52,991 nt of DNA from Bacteroidota bacterium (lineage in GTDB: Bacteria > Bacteroidota > Bacteroidia > JACCXN01), in NCBI GenBank assembly GCA_013696965.1, contig JACCXN010000024.1:1-52991 (forward strand), read 5' to 3'. The notes beneath the pieces were generated by a model, which made no database searches, was not told the origin of the DNA, and saw nothing but the letters and a program-made list of their open reading frames with translations. This document shows, in pieces, positions 1 to 52,991 of this stretch. Both the position numbers and the translations under genes were made by a program. Every line of letters begins with the position of its first letter. The stretch's first letter is position 1.

Positions 1-54
1 AAATAGAAAAACAATTTTTGAACCTAAAAACAAATGATATACCTTTGACCAAAT

Positions 55-119
55 TGTGCACTCTTGTTTCCATTTTCTGTGCACTCTTATTTACCATTTT
101 CTGTGCATTGTTGATTACC
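55..119. repeat. degenerate 23-24 bp tandem repeat, about 2.7 copies
   Basis: Units start at 55, 78 and 102, each opening with TGTGCA; the first two continue CTCTT and end CCATTTTC. The third copy is partial and diverged. A 69-codon frame beginning with TTG runs through it, but that frame only translates the repeat and is not a convincing gene. Function unknown; this may be the edge of a larger repeat array lying left of the window. Confidence 0.6.
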
Positions 120-178
120 GACTACAACTTAACTTCATTTGAAACCATTTCAGCTATGCTTGTAATACCGTTAAGACA

Positions 179-296
179 GGCCCGACAGCTTAGCGTACGG
201 AGTTTGGCATGCTGCAAGCGTAACTAAAAGTTACAGGATAGGTTCCACACTAAGCCCTTCCCACAGGCTGGCCCGGCAGCTTAGCGTACGGGGTTT
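179..296. repeat. two near-identical 27 bp direct repeats, 91 bp apart
   Basis: Copies lie at 179-205 and 270-296 and differ at two positions (A/G both times). They share the core CAGCTTAGCGTACGG and are more GC-rich than their surroundings. The downstream copy lies just past the 3' end of the leftward T9SS cargo gene. They could be a dispersed intergenic repeat or the end of a mobile element; neither can be settled from two copies. Confidence 0.6.
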
Positions 297-314
297 CATT
301 GACACAGCAACAAA

Positions 315-2330
315 TTAATTCACCAACAACTTTCTCCTAACCACTTCCTTACCTATTATAACCTGAACAAAATAAATTCCTTTTGAAAGAAAGCCTACTT
401 CTATTTGTTCCTTGTTTTTTACTTTTTTATTCAGAATGTTTTTTCCTGAAAACGCTGCAATTGTTAAATCAGCATAATCTCCTTCAAAAGAAATGATGAA
501 ATGAGTAGTTACAGGATTAGGGTATAGAAAAAAAGAATTCAGGTCTAAATGATCTGTTAAATTAAGAGATCCTGCATATAAAATTTGTGACTTAGCCCAG
601 CAGTCCTCCCCTTTAAAGGATACTATTAAGTGATAAGTGGCTGTTGAGTCATCTGGGGTGAAGCATCTTTGGTAAGCTCCATAAGAAATCAAACTATCAT
701 TTTTATGCCACATATAAAAAGTAGGCGGTATACTATCATAAGGATAACAGAACTGACCACTTTCATCTATTACCTCTATTTCATCAAAATCTACAATAAA
801 CAAGTCTTTGAACAAAACAGAATCTTCTCCCGAAGTATTTCTTATAACTACTGAGGCTGAATATTTGCCTGAATCATAATACGTCATTTCGGGATTAAAC
901 TTAAAAAGGGTATTGTCCTGAAAGACATATTTATATCCTTCAATTTCCCATTTTAATGAGTTCACATTTTTAAAAACAGCTCTTATTATTTCCTTTTTTC
1001 CAACACAGGTGATGATCGTGTCAGTTTTTAAATAGACCTCGGGTAAAGGTTGTTTCTTATTTGAGTTTATTTTGGCTAAAAATTGTTGACCGTTAGAACC
1101 AATTTCATAGGATCCCAATGTTGCAAATTTTTCACATGCACCTGTTAAAAACAAATTATTATTACTGATTGTAATAGATTGAGATCTAATTGAATAATAA
1201 CTAGCATTGTTTGAACTCAATGAGTATTCTAATTCTGAATTAAAACTCTGCACTAATAAACCTGCTGCATTTAAGTCTGATCCATATGAAATACTCCCTG
1301 CAGTTGCTAATTTTTTACCATTTATTGCAAATGCACAAGGGTTATTTGCGCGATGAGTTTGATAAAACTTTCTGTTTAAGTCTTCATCTAAATATCCAAT
1401 TCGCGAATGCCCTACTGAATGATTTGCCCCTTGTGACATATAAACTAAAATTTCCCTTTGATCAGAAATTTCTAATCCAATAATCCTATTGTAAATATGG
1501 TTGGCATCTAATGTATGAGACTTTACAAACTTTCCTAAAGCATTAAATTTCAAAACAATATAGACCATTTCATAATTCGGTTCATAAATATTCTTACCTG
1601 AAAAACTTGTTACTAAAATGATATTTTCTTGATGATCTAATCTTGCTTTAAAAATTGTTGCAGAAGGTTCTATTACATTTCCCCAAGAAGTTGTATCGGG
1701 GCTAACCTCAATTTCATTTGCAATTAAATTAGTGCCTAAAAAATCATATGTAGCAAAAAATGCATTTTGATAAGTGGACATAGAGGCGAAGTTGTGATTT
1801 GCAATTTTTCCTCCATTAGTAAAGGAACCAGCGAGTAGAATTTTTTTTGAGCTTATATCAATACTTTTTACTTCTTCATTTACTGGTCCTCCATCTGTTT
1901 TAATCAGCTGTAAATTTCCATTACCATCATAAGAAGCAATAAAAATATCCCTTCCACCTGCTGAGGTATAATTTCCTGAACCTGATTTTAATTTACCAGT
2001 AAAACTGCCTCCAATATATGCTGTTTCAGCCCTTGCTTTGAGTTCGATCATTTCAATTGTATCGGTACTGGCAAGTGTTTTCCACCACATTATGTTTCCC
2101 TGATCATTGAATTTTAAAACAAAACAATTTGATTTTTCAGAAGATTTTATAGTTGTTGTTCCAATCCTACATGAACCTTTAAAGTTTCCCGAAGCAAATA
2201 GGTTTCCTTTTTCATCGGAAGCCGTTTGAAGATTTTCAATTCCTTCTGCTTCTAATACCCATTCCCAGTCCTGGGCAAACAGATTAATCCTGAATAGAAT
2301 TAATACAATTATTATTGTAAGCATTTTCAT
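315..2330 (-). CDS. T9SS-secreted protein with C-terminal sorting domain
   Basis: The product has about 671 residues and I do not recognise its specific function. I place the start at 2330 because the reading then opens with MKMLTIIIVLILF and ends the signal peptide at LFAQ; the open frame continues 36 codons upstream without a signal-like segment. The middle resembles the repeated beta-rich surface proteins of Bacteroidota (segments such as ASGNFKG, IGGSFTGK, LAGSFTNG), followed by a PKD/Ig-like region. The last 70 residues form a type A T9SS sorting domain: FFLYPNPV, a beta-rich stretch, then the closing GIYFVQV and RKLLVN. Expected fate: Sec export, then T9SS passage to the surface with removal of the C-terminal domain. 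It is divergent from a gene for a protein of the same architecture. Confidence 0.85.
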   Translation of the reverse strand: MKMLTIIIVLILFRINLFAQDWEWVLEAEGIENLQTASDEKGNLFASGNFKGSCRIGTTTIKSSEKSNCFVLKFNDQGNIMWWKTLASTDTIEMIELKARAETAYIGGSFTGKLKSGSGNYTSAGGRDIFIASYDGNGNLQLIKTDGGPVNEEVKSIDISSKKILLAGSFTNGGKIANHNFASMSTYQNAFFATYDFLGTNLIANEIEVSPDTTSWGNVIEPSATIFKARLDHQENIILVTSFSGKNIYEPNYEMVYIVLKFNALGKFVKSHTLDANHIYNRIIGLEISDQREILVYMSQGANHSVGHSRIGYLDEDLNRKFYQTHRANNPCAFAINGKKLATAGSISYGSDLNAAGLLVQSFNSELEYSLSSNNASYYSIRSQSITISNNNLFLTGACEKFATLGSYEIGSNGQQFLAKINSNKKQPLPEVYLKTDTIITCVGKKEIIRAVFKNVNSLKWEIEGYKYVFQDNTLFKFNPEMTYYDSGKYSASVVIRNTSGEDSVLFKDLFIVDFDEIEVIDESGQFCYPYDSIPPTFYMWHKNDSLISYGAYQRCFTPDDSTATYHLIVSFKGEDCWAKSQILYAGSLNLTDHLDLNSFFLYPNPVTTHFIISFEGDYADLTIAAFSGKNILNKKVKNKEQIEVGFLSKGIYFVQVIIGKEVVRRKLLVN

Positions 2331-2608
2331 TTTATCTCTTTGAAAAAAACAGTAAAAAACTCTGCCTTTTTTGTTACAATATTTATTATTGAAGTTTTGG
2401 AGGTTCCTTAAATTAAGAAGGAAGAAACATTTTCTCATGATGAGGATATTTAGCTCCTTTTTTTACATAAAGAAATATTTATCAACCTATTTAATGTAAA
2501 AGCGAAAAGTGCTTGAGTAATGCACTTTATAGTTGACCTATACCAAATGCTTTATCCATCAAACAAAAAGGAATAATTTTGGAAATATTACAGTCTAACA
2601 AATTGTGT

Positions 2609-4927
2609 ATGAAAAAATTATCCTCATTACTGTTTTTGATTTTGTTCCTTGTTTCAGGATATGCCCAGCAAATCCAATGGGCAAAAAAAAGGCAGGTACC
2701 TTATGGTGCTGCAACTGAAATTTTAACTGATAAATGGGGAAACATTTATGAATATGGAGGAACTTCTTATCAATCCAAATCCTATTTGCAAAAATTTTCT
2801 TCCTTAGGGGACAGTATTTTCTCCATAACCTGGCAACCCAATTTTTATATTTCCAAATTAATTTATAATGGAGAGGATCATTTTTATTTTGCTGGTTATT
2901 TTTCTAATGAGCATACCTACAATGGCATTACTATAAAAAGCAGAGGAGGAAGAGATGGTATGTTTGGCAGAATGGATTTAAACGGCAATATAGAATGGTT
3001 AAAAAGCTTGGGAGGGTCAGGAATGAACTCAGTGAATTCTATTTATTTTAACCAGATTACCAATCAGTTAATTATTACAGGAGGGATAGAAAATGAGATC
3101 TATCTTAATAATAATTTTCAAGGAAATTTTTCACAAAGTGCCTTTATTGCCACATTAAATCTACAGGGTGATTTAATCTATTTAAAAACATATGATTTTC
3201 TAGATAACTTGGATGATGTTTATGGATCCAATGCAGGAATTGAAGTGACAGGAGACAATTCCGGGAATTATTATTTATTGTTTGACAGGAAAGGGTTACA
3301 TCCACTTGAAGCCCCAGAACCCAGAGCTGGAAGATATGTGGGAAAATTAACTTCCAGCTTTGATATTATTTGGAGCAAATATGTTAATGGGCCTGGATGT
3401 TATTATGGTTGGTCATTAAAAAAATTAAAACTCGATAAGGCCGGAGATCCTTATTTATTAAATTACTGTAGTGGTAAATATGGTGGTACGGGCACTATTA
3501 TTCAATATAATGCTAAAACGGGAAATTCTTTATGGAGTTATAGTTATAAATGTGAAATAGGGTATACAGATTTTCATTTCACCAAAGATAATTCACTTTT
3601 CCTGACAGGAAATGAAGGAGCAAACATTTATCCAGGCCCAGGTACCTCTAGTGGGTATCATATCATTAAAAAATTTGATGCAGATAAAAAAATATTAGGA
3701 GAAACAAGATTTCATGAAGCCCGGATACATGGAATAACCGAAGATAATCAGGGAAATTTATATGTGATTGGGCAAACACTAAGTGACACAGTAGCCATAG
3801 GAAATGATGTTATAATTAATACCGGTCCTTATTATGCTCATTTTATTTCCAAAATTCAGGATATTCCTTGTACTCCGCCTTTAGTTAATATTTCCGCAAG
3901 ATATTTTTATGATTATAGATACCATTTCTGCTTTGGAGATACAGCTACTCTTGAAGCAACAGATGGGTATACAAATTATGAATGGTCAACAGGAGAAACA
4001 GCAAGAATTATTAAATCTGCCGAAAGTGCTACCTATTGGGTTAAAGTTACTGAAAAATCAGGCTGTGTTTCCAGGTCACAAGAATACACCACTTATTCAC
4101 ATAGGGGTCCTGCTGCATCAAATATCTGTTTAATTACTGTTGATGAAGAAACAGGTAATAATAGAATTTTATGGCGTAGCGTTGATTCTTATGGAATTTT
4201 ATATTATAACGTTTATAAGGAAGTTTCAGAAGGATATTTTGAATTTATTGATACCGTTTCTTATAATAATAATGCTGAATATATTGACAGTATGTCCTAT
4301 TCTTTTGAAAAACCAGCAAGATATAAAATTTCAGCTGTTGACACTTGCGAGTACGAATCCACTTTGAGTGAAAGTAATAGAAGCATTCATTTGAAAGTGA
4401 AAAAGGAAGATCAAAATTATATTTTATCATGGAACGCCTATGATGGATTAAACTTCAATAATTACTATATTTTTCAAGGCCCTTCTCCCGAAAATTTAAC
4501 TTTAGTTGATTCTGTAAAGCTTGAACAGTTACACTATGAAACCTCTATTGGATCTACTCCTTCGTATTTTAAAGTGCAAGCTACCAGACCTTATGGAGGA
4601 TGCTCGAACCAATATGGGATTTACTATAAAAACTCTTCTTCCAATATTGCTTATGATAAAAATCCATTTACAGGAACAACAGAACAAAAAGGAAATGAAA
4701 TGAATTTTTTCCCAAACCCCGTAAAGGATTTTATTTCAATACAAATTTCAGAAAAAGGAACTTATGTCCTTAGGCTATACAATGTTTTAGGAGAATTGAT
4801 TAAAAGAGAGATTATAACTGAAAATGTTTCCAAATTTTCAATGGAATCATTACAACCAGGCATCTATTTTATATTAATAGGTGATGAAAACAACCTGCAA
4901 AGATTTAAAATAATAAAAAGTCATTAA
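2609..4927 (+). CDS. T9SS-secreted protein with C-terminal sorting domain
   Basis: The product has about 772 residues and its specific function is unrecognised. The start at 2609 is chosen because it opens MKKLSSLLFLILFLVSGYAQ, a clear signal peptide; the frame extends only ten codons further to a TTG. The N-terminal half has repeated beta-propeller-like segments (YGGTSYQSKSY, FAGYFSNEHTYNG, IIRGGIENEIY-like units). An Ig/PKD-like segment with ATDGYTNYEWSTGE follows at about residues 440-500, then fibronectin-like stretches. It ends in a type A sorting domain, NFFPNPVKDF to LQRFKIIKSH. Its N-terminal layout parallels the divergent neighbour, so the two are probably distant paralogues. A possible -7 element TAATTTTG lies at 2574-2581, without a clear -33 element. 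Confidence 0.85.
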   Translation: MKKLSSLLFLILFLVSGYAQQIQWAKKRQVPYGAATEILTDKWGNIYEYGGTSYQSKSYLQKFSSLGDSIFSITWQPNFYISKLIYNGEDHFYFAGYFSNEHTYNGITIKSRGGRDGMFGRMDLNGNIEWLKSLGGSGMNSVNSIYFNQITNQLIITGGIENEIYLNNNFQGNFSQSAFIATLNLQGDLIYLKTYDFLDNLDDVYGSNAGIEVTGDNSGNYYLLFDRKGLHPLEAPEPRAGRYVGKLTSSFDIIWSKYVNGPGCYYGWSLKKLKLDKAGDPYLLNYCSGKYGGTGTIIQYNAKTGNSLWSYSYKCEIGYTDFHFTKDNSLFLTGNEGANIYPGPGTSSGYHIIKKFDADKKILGETRFHEARIHGITEDNQGNLYVIGQTLSDTVAIGNDVIINTGPYYAHFISKIQDIPCTPPLVNISARYFYDYRYHFCFGDTATLEATDGYTNYEWSTGETARIIKSAESATYWVKVTEKSGCVSRSQEYTTYSHRGPAASNICLITVDEETGNNRILWRSVDSYGILYYNVYKEVSEGYFEFIDTVSYNNNAEYIDSMSYSFEKPARYKISAVDTCEYESTLSESNRSIHLKVKKEDQNYILSWNAYDGLNFNNYYIFQGPSPENLTLVDSVKLEQLHYETSIGSTPSYFKVQATRPYGGCSNQYGIYYKNSSSNIAYDKNPFTGTTEQKGNEMNFFPNPVKDFISIQISEKGTYVLRLYNVLGELIKREIITENVSKFSMESLQPGIYFILIGDENNLQRFKIIKSH

Positions 4928-5254
4928 AGCCAAGGTTGGAAAATAAGCAGTGTTTTCAAAAAAGATTAGACCAATGTTGGGCGGCTTTCAGGTGGGGTTT
5001 ATAGAATGAGCAGGAAAAGTAGTAGAATGCACTGAATTTTGCAAACCACAAAACCCTTTACTTGAGGCACCTGTTGCGAAGCTTGAGGAAATACCAAAAA
5101 TGCAAATATTTTCAACAGATTAACAAATGTGCATTCTCTTCATACTTTTCATGAGCTTCCGTTTTTTCTTTTTTATTTTTTTGTCTTACTTATAATTTTC
5201 TGAATTCTTATATGTCTCATTCCAATAAATATATCTCATTTCTTGAAATTAAAA
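4928..5254. other. intergenic stretch with no recognisable feature
   Basis: This lies between the T9SS cargo gene and the left end of the insertion element. I see no convincing open frame, hairpin terminator or repeat in it. Confidence 0.5.
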
Positions 5255-5278
5255 ACTTAGTTAGTTGAGCCTTAAAAA
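5255..5278 (+). repeat. left IS end: target duplication plus inverted repeat
   Basis: ACTTA at 5255-5259 is followed by the left inverted repeat at 5260-5278. The repeat matches the complement of 6651-6669 except at its first and fourth bases. Confidence 0.75.
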
Positions 5279-6669
5279 GATGTTAACACATTGATTGTTA
5301 GTATTTTGAAAGCAGAAATATGTGTTTTATTTTGCAAGATTTCGTATATTTATTTCGTAAAACTTGCAAATTGAAACTATGTTATCAAAACCAAAAATAT
5401 TAAATCAGTCTAGTTTTTTCTTTTCTTTACCAGACACTCTAAATCAACGGCATCCTTTGTATGTTTTAGCCAACAGGGTTGATTGGCAGATGTTTGAAAA
5501 TGCATTCAGCCCACTTTACTGCCTGGATAATGGCCGTCCAGCCAAACCTATTAGATTGATGGTGGGATTATTGATTTTGAAACACATTCTTAACATTTCA
5601 GATGAAAGTGTTGATGAACAGTGGGCCGAAAATCTTTACTACCAATATTTTTGCGGCTACCAAGAGTTTTTATCTTCTGCTCCATGTGAAGCCTCTGAGT
5701 TAGTTCATTTTCGTAAGCGGAGAGGTGAATCAGGGATAGAATTGATTTTAAAGGAAAGCATTCGAATTAATGAAAATAATGGCGATGACGAAAATGTAAG
5801 CATTGATACAACCGTTCAGGAGAAAAACATTACATTTCCTACAGATAGCAAGTTGCATAAAAAACAAACTTACACAAGAGTATTAAAAAAAATAAGTGTA
5901 GATCAACGCTTTCGGAACCATCAAAAAACAAAGCAAAAGCACGAAAAGCTGATAAAAAGGTAAAAACAATTGCAGGGAGGTTAGTTCGTGAATTAGAACG
6001 AAATCTCAAAACGGATTCTGTGCATCAAAAGGTAATTGTACTTTTTAAACAGGTGCTTCAGCAAAAGAGAAACAGTAAGAATAAAATTTATTCATTACAT
6101 GAACCAAATACAGTATGTATTTCTAAAGGGAAAGAGCATAAAAAGTTCGAGTTTGGCAATAAAGCATCATTCATTTACACCCAAAACACCGGTGTGATTA
6201 TCGGAGCAATGGGTTTTAGGAACGAGTTTGACGGACACACCTTAGAACCAGCTTTAGAACAGGCTGAAAGAATGGTCGGTAAAGTGCCAAAAAAGCTGCG
6301 GTGGATCGAGGCTATCGCGGAAAAATCAAAAAAGGAGAAACTCACATTCTAATACCAAAGCCCTTCAACAATAAAACACAAACAAAGTATCAGCAACAAA
6401 AACTAAAACAAGCACACACCACTAGAACTGCAATCGAACCAGTGATAGGCCATCTTAAAACAGATCATCATTTGGGCAGGAACTTTTACAAAGGTATTGT
6501 GGGGGACAATATCAATATTATTCTAGCTGCTGCTGCTTTTAATTTCAAAAGAATGATGAACAAATGGAAATCATCTTTTTGTTCTCTTTTTCAAAAACAT
6601 ATTGTCAGTTTTGAAAATATGTTTATAGAAATATTTATTCTAAAATGGGGTTTTTAAGGCTCAACCAAT
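5260..6669 (+). mobile_element. IS5-like insertion sequence, complete ends
   Basis: The 1410 bp element has imperfect terminal inverted repeats (5260-5278 and 6651-6669, 17 of 19 positions matching, core GTTGAGCCTTAAAAA). It is flanked by ACTTA on both sides (5255-5259 and 6670-6674), a likely 5-bp target duplication. Inside is one transposase on the plus strand, split by two frame changes. Intact ends and direct repeats argue for a fairly recent insertion. Assignment to IS5 rests on the N-terminal DUF772-like region and the DDE motif spacing; the exact subgroup is uncertain. Confidence 0.85.
5379..6657 (+). pseudogene. IS5-like DDE transposase, two -1 frame changes
   Basis: Three overlapping frames together give one transposase of about 426 residues. 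The first runs from ATG 5379 to 5963 and holds the DUF772-like region (PIRLMVGLLILKH, DESVDEQWAENLYYQYFCG) and the first catalytic Asp (SIDTTVQ). The second resumes near 5924 with KARKADKKVKTIAGRLVRELER and runs to 6352. The third takes over at 6295 with AAVDRGYRGK (second Asp) and contains AIEPVIGHLKTDHHLGR (catalytic Glu). Both changes are -1 and both fall on A6 runs, 5923-5928 and 6289-6294. The second is a perfect A_AAA_AAG heptamer in the correct phase for -1 ribosomal frameshifting. Alternatives are single-base losses from A7, real or introduced by sequencing. All three catalytic residues are present. Confidence 0.8.
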
Positions 6670-6674
6670 ACTTA
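6651..6674 (-). repeat. right IS end: inverted repeat plus target duplication
   Basis: The right inverted repeat at 6651-6669 is followed by ACTTA at 6670-6674, the same 5 bp found outside the left end. The transposase stop codon (6655-6657) lies within this repeat. Confidence 0.75.
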
Positions 6675-6818
6675 TTTACATTGTTGATTTACACCCCTTT
6701 TTAATTCATTTTCCTTCAAATTAATATATTCATAATCCTATACTTCCCCTCAGAAATATCATTTCCAATTTGCCCGATCCATTTTTTTGAAAAGAAAAAG
6801 GCTTTAATTTATCAACTC

Positions 6819-9641
6819 TTAAGGCTTAGGTTTGCTTTTTTCAAATGCCTGCTTCATATATTTATCCTGGTATTGTACCCATGCAGCAAGCCTTTTTCTT
6901 CCTTCGTTCTCATAGTCTTTTTTTGTGTTTACCACGTTCTTTTTTTCATCAGGGTCAAATTCCAAATCATAAATTTCATGTGAATTGCTCGTTGCGTTAT
7001 ATATGAACTTGATTTTATCATCTCTGTATCCAAAAAGGAAATCAGACCATGGTGCATAAAAATAGGTCCTGGGAATTCTCTCCCTGTTTAATAGGCTCTC
7101 GCCTTGCCATTCTTTAGCTGGTTGCAGGTTAAGCATATTAAAAATGGTGGGTGCAATATCTATATGTCCAGCAATTACAGGATTACGTGTACCTTTAAAC
7201 AATACTGGATTAATAAAAATCAAGGGAACATGAATGTTTTCCTCGTATAACTTAGAGGCATGGCCGGTTTGCCCGTGCTGACCAAATGCTTCGCCATGAT
7301 CAGCAACAATTACAACCAAAGTAGAATCCATAATATTACTCTCCTCCAAAAATTTTAATAGTTTGCCTATTACTGCATCAGTATGATTAAGTGCATTCAA
7401 ATATTTGTTAAATTCAGGATTGTCAACCTTGTAATCAACTTCTTTTTCACTTGTAAGAAAGTATGGGTAATGCGTTTGATACGTCCAGAGGACTGAAAAA
7501 AACGGTTTCGACTTATCATCTGAAACCCATTTTTTGAAATCATTGACAATACATTCATCATCTGCGCCATCAGAATTTTCCCAGGGATTTTCTTTTACAA
7601 TAAGTTGATTTGATGCACAAGTCCCATTTTTAAAATCGCTAACCACATCAAAATCTCTGAAAGACAAATATGAACCAACATTTTGAAAATCATTATCCGC
7701 AGATGTAAAAAAAGAGGTCCTGAATCCTTGCTTTTGTAATTCAGAACTTAGGGTAGGATGATCGATATTGGTATGTTCTTTCGTAATACTTTTATAGGAA
7801 ATCCAGGGATAAATTCCGGCAAGTAATGAAACCATTGAGATGTTAGTGGATGGGGCATGAGCATAAGCATTTTCAAAAACCAAAGATTGATTAAAATAAG
7901 AAGACAAAACAGGTGTGGCCTTGTAATTAGAACCATATAAATTTAAATACTTTGCTGATACTGATTCCATTACGAATAAAACAACATTTTTTATTCTGGC
8001 ACTATCGATTTGTTCAACCCGCTTAATTTTACCTTCTTCAAACTCCTGGTTGTATTCTTTTGTAACTTCAAAACTTAGAATGTCAGGGTTCAGGTTCGTA
8101 TCTATCATTGAACTTAGGAATGCCATTATAGGGTTTTGCAATTTTCCCTTATCTTTAAATGATTGATCTATTGTTAAATAAGAAAAGGCATAAAAAACAA
8201 CCATTGAGCCCGGAAAAGCATAAGAAAGAATTTTTTTATATTTATTAGTATGCAGGCTATTCCAGACCGATTGAGTTATTTCCTTTAAAATATATAACGA
8301 TACGCACAAGGCAAGGATATTGACTATTAGTTCAAAATTGATATTGCTTGTAAAAGCATTTCGTGCATCAACACTGCCCAAGAAATCAGAATAATAAAGC
8401 CATTGATAATTAAATGGGGTGCCAAGCATTTCAACAGCTTTAATATTAAATACGCCAACTACCAAAGAAAAAAAGCAAAGAAAAATAAAACTTCCATTCA
8501 TAATTTTGCTTAAAAAAATCCTGTTTTTAAAAAAAACATGGATTACATAAAACAAAATATATAAAAGTGTAATATAAAATACATCATATACCGATGCTTT
8601 AAAAACATCAAGGGTAAGCAAAGAGTACGATGTATCTACATCATATTTTATTCCTGCTGCGTTGGCTCTAATTAGAATAAGAAAAACGGCAAGGGAAACA
8701 GTCCAGGCTTTTCCTGAATGAAGGAATGAATTCTGATTTTTAAAAAATTTCTTTATTATTAGGTATTTAAAAATTAAATAAATCAGTATAAAAGCTGAAA
8801 GAATATAAAAAGAATTTTTTGCAATGTTTGGAAAAGCTTGTGGCCTGTTTACATAGATAATTGCTTGTTCAGAAGGCATATCCATTATTTCACTATTTGA
8901 TCGTGTAATTGGAAAGTCTTCTTTTTCATCCCAATATTGACATTCTTCAAAAGAAAATTTAATTTTATTTATCATGTATCCATAATTCAAAACGGCTCCT
9001 TTGGGCACGGTCAAGGTTGTAATAAAAGTGCCTTTAACGTTCTTCATGGGAATTCTCATAATATTATTTTGAACGAAAGAGCCTTTTGGTCTTAGTGCTT
9101 CAGGAACAGAACTCCATCCATTAATCCCCCATACAAGATCCACATCAGCAGCTTTTGGGAAATGATATTTAATGGTAGTTGTTATTAAGGCCGAATCATT
9201 GGAAAAATTAATTATTTCACTAAAGTTCATCACTTTGCCAACTTGTTCAATAGTGGTTATTTGGGGCACTATTTCAGATACTGAATCCCTTGCAATTGTG
9301 CTATACTCTCCTGTCCAAATATAATCATGGGGAAAATCAGGTGTTTCTGTTTTTATACAAAAACCATAATTTATTTCACTGTTTTCATGCGCTATAATAT
9401 CAATTGAATAATAATGGCCTTGCTGTTTCATAGGACTATGCATTATTCCATTATTAATTAATGTTCCGGCAGGCCTTAGTTCAAGTGGAGCTACTTTCCA
9501 TTTTTCACCTCCCCAAACAAAGAACACTTCCCCACTTACAGCTAAATGGTATTTAAAAGAATGGGTAACCAGTTTAGCATTTGTAGGAAATACTAAAAGG
9601 GAAAAAAGACTTGTGAAAATTAAAATTAAATAGTTGTTCAT
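6819..9641 (-). CDS. membrane sulfatase/LTA-synthase-like enzyme with duplicated N-terminal domain
   Basis: 940 residues. Residues 1-22 look like a signal peptide. Residues 41-97 and 169-224 are an internal duplication: VWG...W...P..LRP.G....N.IM..PMK, ending NYG..I, beta-rich and possibly carbohydrate-binding. About six membrane helices follow (278-298, 312-325, 353-372, 384-400, 436-453, 471-490). Residues 550-890 form an alkaline-phosphatase-superfamily domain with VMES (metal-binding Glu559), APSTNISMVSLLAG (nucleophile region, Ser598/Thr599) and ADHGEAFGQHG (Asp781/His782). An even helix count puts both soluble parts outside the cytoplasm. The canonical sulfatase C/SxPxR motif is absent, so phospho-group transfer to a polymer, as in LtaS-type enzymes, is at least as likely as sulfate hydrolysis. 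It lies 11 bp after the glycosyltransferase fusion gene and is probably co-transcribed with it. Confidence 0.8.
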   Translation of the reverse strand: MNNYLILIFTSLFSLLVFPTNAKLVTHSFKYHLAVSGEVFFVWGGEKWKVAPLELRPAGTLINNGIMHSPMKQQGHYYSIDIIAHENSEINYGFCIKTETPDFPHDYIWTGEYSTIARDSVSEIVPQITTIEQVGKVMNFSEIINFSNDSALITTTIKYHFPKAADVDLVWGINGWSSVPEALRPKGSFVQNNIMRIPMKNVKGTFITTLTVPKGAVLNYGYMINKIKFSFEECQYWDEKEDFPITRSNSEIMDMPSEQAIIYVNRPQAFPNIAKNSFYILSAFILIYLIFKYLIIKKFFKNQNSFLHSGKAWTVSLAVFLILIRANAAGIKYDVDTSYSLLTLDVFKASVYDVFYITLLYILFYVIHVFFKNRIFLSKIMNGSFIFLCFFSLVVGVFNIKAVEMLGTPFNYQWLYYSDFLGSVDARNAFTSNINFELIVNILALCVSLYILKEITQSVWNSLHTNKYKKILSYAFPGSMVVFYAFSYLTIDQSFKDKGKLQNPIMAFLSSMIDTNLNPDILSFEVTKEYNQEFEEGKIKRVEQIDSARIKNVVLFVMESVSAKYLNLYGSNYKATPVLSSYFNQSLVFENAYAHAPSTNISMVSLLAGIYPWISYKSITKEHTNIDHPTLSSELQKQGFRTSFFTSADNDFQNVGSYLSFRDFDVVSDFKNGTCASNQLIVKENPWENSDGADDECIVNDFKKWVSDDKSKPFFSVLWTYQTHYPYFLTSEKEVDYKVDNPEFNKYLNALNHTDAVIGKLLKFLEESNIMDSTLVVIVADHGEAFGQHGQTGHASKLYEENIHVPLIFINPVLFKGTRNPVIAGHIDIAPTIFNMLNLQPAKEWQGESLLNRERIPRTYFYAPWSDFLFGYRDDKIKFIYNATSNSHEIYDLEFDPDEKKNVVNTKKDYENEGRKRLAAWVQYQDKYMKQAFEKSKPKP

Positions 9642-9652
9642 CTGCTTGATAT

Positions 9653-12600
9653 TTATTGTTTTTTAGTGCTTTTTTTAATCTTAAAACCTTTTGAAGCAGT
9701 GTATACATTGTTGTTTTTGTCATACACATATGCATAGATTCTGTAATCACCGATCTCTGTGGGCAGGGTAACTATTGCAGATTCCCCTTTATCTATCGCT
9801 TTAATATTAGGTAATTTCTCAAGCATTATTTTTTCCCCACTGCTGCTCCATTGCTCTGTTTTATATAAAAACCATTCATACCTTATATTTTTGTTGGATT
9901 TCCAGTCTGCATTTAATTCTAAGCCGTAAGTAACTTGTTTTGCCCCTGCAACTTTTTCTTCTGGCTTTTTAATGCTTATGTAGGATGTATTTAAATCTTT
10001 TTTATCGTATTTCCAGAGATTTTTTAAGGCATAATAAGTCGGTTTTAACCTCCCTTTGTAATCAGTAATGCCATACCAGGTATTCGTGCCTTCCATCCTG
10101 TCTCTCCAGGAATAAATAACTCCTCCTAAATTATGCCCCTTGAATTTTTCCACATAATTAGTCCATTCATCTGTATATAGTTTTGCCTTATGAAAATCAT
10201 TATCTTCCAACAATATCATTTCCTCATCAAATTTTGTAAAGTTTGGATTCCAATAGCCACTAGGACCAAATTCTGAAATCAAATAAGGCCTTTTAGCATC
10301 AAAAGCAGATGTAATATCCTGAAGCATTTCAAGTTGTTGGGTGTAATAGGAATTAATGGCAATAATGTCAAGTGATGGAGCATTTTTCTCATAGGCTACT
10401 AATTCTCCTGCCAATTGAAACCAATCATGTTCACATGCAGTAATTACCGGTCGGCCAGGATCTAATTCATGGATTCTTTGGGCCATGAATTCTATCATTT
10501 TTACATACTCTATTCTCACTTTAGTCAAATAAGGATAAGAGAATTTAAATTTTGTTAAGCCCCAAGCCTCATTTCCGATAGTCCATGAAATAATAGAAGG
10601 ATCATTTCGGTATCTAACAACCGTATTTTCTACTTCTTTAATGTATTTGTTAACTTGAATTGTGTCAGTAAAATAATCTACTTTGGGATCAAACCAAAAA
10701 CCATACAGAACCTTTAAATCAAATTTTTTTGCAGTTCGCAATACATTTCGGTCATAAATTCCAGGGTTGTATCTTCTTATAGAATTTGCCCCCATGGCTT
10801 TAATCAATTTAAAATCCTTGGTAACCTGTTTTCGTGTAAGGGGGTGGTTGCCATCTCGCCAATCATGACCTGGATTATAAGCAACCCCTTTAATATAAAA
10901 TGGTTTATCCTCAACCAATAGTTCAAAAGAGCCCGGTTTCCCTTTTATAAATTTTCGTTGTGTGTGTTTTTTTAATTTATAGCTATAATATTTTGATTTC
11001 TTTTTTACTGGATCATCAACAAATGGAATTTTTGCCATAACTTCTCTAATCGTTGGATATAAGTTAACGGAATCTTCCAGGGTCCATTTAATGTAGGTTG
11101 GCGGGTTTTTTACTGAAGAATTTGGAGGCCAGTTTTTATCCTGGTCGCTGTTAAAAAAAACCACAGAGCTTATCTCCTTATATTTGTTTTTTATTTGTTT
11201 CAATGCTGTAGACATCCATTCGCCCTGGTCTCCTCCATAAGTAGTTGAACCGAATTCCGCAAGCATGATAGGTTTATCAATAATCAAAAGATTGTCTCTG
11301 AAACGCTCATAAAGTTTTTCGAATGAAATCCATTTTCCACCTGCCTCTCCAAAATTCAATGCTGTAATTGCTACCCAATGAACATAATTTTTTCCAGGAT
11401 AATATTTTTTCACGTTTTCACTATCCCATGGACTATACACCCAGGTGACATTGGACACTCCGTTTTTTTCGAAAAAAACATACACATATCTCCATGCTGC
11501 AATAAAGTCCGCTGGTGTATTGCCACCAGAGGTTGACCAAGGATAGGCAGGATTATCGGGCTCGTGAGCGAAGCGTATAAAAACAGGGTCCCCAAAATTT
11601 CTTATCTTCAAAGAATACTCCATTAAGTATTTATCAAACTTCCCTGCTGCTATTGCCTTGCAAACCCCCTTGTTGTTTTTTAATTGGGGATCTAATTCAT
11701 AATCAGGAAAGGTATTGGACCAGGGTTCCCAGGTTATCATTGGAACAGCCCCTTTATTTGTTATTTCTTTTAAAAACTTTTCCGGAAATTCTTCAAGGCT
11801 TTTTGTCCCCCATGCCTGATAAAAGGAAATAATATCAAATGACGTATTAAATGATTTTTCTAGCCCTTCTACAGGATCTAAAGAATAATTTTTTTCGAAT
11901 TCAGGAAAATAAACCCCAGTATAAAAGCCACCCTCTGGCTTTTCGAAATTACCTGGTTTAACATTACTTAAAAACAAGAAAACACTTAGCCCAATAAAGA
12001 AAAATGAACTATACGTTATTGTAGGATTTAAAATAGATTTTGTTCGCCTTTTAAATAAACCGAAAGGAATAAATAAAGAAAAACTGAATTTTGAATTCAA
12101 TATAGGATGCTTTATAAATTTCCAAACCTTATTCCTGCTTAAAAAAACCATAAGAATAAGAATAAAGGCATTTGTAAAAGCAAATGATGCTATTGCAATA
12201 CTATAAGGGGTCCAATCTATATATAACCCATAACCTATAGCAGCAAAACACAATACAAATACGAATAAATTTGGTATGAGTACCTTCTGATTATCGGATT
12301 CGTTGTTTTTAGGAGTAGGTATATATGGAACTTTGATCCTCAAAATGCTGTAAATCAATCCGAGTAAATATATCCACCAGGTTGCATTCCTTACTATCCC
12401 CCCTGCAAGATGCAACCCTCTTTCTTGTTCTTCCATCAGCCATCTTTGAGCGTATAACCTAATAGCCATTGACAAGCCGCAAAGGGGGACAAAGAACAAA
12501 GCAAAGTTATTTAAATCAATTGCCCATGGAACTTCTGCTAAACCTAGTGCAAATAAGGGAATGATTATGTCAATTAAAGTAATTAAGCCAAAAAGAAAAT

Positions 12601-13618
12601 AGAATGGAAGAGTGAGATAATGTATTTTCTGTCGAAAATTAAATTTGTTAAACAATTTTGGGTAAGTACAAAACAACAATTCAAATGTTCCACGCGACCA
12701 CTTCAATTGCTGAGAATAATATGCGCTCAAAGTAGATGGAACCAAACCCCTTGTTAGTATTTCGGGAATATAAACTGATTTCCAACCTTTACTGTGAATT
12801 TGCATTGCTGTGTGCATGTCCTCAGACAATCCTGCAGCATGACCGCCAATAGAATCAAGAGCCTCTCTTCTAAAAGCACAGTTTGCGCCAATTGATTGGG
12901 CTGTGCCATAAGTATTCATGCACATCATCATTGGGCCATAAAAATGATAGGTTTGTTCTGCTGCTGCCTGCGCTATAAAACTTTCCTTCTGGTTGTAATA
13001 GCCTTGTACGGACTGCACAAAACCAATTTTGCTATCCTCAAAATAGGGTATTACCCGGTCTATCATTTCTGGAATAGGAATGTGATCAGGATCAAGAATA
13101 ATACATATTTCCCCTGATGCTTGTTTTAAAGCATTGTTGATGTTTCCTGCTTTGGCATCTTTTTTCACCTTTCTTGTAACATGTATAACCCCCAAATCTT
13201 CACAAACTTGTTTAAGCTCAGCATCATTACCCTCATCGCACAAGTAAGATGTATGTGGATAGCTTATGTTTTTTATAGCAATTAAGGTATTAATAATCAT
13301 GTCTTTTGGCTCCCCTGGGCATGCTGTGGTAAAAACATCTACTTTCCATTTGGTTTTTATCTCTGGCACCTCTGGTATGCTTACATCCCAGTAATGATAC
13401 CATTCATGTATCATTTTTAGCAACTTAAACACAAGAGCAGAGGACAGCAGCCAAAACAGGACCGGATGCCCTATGTGTATAGGATCAAAGAACCATTTTG
13501 CAAATAAAAGGATGATAATTATTCCGAATACAATGAGAATTCGAATGATTGTTTTATCTTTCTTTCTTATAGAAACAATCCTTGTGACATTTGGTTGAAG
13601 AATTTTTCTATTTTCCAT
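9653..13618 (-). CDS. GT2 polysaccharide synthase fused to GH26-like and GH2/GH5-like domains
   Basis: 1321 residues. Two membrane helices (23-41, 51-70) precede a cellulose-synthase-like GT2 domain with Asp128 (CDEGND), DPD 176-178, Glu266-Asp267 and QQLKW 303-307. Lys306 replaces the usual Arg of QxxRW. Further helices lie at about 333-361, 372-390, 408-427, 448-465, 470-494 and 534-551. Residues 560-860 are GH26-like, with acid/base Glu686 (RFAHEPDNP) and nucleophile Glu788 (LAEFG). Residues 895-1205 are a clan-A barrel resembling GH2/GH5, with Glu1017 (IGNEAW) and Glu1116 (ISEFG). A beta-sandwich follows at 1230-1315. It presumably polymerises a nucleotide-sugar into a beta-glycan and processes the chain during export; polymer identity is unknown. 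The start overlaps the upstream glycosidase gene by 11 bp, suggesting translational coupling. Confidence 0.85.
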   Translation of the reverse strand: MENRKILQPNVTRIVSIRKKDKTIIRILIVFGIIIILLFAKWFFDPIHIGHPVLFWLLSSALVFKLLKMIHEWYHYWDVSIPEVPEIKTKWKVDVFTTACPGEPKDMIINTLIAIKNISYPHTSYLCDEGNDAELKQVCEDLGVIHVTRKVKKDAKAGNINNALKQASGEICIILDPDHIPIPEMIDRVIPYFEDSKIGFVQSVQGYYNQKESFIAQAAAEQTYHFYGPMMMCMNTYGTAQSIGANCAFRREALDSIGGHAAGLSEDMHTAMQIHSKGWKSVYIPEILTRGLVPSTLSAYYSQQLKWSRGTFELLFCTYPKLFNKFNFRQKIHYLTLPFYFLFGLITLIDIIIPLFALGLAEVPWAIDLNNFALFFVPLCGLSMAIRLYAQRWLMEEQERGLHLAGGIVRNATWWIYLLGLIYSILRIKVPYIPTPKNNESDNQKVLIPNLFVFVLCFAAIGYGLYIDWTPYSIAIASFAFTNAFILILMVFLSRNKVWKFIKHPILNSKFSFSLFIPFGLFKRRTKSILNPTITYSSFFFIGLSVFLFLSNVKPGNFEKPEGGFYTGVYFPEFEKNYSLDPVEGLEKSFNTSFDIISFYQAWGTKSLEEFPEKFLKEITNKGAVPMITWEPWSNTFPDYELDPQLKNNKGVCKAIAAGKFDKYLMEYSLKIRNFGDPVFIRFAHEPDNPAYPWSTSGGNTPADFIAAWRYVYVFFEKNGVSNVTWVYSPWDSENVKKYYPGKNYVHWVAITALNFGEAGGKWISFEKLYERFRDNLLIIDKPIMLAEFGSTTYGGDQGEWMSTALKQIKNKYKEISSVVFFNSDQDKNWPPNSSVKNPPTYIKWTLEDSVNLYPTIREVMAKIPFVDDPVKKKSKYYSYKLKKHTQRKFIKGKPGSFELLVEDKPFYIKGVAYNPGHDWRDGNHPLTRKQVTKDFKLIKAMGANSIRRYNPGIYDRNVLRTAKKFDLKVLYGFWFDPKVDYFTDTIQVNKYIKEVENTVVRYRNDPSIISWTIGNEAWGLTKFKFSYPYLTKVRIEYVKMIEFMAQRIHELDPGRPVITACEHDWFQLAGELVAYEKNAPSLDIIAINSYYTQQLEMLQDITSAFDAKRPYLISEFGPSGYWNPNFTKFDEEMILLEDNDFHKAKLYTDEWTNYVEKFKGHNLGGVIYSWRDRMEGTNTWYGITDYKGRLKPTYYALKNLWKYDKKDLNTSYISIKKPEEKVAGAKQVTYGLELNADWKSNKNIRYEWFLYKTEQWSSSGEKIMLEKLPNIKAIDKGESAIVTLPTEIGDYRIYAYVYDKNNNVYTASKGFKIKKSTKKQ

Positions 13619-14897
13619 TTCCTTTTATTTTAATAGGGGTTTGAATTAAAAAAGGAATATTCCCAGTTGCTGCTTTATTCAGATTGTGGTCAAAAACATA
13701 AACAAAAAGCCGGTAAGCTCCATTTTCATTGGGTGAATGAAAAGATACATTTCCGCCTTCGCAATCGAACAGAACTTCTATGTATTCTCCTGAATTAAAT
13801 GTGGATTCATTTTCTTTAAACAAGGCCCATTTTATATTCAATTCTCCTTCATTTGTAGCCCTGCTTTTTACTTGTGCAGTAATAACCTTCCCTGGTGGAA
13901 GAGTAATGTTATCATAAGCTTGCTTTTTTTCCAGGGTTAGGGTGTTCAAAACAGGTGCTTTGGTTTCAGGCCAGTACCCTGTCCACAAATAGCTTAACAT
14001 ATCTACCATTGATGTTGCTTCCCCTGTATTTAGGAACAAGCCAAAAAGGGTATGTGTTCCTTCGTTTTTACTTCCCCAAATAAAAACATAGGTTCCAAGA
14101 CACAAACCCTTGTCTCTTTTAATAAAATTTTCATAATTGCTCTGACAAGTCAAGGCTTTTTGTGAACTGCTTTCCTCAATAAATGCTTTCCAGGGAGTTA
14201 CAGCACTCTCCCAGTAACCGGATGCGCCCCATTCGGAAATAATATAAGGCTTGTTCCACCCTGCCTGTTCAAGTATATAAGGCACACTTGGTAGTTCCTT
14301 AAAAACATTTATGCCTATTAAGTCCAAATTCTGGCAATGTTTACTGATATATTTCAATACTTTAGGAGGTGCGCCCGCAAGCATTGTTGATGTTGGGTGA
14401 TTTGGGTCAATTTCATGAATCATTTTGGCTATTTCATTAACAGCATTCCAAACCTTCTTGTTTTTTTCATTCAAGTGAAGCTCATTGCCAATTCCCCACA
14501 ACAACAAGGCTGGATGATCTTTATATTTTAAAACCTCGCTTTTTATAAAAAGGAATTGCTCCAAAACCTGTTGCTCGTTGTCATAGTCAAATTCTGTTTG
14601 TTTTGTTCCCATAAACAATCCAAGAGTAACTGTTAGACCCAGCGCTTGAGCACTATCCAAATAAGATTGTGCATTGTCGGTATTCCATAATCTTAATGAA
14701 TTTCCGCCACTCGTTTTTAACTGATCCAAATATTTAAATCCTCCTGCCCCTTTTATAAAATAAGGCTTCCCCTCTCTATATAAAATATAGCTGTTTTCTT
14801 TTTGCTTTCTTATTTCTACTTTTATAGGTTGGGATAATAGAACTTGTGGTATTGTAAGCACAATTGCTATTAGAATATGGATAAAAAAAGCTCTCAT
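13608..14897 (-). CDS. secreted clan-A glycosidase (GH2/GH5-like)
   Basis: About 429 residues from the chosen start at 14897, where MRAFFIHILIAIVLTIPQVL followed by LLSQ makes a signal peptide; the frame runs 36 codons further upstream without one. The TIM barrel shows LLWGIGNELHLN (acid/base Glu) and IISEWGASGYWE (nucleophile Glu). It also has a C-terminal beta-sandwich ending in AYRLFVYVFDHNLNKAA. Both the barrel and the sandwich resemble the C-terminal third of the downstream fusion protein, including the SGYW after the nucleophile, so they are related by duplication. First gene of the cassette, it overlaps the next start by 11 bp. Likely role: hydrolysis or transglycosylation of the same polysaccharide in the periplasm. 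The substrate cannot be read from sequence. Confidence 0.8.
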   Translation of the reverse strand: MRAFFIHILIAIVLTIPQVLLSQPIKVEIRKQKENSYILYREGKPYFIKGAGGFKYLDQLKTSGGNSLRLWNTDNAQSYLDSAQALGLTVTLGLFMGTKQTEFDYDNEQQVLEQFLFIKSEVLKYKDHPALLLWGIGNELHLNEKNKKVWNAVNEIAKMIHEIDPNHPTSTMLAGAPPKVLKYISKHCQNLDLIGINVFKELPSVPYILEQAGWNKPYIISEWGASGYWESAVTPWKAFIEESSSQKALTCQSNYENFIKRDKGLCLGTYVFIWGSKNEGTHTLFGLFLNTGEATSMVDMLSYLWTGYWPETKAPVLNTLTLEKKQAYDNITLPPGKVITAQVKSRATNEGELNIKWALFKENESTFNSGEYIEVLFDCEGGNVSFHSPNENGAYRLFVYVFDHNLNKAATGNIPFLIQTPIKIKGNGK

Positions 14898-15451
14898 AAA
14901 AACATTTTTGATATTTAGATAATTCCTTGTTTTCACTTTAAAATTCCTGCCATTCTTTTTATCAGATAATGGAGAACTACTATTCTGTAAAAGCGAAAGG
15001 CTCACCGAATTTTGATAAATTATCTGGGTAGTTTATTTGGGAATTTGTTTCAACACTTTGCGGAAAAAGCCAAGTCTTGATTTTACACAAGTGGGTTTAG
15101 AAATTCCACTTCGCTTGTTTAATGCAGCATTGCTTTATTTGCTGTATTTCCAACCTTTGCAATTGCCCATTATGCTCTATTAATTGATTTTCATCAAAAA
15201 TGCCACAATAAAAACAAGGATAAGCATCGGAAATTAAACAAAGGGGCTTATTTGAAGCAAATGAATTTTAATGCCTGTTGAATTTGAAATTCAAAAAGGT
15301 CAATAAATCAAATGAGGAATGTGCGCAAAAGTCAATTGCTTGTTTCCTTACACTGTATTCGATTGTCTTTGCTAATATTCTTAAAAATATTTAAACAAGG
15401 AACCTAAAGCTAATTTATCTCAAAAAAGAAAATCAGCTAATGTTTTTCTAA
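14898..15451. other. 554 bp intergenic stretch upstream of the polysaccharide cassette
   Basis: It separates two minus-strand transcription units. It should contain the cassette promoter, but I see no TAnnTTTG-type element on the minus strand and no obvious terminator. No small gene is evident. Confidence 0.4.
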
Positions 15452-16132
15452 TTACTTGGATTTAAGTACAGAAAACACAAGATGTTCAAGAAAATCGGCA
15501 ATGTTTTGGGATTGATTTTTTTCTGCTTTAATATCGGACAAAGAGGGTAAATGCTGTCCGAAAAACAACTGCTCATGAGCAGTCTCAATAATTGTACTTG
15601 CCAGGGAATTGGGATATGGATAATTCGTATTTACTTCCTGAATAACAGAACCTATTTTTTTATTCAAAATTTTATAGCTGCTGAAAAAACCAGCTTTGTT
15701 TTCCTTATCAACCAATTTAGTTAAATACGCCTTTGCTGATTCTGCTACCACAATTTTATGAAGAAGACTTTCATCAATATGAGAAATGGCAGGATCTTCT
15801 TTATATGACTCAGAAATAATTCTAATAATAATTTTTAATCTTTCCTCGGCAAATACTATGTTATTTGTTTGGTAATCTATTAGATAATCTATCCATGCAT
15901 AATACCAGGATATAAGATAAACCAACAACTTGTGTTTATTTTCAAAATACCTGTAAATTGAGGCCTCTGTTGAATTAATTTCCTTTGCTGCCTTTTTGAA
16001 AGTAAACTCCTCAAAACCAATCTCTTCAATCAAGTGAATACTCTTGCCAATAATTTTCCGACCTAATTCAGAATCTTCTGGGTTGCGTAAGTATAATTTC
16101 TCGTTTAATTTAATTTGGATTGCGAAAGGCAT
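15452..16132 (-). CDS. TetR/AcrR-family transcriptional regulator
   Basis: 226 residues. The N-terminal helix-turn-helix is clear: IIGKSIHLIEEIGFEEFTFKK-type helix 1, then AAKEINSTEASIYRYFENK with the IYRYF recognition helix characteristic of the family. The remaining 150 residues are helical and would form the ligand and dimer domain. It lies 12 bp after the carbonic anhydrase gene and reads in the same direction, so it is probably the last gene of a SulP - carbonic anhydrase - regulator operon and may control it. The ligand is unknown. The distance from the operon head leaves the operator unidentified. Confidence 0.85.
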   Translation of the reverse strand: MPFAIQIKLNEKLYLRNPEDSELGRKIIGKSIHLIEEIGFEEFTFKKAAKEINSTEASIYRYFENKHKLLVYLISWYYAWIDYLIDYQTNNIVFAEERLKIIIRIISESYKEDPAISHIDESLLHKIVVAESAKAYLTKLVDKENKAGFFSSYKILNKKIGSVIQEVNTNYPYPNSLASTIIETAHEQLFFGQHLPSLSDIKAEKNQSQNIADFLEHLVFSVLKSK

Positions 16133-16144
16133 TTTTAATACTTT

Positions 16145-16801
16145 TTAAGAAGTTATTTTCTTTTTAATGTTTTCAAATTTAAAAACACTGGAAAGTTCTG
16201 AATCGTCCTTTACTGTTACATCCAGATCAATAATTAATCCATTGTGAATATCATATACCCAGCCATGTACTTCAGGGGCTTTTCTGTTTTTCCAGGCATT
16301 TTGAATAATTGAAGTTTTTGACAAATCATAAACTTGTTCAATAACATTGAGTTCAACAAACCTGTTCAACCTTACATTTTCATCTTCAATGCTGTCTAAC
16401 TCTTCCTGATAAAGTCGATATACATCCTTAATATGCCTTAACCAGTTATCAATAATTCCAAATTGTGAATTTCCCATGGCTGCCTTTATACCTCCGCAAC
16501 CATAGTGCCCACAAACAACAACATGTTTAACATCAAGTACATTAACTGCATAGTCCAATACGCTTAGCATACTCATATCCGTATGTATAACCATATTTGC
16601 AATGTTGCGGGTAACAAAAACTTCCCCTGGTTTTGTTCCTGTAATCTCATTTGCAGGAACCCTGCTATCTGAGCATCCAATCCATAAAAGTGGCGGAGTT
16701 TGCCCTTTTGCAAGTTTATCAAAAAAATCAGGGTCTTCTCCCAGTTTTTCTTCAACCCACTTTTTATTGTTGTCCAGTAATGTTTTATAAAATGGATCCA
16801 T
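16145..16801 (-). CDS. beta-class carbonic anhydrase
   Basis: 218 residues, normal for the bacterial clade B enzymes, catalysing the interconversion of CO2 and bicarbonate. The zinc ligands and catalytic dyad are all visible: Cys43, Asp45 and Arg47 in CSDSR, then His99 and Cys102 in CGHYGCGG. The segment PGEVFVTRNIANMV is also typical. No signal peptide, so the protein is cytoplasmic. It sits 81 bp downstream of a SulP transporter gene, a pairing that implies bicarbonate rather than sulfate as the transported ion, with the enzyme setting the internal bicarbonate/CO2 balance. Confidence 0.95.
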   Translation of the reverse strand: MDPFYKTLLDNNKKWVEEKLGEDPDFFDKLAKGQTPPLLWIGCSDSRVPANEITGTKPGEVFVTRNIANMVIHTDMSMLSVLDYAVNVLDVKHVVVCGHYGCGGIKAAMGNSQFGIIDNWLRHIKDVYRLYQEELDSIEDENVRLNRFVELNVIEQVYDLSKTSIIQNAWKNRKAPEVHGWVYDIHNGLIIDLDVTVKDDSELSSVFKFENIKKKITS

Positions 16802-16882
16802 AGTATTGTTTTTCGAATTTTAAATTTAAATTATTTTTCAAAATATACCTATTCTTAATTAACTTCTCGTGTTTATTAAAAC

Positions 16883-18502
16883 CTAATGTCCGGCAATTGT
16901 AGTAACTTTTCGTATTCCAATAAGTTCTAAATTAATGCCTTTTAATTTTGCCGTTTCCTTAAAATTTTCAATCATTTCCAGTACATCATAATCTATGGAA
17001 GCTGAACTTGAACCATCAATTGTTACTACAGAATTTTCAGGAAGGTTTTCAAGCATTAGAAGAATACTTCCCTTATTTAAAAAGGTAACTTCCTCTGCTA
17101 GCATTATGGTAATCTTTTCCCCTTTTTTGAAATCTTCTTTATGAAAAAAGTAAGGGGTGCGGTAATTGTTGCGAAGTATAAAAAATATAGAAAATGCCAT
17201 GCCTATTCCAATTCCTTTTAATAAATCAGTAAATAAAATAGCTGTAATAGTAACTACAAAAGGAATAAATTGGTCCCAACCCAATATATACATCCTTTTG
17301 AACAAACTTATTTTGGCCAGCTTATATCCCACAAGCAACAGAATTGCTGCTAAACATGCAAGAGGAATCTGGTTCAATAATACGGGTATGAATGCTGCGC
17401 ATACCAATAAAAGAATTCCGTGAAGAATAGTAGACATTCGTGTTCTTCCTCCTGCATTTATATTTGCAGAACTTCTTACAATTACGGCTGTTAATGGAAT
17501 TCCGCCTATTAATCCTGAAATCATATTACCTATTCCCTGAGCCCTTAATTCCCTATTGGTAGGGGTGTTTCTTTTATATGGATCTAGTTTATCTGTGGCC
17601 TCTACACTTAAAAGTGATTCAATACTGGCAATTATGGCAATTGTCCCTGCAATTATATAAACATCAGGATTGCTAAGATGTGTAAAATCAGGAAAAGTAA
17701 AAAAACCTATAAAATCAGGAATATTAGATGCAACCGGAAGATTCACCACATGATCCATGCTTAAAAATAATTCAGGTACTGATACTTTAAAAAACTGATT
17801 TAAAAGTATTCCTGCAAAAACTACAAACAATGCACCTGGAAGTACTTTAAACAAAGCTATCTTTTTCATAAAAGGCCTTTCCCAAAGAATTAAAATTCCA
17901 ATTGAAACTACGCTTATAATTACTGCACCAAAATGCATATTTTGAAAGGCAAACCAAATATCGGTAAAGGTATTATGACCTCCTTTTTCGTTAAAAGAAA
18001 AATCCCCTTCGTAATCAAAATCATAACCAAGTGCATGAGGAATTTGTTTTAAAACAAGTATAAGTCCTATGGCTGCAAGCATGCCTTTAATAACAGCAGA
18101 AGGAAAATAATGTCCTATTATACCTGCTCTTAAAACACCAAAAATAATTTGAAAAAAACCAGCCAAAACAACCGCCACAAGAAAAGCATCATAGGATTGT
18201 AACTGATTAATTGCCGCTAATACTATTACTGTTAATCCAGCTGCAGGGCCACTAACACTTAATGGAGAATGACTGTATAAGCCTACTACTATACCACCTA
18301 TTATACCTGAAATAATTCCAGAAAACAATGGAGCTCCAGAAGCAAGAGCAATTCCTAGACACAAAGGCAGTGCTACAAGGAACACTACAAGTGAAGAAGG
18401 CAAATCATATTTAAAATTGGATAACATTCCCAGTTCTTTGGGATCAGGCATTTTTTGAGCCATGAAAAAAATAATTAAATTGTTTTTTATAAATGATAGC
18501 AA
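16883..18502 (-). CDS. SulP-family anion (probable bicarbonate) transporter
   Basis: 539 residues with about 10-12 membrane helices and SulP hallmarks: GLYSHSPLSVSGPAAGLTVIV, IASIESLLSVEATDKLD and NRELRAQGIGNMISGLIGGIPLTAV. Residues 455-535 are a short STAS-like domain (VVTIDGSSSASIDYDVLEMI). The start may instead be the internal ATG at 18463 (MAQKMPDPKELG), because the first 13 residues are hydrophobic and unusual. The adjacent carbonic anhydrase suggests HCO3- uptake coupled to Na+ or H+; sulfate or another anion remains possible. It heads the operon that continues into the carbonic anhydrase and the TetR regulator. Confidence 0.9.
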   Translation of the reverse strand: MLSFIKNNLIIFFMAQKMPDPKELGMLSNFKYDLPSSLVVFLVALPLCLGIALASGAPLFSGIISGIIGGIVVGLYSHSPLSVSGPAAGLTVIVLAAINQLQSYDAFLVAVVLAGFFQIIFGVLRAGIIGHYFPSAVIKGMLAAIGLILVLKQIPHALGYDFDYEGDFSFNEKGGHNTFTDIWFAFQNMHFGAVIISVVSIGILILWERPFMKKIALFKVLPGALFVVFAGILLNQFFKVSVPELFLSMDHVVNLPVASNIPDFIGFFTFPDFTHLSNPDVYIIAGTIAIIASIESLLSVEATDKLDPYKRNTPTNRELRAQGIGNMISGLIGGIPLTAVIVRSSANINAGGRTRMSTILHGILLLVCAAFIPVLLNQIPLACLAAILLLVGYKLAKISLFKRMYILGWDQFIPFVVTITAILFTDLLKGIGIGMAFSIFFILRNNYRTPYFFHKEDFKKGEKITIMLAEEVTFLNKGSILLMLENLPENSVVTIDGSSSASIDYDVLEMIENFKETAKLKGINLELIGIRKVTTIAGH

Positions 18503-19246
18503 AGCTACTATTAATTATAGTACTATACAAACTGTTTCTCTATTTAACATAAAAATCAACAAAAATCGCTAATTTTTACTGCATAAAAATTGATATTCTT
18601 CTTTAAATTAATTACCTTAATAATTCATTTTTTCCTATTAATTTAATTAAAAAATAATAAACAACTATTTGCATTTTATATAGTAGGAAAAAACGACAGG
18701 TTGGAGGAAAACCAATAATAATATTGACTTAATATAATTTTGTTCCTTATTTATTGATGGTTAATATTTAAAAATAGCAAGTTATATTAAAGTTATTATT
18801 AACAAGGTGTTTGATTAAAATCACCAAAGTCTTGATTATTAATCTTTATTTTTGTAACTTATTAACATAAAATTTGTTCATAAGGAACAATACTAGTTCA
18901 TAACTAAATATAAATAAAGCTTGTAATTAAGGATTATTATATTGCTTATAAATTGTTTTTAAATGTTAAAATATAAAGCATAAAAGTTTGCCTTTAATAG
19001 TTGGGTATTTATTAACACCGGTTGTTGTTGCTATTTGAAATTATTATGCATTATAAAGTTAATCAACACAATGTTCATATCTTAATATTAATCTAATTTT
19101 CATCGGTTTATAAAAATATTTTTGTTAATTACCTGTTATTAATATTTGATATCTGATATAAACTAAATTAAACGTAAAAAGATTAAAACAAAACTAACAC
19201 GATAATAATAATAACAAATAATTATTAAAATTTATACTATATATAA
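18503..19246. other. 744 bp very AT-rich divergent intergenic region
   Basis: It contains no open frame of note. Several TAnnTTTG-like octamers read towards nadA (18735-18742, 18847-18854, 19117-19124), but none has a TTG at the usual 17-20 bp upstream, so no promoter is assigned. The base composition is far more AT-rich than the flanking genes. No RNA gene or riboswitch was recognised. Confidence 0.5.
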
Positions 19247-20233
19247 ATGGATACTTTGAATATTGAGAAAGGATACTTGGATTTTGAAATAGATTCTTGC
19301 GTAGATTTGTTTGATGAAATCGAAAAACTCAAGAAGGAAAAAAATGCAGTTATACTTGCTCATTATTACCAGGATGCCGATATTCAGGATATTGCAGATT
19401 ATATTGGCGATAGCCTTGGTTTATCCCAACAAGCGGCCAAAACCAATGCAGATATAATTGTTTTTGCAGGTGTACATTTTATGGCCGAAACGGCAAAAAT
19501 TCTTTCACCTGGAAAAAAGGTGTTATTGCCCGATTTAAACGCAGGATGTTCCCTTGCCGATAGTTGTGAACCAGTAAAATTCGCTGCCTTTAAAGCACTC
19601 CATCCTGATCATGTTGTAATTTCATATGTTAATTGTTCAGCTGAAATTAAAGCACTTACAGATATTGTTTGTACCTCCAGCAATGCTGTTCAAATTGTAC
19701 AGAGTGTGCCACTAGATAAAAAAATAATTTTTGCCCCTGATAAAAACCTTGGCAGATATATTCAAAAACAAACCGGCCGGGAAATGGTTTTATGGGACGG
19801 GGCTTGTATGGTTCATGAAATATTTTCCCTTGAAAAAATAACACGATTGATGGTTAATAATCCCAATGCAAAACTTATTGCCCATCCTGAATGTGAAGAA
19901 GCAGTATTGGAGCATGCTCATTTCATTGGTTCAACTACTGCTCTTTTAAACTATGCAATTAATGATGAATGCATGGAGTTTATAGTGGCTACGGAAACAG
20001 GAATTTTGCACCAAATGATAAAAGCAGCTCCTCATAAAACATTTATACCTGCACCTCCTAATAATTCCTGTGCTTGTAATGATTGCCCTCATATGAAGTT
20101 AAATACACTTGAAAAGGTATATTTATGTTTAAAATATGAACTTCCTGAAATAATTATTGATAATGCTATTCAAAAGAAGGCAGAAATTTGCATTAAAAGA
20201 ATGTTAAAAATATCTGAAAACCATGGATTATAA
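19247..20233 (+). CDS. nadA: quinolinate synthase NadA
   Basis: 328 residues. It condenses iminoaspartate with dihydroxyacetone phosphate to quinolinate in de novo NAD synthesis, using a [4Fe-4S] cluster. Visible hallmarks: [52 protein letters not shown] (Cys101), WDGACMVHE (Cys187), HPEC and the C-terminal [10 protein letters not shown] (Cys275, 277, 280). Cytoplasmic. The usual partners nadB and nadC are not in this window. The last 11 bp overlap the start of the MORN-repeat gene, suggesting coupled translation with a functionally unrelated neighbour. Confidence 0.96.
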
Positions 20234-21773
20234 TTTTAATTACACCAATTATTACCTGAAATTATTTGTATTAATAATTTTTACTTTTTCATTTGTTCCA
20301 CTTTCGGCCCAAAACCAAATAAACCCAGAAGGCTATAATAAGTTTTATTTTGAAGATGGAACCCTTGCAAGTGAAGGAAATATGGTAAAAGGTAAGCCAG
20401 AAGGATATTGGAAAACATATTATAATAGCGGTATTATTAAATCAGAAGGAAACAGGAAAAATTTTGAATTGGATAGTGTTTGGAAGTTTTATGATGAAAC
20501 CGGTAAAATTAAAAATGAAATAAATTATGTGGAAGGTAAAAAAGACGGACGCTCAATAAATTACAATAAAGATGAAATTATTATTTCTGAAGAAAACTTT
20601 ATTAACAATCAAATGCAAGGTTTTAGTAAATATTTTTATGATTCAGGCGAACTTAAATTTAAAACTAATTTTATTGATAGCAGAGAAGAGGGGGAGGGTT
20701 TTGAATATGCCAAAGATGGAAGCCTTATAACTATTTTGGAATATAAAAGAGGTTATATTTCCAGACAGGAAAAAATTAACCGAAAAGACAAGAATGGATT
20801 AAAGCAAGGTGTTTGGAAGGATTTTTATGAAACAGGAGCAATAAAAACCGAAGGCAGGTATGTAAATGATAAAAAAAATGGATATTTTAAGCAGTATGAT
20901 TTAAACGGAAATCTAAAAATCACTATTAAATATTTAGAAGATATTGTTCAGGAGGAACCTGATGAATTAAAACCTGCAGATGTACAGGTAAAATATTATA
21001 AAAATGGAAAACCAAAATCCATTGGCAATTATAAAAATAACAAGCCAGAAGGAATACACAGAGAATATGCCCTTGACGGAAGTATAACCTCCTCAAAAAT
21101 TTATACCGATGGAATTATTACCGGTGATGGTATTATTGATGAGGCAGGAGTTAAACAAGGTGACTGGAAAGAGTTTTATCCAGAAGGAATATTGAGATCC
21201 CAGGGGAAATACCTTGATGGTAAGCGCATTGATGACTGGGTTTTTTACCATCAAAATGGAAAAATTGAACAAAAAGGGAAGTACCTTAAAAATGAAATTC
21301 CAACAGGAATTTGGAAATGGTATTATGAAACCGGGGATTTATTAAGGGAGGAAAATTACCGAAAAGGACTGCGGGATGGCCCAATGGTCGAATATTCAGA
21401 AACAAATACAGTTGTTACTAAGGGCGAATTTATTGATGATGAAAAAGAGGGTGAATGGTTCTATGAAATGGGAGACCATAGAGAAGAAGGCGCTTATATT
21501 GCCGGAAAAATGAACGGGGAGTGGAAGTTCTTTTATGAAAATGGAAAGTTGTATTTCGAAGGAAAATTCATTGACGATAATGCCGATGGAAAGCATAAAA
21601 ATTATTGGGAAAACGGAAAGCTTAAAGAAGAAGGAAAATATATTATGGGTAAAAAAGAAGGAGAATGGCGTTCATATACAATTGAGGGAACCCTCTACCT
21701 TGTTACTTATTATAGAGATGGAATTGAATTGAAATACGATGGAGTTAAGATAAAACCCATTTTTGAAAATTAA
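20223..21773 (+). CDS. secreted MORN/YwqK-type repeat protein
   Basis: 516 residues. An N-terminal signal peptide ([19 protein letters not shown]) is followed by about 15-18 tandem repeats of roughly 23 residues with the pattern G.W..YY..G....G.Y..G...G, for example [19 protein letters not shown] and [15 protein letters not shown]. Such repeats form elongated beta-hairpin ladders; in Bacteroidota they are annotated as YwqK-type antitoxin-like or MORN proteins, but a toxin-antitoxin role is not supported here: no toxin gene is adjacent. There is no T9SS sorting domain and no lipobox, so a periplasmic location is likely. The ATG at 20223 overlaps nadA by 11 bp. Confidence 0.8.
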
Positions 21774-21941
21774 TTTTGATCTTAAAAAGGTATAATTAGA
21801 ACAATAAAACCTTCTTTTTATTCTCCCCATGAATAAAAAAAGTGGTTTTTATCGACTTCGAAAAACTCTTTTATGTTTTTACAACAGCTTTTTGAAATTA
21901 ATAAAACAAACTAAACCAGCCAGTGTTATTTGGCTTTTTAA

Positions 21942-24900
21942 ATGGCAAAAAAAGATACTAAAGAACTATTAATTGAAGAAGTAAAGCTTCTTAAAGAAAA
22001 AATTGCTTTGCTTGAAATAGAAAAAGGAAATATATCCTTTCAGGAAAATTTTTTCCCAGGCCTTGCCGTAATAAATAAGCACGAAAAAAACATTGAAAAA
22101 AACGAAGAACGTTTAAAATTAGCTTTGGGGGCTTCGGGCATTGGTGTTTGGGAATGGGACATTAGCTCAGATAAAATTAATTGGTCAGATTCAGTTTATG
22201 ATTTATTTGAAGTTAAAAAATCAAAAGAAAAATTAATTCTTCAATCCCACCTTTCAATAATTTACTCCGAAGATGTTTCTTATTTTCAATCTATTTTAAA
22301 TAGTTCTATTAAAAATAATGTACCATTTGAGTTAAAGCACAGATTGGAAAAACACAAAGAAAACTGGATTTTGTGCAAGGGTATAATATTGACTGAAAAC
22401 AATGGCTTAGCGTATAAGGTAATTGGTAATGTTATGGATATTACCAACCGGATTAAACATGAACAACTTTTATTGGCATCTCAGGAAAGACTGAGAAAAC
22501 AAAACAAAGCATTATTGGAATTATCGGGAAGGGTAAACGTTAAAATGGGAGAAACGCGCCTGGTGATTAATGATGTTTTAATTACTGCTGCCGATATTAT
22601 GGAGCTTCCAAGGGTTGGCCTATGGGTTTTAAATGATGAAGAGGACTGCCTGAGCCATTTTGCAGGATACTACAACAAAAATTTTTCTACCGAAAACAGG
22701 GTATTAGAATTAGCAAACTATCCGGTATATTTCAATGCAATTCGGAATAAAAACGTAATCGTTACACAGGATGTTTATTCCAATGATTTAACGCGGGAAT
22801 TAGTAAGTTACTGCAGCAAAAATAAAATTACCTCTATGCTTGATATTCCCTTAATTGTGAATGGCAAAATAAAGGGAATTGTTTGTTTTGAACAACAAAA
22901 TTTTATACGCAACTGGACCTTGGATGAGCAAAATTTTGCTGGAGCGGTTGTAAATATTATTGCACTTGCCATGGAGGTCTCAGAAAGAATAAAGGCGCAA
23001 GAGCAATTAAAATTATCAGAAAAAAGCTACTATGAACTTTTCGACAATAGCCCTGAATTAATTTATATACAGGATAAAAACAGCGTTTACATTGATGTAA
23101 ATAAAGCTGTAATTGAGAAATATGGCTTAACAAGAGAACAAATAATAGGAAATAAACCGGATATGCTTGGGGCATCAGGAATGAACGACAATGCATTACT
23201 GCTGGAAAAAATCAATTTAGCCTGGGAGGGAGGCTCCCATAAGTTCAACTGGTGGGGCAAAAAGAAAAACGAGGAGGTTTTTCTCAAGGAAATAGTAGTA
23301 AGGAGAGGCAGGTATTTTGGTATGGATGTAATTATTGCATCAGGAAGGGATATTTCAGAACAAAAAAAATATGAAAACCTATTAATAGAAAAAGAACAAA
23401 ACCTGTCAATGGTTTTAAATAACATTGATTATTTAACATATAGTTCAGATATTATTAATGGAAACATTGAATTAAAATACATTAGCCCCCATTCTCAAAA
23501 AATCATTGGATTTACAACAGCCGAATTTATTAGCGCCTTAAAAAGCAATGGGCTAAAAGACCATTATCATATTGACGATGTTCCTAAATTAATGAAAGCT
23601 GCGGATGAAATAAAAAACACAAAAAAAAGCGCAACCCTTATATACCGCTTTTTTCATAAAACAAAAAAAAGGTACATATGGATTGAAGAATCCATTTTTC
23701 CACAATTTGATAACCAGGGGAAAAGGAGAGCAAATTTTGGAGTTTTAAGAGATGTAACTGAAAGAGTTACAGCCGAACAAAGCCTGATTAAAAGCGAAGA
23801 AAGATACAGGTTGTTATTTGAAAGTAATATGGCAGGGGTTTTTAGAACTACCATTTCTGGAAAAATCATTGAGTGCAACAAGGCCTTTGTAGATATATTT
23901 AAATATGATTCGGTTGATGAAATACAAGGAAGAAGTGCTGCGGAATTATATGCCAGCAAAAAAGAGAGGGAAATATATATTGAAGACCTCAAAAAATATG
24001 GAAGCCTTTATAATTACCAAATAAAGAGTGTAACAAAACAGGGAAAAAACGTGTGGCTATTGGCAAGCGTTACCCTTGTTAATCCAAGTGAAAAAGAAAG
24101 GGAACAGGAAATTTTAGGAACCCTTATTGATATAACGGAGCTTAAAGAAGTGCAGGAAACATTGCTTGAGAACGAAGAAAAGTTTAAAAGCATTGGCGAA
24201 TCTGCCCCGGTGGGTATATTTTTAACAGATATTGAGGGAAGGCCTGAATATATTAATCCAAAGCTTCAGCAATTAATTGAAATACCTCTAAACGATACTG
24301 TTGATAAATCCCTTATTAATAGGATTCATCCGGGAGATTTTAAACAATTGCTAACAAGTACAGATTTTGCATTAAAAAACAAAGGCGATTTAAATATTGA
24401 GTTCCGATTAATAGGTGAAAAAGCCCAGTTAATCTGGGTTTGTTTAAATGCAACTGTAAGAAAAAACTCAAAAGGAGAAATTGCTGGATGGGTTGGTACC
24501 GTTGAAGATATTACAGATAGAAAAACCTCAGAGGATATTATTAAGGAAAGCGAACAGCGCTTTAAACTTTTATCAGAAGTTGCCATAGAAGGCATTGTTT
24601 TAACCGAAAATGCTGTGGTTTTTGATTGCAATAACCGATTTTATGAAATGCATGGATACACTTCAAAGGAAGAAGTTATTGGAAAGCACGTTTTAGATTT
24701 TTTAATGCCCGAATTTCATCAGCAGGCTTTGAAAAGCATGGAGTTTAAAAAGTCAAAATCAAGCGAAGTAATTGCAGTTACCAAAACAGGAAAACCAATT
24801 ACAATTGAAATCAGCGGTATGCAAATTCCCTATTACGGTAGAAAGGTTAGAGTTTCTGTGCTTTATGACATTAGCCAGAGAAAAAACATTGAAAATTCTT

Positions 24901-27900
24901 TGAAGGAAAGCGAACGCGCCCTTTCAACGCTAATGAGCAATCTTCCCGGGATGGCCTATCGTTGTCAGAACAATCCTTCATGGACAATGGAATTTGCAAG
25001 CGCAGGTTGCCTGGAGTTAACCGGATATAAATCCAAGGAACTTATTAAGAACAATAAAATAGCTTACGATCAAATAATTCACCCAAAAGACAAAGAAAGA
25101 GTCTGGAAAATCATTCAAGGTTCCCTTGCAAGCAAAAATTCTTTCGAATTGGAGTATCGAATTATTACAGCCTCGGGAAAAACAAAATGGGTGTGGGAGC
25201 AGGGGGAGGGAGTGTTTGACGAAAAGGGAAAAGTAAAAATCATTGAAGGATTTATTACCGATATCAGTGAAAGGAAGGAATTTGACAGTCTTATACGCCA
25301 AAGTAGAAAAAGTTTTAAGGATCTTATTGACTTTTCTCCGGTGGGGGTTATAATTGTGCAGGGAAAAAGTGTAGTTTTTGCCAATCCGGTTGCAAGGGAT
25401 ATTTTAAAAATTTCCGACAACTTTAGAATTGATAAGGCCTCGATATTTGATTATTTGCAACCCGAGTACCATGCAACTGTAAAAAACAGCTTAGGCCGCA
25501 TTAAAAAGGGCGAAAAACTAGCTTTTGCTGAAGTTAAGGTAAGATCAACAGATGGAGCAATTATAGATATTGAAACCAATGGAACAATTACTAATTTTTT
25601 GGGTAAAGAGGCAATACAAATTGTTTGTCACGATATTTCCTATCGCAAGCAGCTTCATAATGAGCAATTAAGGGCCGAAGTGGCAGAGGAGACAAATAAA
25701 ATACTTAAACAAGAAATTTCCGATCGCGAAAAGGCTGAAAAAATGCTTATTGAAACTCAAAAATTCACAAGAAATATTATTGACAGCTCCCTTGATATTA
25801 TTTGGGCTACCGATAAAAATGGATTTATCATCGAATTCAACGAAGCGGCACAAAAAGCCTTTGGTTTTGGTTTGAATGAAATGAAAACCCAATCCCCACA
25901 AGTTTTGTACGCTGTAAATGAGGATTTTAATAAAAGCAATAAAACGATTATCAAAACGGGTACCTTTTCTGGAGAAATTAAAAACAAAAGGAAAAACGGG
26001 GAAATATTTACCAGCTATATGTCTGCATCCTTTCTTTTTGATGAGAACGGGGATCAGATTGGGTCAATGGGAATTTCCAGGGACATAACCGGATTGAAGC
26101 TGGAGGAAGAGAGAAAGGAAACTCAATATGCAATAACAAGAATACTTTCAGAAGCTCCCTTCTTCTATGAAGCCGCCCCTGCTATACTAAGTGCATTCGC
26201 TTTCGGATTTAATCTTGATTATGGCGAAATATGGCTTGTTAACAATCAAAACAATGAACTTGATTATTACTGTGGATTTGTTAATCCTAATTTTAAGCAA
26301 ACAGCATCAAAAAAATTTCAGAATGGTTCAAAAAAGATGAAATTTTCTTCAGGAGAAGGCCTGGCAGGTAAAATTTGGAGTAATAACAAAACAATGTGGA
26401 TTGAAGATTTAGAAAAATCCTCAATTTCTCCTCTTAAGAAAGAAGGCCTGATGGCGGGATATAACAGTGCTTTTGGATTTCCGATCAAAAGTGGAAAATT
26501 AACTCTTGGGGTTTTCAACTTCTTTAGTAGCAATACCATTAAAGAAAATCATGAATTATTAAACCTTTTACCAGTAATTGGCTCCCAGATAGGGCAATTT
26601 ATTGTACGTAAAAAGGCAGAAGAAGAACTCAGGGTCAGTGAAGAAAGATTTAAAGCTATTTATAATGTTGCCGCTGTTGGGATTGCTAGGGTGAGCCTAA
26701 CCGGGAAATTTATACAGGTAAATCAGCGCTTGTGTGATATTTTTGGTTATACAGATATTGAATTATATGCTAAAACATTTCAGGAATTTACCTATTCAAG
26801 AGATCTTCAAAAAAGTATTCTGTTTCTAAAAAAGCTACTTTCAAAAAAAATAGAAAAGTTTACTCAGGAAAAAAGATACATTCATAAAAATGGAAGTATA
26901 ATTTTTGTTAACCTAACCGTTTCTGTTGTAAAGGATGAAGATGGAAATCCCGATTATTTTGTTTCTGTATTTGAAGATATATCAGAAAGAAAATCATCAG
27001 AAGAAAAAATATTTAAACAGGCAGCAAAACTCAATTCAATTTTTGAAAGTTCATCACATCAAATATGGACACTTAATAGAAATTATGAATTAACGTCATT
27101 TAACCAGAATTATGTAAGAGCAATAAATAAATTCTTTAATGTTGAACCCCTTTTAGGAACAAATGTACAAAAGGCAAGTAAATTATTGCTGGATGAGAAG
27201 ACCTTTGAGCAGATAAATAAGATATACAAGGAAGCCTTCAAAGGTATACCCCAGCATTTTGAGATACCATATTATTCTAAAGAAGGCAAAAGCATCTGGT
27301 TGGAAACCTTTCTAAATCCTATTAGGCTTGAAAAGGGAAAAATTGAGGAAATTTCATGCATTGCTCAGGACATTACCGGAAAAAAAATAATTGAGCAACA
27401 AATTAAAAGCTCGCTTAAAGAAAAAGAAGTGCTTCTTAAAGAAGTTCATCATAGGGTGAAAAATAATTTACAGGTAATTTCAAGCATTCTTAACCTGCAA
27501 TCCTCTAACCTGACAGATAAAAAAGTACTGGATGTATTAAAGGAAAGCCAGGACAGGATAAAGACAATGGCATATATTCATGAGAGTCTTTACCAATCAA
27601 AGGACTTTAGCCAAATAAATTTTTTGGAATACATTGATAATTTATCAAGGAATTTATTACATTCATACCGCGGTCATAATAATTTTGTCGATTTAAAGTT
27701 AGATATAGATAAAGTTTACCTAAATTTGGATTTAGCTATTCCATGTGGGTTGATAATAAATGAATTGGTTTCAAATGCTTTAAAGTATGCATTTCCAAAA
27801 AACAAAAAGGGAACCATTTTTATTGGTGTGAAGGTTATGGCTGATGATCTTCAAATTACTGTTAAAGATAACGGAATTGGCTTTCCACAGCATATAGTTT

Positions 27901-28058
27901 TTAAGAATACAGAAACCTTAGGTTTGCAGCTAGTTACCGCCTTGTCTGAGCAAATTTGTGCTACAATAAGTATGGAAACAAAGTTGGATCAGGGCACAAG
28001 TTATATATTGAGTTTTAATTACAAATTAAATAAAACAAATCCCAATGGCAAAAGTTAA
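21942..28058 (+). CDS. giant multi-PAS/GAF hybrid-free sensor histidine kinase (HisKA_2 type)
   Basis: 2038 residues, no membrane helices, so probably a cytoplasmic sensor. A short coiled coil (5-30) is followed by PAS (56-172), GAF (190-350), PAS at about 355-476, 486-610, 619-730, 744-857, 869-975, 989-1105, 1120-1230 and 1271-1380, GAF (1393-1553), and PAS at 1565-1676 and 1693-1808. The domain ends are marked by DIT/DIS..K motifs. The transmitter is of the HisKA_2 kind: EVHHRVKNNLQ (phospho-acceptor among His1836/1837), then NELVSNALKYAFP and DNGIGFP of the ATPase domain. The cognate response regulator overlaps the 3' end by 14 bp. Ligands of the PAS domains are not predictable; no heme or flavin motif was recognised. 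Confidence 0.92.
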   Translation: MAKKDTKELLIEEVKLLKEKIALLEIEKGNISFQENFFPGLAVINKHEKNIEKNEERLKLALGASGIGVWEWDISSDKINWSDSVYDLFEVKKSKEKLILQSHLSIIYSEDVSYFQSILNSSIKNNVPFELKHRLEKHKENWILCKGIILTENNGLAYKVIGNVMDITNRIKHEQLLLASQERLRKQNKALLELSGRVNVKMGETRLVINDVLITAADIMELPRVGLWVLNDEEDCLSHFAGYYNKNFSTENRVLELANYPVYFNAIRNKNVIVTQDVYSNDLTRELVSYCSKNKITSMLDIPLIVNGKIKGIVCFEQQNFIRNWTLDEQNFAGAVVNIIALAMEVSERIKAQEQLKLSEKSYYELFDNSPELIYIQDKNSVYIDVNKAVIEKYGLTREQIIGNKPDMLGASGMNDNALLLEKINLAWEGGSHKFNWWGKKKNEEVFLKEIVVRRGRYFGMDVIIASGRDISEQKKYENLLIEKEQNLSMVLNNIDYLTYSSDIINGNIELKYISPHSQKIIGFTTAEFISALKSNGLKDHYHIDDVPKLMKAADEIKNTKKSATLIYRFFHKTKKRYIWIEESIFPQFDNQGKRRANFGVLRDVTERVTAEQSLIKSEERYRLLFESNMAGVFRTTISGKIIECNKAFVDIFKYDSVDEIQGRSAAELYASKKEREIYIEDLKKYGSLYNYQIKSVTKQGKNVWLLASVTLVNPSEKEREQEILGTLIDITELKEVQETLLENEEKFKSIGESAPVGIFLTDIEGRPEYINPKLQQLIEIPLNDTVDKSLINRIHPGDFKQLLTSTDFALKNKGDLNIEFRLIGEKAQLIWVCLNATVRKNSKGEIAGWVGTVEDITDRKTSEDIIKESEQRFKLLSEVAIEGIVLTENAVVFDCNNRFYEMHGYTSKEEVIGKHVLDFLMPEFHQQALKSMEFKKSKSSEVIAVTKTGKPITIEISGMQIPYYGRKVRVSVLYDISQRKNIENSLKESERALSTLMSNLPGMAYRCQNNPSWTMEFASAGCLELTGYKSKELIKNNKIAYDQIIHPKDKERVWKIIQGSLASKNSFELEYRIITASGKTKWVWEQGEGVFDEKGKVKIIEGFITDISERKEFDSLIRQSRKSFKDLIDFSPVGVIIVQGKSVVFANPVARDILKISDNFRIDKASIFDYLQPEYHATVKNSLGRIKKGEKLAFAEVKVRSTDGAIIDIETNGTITNFLGKEAIQIVCHDISYRKQLHNEQLRAEVAEETNKILKQEISDREKAEKMLIETQKFTRNIIDSSLDIIWATDKNGFIIEFNEAAQKAFGFGLNEMKTQSPQVLYAVNEDFNKSNKTIIKTGTFSGEIKNKRKNGEIFTSYMSASFLFDENGDQIGSMGISRDITGLKLEEERKETQYAITRILSEAPFFYEAAPAILSAFAFGFNLDYGEIWLVNNQNNELDYYCGFVNPNFKQTASKKFQNGSKKMKFSSGEGLAGKIWSNNKTMWIEDLEKSSISPLKKEGLMAGYNSAFGFPIKSGKLTLGVFNFFSSNTIKENHELLNLLPVIGSQIGQFIVRKKAEEELRVSEERFKAIYNVAAVGIARVSLTGKFIQVNQRLCDIFGYTDIELYAKTFQEFTYSRDLQKSILFLKKLLSKKIEKFTQEKRYIHKNGSIIFVNLTVSVVKDEDGNPDYFVSVFEDISERKSSEEKIFKQAAKLNSIFESSSHQIWTLNRNYELTSFNQNYVRAINKFFNVEPLLGTNVQKASKLLLDEKTFEQINKIYKEAFKGIPQHFEIPYYSKEGKSIWLETFLNPIRLEKGKIEEISCIAQDITGKKIIEQQIKSSLKEKEVLLKEVHHRVKNNLQVISSILNLQSSNLTDKKVLDVLKESQDRIKTMAYIHESLYQSKDFSQINFLEYIDNLSRNLLHSYRGHNNFVDLKLDIDKVYLNLDLAIPCGLIINELVSNALKYAFPKNKKGTIFIGVKVMADDLQITVKDNGIGFPQHIVFKNTETLGLQLVTALSEQICATISMETKLDQGTSYILSFNYKLNKTNPNGKS

Positions 28059-28794
28059 TATTTTAGTAGTAGAGGATGAAAGCATTGTTTCAAAAGATAT
28101 TCAGCATAGTTTAAAGAAACTTGGATACAATGTTGTTGGAGCAACCGCAACGGGCGAGGAAGCAGTTACTCTTGCTGAGGACACTAATCCAGATATAGTA
28201 TTAATGGATATAATGCTAAAGGGCGAGATGAGTGGTATAGATGCAGCCTTGAAAATCAAAGAAAAATTTAGTATACCAATTATTTACCTTACTGCTTATG
28301 CCGATGAGAGTACCTTGAATAAAGCCAAAATTACTGAGCCATATGCATACATTCTTAAACCGTTTAAGGAAATAGATTTGCATACTTCAATTGAAATGGC
28401 TCTTTTTAAGCATAAAAAGCAGGTGGAGCTGAAAAAGGAAAGAGATTTTCTTTATTCAATTGTTGAGGGTAAGGATAGTGCAAATATAATTTTTGTTAAG
28501 TCCAATTTAAAACTTGTAAAGTTAAGAACAGAGGAAATCTATTATGTAGAAGCCCTTAAAGATTATGTTGTAATAAACACCATTAAGGCCAGATATACCA
28601 TTCATTCCACAATGAAGCAAATGCAACAAAAGCTAGGCAGTGATTTTGTAAGGGTGCACAGATCATACATTGTGAGAATTGACAAGATTTCTACTATTGA
28701 ACAAAACAATTTGATTGTAGAGGACAATAAAAAAATAATTCCAATTGGTGGTTCATATAAAGATGAACTTTCTATAAGATTAAACACTATTTAA
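28045..28794 (+). CDS. LytTR-family response regulator
   Basis: 249 residues. The receiver domain (1-122) has the acidic pair Glu10/Asp11, phospho-acceptor Asp55 (IVLMDIML), the conserved Thr and Lys in YLTAYAD and YILKPF. The C-terminal LytTR DNA-binding domain (about 150-245) shows LRTEEIYYVEALKDYVVI, STMKQMQQKL and FVRVHRSYIVRIDKI. It is translated from an ATG 14 bp inside the end of the kinase gene, so the pair forms one two-component system. LytTR regulators typically activate envelope or exported-product genes; targets here are unknown. A strong terminator follows. Confidence 0.95.
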   Translation: MAKVNILVVEDESIVSKDIQHSLKKLGYNVVGATATGEEAVTLAEDTNPDIVLMDIMLKGEMSGIDAALKIKEKFSIPIIYLTAYADESTLNKAKITEPYAYILKPFKEIDLHTSIEMALFKHKKQVELKKERDFLYSIVEGKDSANIIFVKSNLKLVKLRTEEIYYVEALKDYVVINTIKARYTIHSTMKQMQQKLGSDFVRVHRSYIVRIDKISTIEQNNLIVEDNKKIIPIGGSYKDELSIRLNTI

Positions 28795-28839
28795 GGTAAA
28801 AAAAATCTTTTTTAGGTTTTTTAAATTTTTTAAACGAAT

Positions 28840-28878
28840 AAAACCTGCCTAAGACCTTTTTCTTAAGCAGGTTTTTTT
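28840..28878 (+). terminator. rho-independent terminator after the LytTR regulator
   Basis: A 14-bp stem with one mismatch pairs 28840-28853 (AAAACCTGCCTAAG) with 28862-28875, an 8-nt loop separates them, and a run of seven T follows the CAGG arm. Confidence 0.9.
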
Positions 28879-28974
28879 ATGGATTGAGCTTTTTGAAGCC
28901 TCACTGAGATTAATGAAAAAAACAGTAACTTTAGTTGTAAACAAAATTAACTATCCTTTTTTTCAAAATTAACT

Positions 28975-29259
28975 ATGGTTAAACACTACAAAATTAGTAT
29001 AAGCGGGAAGGTTCAGGGTGTTTTTTTTCGCAAATCTGCTTCTAAAAAAGCAAAAGAACTTGGAGTTGCCGGAATTGTATTGAATAAACCCGAGGGAAGC
29101 GTTTATATAGAGGCCGAAGCAGAGGAGGCTGTATTGGGAGAGTTTATTGTTTGGTGTAAAAGAGGGCCTATTGGCGCGAAGGTGGAAGATGTAAATATTT
29201 TTGAAGGAGATTTAGTAAATTATGATCAATTTGAAATCATTAGAAGCAATAATTCTTAA
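28975..29259 (+). CDS. acyP: acylphosphatase
   Basis: 94 residues, the normal length of this family of small cytoplasmic enzymes, which hydrolyse carboxyl-phosphate bonds. The signature ISGKVQGVFFRKSA carries the phosphate-binding loop and catalytic Arg19; Asn37 in the VLNKPEGSV segment matches the catalytic Asn of the family, although the usual GWVRN context is changed to AGIVLN. It is monocistronic or the head of a short unit; the next gene starts 163 bp downstream. Confidence 0.93.
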   Translation: MVKHYKISISGKVQGVFFRKSASKKAKELGVAGIVLNKPEGSVYIEAEAEEAVLGEFIVWCKRGPIGAKVEDVNIFEGDLVNYDQFEIIRSNNS

Positions 29260-29422
29260 ATAGGGATTTTGTTGAAACAATAATGGGTTTTATGCCATAA
29301 AATATTGAAATGGTATAAATTAATTATATTTTTAAGACGAATCTTTACCTATTAGCTGTAATGGAGGATATTATTATTTAAATTTGAACATTAATTCAAA
29401 AGCATTATAAATAATAACGAAT

Positions 29423-29866
29423 ATGCAAGAACTAAAATTAGCCCTGGGAGCCGATCATGCAGGATATAAGTTAAAAGAATTGATTGTAAGTTATTTAAAA
29501 GAAAAGAATTACCTTATAAAAGATTTCGGTACTAACTCAGAGAGCAGCGTTGATTACCCAGATTTTGCCCATCCCGTAGCTCAAGGAGTACAGGATGGCA
29601 ATTATAATTTTGGAATATTAATTTGCGGAAGTGCCAATGGAATTAATATGACAGCCAATAAATACCGTAAAATACGTTCTGCTTTATGCTGGAAATCAGA
29701 AATAGCCGAACTTGCCAGATTGCACAACGATGCAAACATCCTTGCCCTGCCTGCAAGATACATTTCAGAAGAGGAAGCCATAAAAACCGTAGATGTGTTT
29801 TTAAATACAGCCTTTGAAGGTGGAAGGCATCAAAAAAGAGTAGAAAAAATTAACCAGTTGTGTTAA
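29423..29866 (+). CDS. rpiB: ribose-5-phosphate isomerase B
   Basis: 147 residues, full length for RpiB. It interconverts ribose 5-phosphate and ribulose 5-phosphate in the non-oxidative pentose phosphate pathway. Seen: LALGADHAGYKLKE with Asp11-His12, GTNSESSVDYPDFAHPVA, ICGSANGINMTANKY with the catalytic Cys68, the RSALCWKSEIAELARLHNDANILALPARY substrate loop, and a C-terminal GGRHQKRVEKI. The CGSANG motif differs from the more common CGTGIG, a variant that still keeps the catalytic Cys. Cytoplasmic. Confidence 0.94.
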   Translation: MQELKLALGADHAGYKLKELIVSYLKEKNYLIKDFGTNSESSVDYPDFAHPVAQGVQDGNYNFGILICGSANGINMTANKYRKIRSALCWKSEIAELARLHNDANILALPARYISEEEAIKTVDVFLNTAFEGGRHQKRVEKINQLC

Positions 29867-29946
29867 TTAATTTCTGGTATTGGTCCTTACAGGCCTAATT
29901 GTCTATCATTTACAAAGCATTAAAATTATTATCCCTAAAGAATAAC

Positions 29947-31527
29947 ATGAGAAAACCATTGATACTTGTTGCTTTAATAGCATCAGCTTTTTCTTCATTC
30001 GCATCAGGAACTAAAGATTCACTTGCTAATAAGTACGCATCAACAATTTCAGTAGATGATTTAACCAGGCATTTAACAATTATAGCTTCAGATGAATTTG
30101 AAGGCAGGGAAACAGGAAAGCCCGGACAGAAAAAAGCCGCTGAATATATAAAATCTCAGTTTATTGCCTTTGGATTAGAGCCAGGAAACAAAAACAATTA
30201 TTTTCAAAAATATCCGGTAATAATGCAGGATCCCGCAGGAGTGGAAATTATGGTTAATGGCAATAAATACAAATTCTTAAAAGATTTTTATTATTTCCCC
30301 GGCTTTGGGGATACAGTAATGCATTTAAATGAAATAACGTTTTTGGGTTATGGAATAAGTGATAAAAAATATGATGATTATGAGGGTTTTGATGCAAAGG
30401 GAAAAGCGCTTGTTGTATTAAACGGAGAGCCCAAAAACAGCAAAAGCCAATCCTATGTTACAGGCAATAAAACTGTTTCAGATTGGACAGTTAACAATAG
30501 AATGAAAAGCAGGATTGCTTCAGAAAATGGCGCCTCGGCCATGTTTGTTGTTGTGGAAGATTTAATGGCGAACCTTAAAACAGTAAAATTTTTTATTGAA
30601 AATCCCACGATGAAACTTGATAACAACAAACCAGCTTCTTCCAAAAGGATTCCTGTTTTTTACATCAGCAAGAAAATGGCAGAAGATTTATTTCCCAATG
30701 TTGATAATGAAAATAGAATGACTAGGTATGAAAAGCAGATTTCAAAAAATGGCAAACCTAAAAATGAAACGCTTAATTCTAATGTAACTTTGTCAATTCA
30801 AAGGGATAGCGAAAAAATTTCTTCGGAAAATGTATTGGGATATGTGGAAGGAAGTGATTTAAAGGATGAATTACTGGTTATTACAGCGCACTATGATCAT
30901 TTAGGAACAGACGGAGAAAAAATATATAACGGAGCCGATGATGATGGATCAGGCACTGTTGCTGTAATGGAAATTGCGGAAGCTTTTGCAAGAGCCAAAC
31001 TTGAAGGAAATGGACCGCGCAGGAGTATTTTATTTATGGCAGTTTCAGGGGAAGAAAAAGGTTTGTTCGGTTCGCAGCATTATGTAGAAAACCCGGTTTT
31101 CCCGCTTTCCAATACAATAGCAAACCTTAATATTGATATGGTAGGGCGTGTGGATAAGAAGCACAAAGACAATCCAAACTATGTATATATTATTGGTTCA
31201 GATAAATTAAGCACGGAGCTGCACAAAATAAATGAAAATGCTAATTCAGCACATACAAACCTTATTTTTGATTACACTTACAACAAGCCCAATGATCCTA
31301 ACAGGTTTTATTACCGTTCCGATCATTATAATTTTGCTAAAAACAACATCCCTGTTATCTTCTTTTTTAACGGCACACATGATGATTACCACAAATCTAC
31401 CGACACAGTAGACAAAATCAATTTTGAGGCCCTTAAAATGCGTACAAAGCTGGTTTTTTATACTGCATGGGAATTAGTAAACAGAGATGAGAGAATAAAG
31501 GTGGATGTGGTTTCAGATTTTAAATAA
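29947..31527 (+). CDS. secreted M28-family zinc aminopeptidase
   Basis: About 526 residues from the ATG at 29947, chosen because MRKPLILVALIASAFSSFA is a signal peptide; the frame can be read 16 codons further upstream. A PA-like insert occupies about residues 110-230. The M28 domain follows with the zinc ligands and catalytic residues in order: TAHYDHLG (His), GADDDGSGT (Asp), SGEEKGLFGS (Glu-Glu), NIDMVGR (Asp) and DDYHKSTD (His). Members cleave N-terminal residues from peptides in the periplasm or outside. No T9SS sorting domain, so periplasmic is likely. Convergent with the phosphate cotransporter gene. Confidence 0.92.
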   Translation: MRKPLILVALIASAFSSFASGTKDSLANKYASTISVDDLTRHLTIIASDEFEGRETGKPGQKKAAEYIKSQFIAFGLEPGNKNNYFQKYPVIMQDPAGVEIMVNGNKYKFLKDFYYFPGFGDTVMHLNEITFLGYGISDKKYDDYEGFDAKGKALVVLNGEPKNSKSQSYVTGNKTVSDWTVNNRMKSRIASENGASAMFVVVEDLMANLKTVKFFIENPTMKLDNNKPASSKRIPVFYISKKMAEDLFPNVDNENRMTRYEKQISKNGKPKNETLNSNVTLSIQRDSEKISSENVLGYVEGSDLKDELLVITAHYDHLGTDGEKIYNGADDDGSGTVAVMEIAEAFARAKLEGNGPRRSILFMAVSGEEKGLFGSQHYVENPVFPLSNTIANLNIDMVGRVDKKHKDNPNYVYIIGSDKLSTELHKINENANSAHTNLIFDYTYNKPNDPNRFYYRSDHYNFAKNNIPVIFFFNGTHDDYHKSTDTVDKINFEALKMRTKLVFYTAWELVNRDERIKVDVVSDFK

Positions 31528-31878
31528 AAAGATTTTCTGTTTTAATGCTTTTCGATTAAGCTAAACGATTTTTTTTTGCATTAAAGAGAATTGAATAACA
31601 CAAGTTGAGGTGTAAACAAAGGCAGCTGGTTTTCTGTTCTTTAAACCTCTTCATTGTGCTTGCCCTTCTATAAAACCATAAAACCCTATAAGTACCTTTG
31701 CTGAGAAACAAGGCAACACCCTTTTATTGCCTCAAGGTTTTGCTATTACAGGATTTGAATTTTGCGCAGTTAAAAGAAAAGGAGGATATAATTTAGCGAT
31801 CAGGCAAATTATTAAAACAGACAACATTAAAAGCATCCGGTAAAAAGGCATGCTTAAATTTAAGAAATATAATATTGC
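31528..31878. other. 351 bp convergent intergenic region
   Basis: Between two convergent genes. A weak 6-bp hairpin (AGGCAA/TTGCCT, around 31711-31733) is present, but it lacks a T-run. No gene or strong terminator is visible. Confidence 0.4.
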
Positions 31879-33588
31879 TTATTCTAAATTAATTCCTGTA
31901 ACGGCTTCGTTGATGTTTAAAAGATGATCCCCTAGTTTTTCACAGGAAGAATAAAGGCTGTTGTAATACAAACCTGATTTAATGTTGTAGTCGCCCTTTT
32001 CAATGCTTTTGAAGTGTTCATCTCTTATTCGGTCTCGCAGATTGTTTATTTCATTTTCAACCTCAACAGCTTTCTGTATGTTTTCCTTACCCTCTGGCGC
32101 CTGTAAATTACTCATCATAACCTCAAAGCCTTTATTGTTAAGGTCAAACATCTCATTTAAATTATCTCTCTGGTTTTGGGTAAACCATGCCTTGTCTTGA
32201 TTTTTACGATTGATACTTAAAGACATCTGGTAACAGATATCTGCAATTTTTTCCATATTACTTATTACCCTGAGCATTGAGCGAACCTTATGAGAGCCTT
32301 CCTCACTCATTTCTTCCTGGGAAACTTTAATCAGGAAGTTTGCAATTTCAAGTTCCATGCTATCACATATTTCTTCATATTTATTGGTGCGGCTGAGCAA
32401 AGATTCGAATTTTTCCTTGTCCTGCTCCTGCAATAATTCCGGAATAAAACCGAACATACGTTGTGTTCTAAGACCATATTTAACGATCTCTTTTCGCGCT
32501 TCAAGAATAGAAAGTTCTGAGGTATTCAGTAAACCTGTGCCAATATACTCAAGTCTATACTCCTCATCAATAACACCTTTGGAGGGCTGCACTTTAATTA
32601 CCAATTTTTCAAGCAAAGGAATAAAGCCAATGAATAGCGCCACATTCATTAGGTTGAAAAGAGAGTGAAAAATGGCAATAGCAAACACCATTACTTGTTG
32701 CCTTACTGCAATGTCGGTAGAGAAAGGGGAGAGTTGAAAATTACTAACAAGAAACCAATCAATAAAGTTTAATATATAGCTAAAAACAGCAAGAACCCAA
32801 ATTACCCCAAAAATATTAAACAAAAAATGAAAACGTGCCGCCCTTTTAGCATGAACATTTCCAACAATTGCCGCAAGATTTGCAGTTACCGTGGTACCAA
32901 TGTTTTCACCTAGAAAAATTGCTGCTGCAATTGGAAAATCTATATATCCTTGGGCTATTAATGCCAAAGTAATTGCAGTTGCCGCACTGGAGGACTGAAC
33001 TACTACAGTTAAAATTGTTCCAAAGAGGACAAACAGCAAAATCGAACTAAAGCCATACTGGGTATATTCCTGAATAAAACTAAGAATATCTGGGTTCGAT
33101 TTAATATCAGGAACAGATTCTTTTAAAAAGTCTATTCCAATAAACAAAAGACCAAAACCAATTACGAATTCCGCAATACTTCGGTAGGTGCTATTTTTAT
33201 GGAAATAAAAAGGAAGTGCGATTCCCATTAAAGGCATAGCAACAGAAAGAATATTTACCTTAAAACCAAAATAGGATATCATCCAGGCGGTAAGTGTTGT
33301 TCCCACGTTGGCCCCCATAATAACTCCCATTGACTGAGCGAGGGTTAATAGCCCGGCATTCACAAAACTAACAACCATAACGGTTGTGCCTGAAGATGTT
33401 TGAAGCAACACGGTAATTAAGAACCCTGTAAAAACACCCATAAAACGGTTGGAAGTCATTCCGCTTAATATGCTCCTCATTTTCTCACCCGCAGCTTTCT
33501 GTATACCATCACTCATCACCTTCATCCCGAAAATGAACACACAAAGAGCCCCTAAAAGCTGAAGAAAATCTAAAAAACCGTAATCCAT
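31879..33588 (-). CDS. Na/Pi cotransporter family protein with C-terminal PhoU-like domain
   Basis: 569 residues. The N-terminal 330 residues are a polytopic membrane domain with the two inverted hallmark segments, LLQTSSGTTVMVVSFVNAG (Gln63-Ser66) and VVVQSSSAATAITLALIA, which form the Na+ and phosphate site in this family. Residues 340-565 are hydrophilic and helical, like PhoU, with the heptad-rich EEICDSMELEIANFL and ISNMEKIADICYQM stretches. Role: Na+-driven phosphate movement across the inner membrane, with the PhoU-like tail possibly regulatory. A possible minus-strand -7 element (TACTTTTG, 33631-33638) lies 43 bp upstream, without a matching -33 element. Confidence 0.9.
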   Translation of the reverse strand: MDYGFLDFLQLLGALCVFIFGMKVMSDGIQKAAGEKMRSILSGMTSNRFMGVFTGFLITVLLQTSSGTTVMVVSFVNAGLLTLAQSMGVIMGANVGTTLTAWMISYFGFKVNILSVAMPLMGIALPFYFHKNSTYRSIAEFVIGFGLLFIGIDFLKESVPDIKSNPDILSFIQEYTQYGFSSILLFVLFGTILTVVVQSSSAATAITLALIAQGYIDFPIAAAIFLGENIGTTVTANLAAIVGNVHAKRAARFHFLFNIFGVIWVLAVFSYILNFIDWFLVSNFQLSPFSTDIAVRQQVMVFAIAIFHSLFNLMNVALFIGFIPLLEKLVIKVQPSKGVIDEEYRLEYIGTGLLNTSELSILEARKEIVKYGLRTQRMFGFIPELLQEQDKEKFESLLSRTNKYEEICDSMELEIANFLIKVSQEEMSEEGSHKVRSMLRVISNMEKIADICYQMSLSINRKNQDKAWFTQNQRDNLNEMFDLNNKGFEVMMSNLQAPEGKENIQKAVEVENEINNLRDRIRDEHFKSIEKGDYNIKSGLYYNSLYSSCEKLGDHLLNINEAVTGINLE

Positions 33589-33729
33589 TTTAAAAAAGTT
33601 TTGCTCGTAATTACTACCTCAAATCAGAGGCAAAAGTAAACAATCTAAAAGAATTACTCTTTATTCGTGATTGTTTTATTTCTATGGGTTAAAACTTTGG
33701 CCTCAATTAAGGAATTAACCTCTTTGATA

Positions 33730-34407
33730 TTAGAAACAAGAGCTAAATAAAATAGAAGGATCGGGGCAATTTTGAAGGTATGAAGTTCTCTCTTTTATAG
33801 TGCATACACCAGGATAGTCACCCATTGCTCCTTTAAGGTCATTTATTAATTGAAAATGAAGATGAGGGGGCCAGTTTCCATTTTCAGGGAAATTCCCTGT
33901 TAAACCCACTATTTCAGAAGCTTTTATGCTTTGTCCAATTTTAAACCGGTTCAAAACCTCTGGATCAAGATGACCATAAAGGGTAAAAAAAGTATAATTA
34001 TCCAACTTGTGTTCCAGGAGTAATGTTGGTCCATAATCTCCATAGTTGTTGTTGTCCTTAAAGCTGTGCACTTTTGCATCAAATGGGGAATGAATTGGAG
34101 TTCCTTCTTTTGTCCATACATCAATTCCCAGGTGGATGCAACGCTTGTCTTCATTTTCATTAAAGAGATTGCTCCTTTTGTAAATTTCCCTATGCTCGTT
34201 GTACCCTCCTATGCCAAAGCAAGCCCCAGAAGCTGCTAATACACCTTTAACATAGCAATTAAAAACAGCAGTATCGGTTAAATCCACTAATTTAAGCGAT
34301 TGGTTATGCACAGAAAAATCAAGGGGAATTGTATTAAAAGGTTTCATTTCTGTATAAACAGGAAAAGCCTTAGAAGCATTTTTTTTTAAGATTTCAAGCA
34401 AAGTCAT
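33730..34407 (-). CDS. M23-family metallopeptidase lacking a signal peptide
   Basis: 225 residues. The LytM/M23 domain occupies about 85-200: IHLGIDVW (zinc ligands His92 and Asp96), YGHLD (His146) and PPHLHFQ (His182 and His184). Upstream, ACFGIGGYNEHREIYKRS resembles, from memory, the M23 module in phosphotransferase/aminotransferase fusion proteins rather than a cell-wall hydrolase. No signal peptide or membrane helix is visible, so an exported peptidoglycan endopeptidase is not the obvious reading; a cytoplasmic hydrolase is possible. It starts 2 bp after the stop of the caspase/CHAT-like gene, so the two are probably one operon. Confidence 0.8.
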   Translation of the reverse strand: MTLLEILKKNASKAFPVYTEMKPFNTIPLDFSVHNQSLKLVDLTDTAVFNCYVKGVLAASGACFGIGGYNEHREIYKRSNLFNENEDKRCIHLGIDVWTKEGTPIHSPFDAKVHSFKDNNNYGDYGPTLLLEHKLDNYTFFTLYGHLDPEVLNRFKIGQSIKASEIVGLTGNFPENGNWPPHLHFQLINDLKGAMGDYPGVCTIKERTSYLQNCPDPSILFSSCF

Positions 34408-34409
34408 AA

Positions 34410-35000
34410 CTAGCGGTATATGAATCTAAAACCTAACTGTTGAATTAGATTTCCATAATATTTATTCATGTTTTTGTCTATCCATTTTGTGTTTTTGTAC
34501 TGCTGGCACATTTCAAAGAAAAGCATATCAAAAATAGAGCTTGGAAGAAAGGCAACATCAGAAGTATAACCCGAAACAGCTAGTGCATTGGTAGCTTCAA
34601 GAAATTTAATAATTCTTGATTTATCAATTTTAAGTGTGCTGCAACTTCCAAAATGAATAATCATATTGGAGAATTTTCCCCTGGCAATCTCTGCAAGTTC
34701 TTCAAGTGTTACCTTTTCTTTTCCAAGATATATCAGGTTAGGATCTCCATGGAAGGCTAAATAACAAATTGAATATTTGACTGCATATTTACGCAAAGTA
34801 TATTTCTTAAGATAATGGCTAAGCTGTTCCCTGGTTGCACAGTTCTTGTGAATGTATTTAATGTTGGAATTAACCTCTAAAAAATCAAGAGCTGAACGAA
34901 TACTTTGCTTTACAGAAAGATCGCTGGTCCAATCGCCTTCCAGGCAACAAATATGTTTATCGTAAGCTTTTGCCAGTGCCATTTGATTTTGAAAAAACAA
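34410..35000 (-). CDS. small caspase/CHAT-like protein of unknown function
   Basis: 196 residues; I do not recognise a named family with certainty. The sequence YSICYLAFHGD (His84-Gly85) followed 35 residues later by MIIHFGSCSTL (Cys120) has the layout of the clan CD Cys-His dyad: a hydrophobic strand then HG, another strand then a small residue before Cys. The stretch IIKFLEATNALAVSGYTSDVAFLPSSIFD after the Cys also recalls CHAT domains. It would be close to a bare peptidase core. Translation may start at Met7 (34982). It is followed within 2 bp by the M23 gene. A catalytic role is inferred. Confidence 0.6.
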   Translation of the reverse strand: MFFQNQMALAKAYDKHICCLEGDWTSDLSVKQSIRSALDFLEVNSNIKYIHKNCATREQLSHYLKKYTLRKYAVKYSICYLAFHGDPNLIYLGKEKVTLEELAEIARGKFSNMIIHFGSCSTLKIDKSRIIKFLEATNALAVSGYTSDVAFLPSSIFDMLFFEMCQQYKNTKWIDKNMNKYYGNLIQQLGFRFIYR

Positions 35001-35077
35001 GTTTGGGTAAAGGTAGAAGTGTTTTTTTTAAAAAAGGAATGAAGTGAAATTATTTATTGTAAAAGAAGCCTTTCGCA

Positions 35078-37480
35078 CTAAAAAAAGTATTGCTTTTTTG
35101 TTATTCGAATTCTGAAATTATCAATGGTAGCTTCATTCTTACTTGTATTCCACAAATAAATGCTTAAAAAACATCCCGGGTCATTGTGTTTGTAAACAAC
35201 CGAATTAAAAATGTTTGACCAATGCTTGTTGTCAATTAACTGCTCATCAACTGCAATTCCTTCCCATATTCTGCTACCCTTAGGGTTTTCTATTGATATT
35301 ATAAATATCAGGTCTCTTGAATAATTATAATTTTCTGCTTTTATCCATAAATCCGATTCAATGGTTAAATCGCCATTTGGAATACTATCAAGCATAATTG
35401 AAAATGAACCAGAATATGAATTTGCCGGTAAGTTTTGAGAAGATTCAAAGTCATCAAACTTTATTTTTTGATTATTCATTGATACATTCAATGCCCTACT
35501 GCTGTTATCTCTAAAATTAATTACTGAACTGACATATACAGTATCCTGATTTTTTTCAGCTTTATTAAAAAACCGCAAGGCATAATCCGGCTCATTCTTA
35601 AAATCTATTTGTTCCCATTCTATTGATACATCAGTATTTATAATATCCTGATTGGAACATTTAAACATTATTTCCTCAACATGGGCGTCCTTAACTTTGT
35701 TTGAGGGATTAAAAATATAAGGATTTATCCATATGCCGTCCTTGGCATTCTTTGGTACTATGCGGTATTTATGAATTAATCCATTGGAAAGTTTAAGATA
35801 AACCCAGAACTGTTCATCCTTATAAAGAAAACTTTTAACCGATTGTAAAATACTTTTCTCAAAATCTAATTTTGCCCTTAAAAGGCCACCTGTTGCTTCT
35901 GGAACTTGCAACCAATTCCCCCATTTAAGCTTGTCTTTTGAAAGGATAGATTTATTGGTTTCCAGTTGTTTATCCCTTTTTTTATACAGCAAAAACTTAG
36001 CATCGTTATAGTAGGGTTCATAACTACTTAAAATTTGTAAAATAGTTTGAGGTTCATCATTGAGTAAATACCTGTTATCTATGCTATTTAGATTGCCGCC
36101 ATTAATATCCTTTGTTAATTTATTTAATTCCCAAATCAACCAATCAGGTGCTTTTTCAGAAATGAAATGATCCGCATTTTGTTTGTCTAACCAGGTTGTA
36201 TAAGCGGCATAGCTTTGAATTACCGGCCTGGGCTGCCAATTTAGATTATTGGCTGCAATAATTGAATAATCCCAGGGATAAACATCTACGGTTTTGGTAT
36301 GAATTGAATCAGCAATAAACGAAGGAAGCCTGTTTCCTGCTATGTTTTCAATACTTTTTTTCTCAGCTTTGGATTTTATTGATGAATAGTCAGAAACAAA
36401 TTCTATAAAATTGTTTGACCGAATTAATTCATAATTAAATGATTTATAATTCAAGGCATGAGTCATATTAAAGTAGAAAAGAAAAACGCCAAGCAATGCA
36501 AGGGCTATGTGTTTAACAGTATTTTCTTTGGAAAAAAGAATAAATACAAGCATTCCAATAAGAAGATAAATTAAGAAATCATTTACATGATAAATATCCT
36601 CTCTGGACATTCCATGTTTCCATGCTGCAAATAAACTTAATGAGAAAAGTACCCCATAAAAAATGGATTTTTTTGATTTAAATAGAAATGGAAGACCAAA
36701 CGTGATTGCCAAAAACAGGGATAATACCCACCAGTTATTGTAGGGGTAAAAGGAGGCGGCAGACGAATTATCCTGGGCCAGATGGAACATTCCTATTCCA
36801 TAGCTTATAAAGCCTTTAAATGTGCCATACATAATTAGCCAAATGCTTACCATCATACCTAATATGGATAGTATATCAAACAACAGTTTTTTATAATTTC
36901 TCCGTGTGAACAGGTAATAGCTTAAAAAAGAAAAACAGATAATGCCGGATATGACTGCTACATAGGACTTTATGTATAAAGCAAATGCAGTTAACACAAA
37001 TGCACCTATTTTAAATCCACTGTTTTCCGATTGGTAATAATTTGCATAAAAAAGGATCACATTTGCCAAAATAAGGTGATTAAATGAGGCTATAATTGAA
37101 ATGAAATAAGCCGAAATTAATGCAATCAGCCATTTGTCGTTGCCCTTGTAATCGACAAGTTTAACCAGATTTAATACCAGGATTATTTTTAATAATGTTA
37201 ATGCTGCAGAAGCTATTAAAATGTTTTCATGCAAAGGGTACATAAAAAAGGCTAATGGCCCATGTGGAAAAATAATATTTTTACCTAAGCTTAAGCCATT
37301 CGCAAACAAATGATTATAGACCCAAAACAGGGGAGGGTCTATACCAATTGACATGGTAAAATCATTTTCAGGAAAGGTTCCAATTATTACAAGAATGCCT
37401 ATAATTAGGACTTTAAACAGATCAAAAATGTTTTTTCTGGTAAATAAAGTTGTAGTTACTTGAAATAAATTACGTTTCAT
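35078..37480 (-). CDS. large polytopic membrane protein, possible GT-C glycosyltransferase
   Basis: 800 residues, function not established. The first 350 residues carry about ten membrane helices. The first loop contains the segment IDPPLFWVYNHLFANGLSLG followed by HGPLAFFMYPLHEN, a GPL-type motif placed as in GT-C enzymes that use polyprenyl-phosphate sugars; the acidic residues in this loop (Glu38, Asp40) could be the catalytic site. Residues 470-800 are soluble and beta-rich, presumably periplasmic, and may bind carbohydrate. It precedes the 196-residue caspase-like gene by 77 bp in the same direction. Alternatives include a polymerase or flippase-like envelope protein. Confidence 0.55.
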   Translation of the reverse strand: MKRNLFQVTTTLFTRKNIFDLFKVLIIGILVIIGTFPENDFTMSIGIDPPLFWVYNHLFANGLSLGKNIIFPHGPLAFFMYPLHENILIASAALTLLKIILVLNLVKLVDYKGNDKWLIALISAYFISIIASFNHLILANVILFYANYYQSENSGFKIGAFVLTAFALYIKSYVAVISGIICFSFLSYYLFTRRNYKKLLFDILSILGMMVSIWLIMYGTFKGFISYGIGMFHLAQDNSSAASFYPYNNWWVLSLFLAITFGLPFLFKSKKSIFYGVLFSLSLFAAWKHGMSREDIYHVNDFLIYLLIGMLVFILFSKENTVKHIALALLGVFLFYFNMTHALNYKSFNYELIRSNNFIEFVSDYSSIKSKAEKKSIENIAGNRLPSFIADSIHTKTVDVYPWDYSIIAANNLNWQPRPVIQSYAAYTTWLDKQNADHFISEKAPDWLIWELNKLTKDINGGNLNSIDNRYLLNDEPQTILQILSSYEPYYNDAKFLLYKKRDKQLETNKSILSKDKLKWGNWLQVPEATGGLLRAKLDFEKSILQSVKSFLYKDEQFWVYLKLSNGLIHKYRIVPKNAKDGIWINPYIFNPSNKVKDAHVEEIMFKCSNQDIINTDVSIEWEQIDFKNEPDYALRFFNKAEKNQDTVYVSSVINFRDNSSRALNVSMNNQKIKFDDFESSQNLPANSYSGSFSIMLDSIPNGDLTIESDLWIKAENYNYSRDLIFIISIENPKGSRIWEGIAVDEQLIDNKHWSNIFNSVVYKHNDPGCFLSIYLWNTSKNEATIDNFRIRITKKQYFF

Positions 37481-37570
37481 CCTTTTCTTTATTGAACTGA
37501 ACTTGTTATTAACGCCAAAAACATTTTTTTCAGATTAATTTCCATAATGATACTGTTTTTGCCTGTTTAA

Positions 37571-38254
37571 TTACATAATTGTTTCCAAAACCTTATGCGA
37601 TTTTATGTCTCCTGATTTAATAAGATGGGCTTCGTAATAGTTAATTAAAAAGTTCAGCACTTCCTTTCGGGTTGCTTTAGCAAGCGTAAATTCGTATTGA
37701 TCCATAACAGGCAAAGATTTTATATGTTGTAAACAATGAATTACGTCCTGGGATATTGGTCCATAATTCATCATTAAATCCACAGAATTTACTCGGTCTT
37801 CAATAGAAAAGCCTAAAAATCGGCTTAATTTTATCATGAATATAAGAGGAAAAAAGCCCAGGTTATCTTCTTTTATATCAAGGAGTTTTACTGTATTGCT
37901 AACGAATTCATACAGGGCTGGATTGGTTTCTTCTTCTTTAATACACTTAAGCAAAACTTCACTCATAAAGATTGCGATAGCTGTTTTGTAAAAATTAAAA
38001 GGAATTGAGGATCCAGAATTGGTAATATTAAGCTCTTTTAGGTAATGTAGGGTTGATTTTTCTTTATTTATAAAAACAAGCTCAAGTTGCGCCATTGGTT
38101 GTAATACATTTGATCTGATTGCGGACTTTTTATTCCCAACTCCCTTGATTAAAAAAGATTTCAGACCTAAATTTTCGGTGTATATTCTGGCTATAATGCT
38201 GTTTTCGGAATACTTTAACTGGTGGATAAATACACCATTTGTCTTATGTAACAT
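37571..38254 (-). CDS. recO: DNA repair protein RecO
   Basis: 227 residues, normal length. N-terminal OB fold: GVFIHQLKYSENSIIARIYTENLGLKSFLIKGV, then a helical C-terminal half containing the IFMSEVLLKCIKEEE and FPLIFMIKLSRFLGF signatures. RecO works with RecR to load RecA on SSB-coated gaps in the RecF pathway. The C-terminal zinc-finger Cys residues of some RecO proteins are absent here, as in other Bacteroidota members of the family. It lies 31 bp downstream of porZ in the same direction. Confidence 0.93.
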   Translation of the reverse strand: MLHKTNGVFIHQLKYSENSIIARIYTENLGLKSFLIKGVGNKKSAIRSNVLQPMAQLELVFINKEKSTLHYLKELNITNSGSSIPFNFYKTAIAIFMSEVLLKCIKEEETNPALYEFVSNTVKLLDIKEDNLGFFPLIFMIKLSRFLGFSIEDRVNSVDLMMNYGPISQDVIHCLQHIKSLPVMDQYEFTLAKATRKEVLNFLINYYEAHLIKSGDIKSHKVLETIM

Positions 38255-38285
38255 TTTTTATAGGTCAGTAAATAAGCGAAAGATT

Positions 38286-40604
38286 TTAATTTGTCACTAA
38301 AATTTTAGTTACAATTGTATTTTCACCTTCCTTGTCTGAACAAAAAACAAGATAAACACCTGTTTTGGCTTTTTCGCCTCTTAACGTAAGGCCATTCCAG
38401 ATAGCTTGTCCACCTAAAGCGGTAGTTTCGTATACCAGGTTTCCACTAATATCCGTAATTTTCACATCAACATCTTTTACAAGTCCTTTTATGGCAATTA
38501 ATCCTTCATAATCCGATCTTACCGGATTTGGATATGCATATACTTTATTGAATGCATTAGCACCTTCTGTAGCAGTTCCCCTGTAGGATATCAAACCTTT
38601 ATCTGTTCCGAAGAATACTTCCCCATCATCAGTAATTGCAATGCTTCGAACGCTGTTGGAGAACAATGGACTATTGGCGGTATTGAAAGCTTCAATTTGT
38701 TCTGTTCCGTCTGCAGACATTAGAAAAACTCCTCCATCTAATGTACCGAACCATTTTCTGTTAGCTCCGTCAATTGTAATTGCGGAAACGGTCTCTTTGT
38801 CAAGGAGAAGTTGAACGTTACCATCCTGCTGTAATTTTATTTGTTGGGCATCAAAATTAGTTTCAAATACTGCATCGGGGTTATAGAAAACGGCAATTCC
38901 ATTTTCAGTTCCTACCCAAATTTTTCCATCATGGTCCATTGCTATACTGCTTATTGTGGTGCTTGGCAATGCACCCTTTCCTGTTTCTGCATTTAGTACC
39001 ACAGATCTGTCATCCGATTGATCATCTATAGTATTGTTGTCATCATATACAAGAATTCCCCCACCCCTGGGGTAAACGATCCATTTGTGGTTGTTTTTAC
39101 TTATTAATATCTGGCCAATGAAATCACCAACAGCCTTGGCAGGAATTTCGAATGATTTCCATGATCCATCCTTTTTCATTACCGACAATGGTTTATAAGC
39201 ACCCCAGTTTGTAACCCATAAATTATTGTCTTTATCATATGCGGAGCTGGAAATATTCACTTTGTACTCCAAGGGATTTATGAACAGGTTCTCAAGTGTG
39301 GAATTTTCACTGGAATAAACATTAGAAATGGCTTTATTGGTAACTTCTATTAAACCTTTGCTCCAGGTTGAGGCAAAAACCTGATCATTGTTTTTTGGAT
39401 TTACAGTTAAATTTAGTACATCATAAACCTTGTTTCCTGTTAAATCAAATGTGGGTAATATATGCCAGGTCTCATCGGATAAAAGTGAAATATCATCAAA
39501 ATTTTGGGTACTTGCCCATGAGTCTGATCTTGAGCCCGCAGCTACCCATATATTGTTTTTTGCTGATGTTATATGATTAACATTATTAGAAACAGGCCCC
39601 TTTGGATTTATTAATTTGAAATTAGATGCATTTACCACCCGGATTAATCCCTGGCCTAAATCCGCTATCCAGTATATGTTCTCATCATCCCTTAGGATAT
39701 GCCTTGGTTTAACCCATTGCCCTGTAAAATAATCGCTGATAATAAACTCTCTTTCTCCCTGAAGATTCCATACAGATGCCTCATAATCATGGGTAAGTAA
39801 TATTGAGTTGTTATGAGCTTCAATACTATGAACTGTGTTGTTGTTTCCCTTGTTTAAGTAGTTCCATTGGTTATCTTTATAATAGAACAACGAATCGTTG
39901 TTTCCAATACTGCTTCCCTTTACGATTACCAAAACACCATTTACAAGTACCATGTTTTTATAGGAAGCATCGGGATCTGGCAAATCACTTCTTTTGGACC
40001 AGGAATTATAATCTGAAAGATTATTTGCATTTAGTTGAGCCTGGTATATTCCGCTGTCTGTTGCAGCATAAATAGTTAATTCATCTGTAATTACTTTATT
40101 TGTTTTTATAGATGCTCCAAGGTTTTTATAGTAATACGTTTCCTTAATTTCAACTTTATTCATATCAACCACAACAATTCCAAAACCTGTTGCAAGATAG
40201 GCCAGGTTTTCTTTGAAAGTAATATTGTATATTTTCTTGTCTCCTAAAATGTTACTGCGCCTAATATCTGCCAGATTGATTATTTTATTGTTTTTTAAAA
40301 CATCAATATTGGAATTTGAATAGGCTATTAATAGAGAATTTGTTGTTTTATTGTATGCGATGTTTTCAAAACCAATATCCGACAAACCATTAACTTTACT
40401 GTGTCTTTCAATAGACTCATCCAGTTTGTTGTAGGAAAACAGGCTTGTTTGTGTTGCACAATATACCTTGCCCCCACCTTCAGCAACTGCAATTGCTTTT
40501 GTATAATTTAAATGGTCGCGCCATTTTCCAATTGCTGGTTCTCCTGCGGAGACATTAAAAAAGCAGACAATGAATAAAAATAGAGTTATGATTATTTGGT
40601 TCAT
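38286..40604 (-). CDS. porZ: PorZ-like T9SS component (double beta-propeller, C-terminal sorting domain)
   Basis: 772 residues. A signal peptide (MNQIIITLFLFIVCFFNVSA) is followed by IGKWRDHLNYTKAIAVAEGG, typical of PorZ. About a dozen propeller blades follow, including the two-component-regulator-type repeats KIWVGTENGIAVFY, RKWFGTLDGGVFLM and EVFFGTDKGLISY. A final T9SS-type domain with YPNPVRSDY and the FlgD-like ITDISGNLVYE, WNGLTLRGEKAKTGVYLV ends the protein. PorZ is a surface part of the T9SS attachment complex that delivers anionic LPS to PorU for cargo anchoring. A TTG-N18-TAATTTTG promoter lies upstream. recO follows 31 bp away. Paralogous propeller proteins without this role exist, so the name rests on length and domain order. 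Confidence 0.8.
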   Translation of the reverse strand: MNQIIITLFLFIVCFFNVSAGEPAIGKWRDHLNYTKAIAVAEGGGKVYCATQTSLFSYNKLDESIERHSKVNGLSDIGFENIAYNKTTNSLLIAYSNSNIDVLKNNKIINLADIRRSNILGDKKIYNITFKENLAYLATGFGIVVVDMNKVEIKETYYYKNLGASIKTNKVITDELTIYAATDSGIYQAQLNANNLSDYNSWSKRSDLPDPDASYKNMVLVNGVLVIVKGSSIGNNDSLFYYKDNQWNYLNKGNNNTVHSIEAHNNSILLTHDYEASVWNLQGEREFIISDYFTGQWVKPRHILRDDENIYWIADLGQGLIRVVNASNFKLINPKGPVSNNVNHITSAKNNIWVAAGSRSDSWASTQNFDDISLLSDETWHILPTFDLTGNKVYDVLNLTVNPKNNDQVFASTWSKGLIEVTNKAISNVYSSENSTLENLFINPLEYKVNISSSAYDKDNNLWVTNWGAYKPLSVMKKDGSWKSFEIPAKAVGDFIGQILISKNNHKWIVYPRGGGILVYDDNNTIDDQSDDRSVVLNAETGKGALPSTTISSIAMDHDGKIWVGTENGIAVFYNPDAVFETNFDAQQIKLQQDGNVQLLLDKETVSAITIDGANRKWFGTLDGGVFLMSADGTEQIEAFNTANSPLFSNSVRSIAITDDGEVFFGTDKGLISYRGTATEGANAFNKVYAYPNPVRSDYEGLIAIKGLVKDVDVKITDISGNLVYETTALGGQAIWNGLTLRGEKAKTGVYLVFCSDKEGENTIVTKILVTN

Positions 40605-40628
40605 CCGGATTTTTAAGGTTTAATTGCT

Positions 40629-40657
40629 CAAAATTAGCAAACGGGTGGAACTAACAA
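40629..40657 (-). promoter_or_regulatory. Bacteroidota-type promoter for porZ-recO
   Basis: On the minus strand TTG (40655-40657) is followed by 18 bp and TAATTTTG (40629-40636), close to the -33/-7 consensus of Bacteroidota. Transcription would start about 20 bp before the porZ ATG. Confidence 0.55.
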
Positions 40658-40850
40658 TAATTGTTTGACTAATTTTAGGAATAGCATCTGATTTTTTCTA
40701 ATTTACTGTCTCTTGTCGCGGAAGTCCTTTGTTTTCCAGGCATTGGCAAGGGGCTTGCACAGGCGTTTTTTGGCGCAACATCTTTTAAAAAACAACCCGT
40801 GGCCCCAAAACCACCTAAGGCTTGTAAGAGGGTCCCAAAAAGGCTTGTTC

Positions 40851-41729
40851 TTACGTTTTTTTAAATATATAGATCTGACTTGAGTACCCGTGCTTAATAT
40901 TGCTTAAATTGGAGCTAAAGCCATTGAAAAAACCCTTAATTAAATTTGATTTTCCAGTTTTGTTTTTTTCGCTTAACAATGAAACATAAAAGGCATCAAA
41001 TTTCATGGGAAGTATTTTTGTGCAAGTCATTTTGTGTTTTTCAAAAATACTTACAATAGATTTTTCTGAGAAATGGTACAAGTGCCTTGGTACATCATAT
41101 GCGGCCCAGAATTTTCCATAATAGTCTGCATCTGCACTTGATGAGTTTGGAACTGCAATTACGGCAACACCGTTTTCTTTTAGTAAATTACGGATCTCTT
41201 GTATTCTTTCATTTAAATTGGGTACATGTTCCAGCACGTGCCACATTGTTATTATGTCGTATGATTTGGGAGGAAGTTTTTGCAGGTAATCCTGGTCCTC
41301 TATCTTTAGATTGTAGTTACTTTTAGCCCATGTCCGTGCATCTTCATCTGGCTCAATTCCCTGAGTTTCCCAACCGCCTGTTTTACAAGTGTTTAAAAAT
41401 TCGCCAGTGCCGCATCCTATGTCTAAAAGCTTGCCCTTGTGGGCAAAACTATTTATTAGTTTTAATTTGTTTTTTAGTGTGTGCTTGCGAACCAATTGGT
41501 ACAAAAAGTTTATTATTCCCTTTTTAGTATTTGAATGTGAAACATAGTCCTCGGATTTATAGTACTTCCAAAGATCTTCTTGTTTTGGTCTTGGGTTGGT
41601 AAATTTAAAAGCACAAAGTGAACATTGTGCAATTGAAAAATTTTTTTGTGAAACAAGATAGTCCTTGCAAACTAAAAATTCAGTCTGTTTTTCGCCATCA
41701 CATACAGGGCATTTTTTTAATACTTCCAT
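40851..41729 (-). CDS. class I SAM-dependent methyltransferase with N-terminal Cys motifs
   Basis: 292 residues. The N-terminal zinc-ribbon-like part has CPVC (8-11) and CSLC, followed by FKFTNPRPKQEDLWKYY. The methyltransferase domain has LLDIGCGTGEFL, GIEPDEDARTWA, YDIITMWHVLEHVPN and VAVIAVPNSSS, the order of class I motifs. The arrangement matches methyltransferases of envelope-glycan or small-molecule gene sets rather than an RNA enzyme, but the substrate is unknown. It is the last gene of the run from mnmG, separated from it by the parS-bearing gap. Confidence 0.85.
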   Translation of the reverse strand: MEVLKKCPVCDGEKQTEFLVCKDYLVSQKNFSIAQCSLCAFKFTNPRPKQEDLWKYYKSEDYVSHSNTKKGIINFLYQLVRKHTLKNKLKLINSFAHKGKLLDIGCGTGEFLNTCKTGGWETQGIEPDEDARTWAKSNYNLKIEDQDYLQKLPPKSYDIITMWHVLEHVPNLNERIQEIRNLLKENGVAVIAVPNSSSADADYYGKFWAAYDVPRHLYHFSEKSIVSIFEKHKMTCTKILPMKFDAFYVSLLSEKNKTGKSNLIKGFFNGFSSNLSNIKHGYSSQIYIFKKT

Positions 41730-41744
41730 GTTTTTTATTGACCA

Positions 41745-41760
41745 TGTTCCACGTGGAACA
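41745..41760. promoter_or_regulatory. parS-like ParB-binding site 1
   Basis: Perfect 16-bp palindrome TGTTCCACGTGGAACA, extended to 18 bp by flanking A and T. It is a two-base variant of the bacterial consensus TGTTTCACGTGAAACA. Confidence 0.85.
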
Positions 41761-41829
41761 TTTAGTTTTGGTTTTTTAGGTAATAATTATTGCGTTCAGT
41801 TGTGAACAATGTGTAGTCATTTTGTGGTT

Positions 41830-41845
41830 TGTTCTACGTGGAACA
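41830..41845. promoter_or_regulatory. parS-like ParB-binding site 2
   Basis: TGTTCTACGTGGAACA, one base different from the perfect palindrome of sites 1 and 3. It begins 85 bp after site 1. Confidence 0.8.
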
Positions 41846-42073
41846 TTTTGTTGGGTGTTTTAATTTAATGTATTTGCGTTTTTAACAAATGAATTGTTGT
41901 TTTTATGTTGTTTTAATTTGGCCTTGGTAGATGTTTTTTCTTTTGTTTTTCTTTTTTATTGCCTCCTTAGGCCGAGTTGTTTACTTTGTAAAAATGCTTT
42001 GGTGTTTACTTTTTTGAATGTTTGTTTCTTTTTTCTCTAATTTAAACAGCTCATTAATTAAATAAGCTGTTTA

Positions 42074-42089
42074 TGTTCCACGTGGAACA
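42074..42089. promoter_or_regulatory. parS-like ParB-binding site 3
   Basis: Second perfect copy of TGTTCCACGTGGAACA, beginning 244 bp after site 2 and only 8 bp from the mnmG stop codon. The three sites share one otherwise unannotated 367-bp gap, which is rich in T-runs and contains no recognisable gene or DnaA box. Confidence 0.85.
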
Positions 42090-42096
42090 TGTGTTT

Positions 42097-43959
42097 TTAT
42101 CTTCCCAAATAAACAATTAGTATTGATATGTCTGAAGGTGAAATTCCGCTGATTCTGGAAGCCTGGCCGATTGTTCTGGGCTTTATTTTAGAGAACTTCT
42201 CTCTTGCTTCGTTGGAAAGAGAGGTGAGTTGATGGTAGTTGAAGTCCTCATGGAGTAAAACCTCTTCAAGTCTTGTGTGCTTCTCTGCCATTTCGTTTTC
42301 TTTTCCTATATAGCCCTCATACTTCATTAGTATTTCTGCTTGTTCTATGCTATGGGTATTGTATTTAGAAAAGAAATCAGAAACTTTAACACTAGACTTA
42401 ATAAAATCAGAAAGCTCTATTTGTGGCCTTGCAAGTACGCCAAACATTTTCACTTTTTGAGTAAGCGGAACAGAGTTTTTCAATTGCAATTGAGGGTTCA
42501 TTTCCTCAGGAGAAATGCTCTCTTTTTTAATGTAGTGAATAATTTCAGATGATTCTTTTATTTTCTCTTCCACGGCTTTCATTCTTTCAGCGCTAGCCAA
42601 GCCAAGTTGATGTCCTTTTGGTGTCAGGCGTATATCCGCATTGTCCTGCCTTAATAATATCCTGTACTCAGCCCTCGAAGTAAACATACGGTAAGGCTCA
42701 TCAGTACCTTTTGTAACCAGGTCGTCTATCAATACACCTATGTATGCCTCCGAGCGCTTTAAAATAAACGGTTCTTTTTCAGCGACTTTTAAATGAGCAT
42801 TAATCCCTGCCATTAATCCCTGGCATGCCGCTTCTTCATATCCTGTAGTCCCATTTATTTGGCCTGCAAAATATAAGTTAGCTACAATTTTGGTTTGTAA
42901 AGTAAGGTCTAATTGCATAGGAGGGAAGTAATCGTATTCAATTGCATAACCTGGCCTGAACATTTTTACATTTTCAAAGCCTGGAATCAAGCGCAGGGCT
43001 TTTTGCTGCACATCTTCAGGAAGCGAAGTGGAAAATCCATTTACATATATTTCAATGGTGTTCCATCCTTCCGGCTCTACAAAAATCTGGTGCCTTATAC
43101 GTTCAGCAAAACGCGTTATTTTATCTTCAATTGATGGACAATATCTTGGGCCCAGGCCCTGTATTCTTCCTTGGAACATTGGAGATTTTTCAAATCCTGT
43201 TTTTAAAACATCATGAACTTGCTCATTCGTATAGGTAATAAAACAGCTTTTCTGCTTTTTCAAATAGAGTGTATCGGTAAAAGAAAACTTGCCTGGTTTT
43301 TCATCTCCAGCTTGTTCTTCCATTTTTGAATAATCCAGAGAACGGCCATCCAATCTGGGAGGAGTTCCTGTTTTCATTCTTCCACTTTCAAAGCCTAAAT
43401 TTACCAATTGTTCGGTTATTCCTGTGGCTGCCTTTTCACCTGTTCTTCCTCCCCCAAATTGTTTGTCGCCAATATGAATTACTCCATTAAGAAAAGTTCC
43501 ATTGGTAAGGACAACCGCCTTTGATTTAATTTCCAAACCCATGGAAGTTATCACTCCACAAGCTTTATTGTCTTTTACAAGAATACTACTCACCATGTCC
43601 TGCCAAAAATCAACATTGCAGGTTTGTTCAAGCATAATTCTCCATTCCTGGGCAAAAAGCATCCTGTCGTTCTGTGACCTGGGACTCCACATAGCAGGTC
43701 CTTTGGAACTATTAAGCATTCTGAACTGTATAGCAGATTTATCACTTACTATTCCTGAATAACCACCCAAAGCATCTATTTCTCGCACAATTTGTCCCTT
43801 TGCAATTCCGCCCATAGCAGGATTACATGACATTTGAGCGATGTTCTGCATATTCATAGTGATAAGCAGCACTTTTGATCCCAGGTTGGCAGCAGAAGCA
43901 GCGGCTTCACAGCCAGCATGGCCAGCACCCACAACAATTACATCATATTCTTTAAACAT
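42097..43959 (-). CDS. mnmG: tRNA uridine-5-carboxymethylaminomethyl modification enzyme MnmG (GidA)
   Basis: 620 residues, full length. With MnmE it installs the cmnm5 group on U34 of tRNAs, using FAD and methylene-tetrahydrofolate. Visible: the FAD-binding VIVVGAGHAGCEAAASAANLG, SCNPAMGGIAKGQIVREIDALGG, RTGEKAATGITEQL, RMKTGTPPRLDGRSLDYSKM, YCPSIEDKI, FAGQINGTTGYEEAACQG, FTSRAEYRILLRQDNAD and the C-terminal GISPSDISILIVYL. Cytoplasmic. In many bacteria mnmG is near the replication origin, which agrees with the adjacent parS-like sites. Confidence 0.97.
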   Translation of the reverse strand: MFKEYDVIVVGAGHAGCEAAASAANLGSKVLLITMNMQNIAQMSCNPAMGGIAKGQIVREIDALGGYSGIVSDKSAIQFRMLNSSKGPAMWSPRSQNDRMLFAQEWRIMLEQTCNVDFWQDMVSSILVKDNKACGVITSMGLEIKSKAVVLTNGTFLNGVIHIGDKQFGGGRTGEKAATGITEQLVNLGFESGRMKTGTPPRLDGRSLDYSKMEEQAGDEKPGKFSFTDTLYLKKQKSCFITYTNEQVHDVLKTGFEKSPMFQGRIQGLGPRYCPSIEDKITRFAERIRHQIFVEPEGWNTIEIYVNGFSTSLPEDVQQKALRLIPGFENVKMFRPGYAIEYDYFPPMQLDLTLQTKIVANLYFAGQINGTTGYEEAACQGLMAGINAHLKVAEKEPFILKRSEAYIGVLIDDLVTKGTDEPYRMFTSRAEYRILLRQDNADIRLTPKGHQLGLASAERMKAVEEKIKESSEIIHYIKKESISPEEMNPQLQLKNSVPLTQKVKMFGVLARPQIELSDFIKSSVKVSDFFSKYNTHSIEQAEILMKYEGYIGKENEMAEKHTRLEEVLLHEDFNYHQLTSLSNEAREKFSKIKPRTIGQASRISGISPSDISILIVYLGR

Positions 43960-44076
43960 TCTTTTTTTGATATTAATTAAGCGAAATTCCTAAAATCATT
44001 CACAGAAAGACCATTACTTTGTATTCAGTTTTAACATTAACGCAAGGCTTAATTCAATATTTGCCATTGCTTAAGA

Positions 44077-44514
44077 TCACTTTTTTACAGGACTATACTG
44101 TTCAAGGTAAAAGTTTTCTTTGTTTCTCATCAGCAATTTATCCTGTTTTGATTTGTCTTTATAGCCGCATAAATGGAGAACTCCATGAATTAGAACCCTT
44201 TTAAATTCAGTTTCGAAGTCTGTCTCAAATTTTTCTGCATTTTCTTTAACACGTTCAATACTAATAAAAATATCACCGGAAATAATGCCTTTTTCAGAAT
44301 AGTCAAATGTAATTATATCTGTAAAAGTATCGTGTTTCAAATATTCCTTGTTCAGATTTAAAAGGTATTGATCATCACAAAAAATAAAACTTATTTGAGA
44401 TGCTGTTTTATTTTCATTTGACAAAGTGTTTATAATCCATTGTTTAATTAAGGTCTTTTTCTTAAGGATAAAAGAAGTGATTTGAGAATGAAAATCTATA
44501 CTTATGTTTTTCAT
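44077..44514 (-). CDS. ybeY: endoribonuclease YbeY (rRNA maturation)
   Basis: About 145 residues from the ATG at 44514 (MKNISIDFHSQ); the upstream extension to 44556 reads MSVFFYFC and overlaps a terminator, so it is not favoured. The core motif is LIHGVLHLCGYKDKSKQD, with two of the three zinc His ligands visible; the third position reads as Lys-Asp instead of the usual Asp-His, as in other Bacteroidota members known to me. Upstream, DIITFDYSEKGIISGDIFISIERV is also family-specific. It acts in 16S rRNA 3'-end maturation and ribosome quality control. Confidence 0.9.
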   Translation of the reverse strand: MKNISIDFHSQITSFILKKKTLIKQWIINTLSNENKTASQISFIFCDDQYLLNLNKEYLKHDTFTDIITFDYSEKGIISGDIFISIERVKENAEKFETDFETEFKRVLIHGVLHLCGYKDKSKQDKLLMRNKENFYLEQYSPVKK

Positions 44515-44540
44515 GGTAGGGGATGCAAAAGTGCAAAAAT

Positions 44541-44570
44541 AAAAAAAGACGGACAATATCTCCGTCTTTT
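44541..44570 (-). terminator. rho-independent terminator after the RsbW-like gene
   Basis: On the minus strand a perfect 10-bp stem (AAAAGACGGA / TCCGTCTTTT, 44544-44553 with 44561-44570) with a 7-nt loop is followed by seven T. It ends the DUF4175 - RsbW-like unit and lies just upstream of ybeY. Confidence 0.85.
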
Positions 44571-44595
44571 AAAAAAGCATTAAGTGCAAATTCAA

Positions 44596-45009
44596 TTAAT
44601 TACAACAACTAAATTTAATGTTAACGGTGGTTCCATTGTCTTTAAATTCAATTGCGTCAGAAAGATGCCTCATTAAAAAAACGCCTCTTCCATTTGGTTT
44701 TTCAATGTTTAATGGATCGGTAGGATCAGGCAGGTTGTTGAAATCAAAACCAGTTCCCTCATCTTTTATAGTAAAGAATAATTCATTGTTGATGGCTTTA
44801 AAAGAGATGAAAACTTTTTTATCGGGGTTTGATTTGTTGCCATGATAAATGGCATTGTTTACAGCCTCGGTTAAAGTGACCAAAATGTTGCCATAATGAT
44901 CTTCATTAATTTTATATTCTGAACATATTTGATCAATTAGCTTTTCAACCAATATTATATTATCAGGCAAAGCTGAAAATTCAATTGTTTGTTTGTCCAT
45001 TAGTAGCAT
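44596..45009 (-). CDS. RsbW-like ATP-binding anti-sigma regulator
   Basis: 137 residues (134 if translation begins at Met4, 45000). A GHKL ATPase fold of the HATPase_c_2 type: LTEAVNNAIYHGN (N box, Glu48 and Asn51/52), IKDEGTGFDF (G1) and PNGRGVFLMRHLSD (G2). Such proteins bind and phosphorylate anti-anti-sigma factors or bind sigma factors; no partner sigma or STAS protein is encoded nearby, so the target is unknown. It lies 3 bp after the DUF4175 gene and is followed by a terminator. Confidence 0.88.
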   Translation of the reverse strand: MLLMDKQTIEFSALPDNIILVEKLIDQICSEYKINEDHYGNILVTLTEAVNNAIYHGNKSNPDKKVFISFKAINNELFFTIKDEGTGFDFNNLPDPTDPLNIEKPNGRGVFLMRHLSDAIEFKDNGTTVNIKFSCCN

Positions 45010-45012
45010 GTC

Positions 45013-48000
45013 TTATTCTTCTATATTGTTAAAATAGTCTGAAACTTTATTTTTGTAGAATGGGCTCAAAGTTGGAGGAACGGTTTTAAGGAGTTCTGCT
45101 TCTTTTTGCTTTAGCTTTTTATACTCAAAAAACTCAGCAGGGTTACTAAAATTGTCATTTTGTGCTTGTTTTGATTCTCTTTTTTCATCCATTTCCCTTT
45201 CACGTTCAGCATTTTCAGCCTCAAGTAAGCGTGTCATGATTTCCTGCTGGCGTTTCAAAGTCTCTTTTGTAATGTTTTTATTTACCAGGTCAGTTTCAGT
45301 TTCTTCCATTTGTTTGCTGATTTTATCCAGGTTTCCCCCGCTTCCTTTGCCGTCCTTTTGTAGTTCTTGCGAGAGTTTTTGCAATTGTTGTCTTAATGCA
45401 GCTTGTTGCGCAGCTATTTTAGCCAGTTCCTGACTTGAATTACCTCCACCGCTTTTACCACCTTTTTTTTGACCTCCATCCTTTTGTCCCTCTTCTTTCT
45501 CCATTTGCTCTTTCATTTTCTGGATCTGCTGATTGATTTTTTCCTGCATTTTTTTCATGTTTGCCGCAGAAGGTTTCGGAGCACCACTGGAACCCGGCTT
45601 ATTGCATTTTCCTTCACCGAATTTCTGTTTGCCCATTTGCTCTTGCATCTGCTTTAAAACTTCATTTAAAAGCAATGCAAGGTTGTTTACAGATGTCATT
45701 GCCAGTTGCTGTTTTGCAGAGGCTTGAGGTGTTTGTCTTTCTGCAAGGTGGGAAATTGATTTTTCCATGTTTTTATTTATGGAACTAATCTCCCTGTTAA
45801 CAACTGCATCGAGCTGTGGCACACGTTTGCTAAGTGCAAACAAACTATCTTCTATTAATTTTGAATCATCTTTTAGTTTTTTCTGTTGCTGGGTATTCTT
45901 CAGGTATTGAGGGTCATTCTTATCTGTAGTTTTAAGCTTAACCATTAATTCTTCCTGATCAAAGGAGAGCTTAACAAGATTTTCTAAAATTTCCCTAAGT
46001 GCATCAATGTCCTCCTCAGCCTGTTCCATTTCACTTTCCATCTGCATTTTTTCCATTTTTTGAGAAAGCTCCTCCATTTTTTTTGCAGCTCCTTTTTGTG
46101 AATCTGAAGCCTTCTTGTTTTTCTTTTTTTCAATATTGTCACTGCTCTCCTTCATGTCATTTTCTATATCCTGCTGGTCTTTTTTTGTGTCCTCCATAGG
46201 ATTTGGACTTTCAAGTTCCTGGTTCTTTTTTTCAAGGTTTTCAAGATCCTTTTTAAGTTCTTCAAACTCTTTATTTAATTCATCTTGCTTTTGTTTAAGG
46301 TCCTCGTTGTTGTTGTTTTTATCCTCGGTTTTTTCGGATAAATCTTTTTGTTTTTCAGCTAATTCATTGAGTTTATCTATTGACTCCTGTAGTTTTTGGT
46401 CAAATTCAAGCTGTTTAAAAAGCTCCAGGGAACGATCCAATTCCTTTTCGATGTCTTTGTTGTCCAACTTCATTTGATCAATTGTTTCCTGCAATTTATC
46501 CTTGTCGAGTTGTTCCAGTAGTTTTTCCAGTTGTTTGAGCATCTCCTTCATTTCATCCGTTAGCACCTCCTTAAAAAGCTCCTGTAGTTGTTCTTGTTTT
46601 TCAAGAATTTTTTCATCCACCTTTTTATATTCGGATTGCTGGCGCATGTTTTCCTTGTTTTGCTTTTGGATATCTTCTATTTTTTTCTGAAGTTTTTGCT
46701 GCTTGTTAATTAGATCTTCAATCTTTTTCTTATCGTCCCAGCTAAGGTTTTTCTTTTCCAATAACTTTTTATTCAAATCATTGAGTTCTTTTTGCAAATC
46801 ACGTGCTTCTTTTAAACTGGATTCCAGATCCTTTTTAATTTCCTGGTTGGTTTTTTCCGTATTAGATGAAATTTCCTTGAGGGAAGGAGCTTTAAAAACC
46901 CTTTTATGGGTTCGTGATGACTTAGCACCGCTTACACCATCATTATCCCAAACCTCAAAATAATATTCAATTTCATCACCTGCATTTACCGTCAATTGTC
47001 CTAAGTCCCAAAAATGAAAAAATTGATTGCTGTTCAGTGTTTTATTAAAAGGCAGATCGGTTTTTTGGCTTTTGGCAGAATCAGAATTCAAATATTTATA
47101 ATGAAAAGATAATCTGGTAAACCCATAATCGTCTTTAATATTCCCGCTAAAATACAACCTCCTTGAAGAAATTGAATCGGAGCGCTCTTCCACCTCAATG
47201 GATGGATGCTGATCCTGAATAACATTTACTGCATATGCAACAGAATCCTTTCCTGTTAAAAATTCATTTGCTGTTTTAACAGTATAGGAGGCACTTTTGA
47301 AAAATGTATGTTTAACTGTGTATTGATCTGGAGCGCTTGGTGAAAAAACCTGAACACTGTCATTGAAATTTATTCTTAGGGCTTTTGTGTTTCTTGTATT
47401 AAAGGTCCATTTTACTTTTGTTCCTTCAGGTATTACTAAATCCCCGGAATTTTTCAGGGTTTCATTTTTTCGTCCTATGTATTTTGGATAATCAAGTTCC
47501 ACAATAAAATCAAGTACAATTGGATTGGGCAATACGGATAATTCGTATTCTTCAGAGTATACATTGTCAGAAAAGAGTTTGAACTTGAGTGTTTTGTGGA
47601 TATTTTTAAACAAATATTCAAACTTTATTTTTCCATCTTTATCAAGTTTAAAACTGCTGCCATTAAATTCTATATATGCATTTTCCGGAATAACATCTCC
47701 AGTAACTTTTACCTCCAATAAAAAATCTTCATGCTGAACTGATTGAAGGCTGTTGTTTTGAATAATGAATTTAAAGGGTGCAGGTTTTTCGTAATAAGTA
47801 TTGTAATCAATGAGTCTTTTTGTGCTTTCGGTAATTACCCCGGGAGCTGCAAATAAAATAAACACTATTGCAAGAAGTGGAATAAGTGCATATTTGAGGT
47901 GTTTTTTGTTTTCAGTTAAATCAATAGCAGAGGCAAAAGGAATTGGTTTTAATTCAGAAATTTTCTGATTAATACTGGCCTCCATAAGTAGGTTTGGAGA

Positions 48001-48393
48001 ATTATCTGAAGACAAATTATTTTCCTTTTGAGAATTGTATTGTTTATTAAGTTGCAAGGCATTAAGCAACTTATCCTGAATATTTGAAAAGTGACTTCCA
48101 ATAATTTGTGCGGCCTGTTCATGTGAAATTATTTCTCCAAGTTTATATAAGCTTGACAAGGGAATGAAAATGTACTTAACAAGGATAAGAGCTGATAATG
48201 AAAGAAAAGAATAAAAAACAATGGCTCTCCCCAGGGTTTCAAAACGGGCGAAATATTCTAATGAAGCGGTGGAAACAAAGAAAAGCAATACCAGGGCAAT
48301 GCTGTATATGCCGCCCCTAACCAATTGGTTTTTGTAGTATTTTCTTATAAACTCATCGAGTTTTTCAATGAGTATTTTATGATCTGTTGCCAT
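45013..48393 (-). CDS. DUF4175-family membrane protein with long coiled coil
   Basis: 1126 residues, biochemical role unknown. Two helices near the N-terminus (about 26-46 and 58-78) and a third at about 166-186 anchor it in the membrane. Residues 190-500 are beta-rich and presumably periplasmic. From about 510 to 1060 the sequence is charged (Lys, Glu, Gln, Asn) and predicted coiled coil, broken by Gly-rich linkers such as GQKKGGKSGGGNSS. The order DUF4175 - ATPase - ybeY - mnmG is, from memory, conserved in Bacteroidota, so envelope organisation is a guess at best. A possible -7 element TATCTTTG lies at 48449-48456 on the minus strand. Confidence 0.85.
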   Translation of the reverse strand: MATDHKILIEKLDEFIRKYYKNQLVRGGIYSIALVLLFFVSTASLEYFARFETLGRAIVFYSFLSLSALILVKYIFIPLSSLYKLGEIISHEQAAQIIGSHFSNIQDKLLNALQLNKQYNSQKENNLSSDNSPNLLMEASINQKISELKPIPFASAIDLTENKKHLKYALIPLLAIVFILFAAPGVITESTKRLIDYNTYYEKPAPFKFIIQNNSLQSVQHEDFLLEVKVTGDVIPENAYIEFNGSSFKLDKDGKIKFEYLFKNIHKTLKFKLFSDNVYSEEYELSVLPNPIVLDFIVELDYPKYIGRKNETLKNSGDLVIPEGTKVKWTFNTRNTKALRINFNDSVQVFSPSAPDQYTVKHTFFKSASYTVKTANEFLTGKDSVAYAVNVIQDQHPSIEVEERSDSISSRRLYFSGNIKDDYGFTRLSFHYKYLNSDSAKSQKTDLPFNKTLNSNQFFHFWDLGQLTVNAGDEIEYYFEVWDNDGVSGAKSSRTHKRVFKAPSLKEISSNTEKTNQEIKKDLESSLKEARDLQKELNDLNKKLLEKKNLSWDDKKKIEDLINKQQKLQKKIEDIQKQNKENMRQQSEYKKVDEKILEKQEQLQELFKEVLTDEMKEMLKQLEKLLEQLDKDKLQETIDQMKLDNKDIEKELDRSLELFKQLEFDQKLQESIDKLNELAEKQKDLSEKTEDKNNNNEDLKQKQDELNKEFEELKKDLENLEKKNQELESPNPMEDTKKDQQDIENDMKESSDNIEKKKNKKASDSQKGAAKKMEELSQKMEKMQMESEMEQAEEDIDALREILENLVKLSFDQEELMVKLKTTDKNDPQYLKNTQQQKKLKDDSKLIEDSLFALSKRVPQLDAVVNREISSINKNMEKSISHLAERQTPQASAKQQLAMTSVNNLALLLNEVLKQMQEQMGKQKFGEGKCNKPGSSGAPKPSAANMKKMQEKINQQIQKMKEQMEKEEGQKDGGQKKGGKSGGGNSSQELAKIAAQQAALRQQLQKLSQELQKDGKGSGGNLDKISKQMEETETDLVNKNITKETLKRQQEIMTRLLEAENAEREREMDEKRESKQAQNDNFSNPAEFFEYKKLKQKEAELLKTVPPTLSPFYKNKVSDYFNNIEE

Positions 48394-48785
48394 TTAATTA
48401 CCCGTAATTTTTCCTAAACGTGTTCGCTTGTTTTTTGTTGCAGTTTTACAAAGATAGTCATTGATAAATTGAAAATAAAAAATTCCAAAAGGAGTTGGGG
48501 TAAAAGGCTTTATGGGGCTTAAGGGTTTAAAAAAATCAGCTAATTTGAATTTATTATCCAGTACATAAAATCCTGTCAGGAAGATTTCATACAAAGACAA
48601 GATATAAAGGGTTTATCAAACGGCATTCCTCAATTTCTCATCTACAATTTTAAATGCATTTCATGAAAACAACGCAAATCAAAAACAATGCAAAAGGCCT
48701 AAGGATAAGAGGCATGATAAAAATGGCAACAAGGTAATTGGTGGAAGGAAGATTAGCAAAACTCTTTTTCGATACTTATAAGAAA
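48394..48785. other. 392 bp intergenic region
   Basis: Between the DUF4175 gene and the HExxH gene. A 68-codon frame (48394-48600) abuts the DUF4175 start, but the likely -7 element lies inside it and the product has no recognisable feature, so it is not annotated. Nothing else is seen. Confidence 0.5.
48449..48456 (-). promoter_or_regulatory. possible -7 element for DUF4175 gene
   Basis: TATCTTTG on the minus strand, 55 bp upstream of the DUF4175 ATG, fits the TAnnTTTG consensus. No matching -33 TTG is seen at the expected distance. Confidence 0.35.
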
Positions 48786-49463
48786 TCAGGGCTGCTTGTG
48801 AATATATTCAATTATTGATTCTGGAGACATGTAAATTTGCAATTTGTATTGCTTGTAAACCTCGGGCACATGATCTGCTTTGTGTGTTTTACTGCAAAAA
48901 TCATATACTTGCCAGCCTAAACCCCTGTCTATTGCTACCTTGTCGGTATCCTGTTCAAATTTTGCCCTGAAGCTTTTTGAGTAATAAAGTATACCATCTA
49001 AAATAATGCGCCATGAACTGGTTTTTGTATAATAGAGAATATGTGCAAGTTCATGACCAACAATTCCAACCTGTGCATTAAAGGGAATATCTGAGAGAAG
49101 CAATCCCTTGTTTTTGCTTTCTGTATTGATGTAGATATAATATTGACGGTTTTTGCGGCTGCTAAATAATAAAGAAAAAGGGTCGGGCCTTGCAGCCATA
49201 GAGTATGCACCTTTTGTATAAACGAAAGAAATTTTTTCTCTTTTTAATTCAGGGTAATAAGATAATGCTAAAAGACAAGCTGATTCAAATTTTTCAGGCA
49301 TCATCTTATTATCGTAAAATTCTTCCTTAAGGCATGCTGTAGATTGCTTACATTCTTCTATTGTGAATTTCTCTCTTGGGGTTTGTCCGGAAGTATCCTT
49401 ATTTGTTGCAAATAAGGTAATAAATAAAACCAGGAATAACTTTAGGGAATTTTGCAAGCACAT
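48786..49463 (-). CDS. exported HExxH zinc metallopeptidase-like protein
   Basis: 225 residues. MCLQNSLKLFLVLFITLFA is a signal peptide, so the protein is periplasmic or secreted. The core VGHELAHILYY gives HExxH at 137-141, and FEQDTDKVAIDRGLG at about 169-183 supplies a third ligand (Glu170) with an Asp four residues later, the gluzincin-like EqxxD arrangement of M48-type peptidases. I recognise no named family. No membrane helix follows the signal peptide, unlike HtpX or Ste24. Downstream gene spacing indicates it is transcribed alone. Confidence 0.7.
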   Translation of the reverse strand: MCLQNSLKLFLVLFITLFATNKDTSGQTPREKFTIEECKQSTACLKEEFYDNKMMPEKFESACLLALSYYPELKREKISFVYTKGAYSMAARPDPFSLLFSSRKNRQYYIYINTESKNKGLLLSDIPFNAQVGIVGHELAHILYYTKTSSWRIILDGILYYSKSFRAKFEQDTDKVAIDRGLGWQVYDFCSKTHKADHVPEVYKQYKLQIYMSPESIIEYIHKQP

Positions 49464-49545
49464 AGACCTATAAACGGACTTGTTAAAAAAATGTTACATT
49501 TTTTAGCATGAAAAAAATTGGAGAAACCATTGGCAACAAACAGCC

Positions 49546-50433
49546 TTAGAAGTTTCTGAACCTTCCAAAAACCCCGAGAGGAAGCTTAACCCCAGAAGTT
49601 GCATTTAAAAACAATTCACCTGTTTTTAAATCTGTGGATTTTTTAACTGCATGGGACAATAAATTTTCAATAATAAGGGAAGAAAAACCAAGTGAATAAG
49701 TATTCAGTACAAGAAAATGATTTTGTTCATCCAAAAGGTTTAAAACCTCTTTTATCATCTCGTTAATATTGTCCTCCAGAATCCATTTTTCTCCTGTTGG
49801 CCCGTGTCCAAAAGCAGGGGGATCTAATATAATTCCATTGTATTTATTGCCTCTTTTCACTTCTCTTTTTACAAATTTTAATGCATCTTCAACAACCCAT
49901 CTTATATCTGAAAGTGATGATAGTTCCATGTTTTCCCTTGCCCATGAAACAACTTGTTTAATTGAATCCACATGAACTACATCTGCTCCTGCTGCCTTTG
50001 CAGCAAGGGATGCACCACCAGTATAGGCAAAAAGGTTTAAAAATTTTGGCTGCTTTTGAGGCATATCCTTAATTGCAGAATAAATGTAATCCCAATTGGA
50101 GGCCTGTTCAGGAAATATTCCAACATGTTTAAAGGAAGTTAATCCCAGGCGAAAACGGATGTCCACTTTTTCTGAATTATCTTTCAAATTGTATTGAAGG
50201 TTCCACCTATCGGGCATTTCTTTTAATTTTTGCCAATTTCCTGAGGAACTGGATTTGGCCACAAACTTCACATGTGCTTTTTGCTCCCATTCTCTATGGG
50301 ATAATTTCTTGTCCCATACGGCTTGGGGCTCGGGCCTAATGGTAATATATTTGCCAAAACGTTCGAGCTTTTCAAACATTCCGCAATCTATTAATTCGTA
50401 ATCATTAAAATTCTGAGGGGTAAGCAGTTCCAT
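49546..50433 (-). CDS. RlmI-like class I rRNA methyltransferase
   Basis: About 295 residues from MELLTPQNF at 50433 (two residues more are possible). Motifs of the RlmI/RlmK family: GLTSFKHVGIFPEQASNW, then FLNLFAYTGGASLAAKAAGADVVHVD (SAM binding), ILDPPAFGHGP (catalytic DPP) and the late FLVLNTYSLGFSS. The N-terminal PUA domain of RlmI is replaced by a shorter beta-rich segment, which fits the shorter Bacteroidota relatives. Predicted to methylate 23S rRNA cytosine or guanine at an unknown position. Confidence 0.82.
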   Translation of the reverse strand: MELLTPQNFNDYELIDCGMFEKLERFGKYITIRPEPQAVWDKKLSHREWEQKAHVKFVAKSSSSGNWQKLKEMPDRWNLQYNLKDNSEKVDIRFRLGLTSFKHVGIFPEQASNWDYIYSAIKDMPQKQPKFLNLFAYTGGASLAAKAAGADVVHVDSIKQVVSWARENMELSSLSDIRWVVEDALKFVKREVKRGNKYNGIILDPPAFGHGPTGEKWILEDNINEMIKEVLNLLDEQNHFLVLNTYSLGFSSLIIENLLSHAVKKSTDLKTGELFLNATSGVKLPLGVFGRFRNF

Positions 50434-50479
50434 AATCAATTTATCAATTCCTTCATGCAGCTATTTTCTAATGGCCGAA

Positions 50480-50513
50480 TTGATTACTTTTAAATTAAAA
50501 TAATCTATTTTTG
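50480..50513 (+). promoter_or_regulatory. possible promoter upstream of gltX
   Basis: TTG at 50480-50482 and TATTTTTG at 50506-50513, spaced by 23 bp, which is longer than the usual 17-20 bp. The transcript would have a leader of about 130 nt before gltX. Weak. Confidence 0.35.
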
Positions 50514-50649
50514 CGGCTTCAAAATTACAATTAAAAAAGTAAATGCATGGAATTGAAAACCAAGAATACCATTATTTTTAAATAAAAGGTAGATTTTTTA
50601 TTTTCAAACCAGCTCAATACATTGAATATCTATTATTAAAAACCAAAAA

Positions 50650-52188
50650 ATGGAAAACAGAAGAGTAAGAGTGAGATTTGCACCAAGTCCAACCGGGCCA
50701 TTGCACATGGGAGGCGTGAGAACAGCCTTATACAATTATTTGTTTGCAAAAAAACATGGAGGAGATTTTCTTTTAAGGATTGAGGATACGGATCAAAACC
50801 GTTTTGTTCCGGGTGCTGAGCAGTATATTATTGAATCTTTAAAGTGGTGTAATATTTTTCCTGATGAGGGAGTGGGTTTTGCTGAAGGGGATTGCGGTCC
50901 TTACCGTCAATCAGAGCGCAAGCCCATGTACCGGGAGTATGCGGAGAAACTTATTTTAAGCGGCAATGCTTATTATGCTTTCGATACCACAGAAGATCTT
51001 GAGGAAATGCGAACAAGACTTTCTGCTGCTGGAGTTTCCTCTCCACAATACAATGCCATTACCAGGCAATCTATGAAAAATTCCTTAACCTTTTCTGAGG
51101 ATGAAGTAAACAAAAGACTTCAGGAAGGCCAGGCTTATGTAATCAGGATGAAAATCCCAAGAAATGAAGAAATAAAACTTCTGGATATAATACGTGGATG
51201 GGTTGTGGTGCATAGTTCACAAATGGATGATAAGGTTTTATTTAAATCTGATGGCATGCCTACTTACCATTTGGCAAATGTTGTAGATGATTATTTAATG
51301 AGCATAACGCATGTTATCAGGGGAGAAGAATGGCTTCCATCAGCCCCATTGCATGTGCTTTTATACAGGTATTTGGGATGGGAAGAAAAAATGCCGCAGT
51401 TTGCCCACCTTCCACTTTTGTTAAAACCAGATGGAAATGGGAAGTTAAGCAAAAGAGATGGAGACAGATTAGGCTTTCCAGTTTTTCCTATTGAATGGTA
51501 CGACCAGGCATCTGAGGAAACATATTCAGGATACCGTGAAAAAGGATTTTTTCCCCAGGCTTTTGTAAATATGCTTTCTTTATTAGGCTGGAATCCGGGT
51601 ACAACACAAGAGATTTTTTCTATGCAAGAGTTAATAGATGCATTTTCCCTTGAAAGAGTAAATAAATCCGGAGCAAAATTTGATTTTGAAAAGACAAAAT
51701 GGTTTAACCAGCAGTATCTGCGCATGGAAAGCAATGAGTCACTTGCGGAAAAGCTTAAACCTATTATATTGGAAAATGGAATTGCTCCAAAAGATGAATT
51801 TATTGCCAAAGTTTGTGGCCTGATGAAGGAAAGGGCAACTTTTGTTAAGGATATATGGAATGAGGGCCAGTATTTTTTCACAGCCCCTAAGGAATATGAT
51901 AGGGAAGTGAGGATTAAAAAATGGAAACCAGACACTTCTGTTTTACTTATTGAATGGAAAAATATTTTGATGGTTTTGGCTGACTTTTCTCCATTATCCA
52001 TTGAGCAGGCGTTTAAGGATTTCCTTGAAGTGAAAAAAGTTGGAATGGGAGCTGTGCTTCTGCCCTTCAGGTTAACTGTAACAGGAGCAGGGGCAGGTCC
52101 TTCTATGTTTGATATATCAGCTTTGCTTGGCAGGGAAGAGGTGGTTGCCAGAATTGAAAAAGCTGTTGAAGTAATTGAGTTACAGTAA
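50650..52188 (+). CDS. gltX: glutamate--tRNA ligase
   Basis: 512 residues, full length. The class I catalytic motifs are FAPSPTGPLHMGGVRTALYNYLFA (HxGH-like HMGG) and GKLSKRDGDRLG (KMSKS-like). Further family segments are FLLRIEDTDQNRFVPG, PTYHLANVVDDYLMSITHVIRGEEWLPS, and the C-terminal helical anticodon-binding part with TGAGAGPSMFDISALLG. Charges tRNA-Glu; a bacterial discriminating form is expected unless Gln-tRNA amidotransferase is used. folB follows 33 bp downstream. Confidence 0.97.
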   Translation: MENRRVRVRFAPSPTGPLHMGGVRTALYNYLFAKKHGGDFLLRIEDTDQNRFVPGAEQYIIESLKWCNIFPDEGVGFAEGDCGPYRQSERKPMYREYAEKLILSGNAYYAFDTTEDLEEMRTRLSAAGVSSPQYNAITRQSMKNSLTFSEDEVNKRLQEGQAYVIRMKIPRNEEIKLLDIIRGWVVVHSSQMDDKVLFKSDGMPTYHLANVVDDYLMSITHVIRGEEWLPSAPLHVLLYRYLGWEEKMPQFAHLPLLLKPDGNGKLSKRDGDRLGFPVFPIEWYDQASEETYSGYREKGFFPQAFVNMLSLLGWNPGTTQEIFSMQELIDAFSLERVNKSGAKFDFEKTKWFNQQYLRMESNESLAEKLKPIILENGIAPKDEFIAKVCGLMKERATFVKDIWNEGQYFFTAPKEYDREVRIKKWKPDTSVLLIEWKNILMVLADFSPLSIEQAFKDFLEVKKVGMGAVLLPFRLTVTGAGAGPSMFDISALLGREEVVARIEKAVEVIELQ

Positions 52189-52221
52189 TTAGGAATACAT
52201 TGGATAAACTGTTCAAATAAC

Positions 52222-52572
52222 ATGGGAATAATTCACATTGAGGGCATGGAGTTTTTCGCTTTTCATGGTCTTTTGGAAGAAGAGCAAAAAACAGGGAACA
52301 GGTTTGTTGTAGACTTGAAATTAGAAGTTGATTTTACAAAAGCCGCTGAAACTGATGATATACAAGGTACGGTAAATTACCAGGAAGTTCATGAACTTGT
52401 TAAAAAGGAAATGTATGAAGCATCAAAACTCATAGAGCATGTTGCAAAAAGAATACAAACTTCTGTATTAAGGGAGATAAAAGGAGTTCAGAGTTTAGAG
52501 GTAAAGGTAATCAAGTTTCGTCCACCGGTTAAGGGTATAATTGAAAAAGTAAGTGTTGTCCTTAAATCCTGA
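52222..52572 (+). CDS. folB: dihydroneopterin aldolase
   Basis: 116 residues, normal for this family. It cleaves 7,8-dihydroneopterin to 6-hydroxymethyl-7,8-dihydropterin in folate synthesis. Visible: IHIEGMEFFAFHGLLEEEQKTGNRFVVDLKLEVD (His/Gly loop), NYQEV with the catalytic Tyr, LIEHVAKRI with the substrate-binding Glu, and VKVIKFRPPVKG with the conserved Lys. Its last 20 bp overlap the start of the Cys-rich gene. Confidence 0.94.
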   Translation: MGIIHIEGMEFFAFHGLLEEEQKTGNRFVVDLKLEVDFTKAAETDDIQGTVNYQEVHELVKKEMYEASKLIEHVAKRIQTSVLREIKGVQSLEVKVIKFRPPVKGIIEKVSVVLKS

Positions 52573-52768
52573 AACATCAGCTATAAAAAAGTGCTCGAAA
52601 TGCGCTAAGAATTTTGAATGCAAAAACAAGGCAGGTGGTTGCTGGTGCGAATCATTTAGTATGGATAAACAAATGCTGAATTATCTTGCCAATACATACT
52701 CCAACTGCCTTTGTCCTGATTGCTTAAAACAATTCCATGAGAAATCCAATAAAATTAAACTTGTTTAA
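52553..52768 (+). CDS. CWC-type cysteine-rich small protein
   Basis: 71 residues. Six Cys are arranged as KCSKC, FECKNK, GGCWCES and CLCPDC, the pattern of the small Cysteine-rich CWC family, which probably binds zinc. No ATG exists before the first CxxC, so translation must start at GTG 52553 or TTG 52556, within the folB end, pointing to coupled translation. Function unknown. Confidence 0.75.
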   Translation: MLSLNPETSAIKKCSKCAKNFECKNKAGGCWCESFSMDKQMLNYLANTYSNCLCPDCLKQFHEKSNKIKLV

Positions 52769-52790
52769 TGAATACAATTTAGTAATTTTG
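52761..52790 (+). promoter_or_regulatory. promoter of tRNA-Cys
   Basis: TTG (52761-52763), 19 bp, then TAATTTTG (52783-52790), a close match to the -33/-7 Bacteroidota consensus. Transcription would start about 7 bp later, roughly 10 bp before the tRNA. Confidence 0.7.
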
Positions 52791-52807
52791 CACCGGTAAC
52801 AAAAAAT

Positions 52808-52881
52808 GGTCCTGTGGCCGAGCGGTTAGGCAGAGGTCTGCAAAACCTCGTACAGCGGTTCAAATCCGCTCGGGACCTCCA
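52808..52881 (+). tRNA. tRNA-Cys (GCA)
   Basis: Cloverleaf of 74 nt including the encoded CCA. The acceptor GGTCCTG pairs with CGGGACC (one G-T pair), the anticodon stem GAGGT/ACCTC encloses CTGCAAA with anticodon GCA, and the T arm contains GGTTCAAATCC. The discriminator base is T, the expected identity element for Cys. A terminator follows. Confidence 0.95.
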
Positions 52882-52883
52882 AA

Positions 52884-52925
52884 AAAACCCTAAAATTGGC
52901 GCAAGTTAATTTTAGGGTTTTTTTA
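52884..52925 (+). terminator. rho-independent terminator after tRNA-Cys
   Basis: A perfect 14-bp stem pairs 52884-52897 with 52908-52921 (CCCTAAAATT / AATTTTAGGG within it), loop of 10 nt, followed by T-rich sequence. Confidence 0.9.
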
Positions 52926-52991
52926 TTAAAAAAGGCTTTGTATTTTATACTATTTATGATATAACTCATCATCAAATTAATTACTATTCTA

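Follow-up and report, generated by a model that had tools for sequence, protein, structure and literature searches.

A GT2 glycan synthase fused to GH26 and GH158 barrels in a three-gene Bacteroidota cassette

Results

Organization of the cassette

A BcsA-like GT2 synthase that carries a GH26 and a GH158 barrel in the same polypeptide was found in a stretch of Bacteroidota DNA that was analyzed over its 52,991 nucleotides (the window). The synthase gene is the central one of three tightly packed minus-strand genes in the ORF list (Table 1). It overlaps the gene of a secreted GH158 enzyme by 11 bp and is followed, after a gap of 11 bp, by the gene of a membrane-bound transferase-like enzyme, which agrees with the gene placing of an earlier sequence-based reading of this DNA (the original prediction). 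We lean slightly towards the view that the locus is a self-contained machine that would make a modified beta-glucan, cleave or transglycosylate it in the periplasm and decorate it with phospho-groups.

The next gene upstream, for a TetR-type regulator (15452-16132), is separated from the cassette by more than 500 bp and does not evidently belong to it. A scan for promoters and terminators returned sites no more numerous than in shuffled sequence. Three further features were noticed by eye in the surroundings: a 199-aa ORF (5364-5963) resembling the N-terminal part of a transposase, located downstream of the cassette in the opposite orientation; a carbonic-anhydrase-like gene beside a SulP-type transporter-like gene (16145-18502), plausibly a bicarbonate pair; and a 2038-aa ORF (21942-28058) resembling a histidine kinase that contains many repeats of PAS type.

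Table 1. Features of the cassette and of its encoded proteins
Feature	Position	Strand	Extent	Basis
Membrane-bound alkaline-phosphatase-superfamily transferase-like enzyme	6819..9641	-	940 aa	Pfam Sulfatase E 2e-45; Thr599 alignment
CBM53-like beta-sandwich, tandem duplicate, of the transferase-like enzyme	8907..9572	-	residues ~24-245	internal repeat score
Fused synthase GT2-GH26-GH158	9653..13618	-	1321 aa	domain matches; end-to-end homologues
GH158-type barrel and C-terminal Ig-like domain of the synthase	9656..11008	-	residues 871-1321	alignment and Foldseek
GH26 barrel of the synthase, Lic26A-like, predicted periplasmic	11039..11941	-	residues 560-860	alignment and Foldseek
GT2 catalytic domain and seven predicted membrane spans of the synthase	11963..13618	-	catalytic domain residues ~90-320	BcsA matches, motifs, hydropathy, Foldseek
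Secreted GH158-family glucanase	13608..14897	-	429 aa	PDB search, signal peptide, Glu positions

The GT2 domain and the topology of the synthase

A PDB search matched residues 93-470 of the synthase to BcsA (5ej1, E 6e-41), and Foldseek likewise returned BcsA for the GT2 part of the AlphaFold model. The motifs CDEGND, DPD, SED and QQLKW are present, and membrane spans were predicted by hydropathy at residues 22-40, 52-70, 342-360, 372-390, 446-464, 474-492 and 533-551. Motifs, spans and fold place the domain among the BcsA-like processive GT2 beta-glycan synthases, with Lys replacing the Arg of QxxRW. It is not a cellulose synthase BcsA equivalog, as it scored 171.7 bits with the NCBIfam CelA model, whose cut-off is 699.1, and Pfam gave no PilZ match in the synthase. 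E. coli BcsA (134 bits) and Sinorhizobium BgsA (137 bits) scored about equally in BLAST, so that the GT2 domain does not decide the polymer. Identity to characterized synthases is just 26-29% and sugar and linkage are therefore not fixed by these matches. The QxxRW motif (window 12698-12712, residues 303-307) reads QQ(L/I)KW in all 30 aligned chains, whereas Arg occupies this position in E. coli BcsA and S. meliloti BgsA, and the Lys variant is possibly a marker of the synthase family. Segment 493-532 contains nine Lys or Arg and no acidic residues and is followed by the last span and then the barrels. Because of the spans and this basic charge, the barrels are predicted to lie outside the cytosol, in the periplasm.

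The GH26 barrel

In the whole-chain PDB search, residues 591-837 matched the GH26 lichenase CtLic26A (2bv9, E 2e-29). A single-domain query gave CtLic26A at E 8e-31 and other GH26 enzymes, including mannanases, at E 1e-7 or worse. Glu686 (acid/base) and Glu788 (nucleophile) align with the lichenase glutamate pair in LHE and AEF, which together with the homology to CtLic26A assigns the barrel to GH26. Foldseek retrieved 2bv9/2cip for this part of the AlphaFold model with TM-scores of 0.82-0.86 by target length. The Pfam profile PF02156 stays below threshold in the window chain and is passed in the relatives L042, L045 and L053. Mannan was considered as the polymer on account of the GH26 family and is disfavored, as the lichenase is much nearer than the mannanases.

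Two GH158 barrels, one fused and one free

The second fused barrel had been labeled GH2/GH5-like in the original prediction. Both families were ruled out, since GH158 scores far better: residues 938-1310 matched the GH158 structures 9oro (E 3e-22) and BuGH158 6pal (E 5e-20) with the whole chain, and a single-domain query found two GH158 structures (E 6e-24 and 1e-20) in alignments spanning the Ig-like domain. GH158 is a separate family of clan GH-A. Foldseek returned GH158 for the last part of the AlphaFold model, and Glu1017 (acid/base) and Glu1116 (nucleophile) align with the GH158 glutamates in GNE and TEFG/TEWG. The barrel is thus of GH158 type at a low identity of about 25%, for which a formal CAZy assignment needs curation. 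Family GH158 comprises beta-1,3-glucanases, and the residues of BuGH158 corresponding to Glu1017 and Glu1116 are the catalytic pair E137/E220, mutation of which abolishes activity (PMC7157763).

The other assignments made from the letters alone for this chain held, as the BcsA-like GT2 domain and a GH26-like barrel do share it and each of the four proposed glutamates has its counterpart in a known catalytic pair. The suggested structure modeling returned the BcsA, Lic26A and GH158 folds for the respective parts, with modest models (mean pLDDT 65, for the AlphaFold synthase model, and 61).

The free enzyme is a closer GH158 relative, matching GH158(Pro) 9oro at E 2e-84 and BuGH158 6pal at E 5e-59 in the PDB search. 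It begins with a signal peptide (about residues 1-22), and its catalytic Glu139 and Glu222 are the equivalents of E137/E220, so that both homology and active site assign it to GH158. Laminari- and mixed-linkage oligosaccharides had been soaked into the GH158(Pro) crystals.

In the relative L042 (7625-11653), the fused GH158 barrel passes the Pfam model GH72 of fungal beta-1,3-glucanosyltransferases (31.4 bits, cut-off 25.9), while the window synthase remains below this cut-off. The L042 match may be read as a hint of transglycosylation.

The transferase-like enzyme

The 940-aa protein consists of a tandem CBM53-like pair, membrane spans and an alkaline-phosphatase-superfamily domain with the conserved residues Glu559, Thr599, His724 and Asp781. 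Its Pfam Sulfatase match and the best overall BLAST scores, obtained with the sulfatases YidJ and AslA, would fit a sulfated polysaccharide system whose third gene encodes a sulfatase. However, Thr599 is invariant in nine of nine sequences and stands at the position that is Cys and Ser in YidJ and AslA, so that the formylglycine precursor of an arylsulfatase is missing from all nine and the sulfatase reading appears highly improbable. Thr599 aligns with a Thr in both OpgB and LapC of E. coli, and because sulfatases carry Cys or Ser there, the sequence makes a phospho-group transferase of the LTA-synthase/OpgB type more likely. A comparison with LtaS, OpgB and EptA identified the Thr, the conserved Glu/His/Asp-His metal-site residues and predicted spans; the OpgB model PRK12363, which has a cut-off of 572 bits, scored 44.6. 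Of the two flanking enzymes originally predicted, the secreted barrel enzyme was confirmed and specified as GH158, and the second half of its label is the more probable one for the sulfatase/LTA-synthase-like enzyme.

The repeat in the CBM53-like region scored 135, compared with at most 39 after shuffling. The Pfam CBM53 match is weak and under its cut-off, and the domain occurs in two copies in the window and in one copy in homologues.

Distribution of fused and split versions

GT2 relatives (E below 1e-60) were detected in 19 of 395 genomes sampled evenly from the class, representing 17 genera, and in 16 of 395 genomes sampled from the phylum, another class included. A named collection contributed 11 loci, all from Bacteroidota metagenome assemblies and partly from the same genomes. 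The domain-order search that had been proposed recovered the fused order GT2-GH26-GH158 in some 25 further Bacteroidota loci. Homologues can be aligned with the synthase along its entire length. As such homologues exist in many genomes, a frame or assembly error, which had been raised as a possible undoing of the fusion, and chance were both excluded.

Versions with separately encoded modules also occur. Loci L051-L055 combine a GT2-GH26 chain with a separate GH158 gene, L057 and L058 combine a GT2-GH158 chain with a GH26 gene that overlaps the synthase gene or sits a few bases away, and L059 has GT2 alone with a GH26 gene. A separate GH26 neighbor is found in some loci whose synthase lacks GH26 or the GH26 site. 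The coexistence of fused and split versions argues for joint action of the three modules. Of 37 related loci, 30 have a free GH158 gene and nine have an adjoining Thr-type transferase-like gene; no shared neighbors beyond the four core families were found except among close relatives.

Loss of active sites in the fused barrels

Both glutamate pairs are kept in only two of the 26 three-module chains scored, the window and L042. Sixteen have lost the GH26 pair and kept that of GH158, six show the reverse, and two retain neither; the diverged middle segments of L056 and L079, which received no GH26 call by BLAST, were counted as lost. One of the two chains without any pair belongs to L044 (6411-11814), where stops split off the GH158 end of the gene and both barrels show catalytic losses, and this gene is probably a pseudogene in progress. 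The free genes retain both glutamates throughout (30/30 GH158 and 6/6 GH26).

The opposite loss of the two sites is skewed in the raw table (Fisher p 0.003) but loses its significance when relatedness is taken into account, as only two to three independent tree comparisons exist. Since the pattern follows two main clades, few effective independent loss events are available. In the GT2 tree the window is nested among lost-site chains, implying several GH26 losses; in the GH26-domain tree the window and L042 fall outside these chains, implying perhaps a single loss. Both trees contain long branches and are uncertain for that reason. The alternating loss is a striking observation and not a tested rule.

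The persistence of barrels without catalytic residues points to an additional role that involves no catalysis, for example in chain guiding. This could be taken further: the fused barrels might mainly bind or guide, the catalysis that matters might be that of the free GH158 (or free GH26) enzymes, and the two intact sites of the window might be a retained ancestral state. The retention of inactivated barrels beside consistently intact free enzymes is in line with this proposal. However, chains without any intact barrel are limited to two, one of them frame-broken, and the window keeps all four residues together with their surroundings, which leaves a mainly binding or guiding role distinctly unlikely.

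Discussion

Proposed function

From the domain identities, their order, the catalytic residues, the likely topology, the conservation and the split versions, all visible in the sequence, we infer the following working model. The GT2 domain would polymerize glucose from UDP-glucose in the cytosol and thread the chain through the membrane spans of the same protein. Once in the periplasm, the chain would meet the tethered GH26 and GH158 barrels, members of retaining families, which could cut it or transfer it to itself or to another chain, thereby setting glucan length, releasing the chain and perhaps closing it into a ring. Hydrolysis and transglycosylation are not separated by sequence. The free GH158 enzyme may finish or recycle the product. 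The membrane enzyme with Thr599 would transfer a phospho-group from a lipid, probably phosphoglycerol or phosphoethanolamine, to the glucan held by its CBM-like domains. The higher overall similarity of this enzyme to sulfatases and its presence in only nine of 37 loci weigh against the model. The most probable polymer is a beta-1,3- or mixed beta-1,3/1,4-glucan, as indicated by both hydrolase families, located in the periplasm or at the cell surface.

A secreted exopolysaccharide, curdlan-like or of mixed linkage, for matrix or capsule was considered as well. The barrels would then edit or release the chain like BcsZ, and the transferase would decorate it like BcsG. No protein tested is nearer to the GT2 domain than BcsA and BgsA, E. 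coli BcsG has been found complexed with BcsA (9fmz) and the neighboring GH158 enzyme is secreted, all of which would suit export. On the other hand, neither BcsB, BcsC, PilZ nor a recurrent outer-membrane exporter was found in the window or in the related loci examined, and chains that meet endo-acting barrels tethered right behind the pore would probably remain short. Export as an exopolysaccharide is therefore unlikely, and the modified periplasmic or surface glucan is preferred.

In most relatives one fused active site is missing, and the hand-over proposed for the window would have to be altered there; two active sites are consequently not essential to the design. The original prediction of one coordinated unit for making, trimming or transglycosylating and decorating a polymer is well supported by the conserved fusion, the adjacent split modules and the transferase-like enzyme with its Thr nucleophile. 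Its sulfatase label is unlikely to apply, and the polymer named above is a putative product.

Chains in which both, either or neither barrel is active constitute a natural experiment that could reveal the step performed by each barrel. They are also a warning that GH26 and GH158 domains tallied as degradative in surveys of Bacteroidota may serve synthesis.

Comparison with known systems

Periplasmic and phospho-decorated glucans have been studied in Proteobacteria. Our literature search found no paper on a GT2-GH26-GH158 synthase type or its glucans in Bacteroidota. The single chain with two barrels had been called unusual; the idea of a synthase with two GH modules is not new, but the literature searched appears to hold no description of this module set, of its spread in Bacteroidota or of the alternating loss of the two sites. 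It is a tentative possibility that Bacteroidota have their own periplasmic glucan system, with an evolutionary origin separate from the proteobacterial ones, consisting of a single-chain GT2-GH26-GH158 synthase/transglycosylase and a phosphotransferase, in which lineages have retained only one of the two tethered sites.

Among the nearest parallels are the Pseudomonas NdvB/'Orphan' GT2-GH17 proteins, which are linked to a partly glycerol-phosphorylated cyclic beta-glucan and also unite in one chain a GT2 domain of BcsA type, spans in the membrane and a clan GH-A barrel that acts on beta-1,3-glucan in the periplasm (PMC10237404). They have one barrel, an N-terminal GH17, whereas the window synthase has C-terminal GH26 and GH158 barrels and adjoining genes for a free GH158 and a transferase-like enzyme. 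A glycosyltransferase and two product-processing GH-type modules are likewise joined in the beta-1,2-glucan system (PMC11842490, PMC10901819), but there an (alpha/alpha)6-type cyclization domain and a phosphorylase are used and a GH26 or GH158 module is absent. The system for osmoregulated periplasmic glucans in E. coli similarly has a GT2 synthase, a periplasmic processing enzyme and a phosphoglycerol transferase, to which the transferase-like enzyme may correspond (OpgG/OpgH and OpgB; PMC10514313, PMC3818809), but from separate genes and with an unrelated OpgG family, and OpgH had no significant BLAST match to the window GT2 (E 0.65). BcsA with BcsZ and BcsG shares the GT2 fold, the hydrolase partner and possibly the phosphoethanolamine transferase partner; in the window PilZ, BcsB and BcsC are absent, the glucanases are fused and of other families, and QQLKW replaces QxxRW. 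CtLic26A and BuGH158 belong to the same families and have the same Glu pairs as the fused barrels, but they are free degradative enzymes, whereas in the window these families are fused to a synthase.
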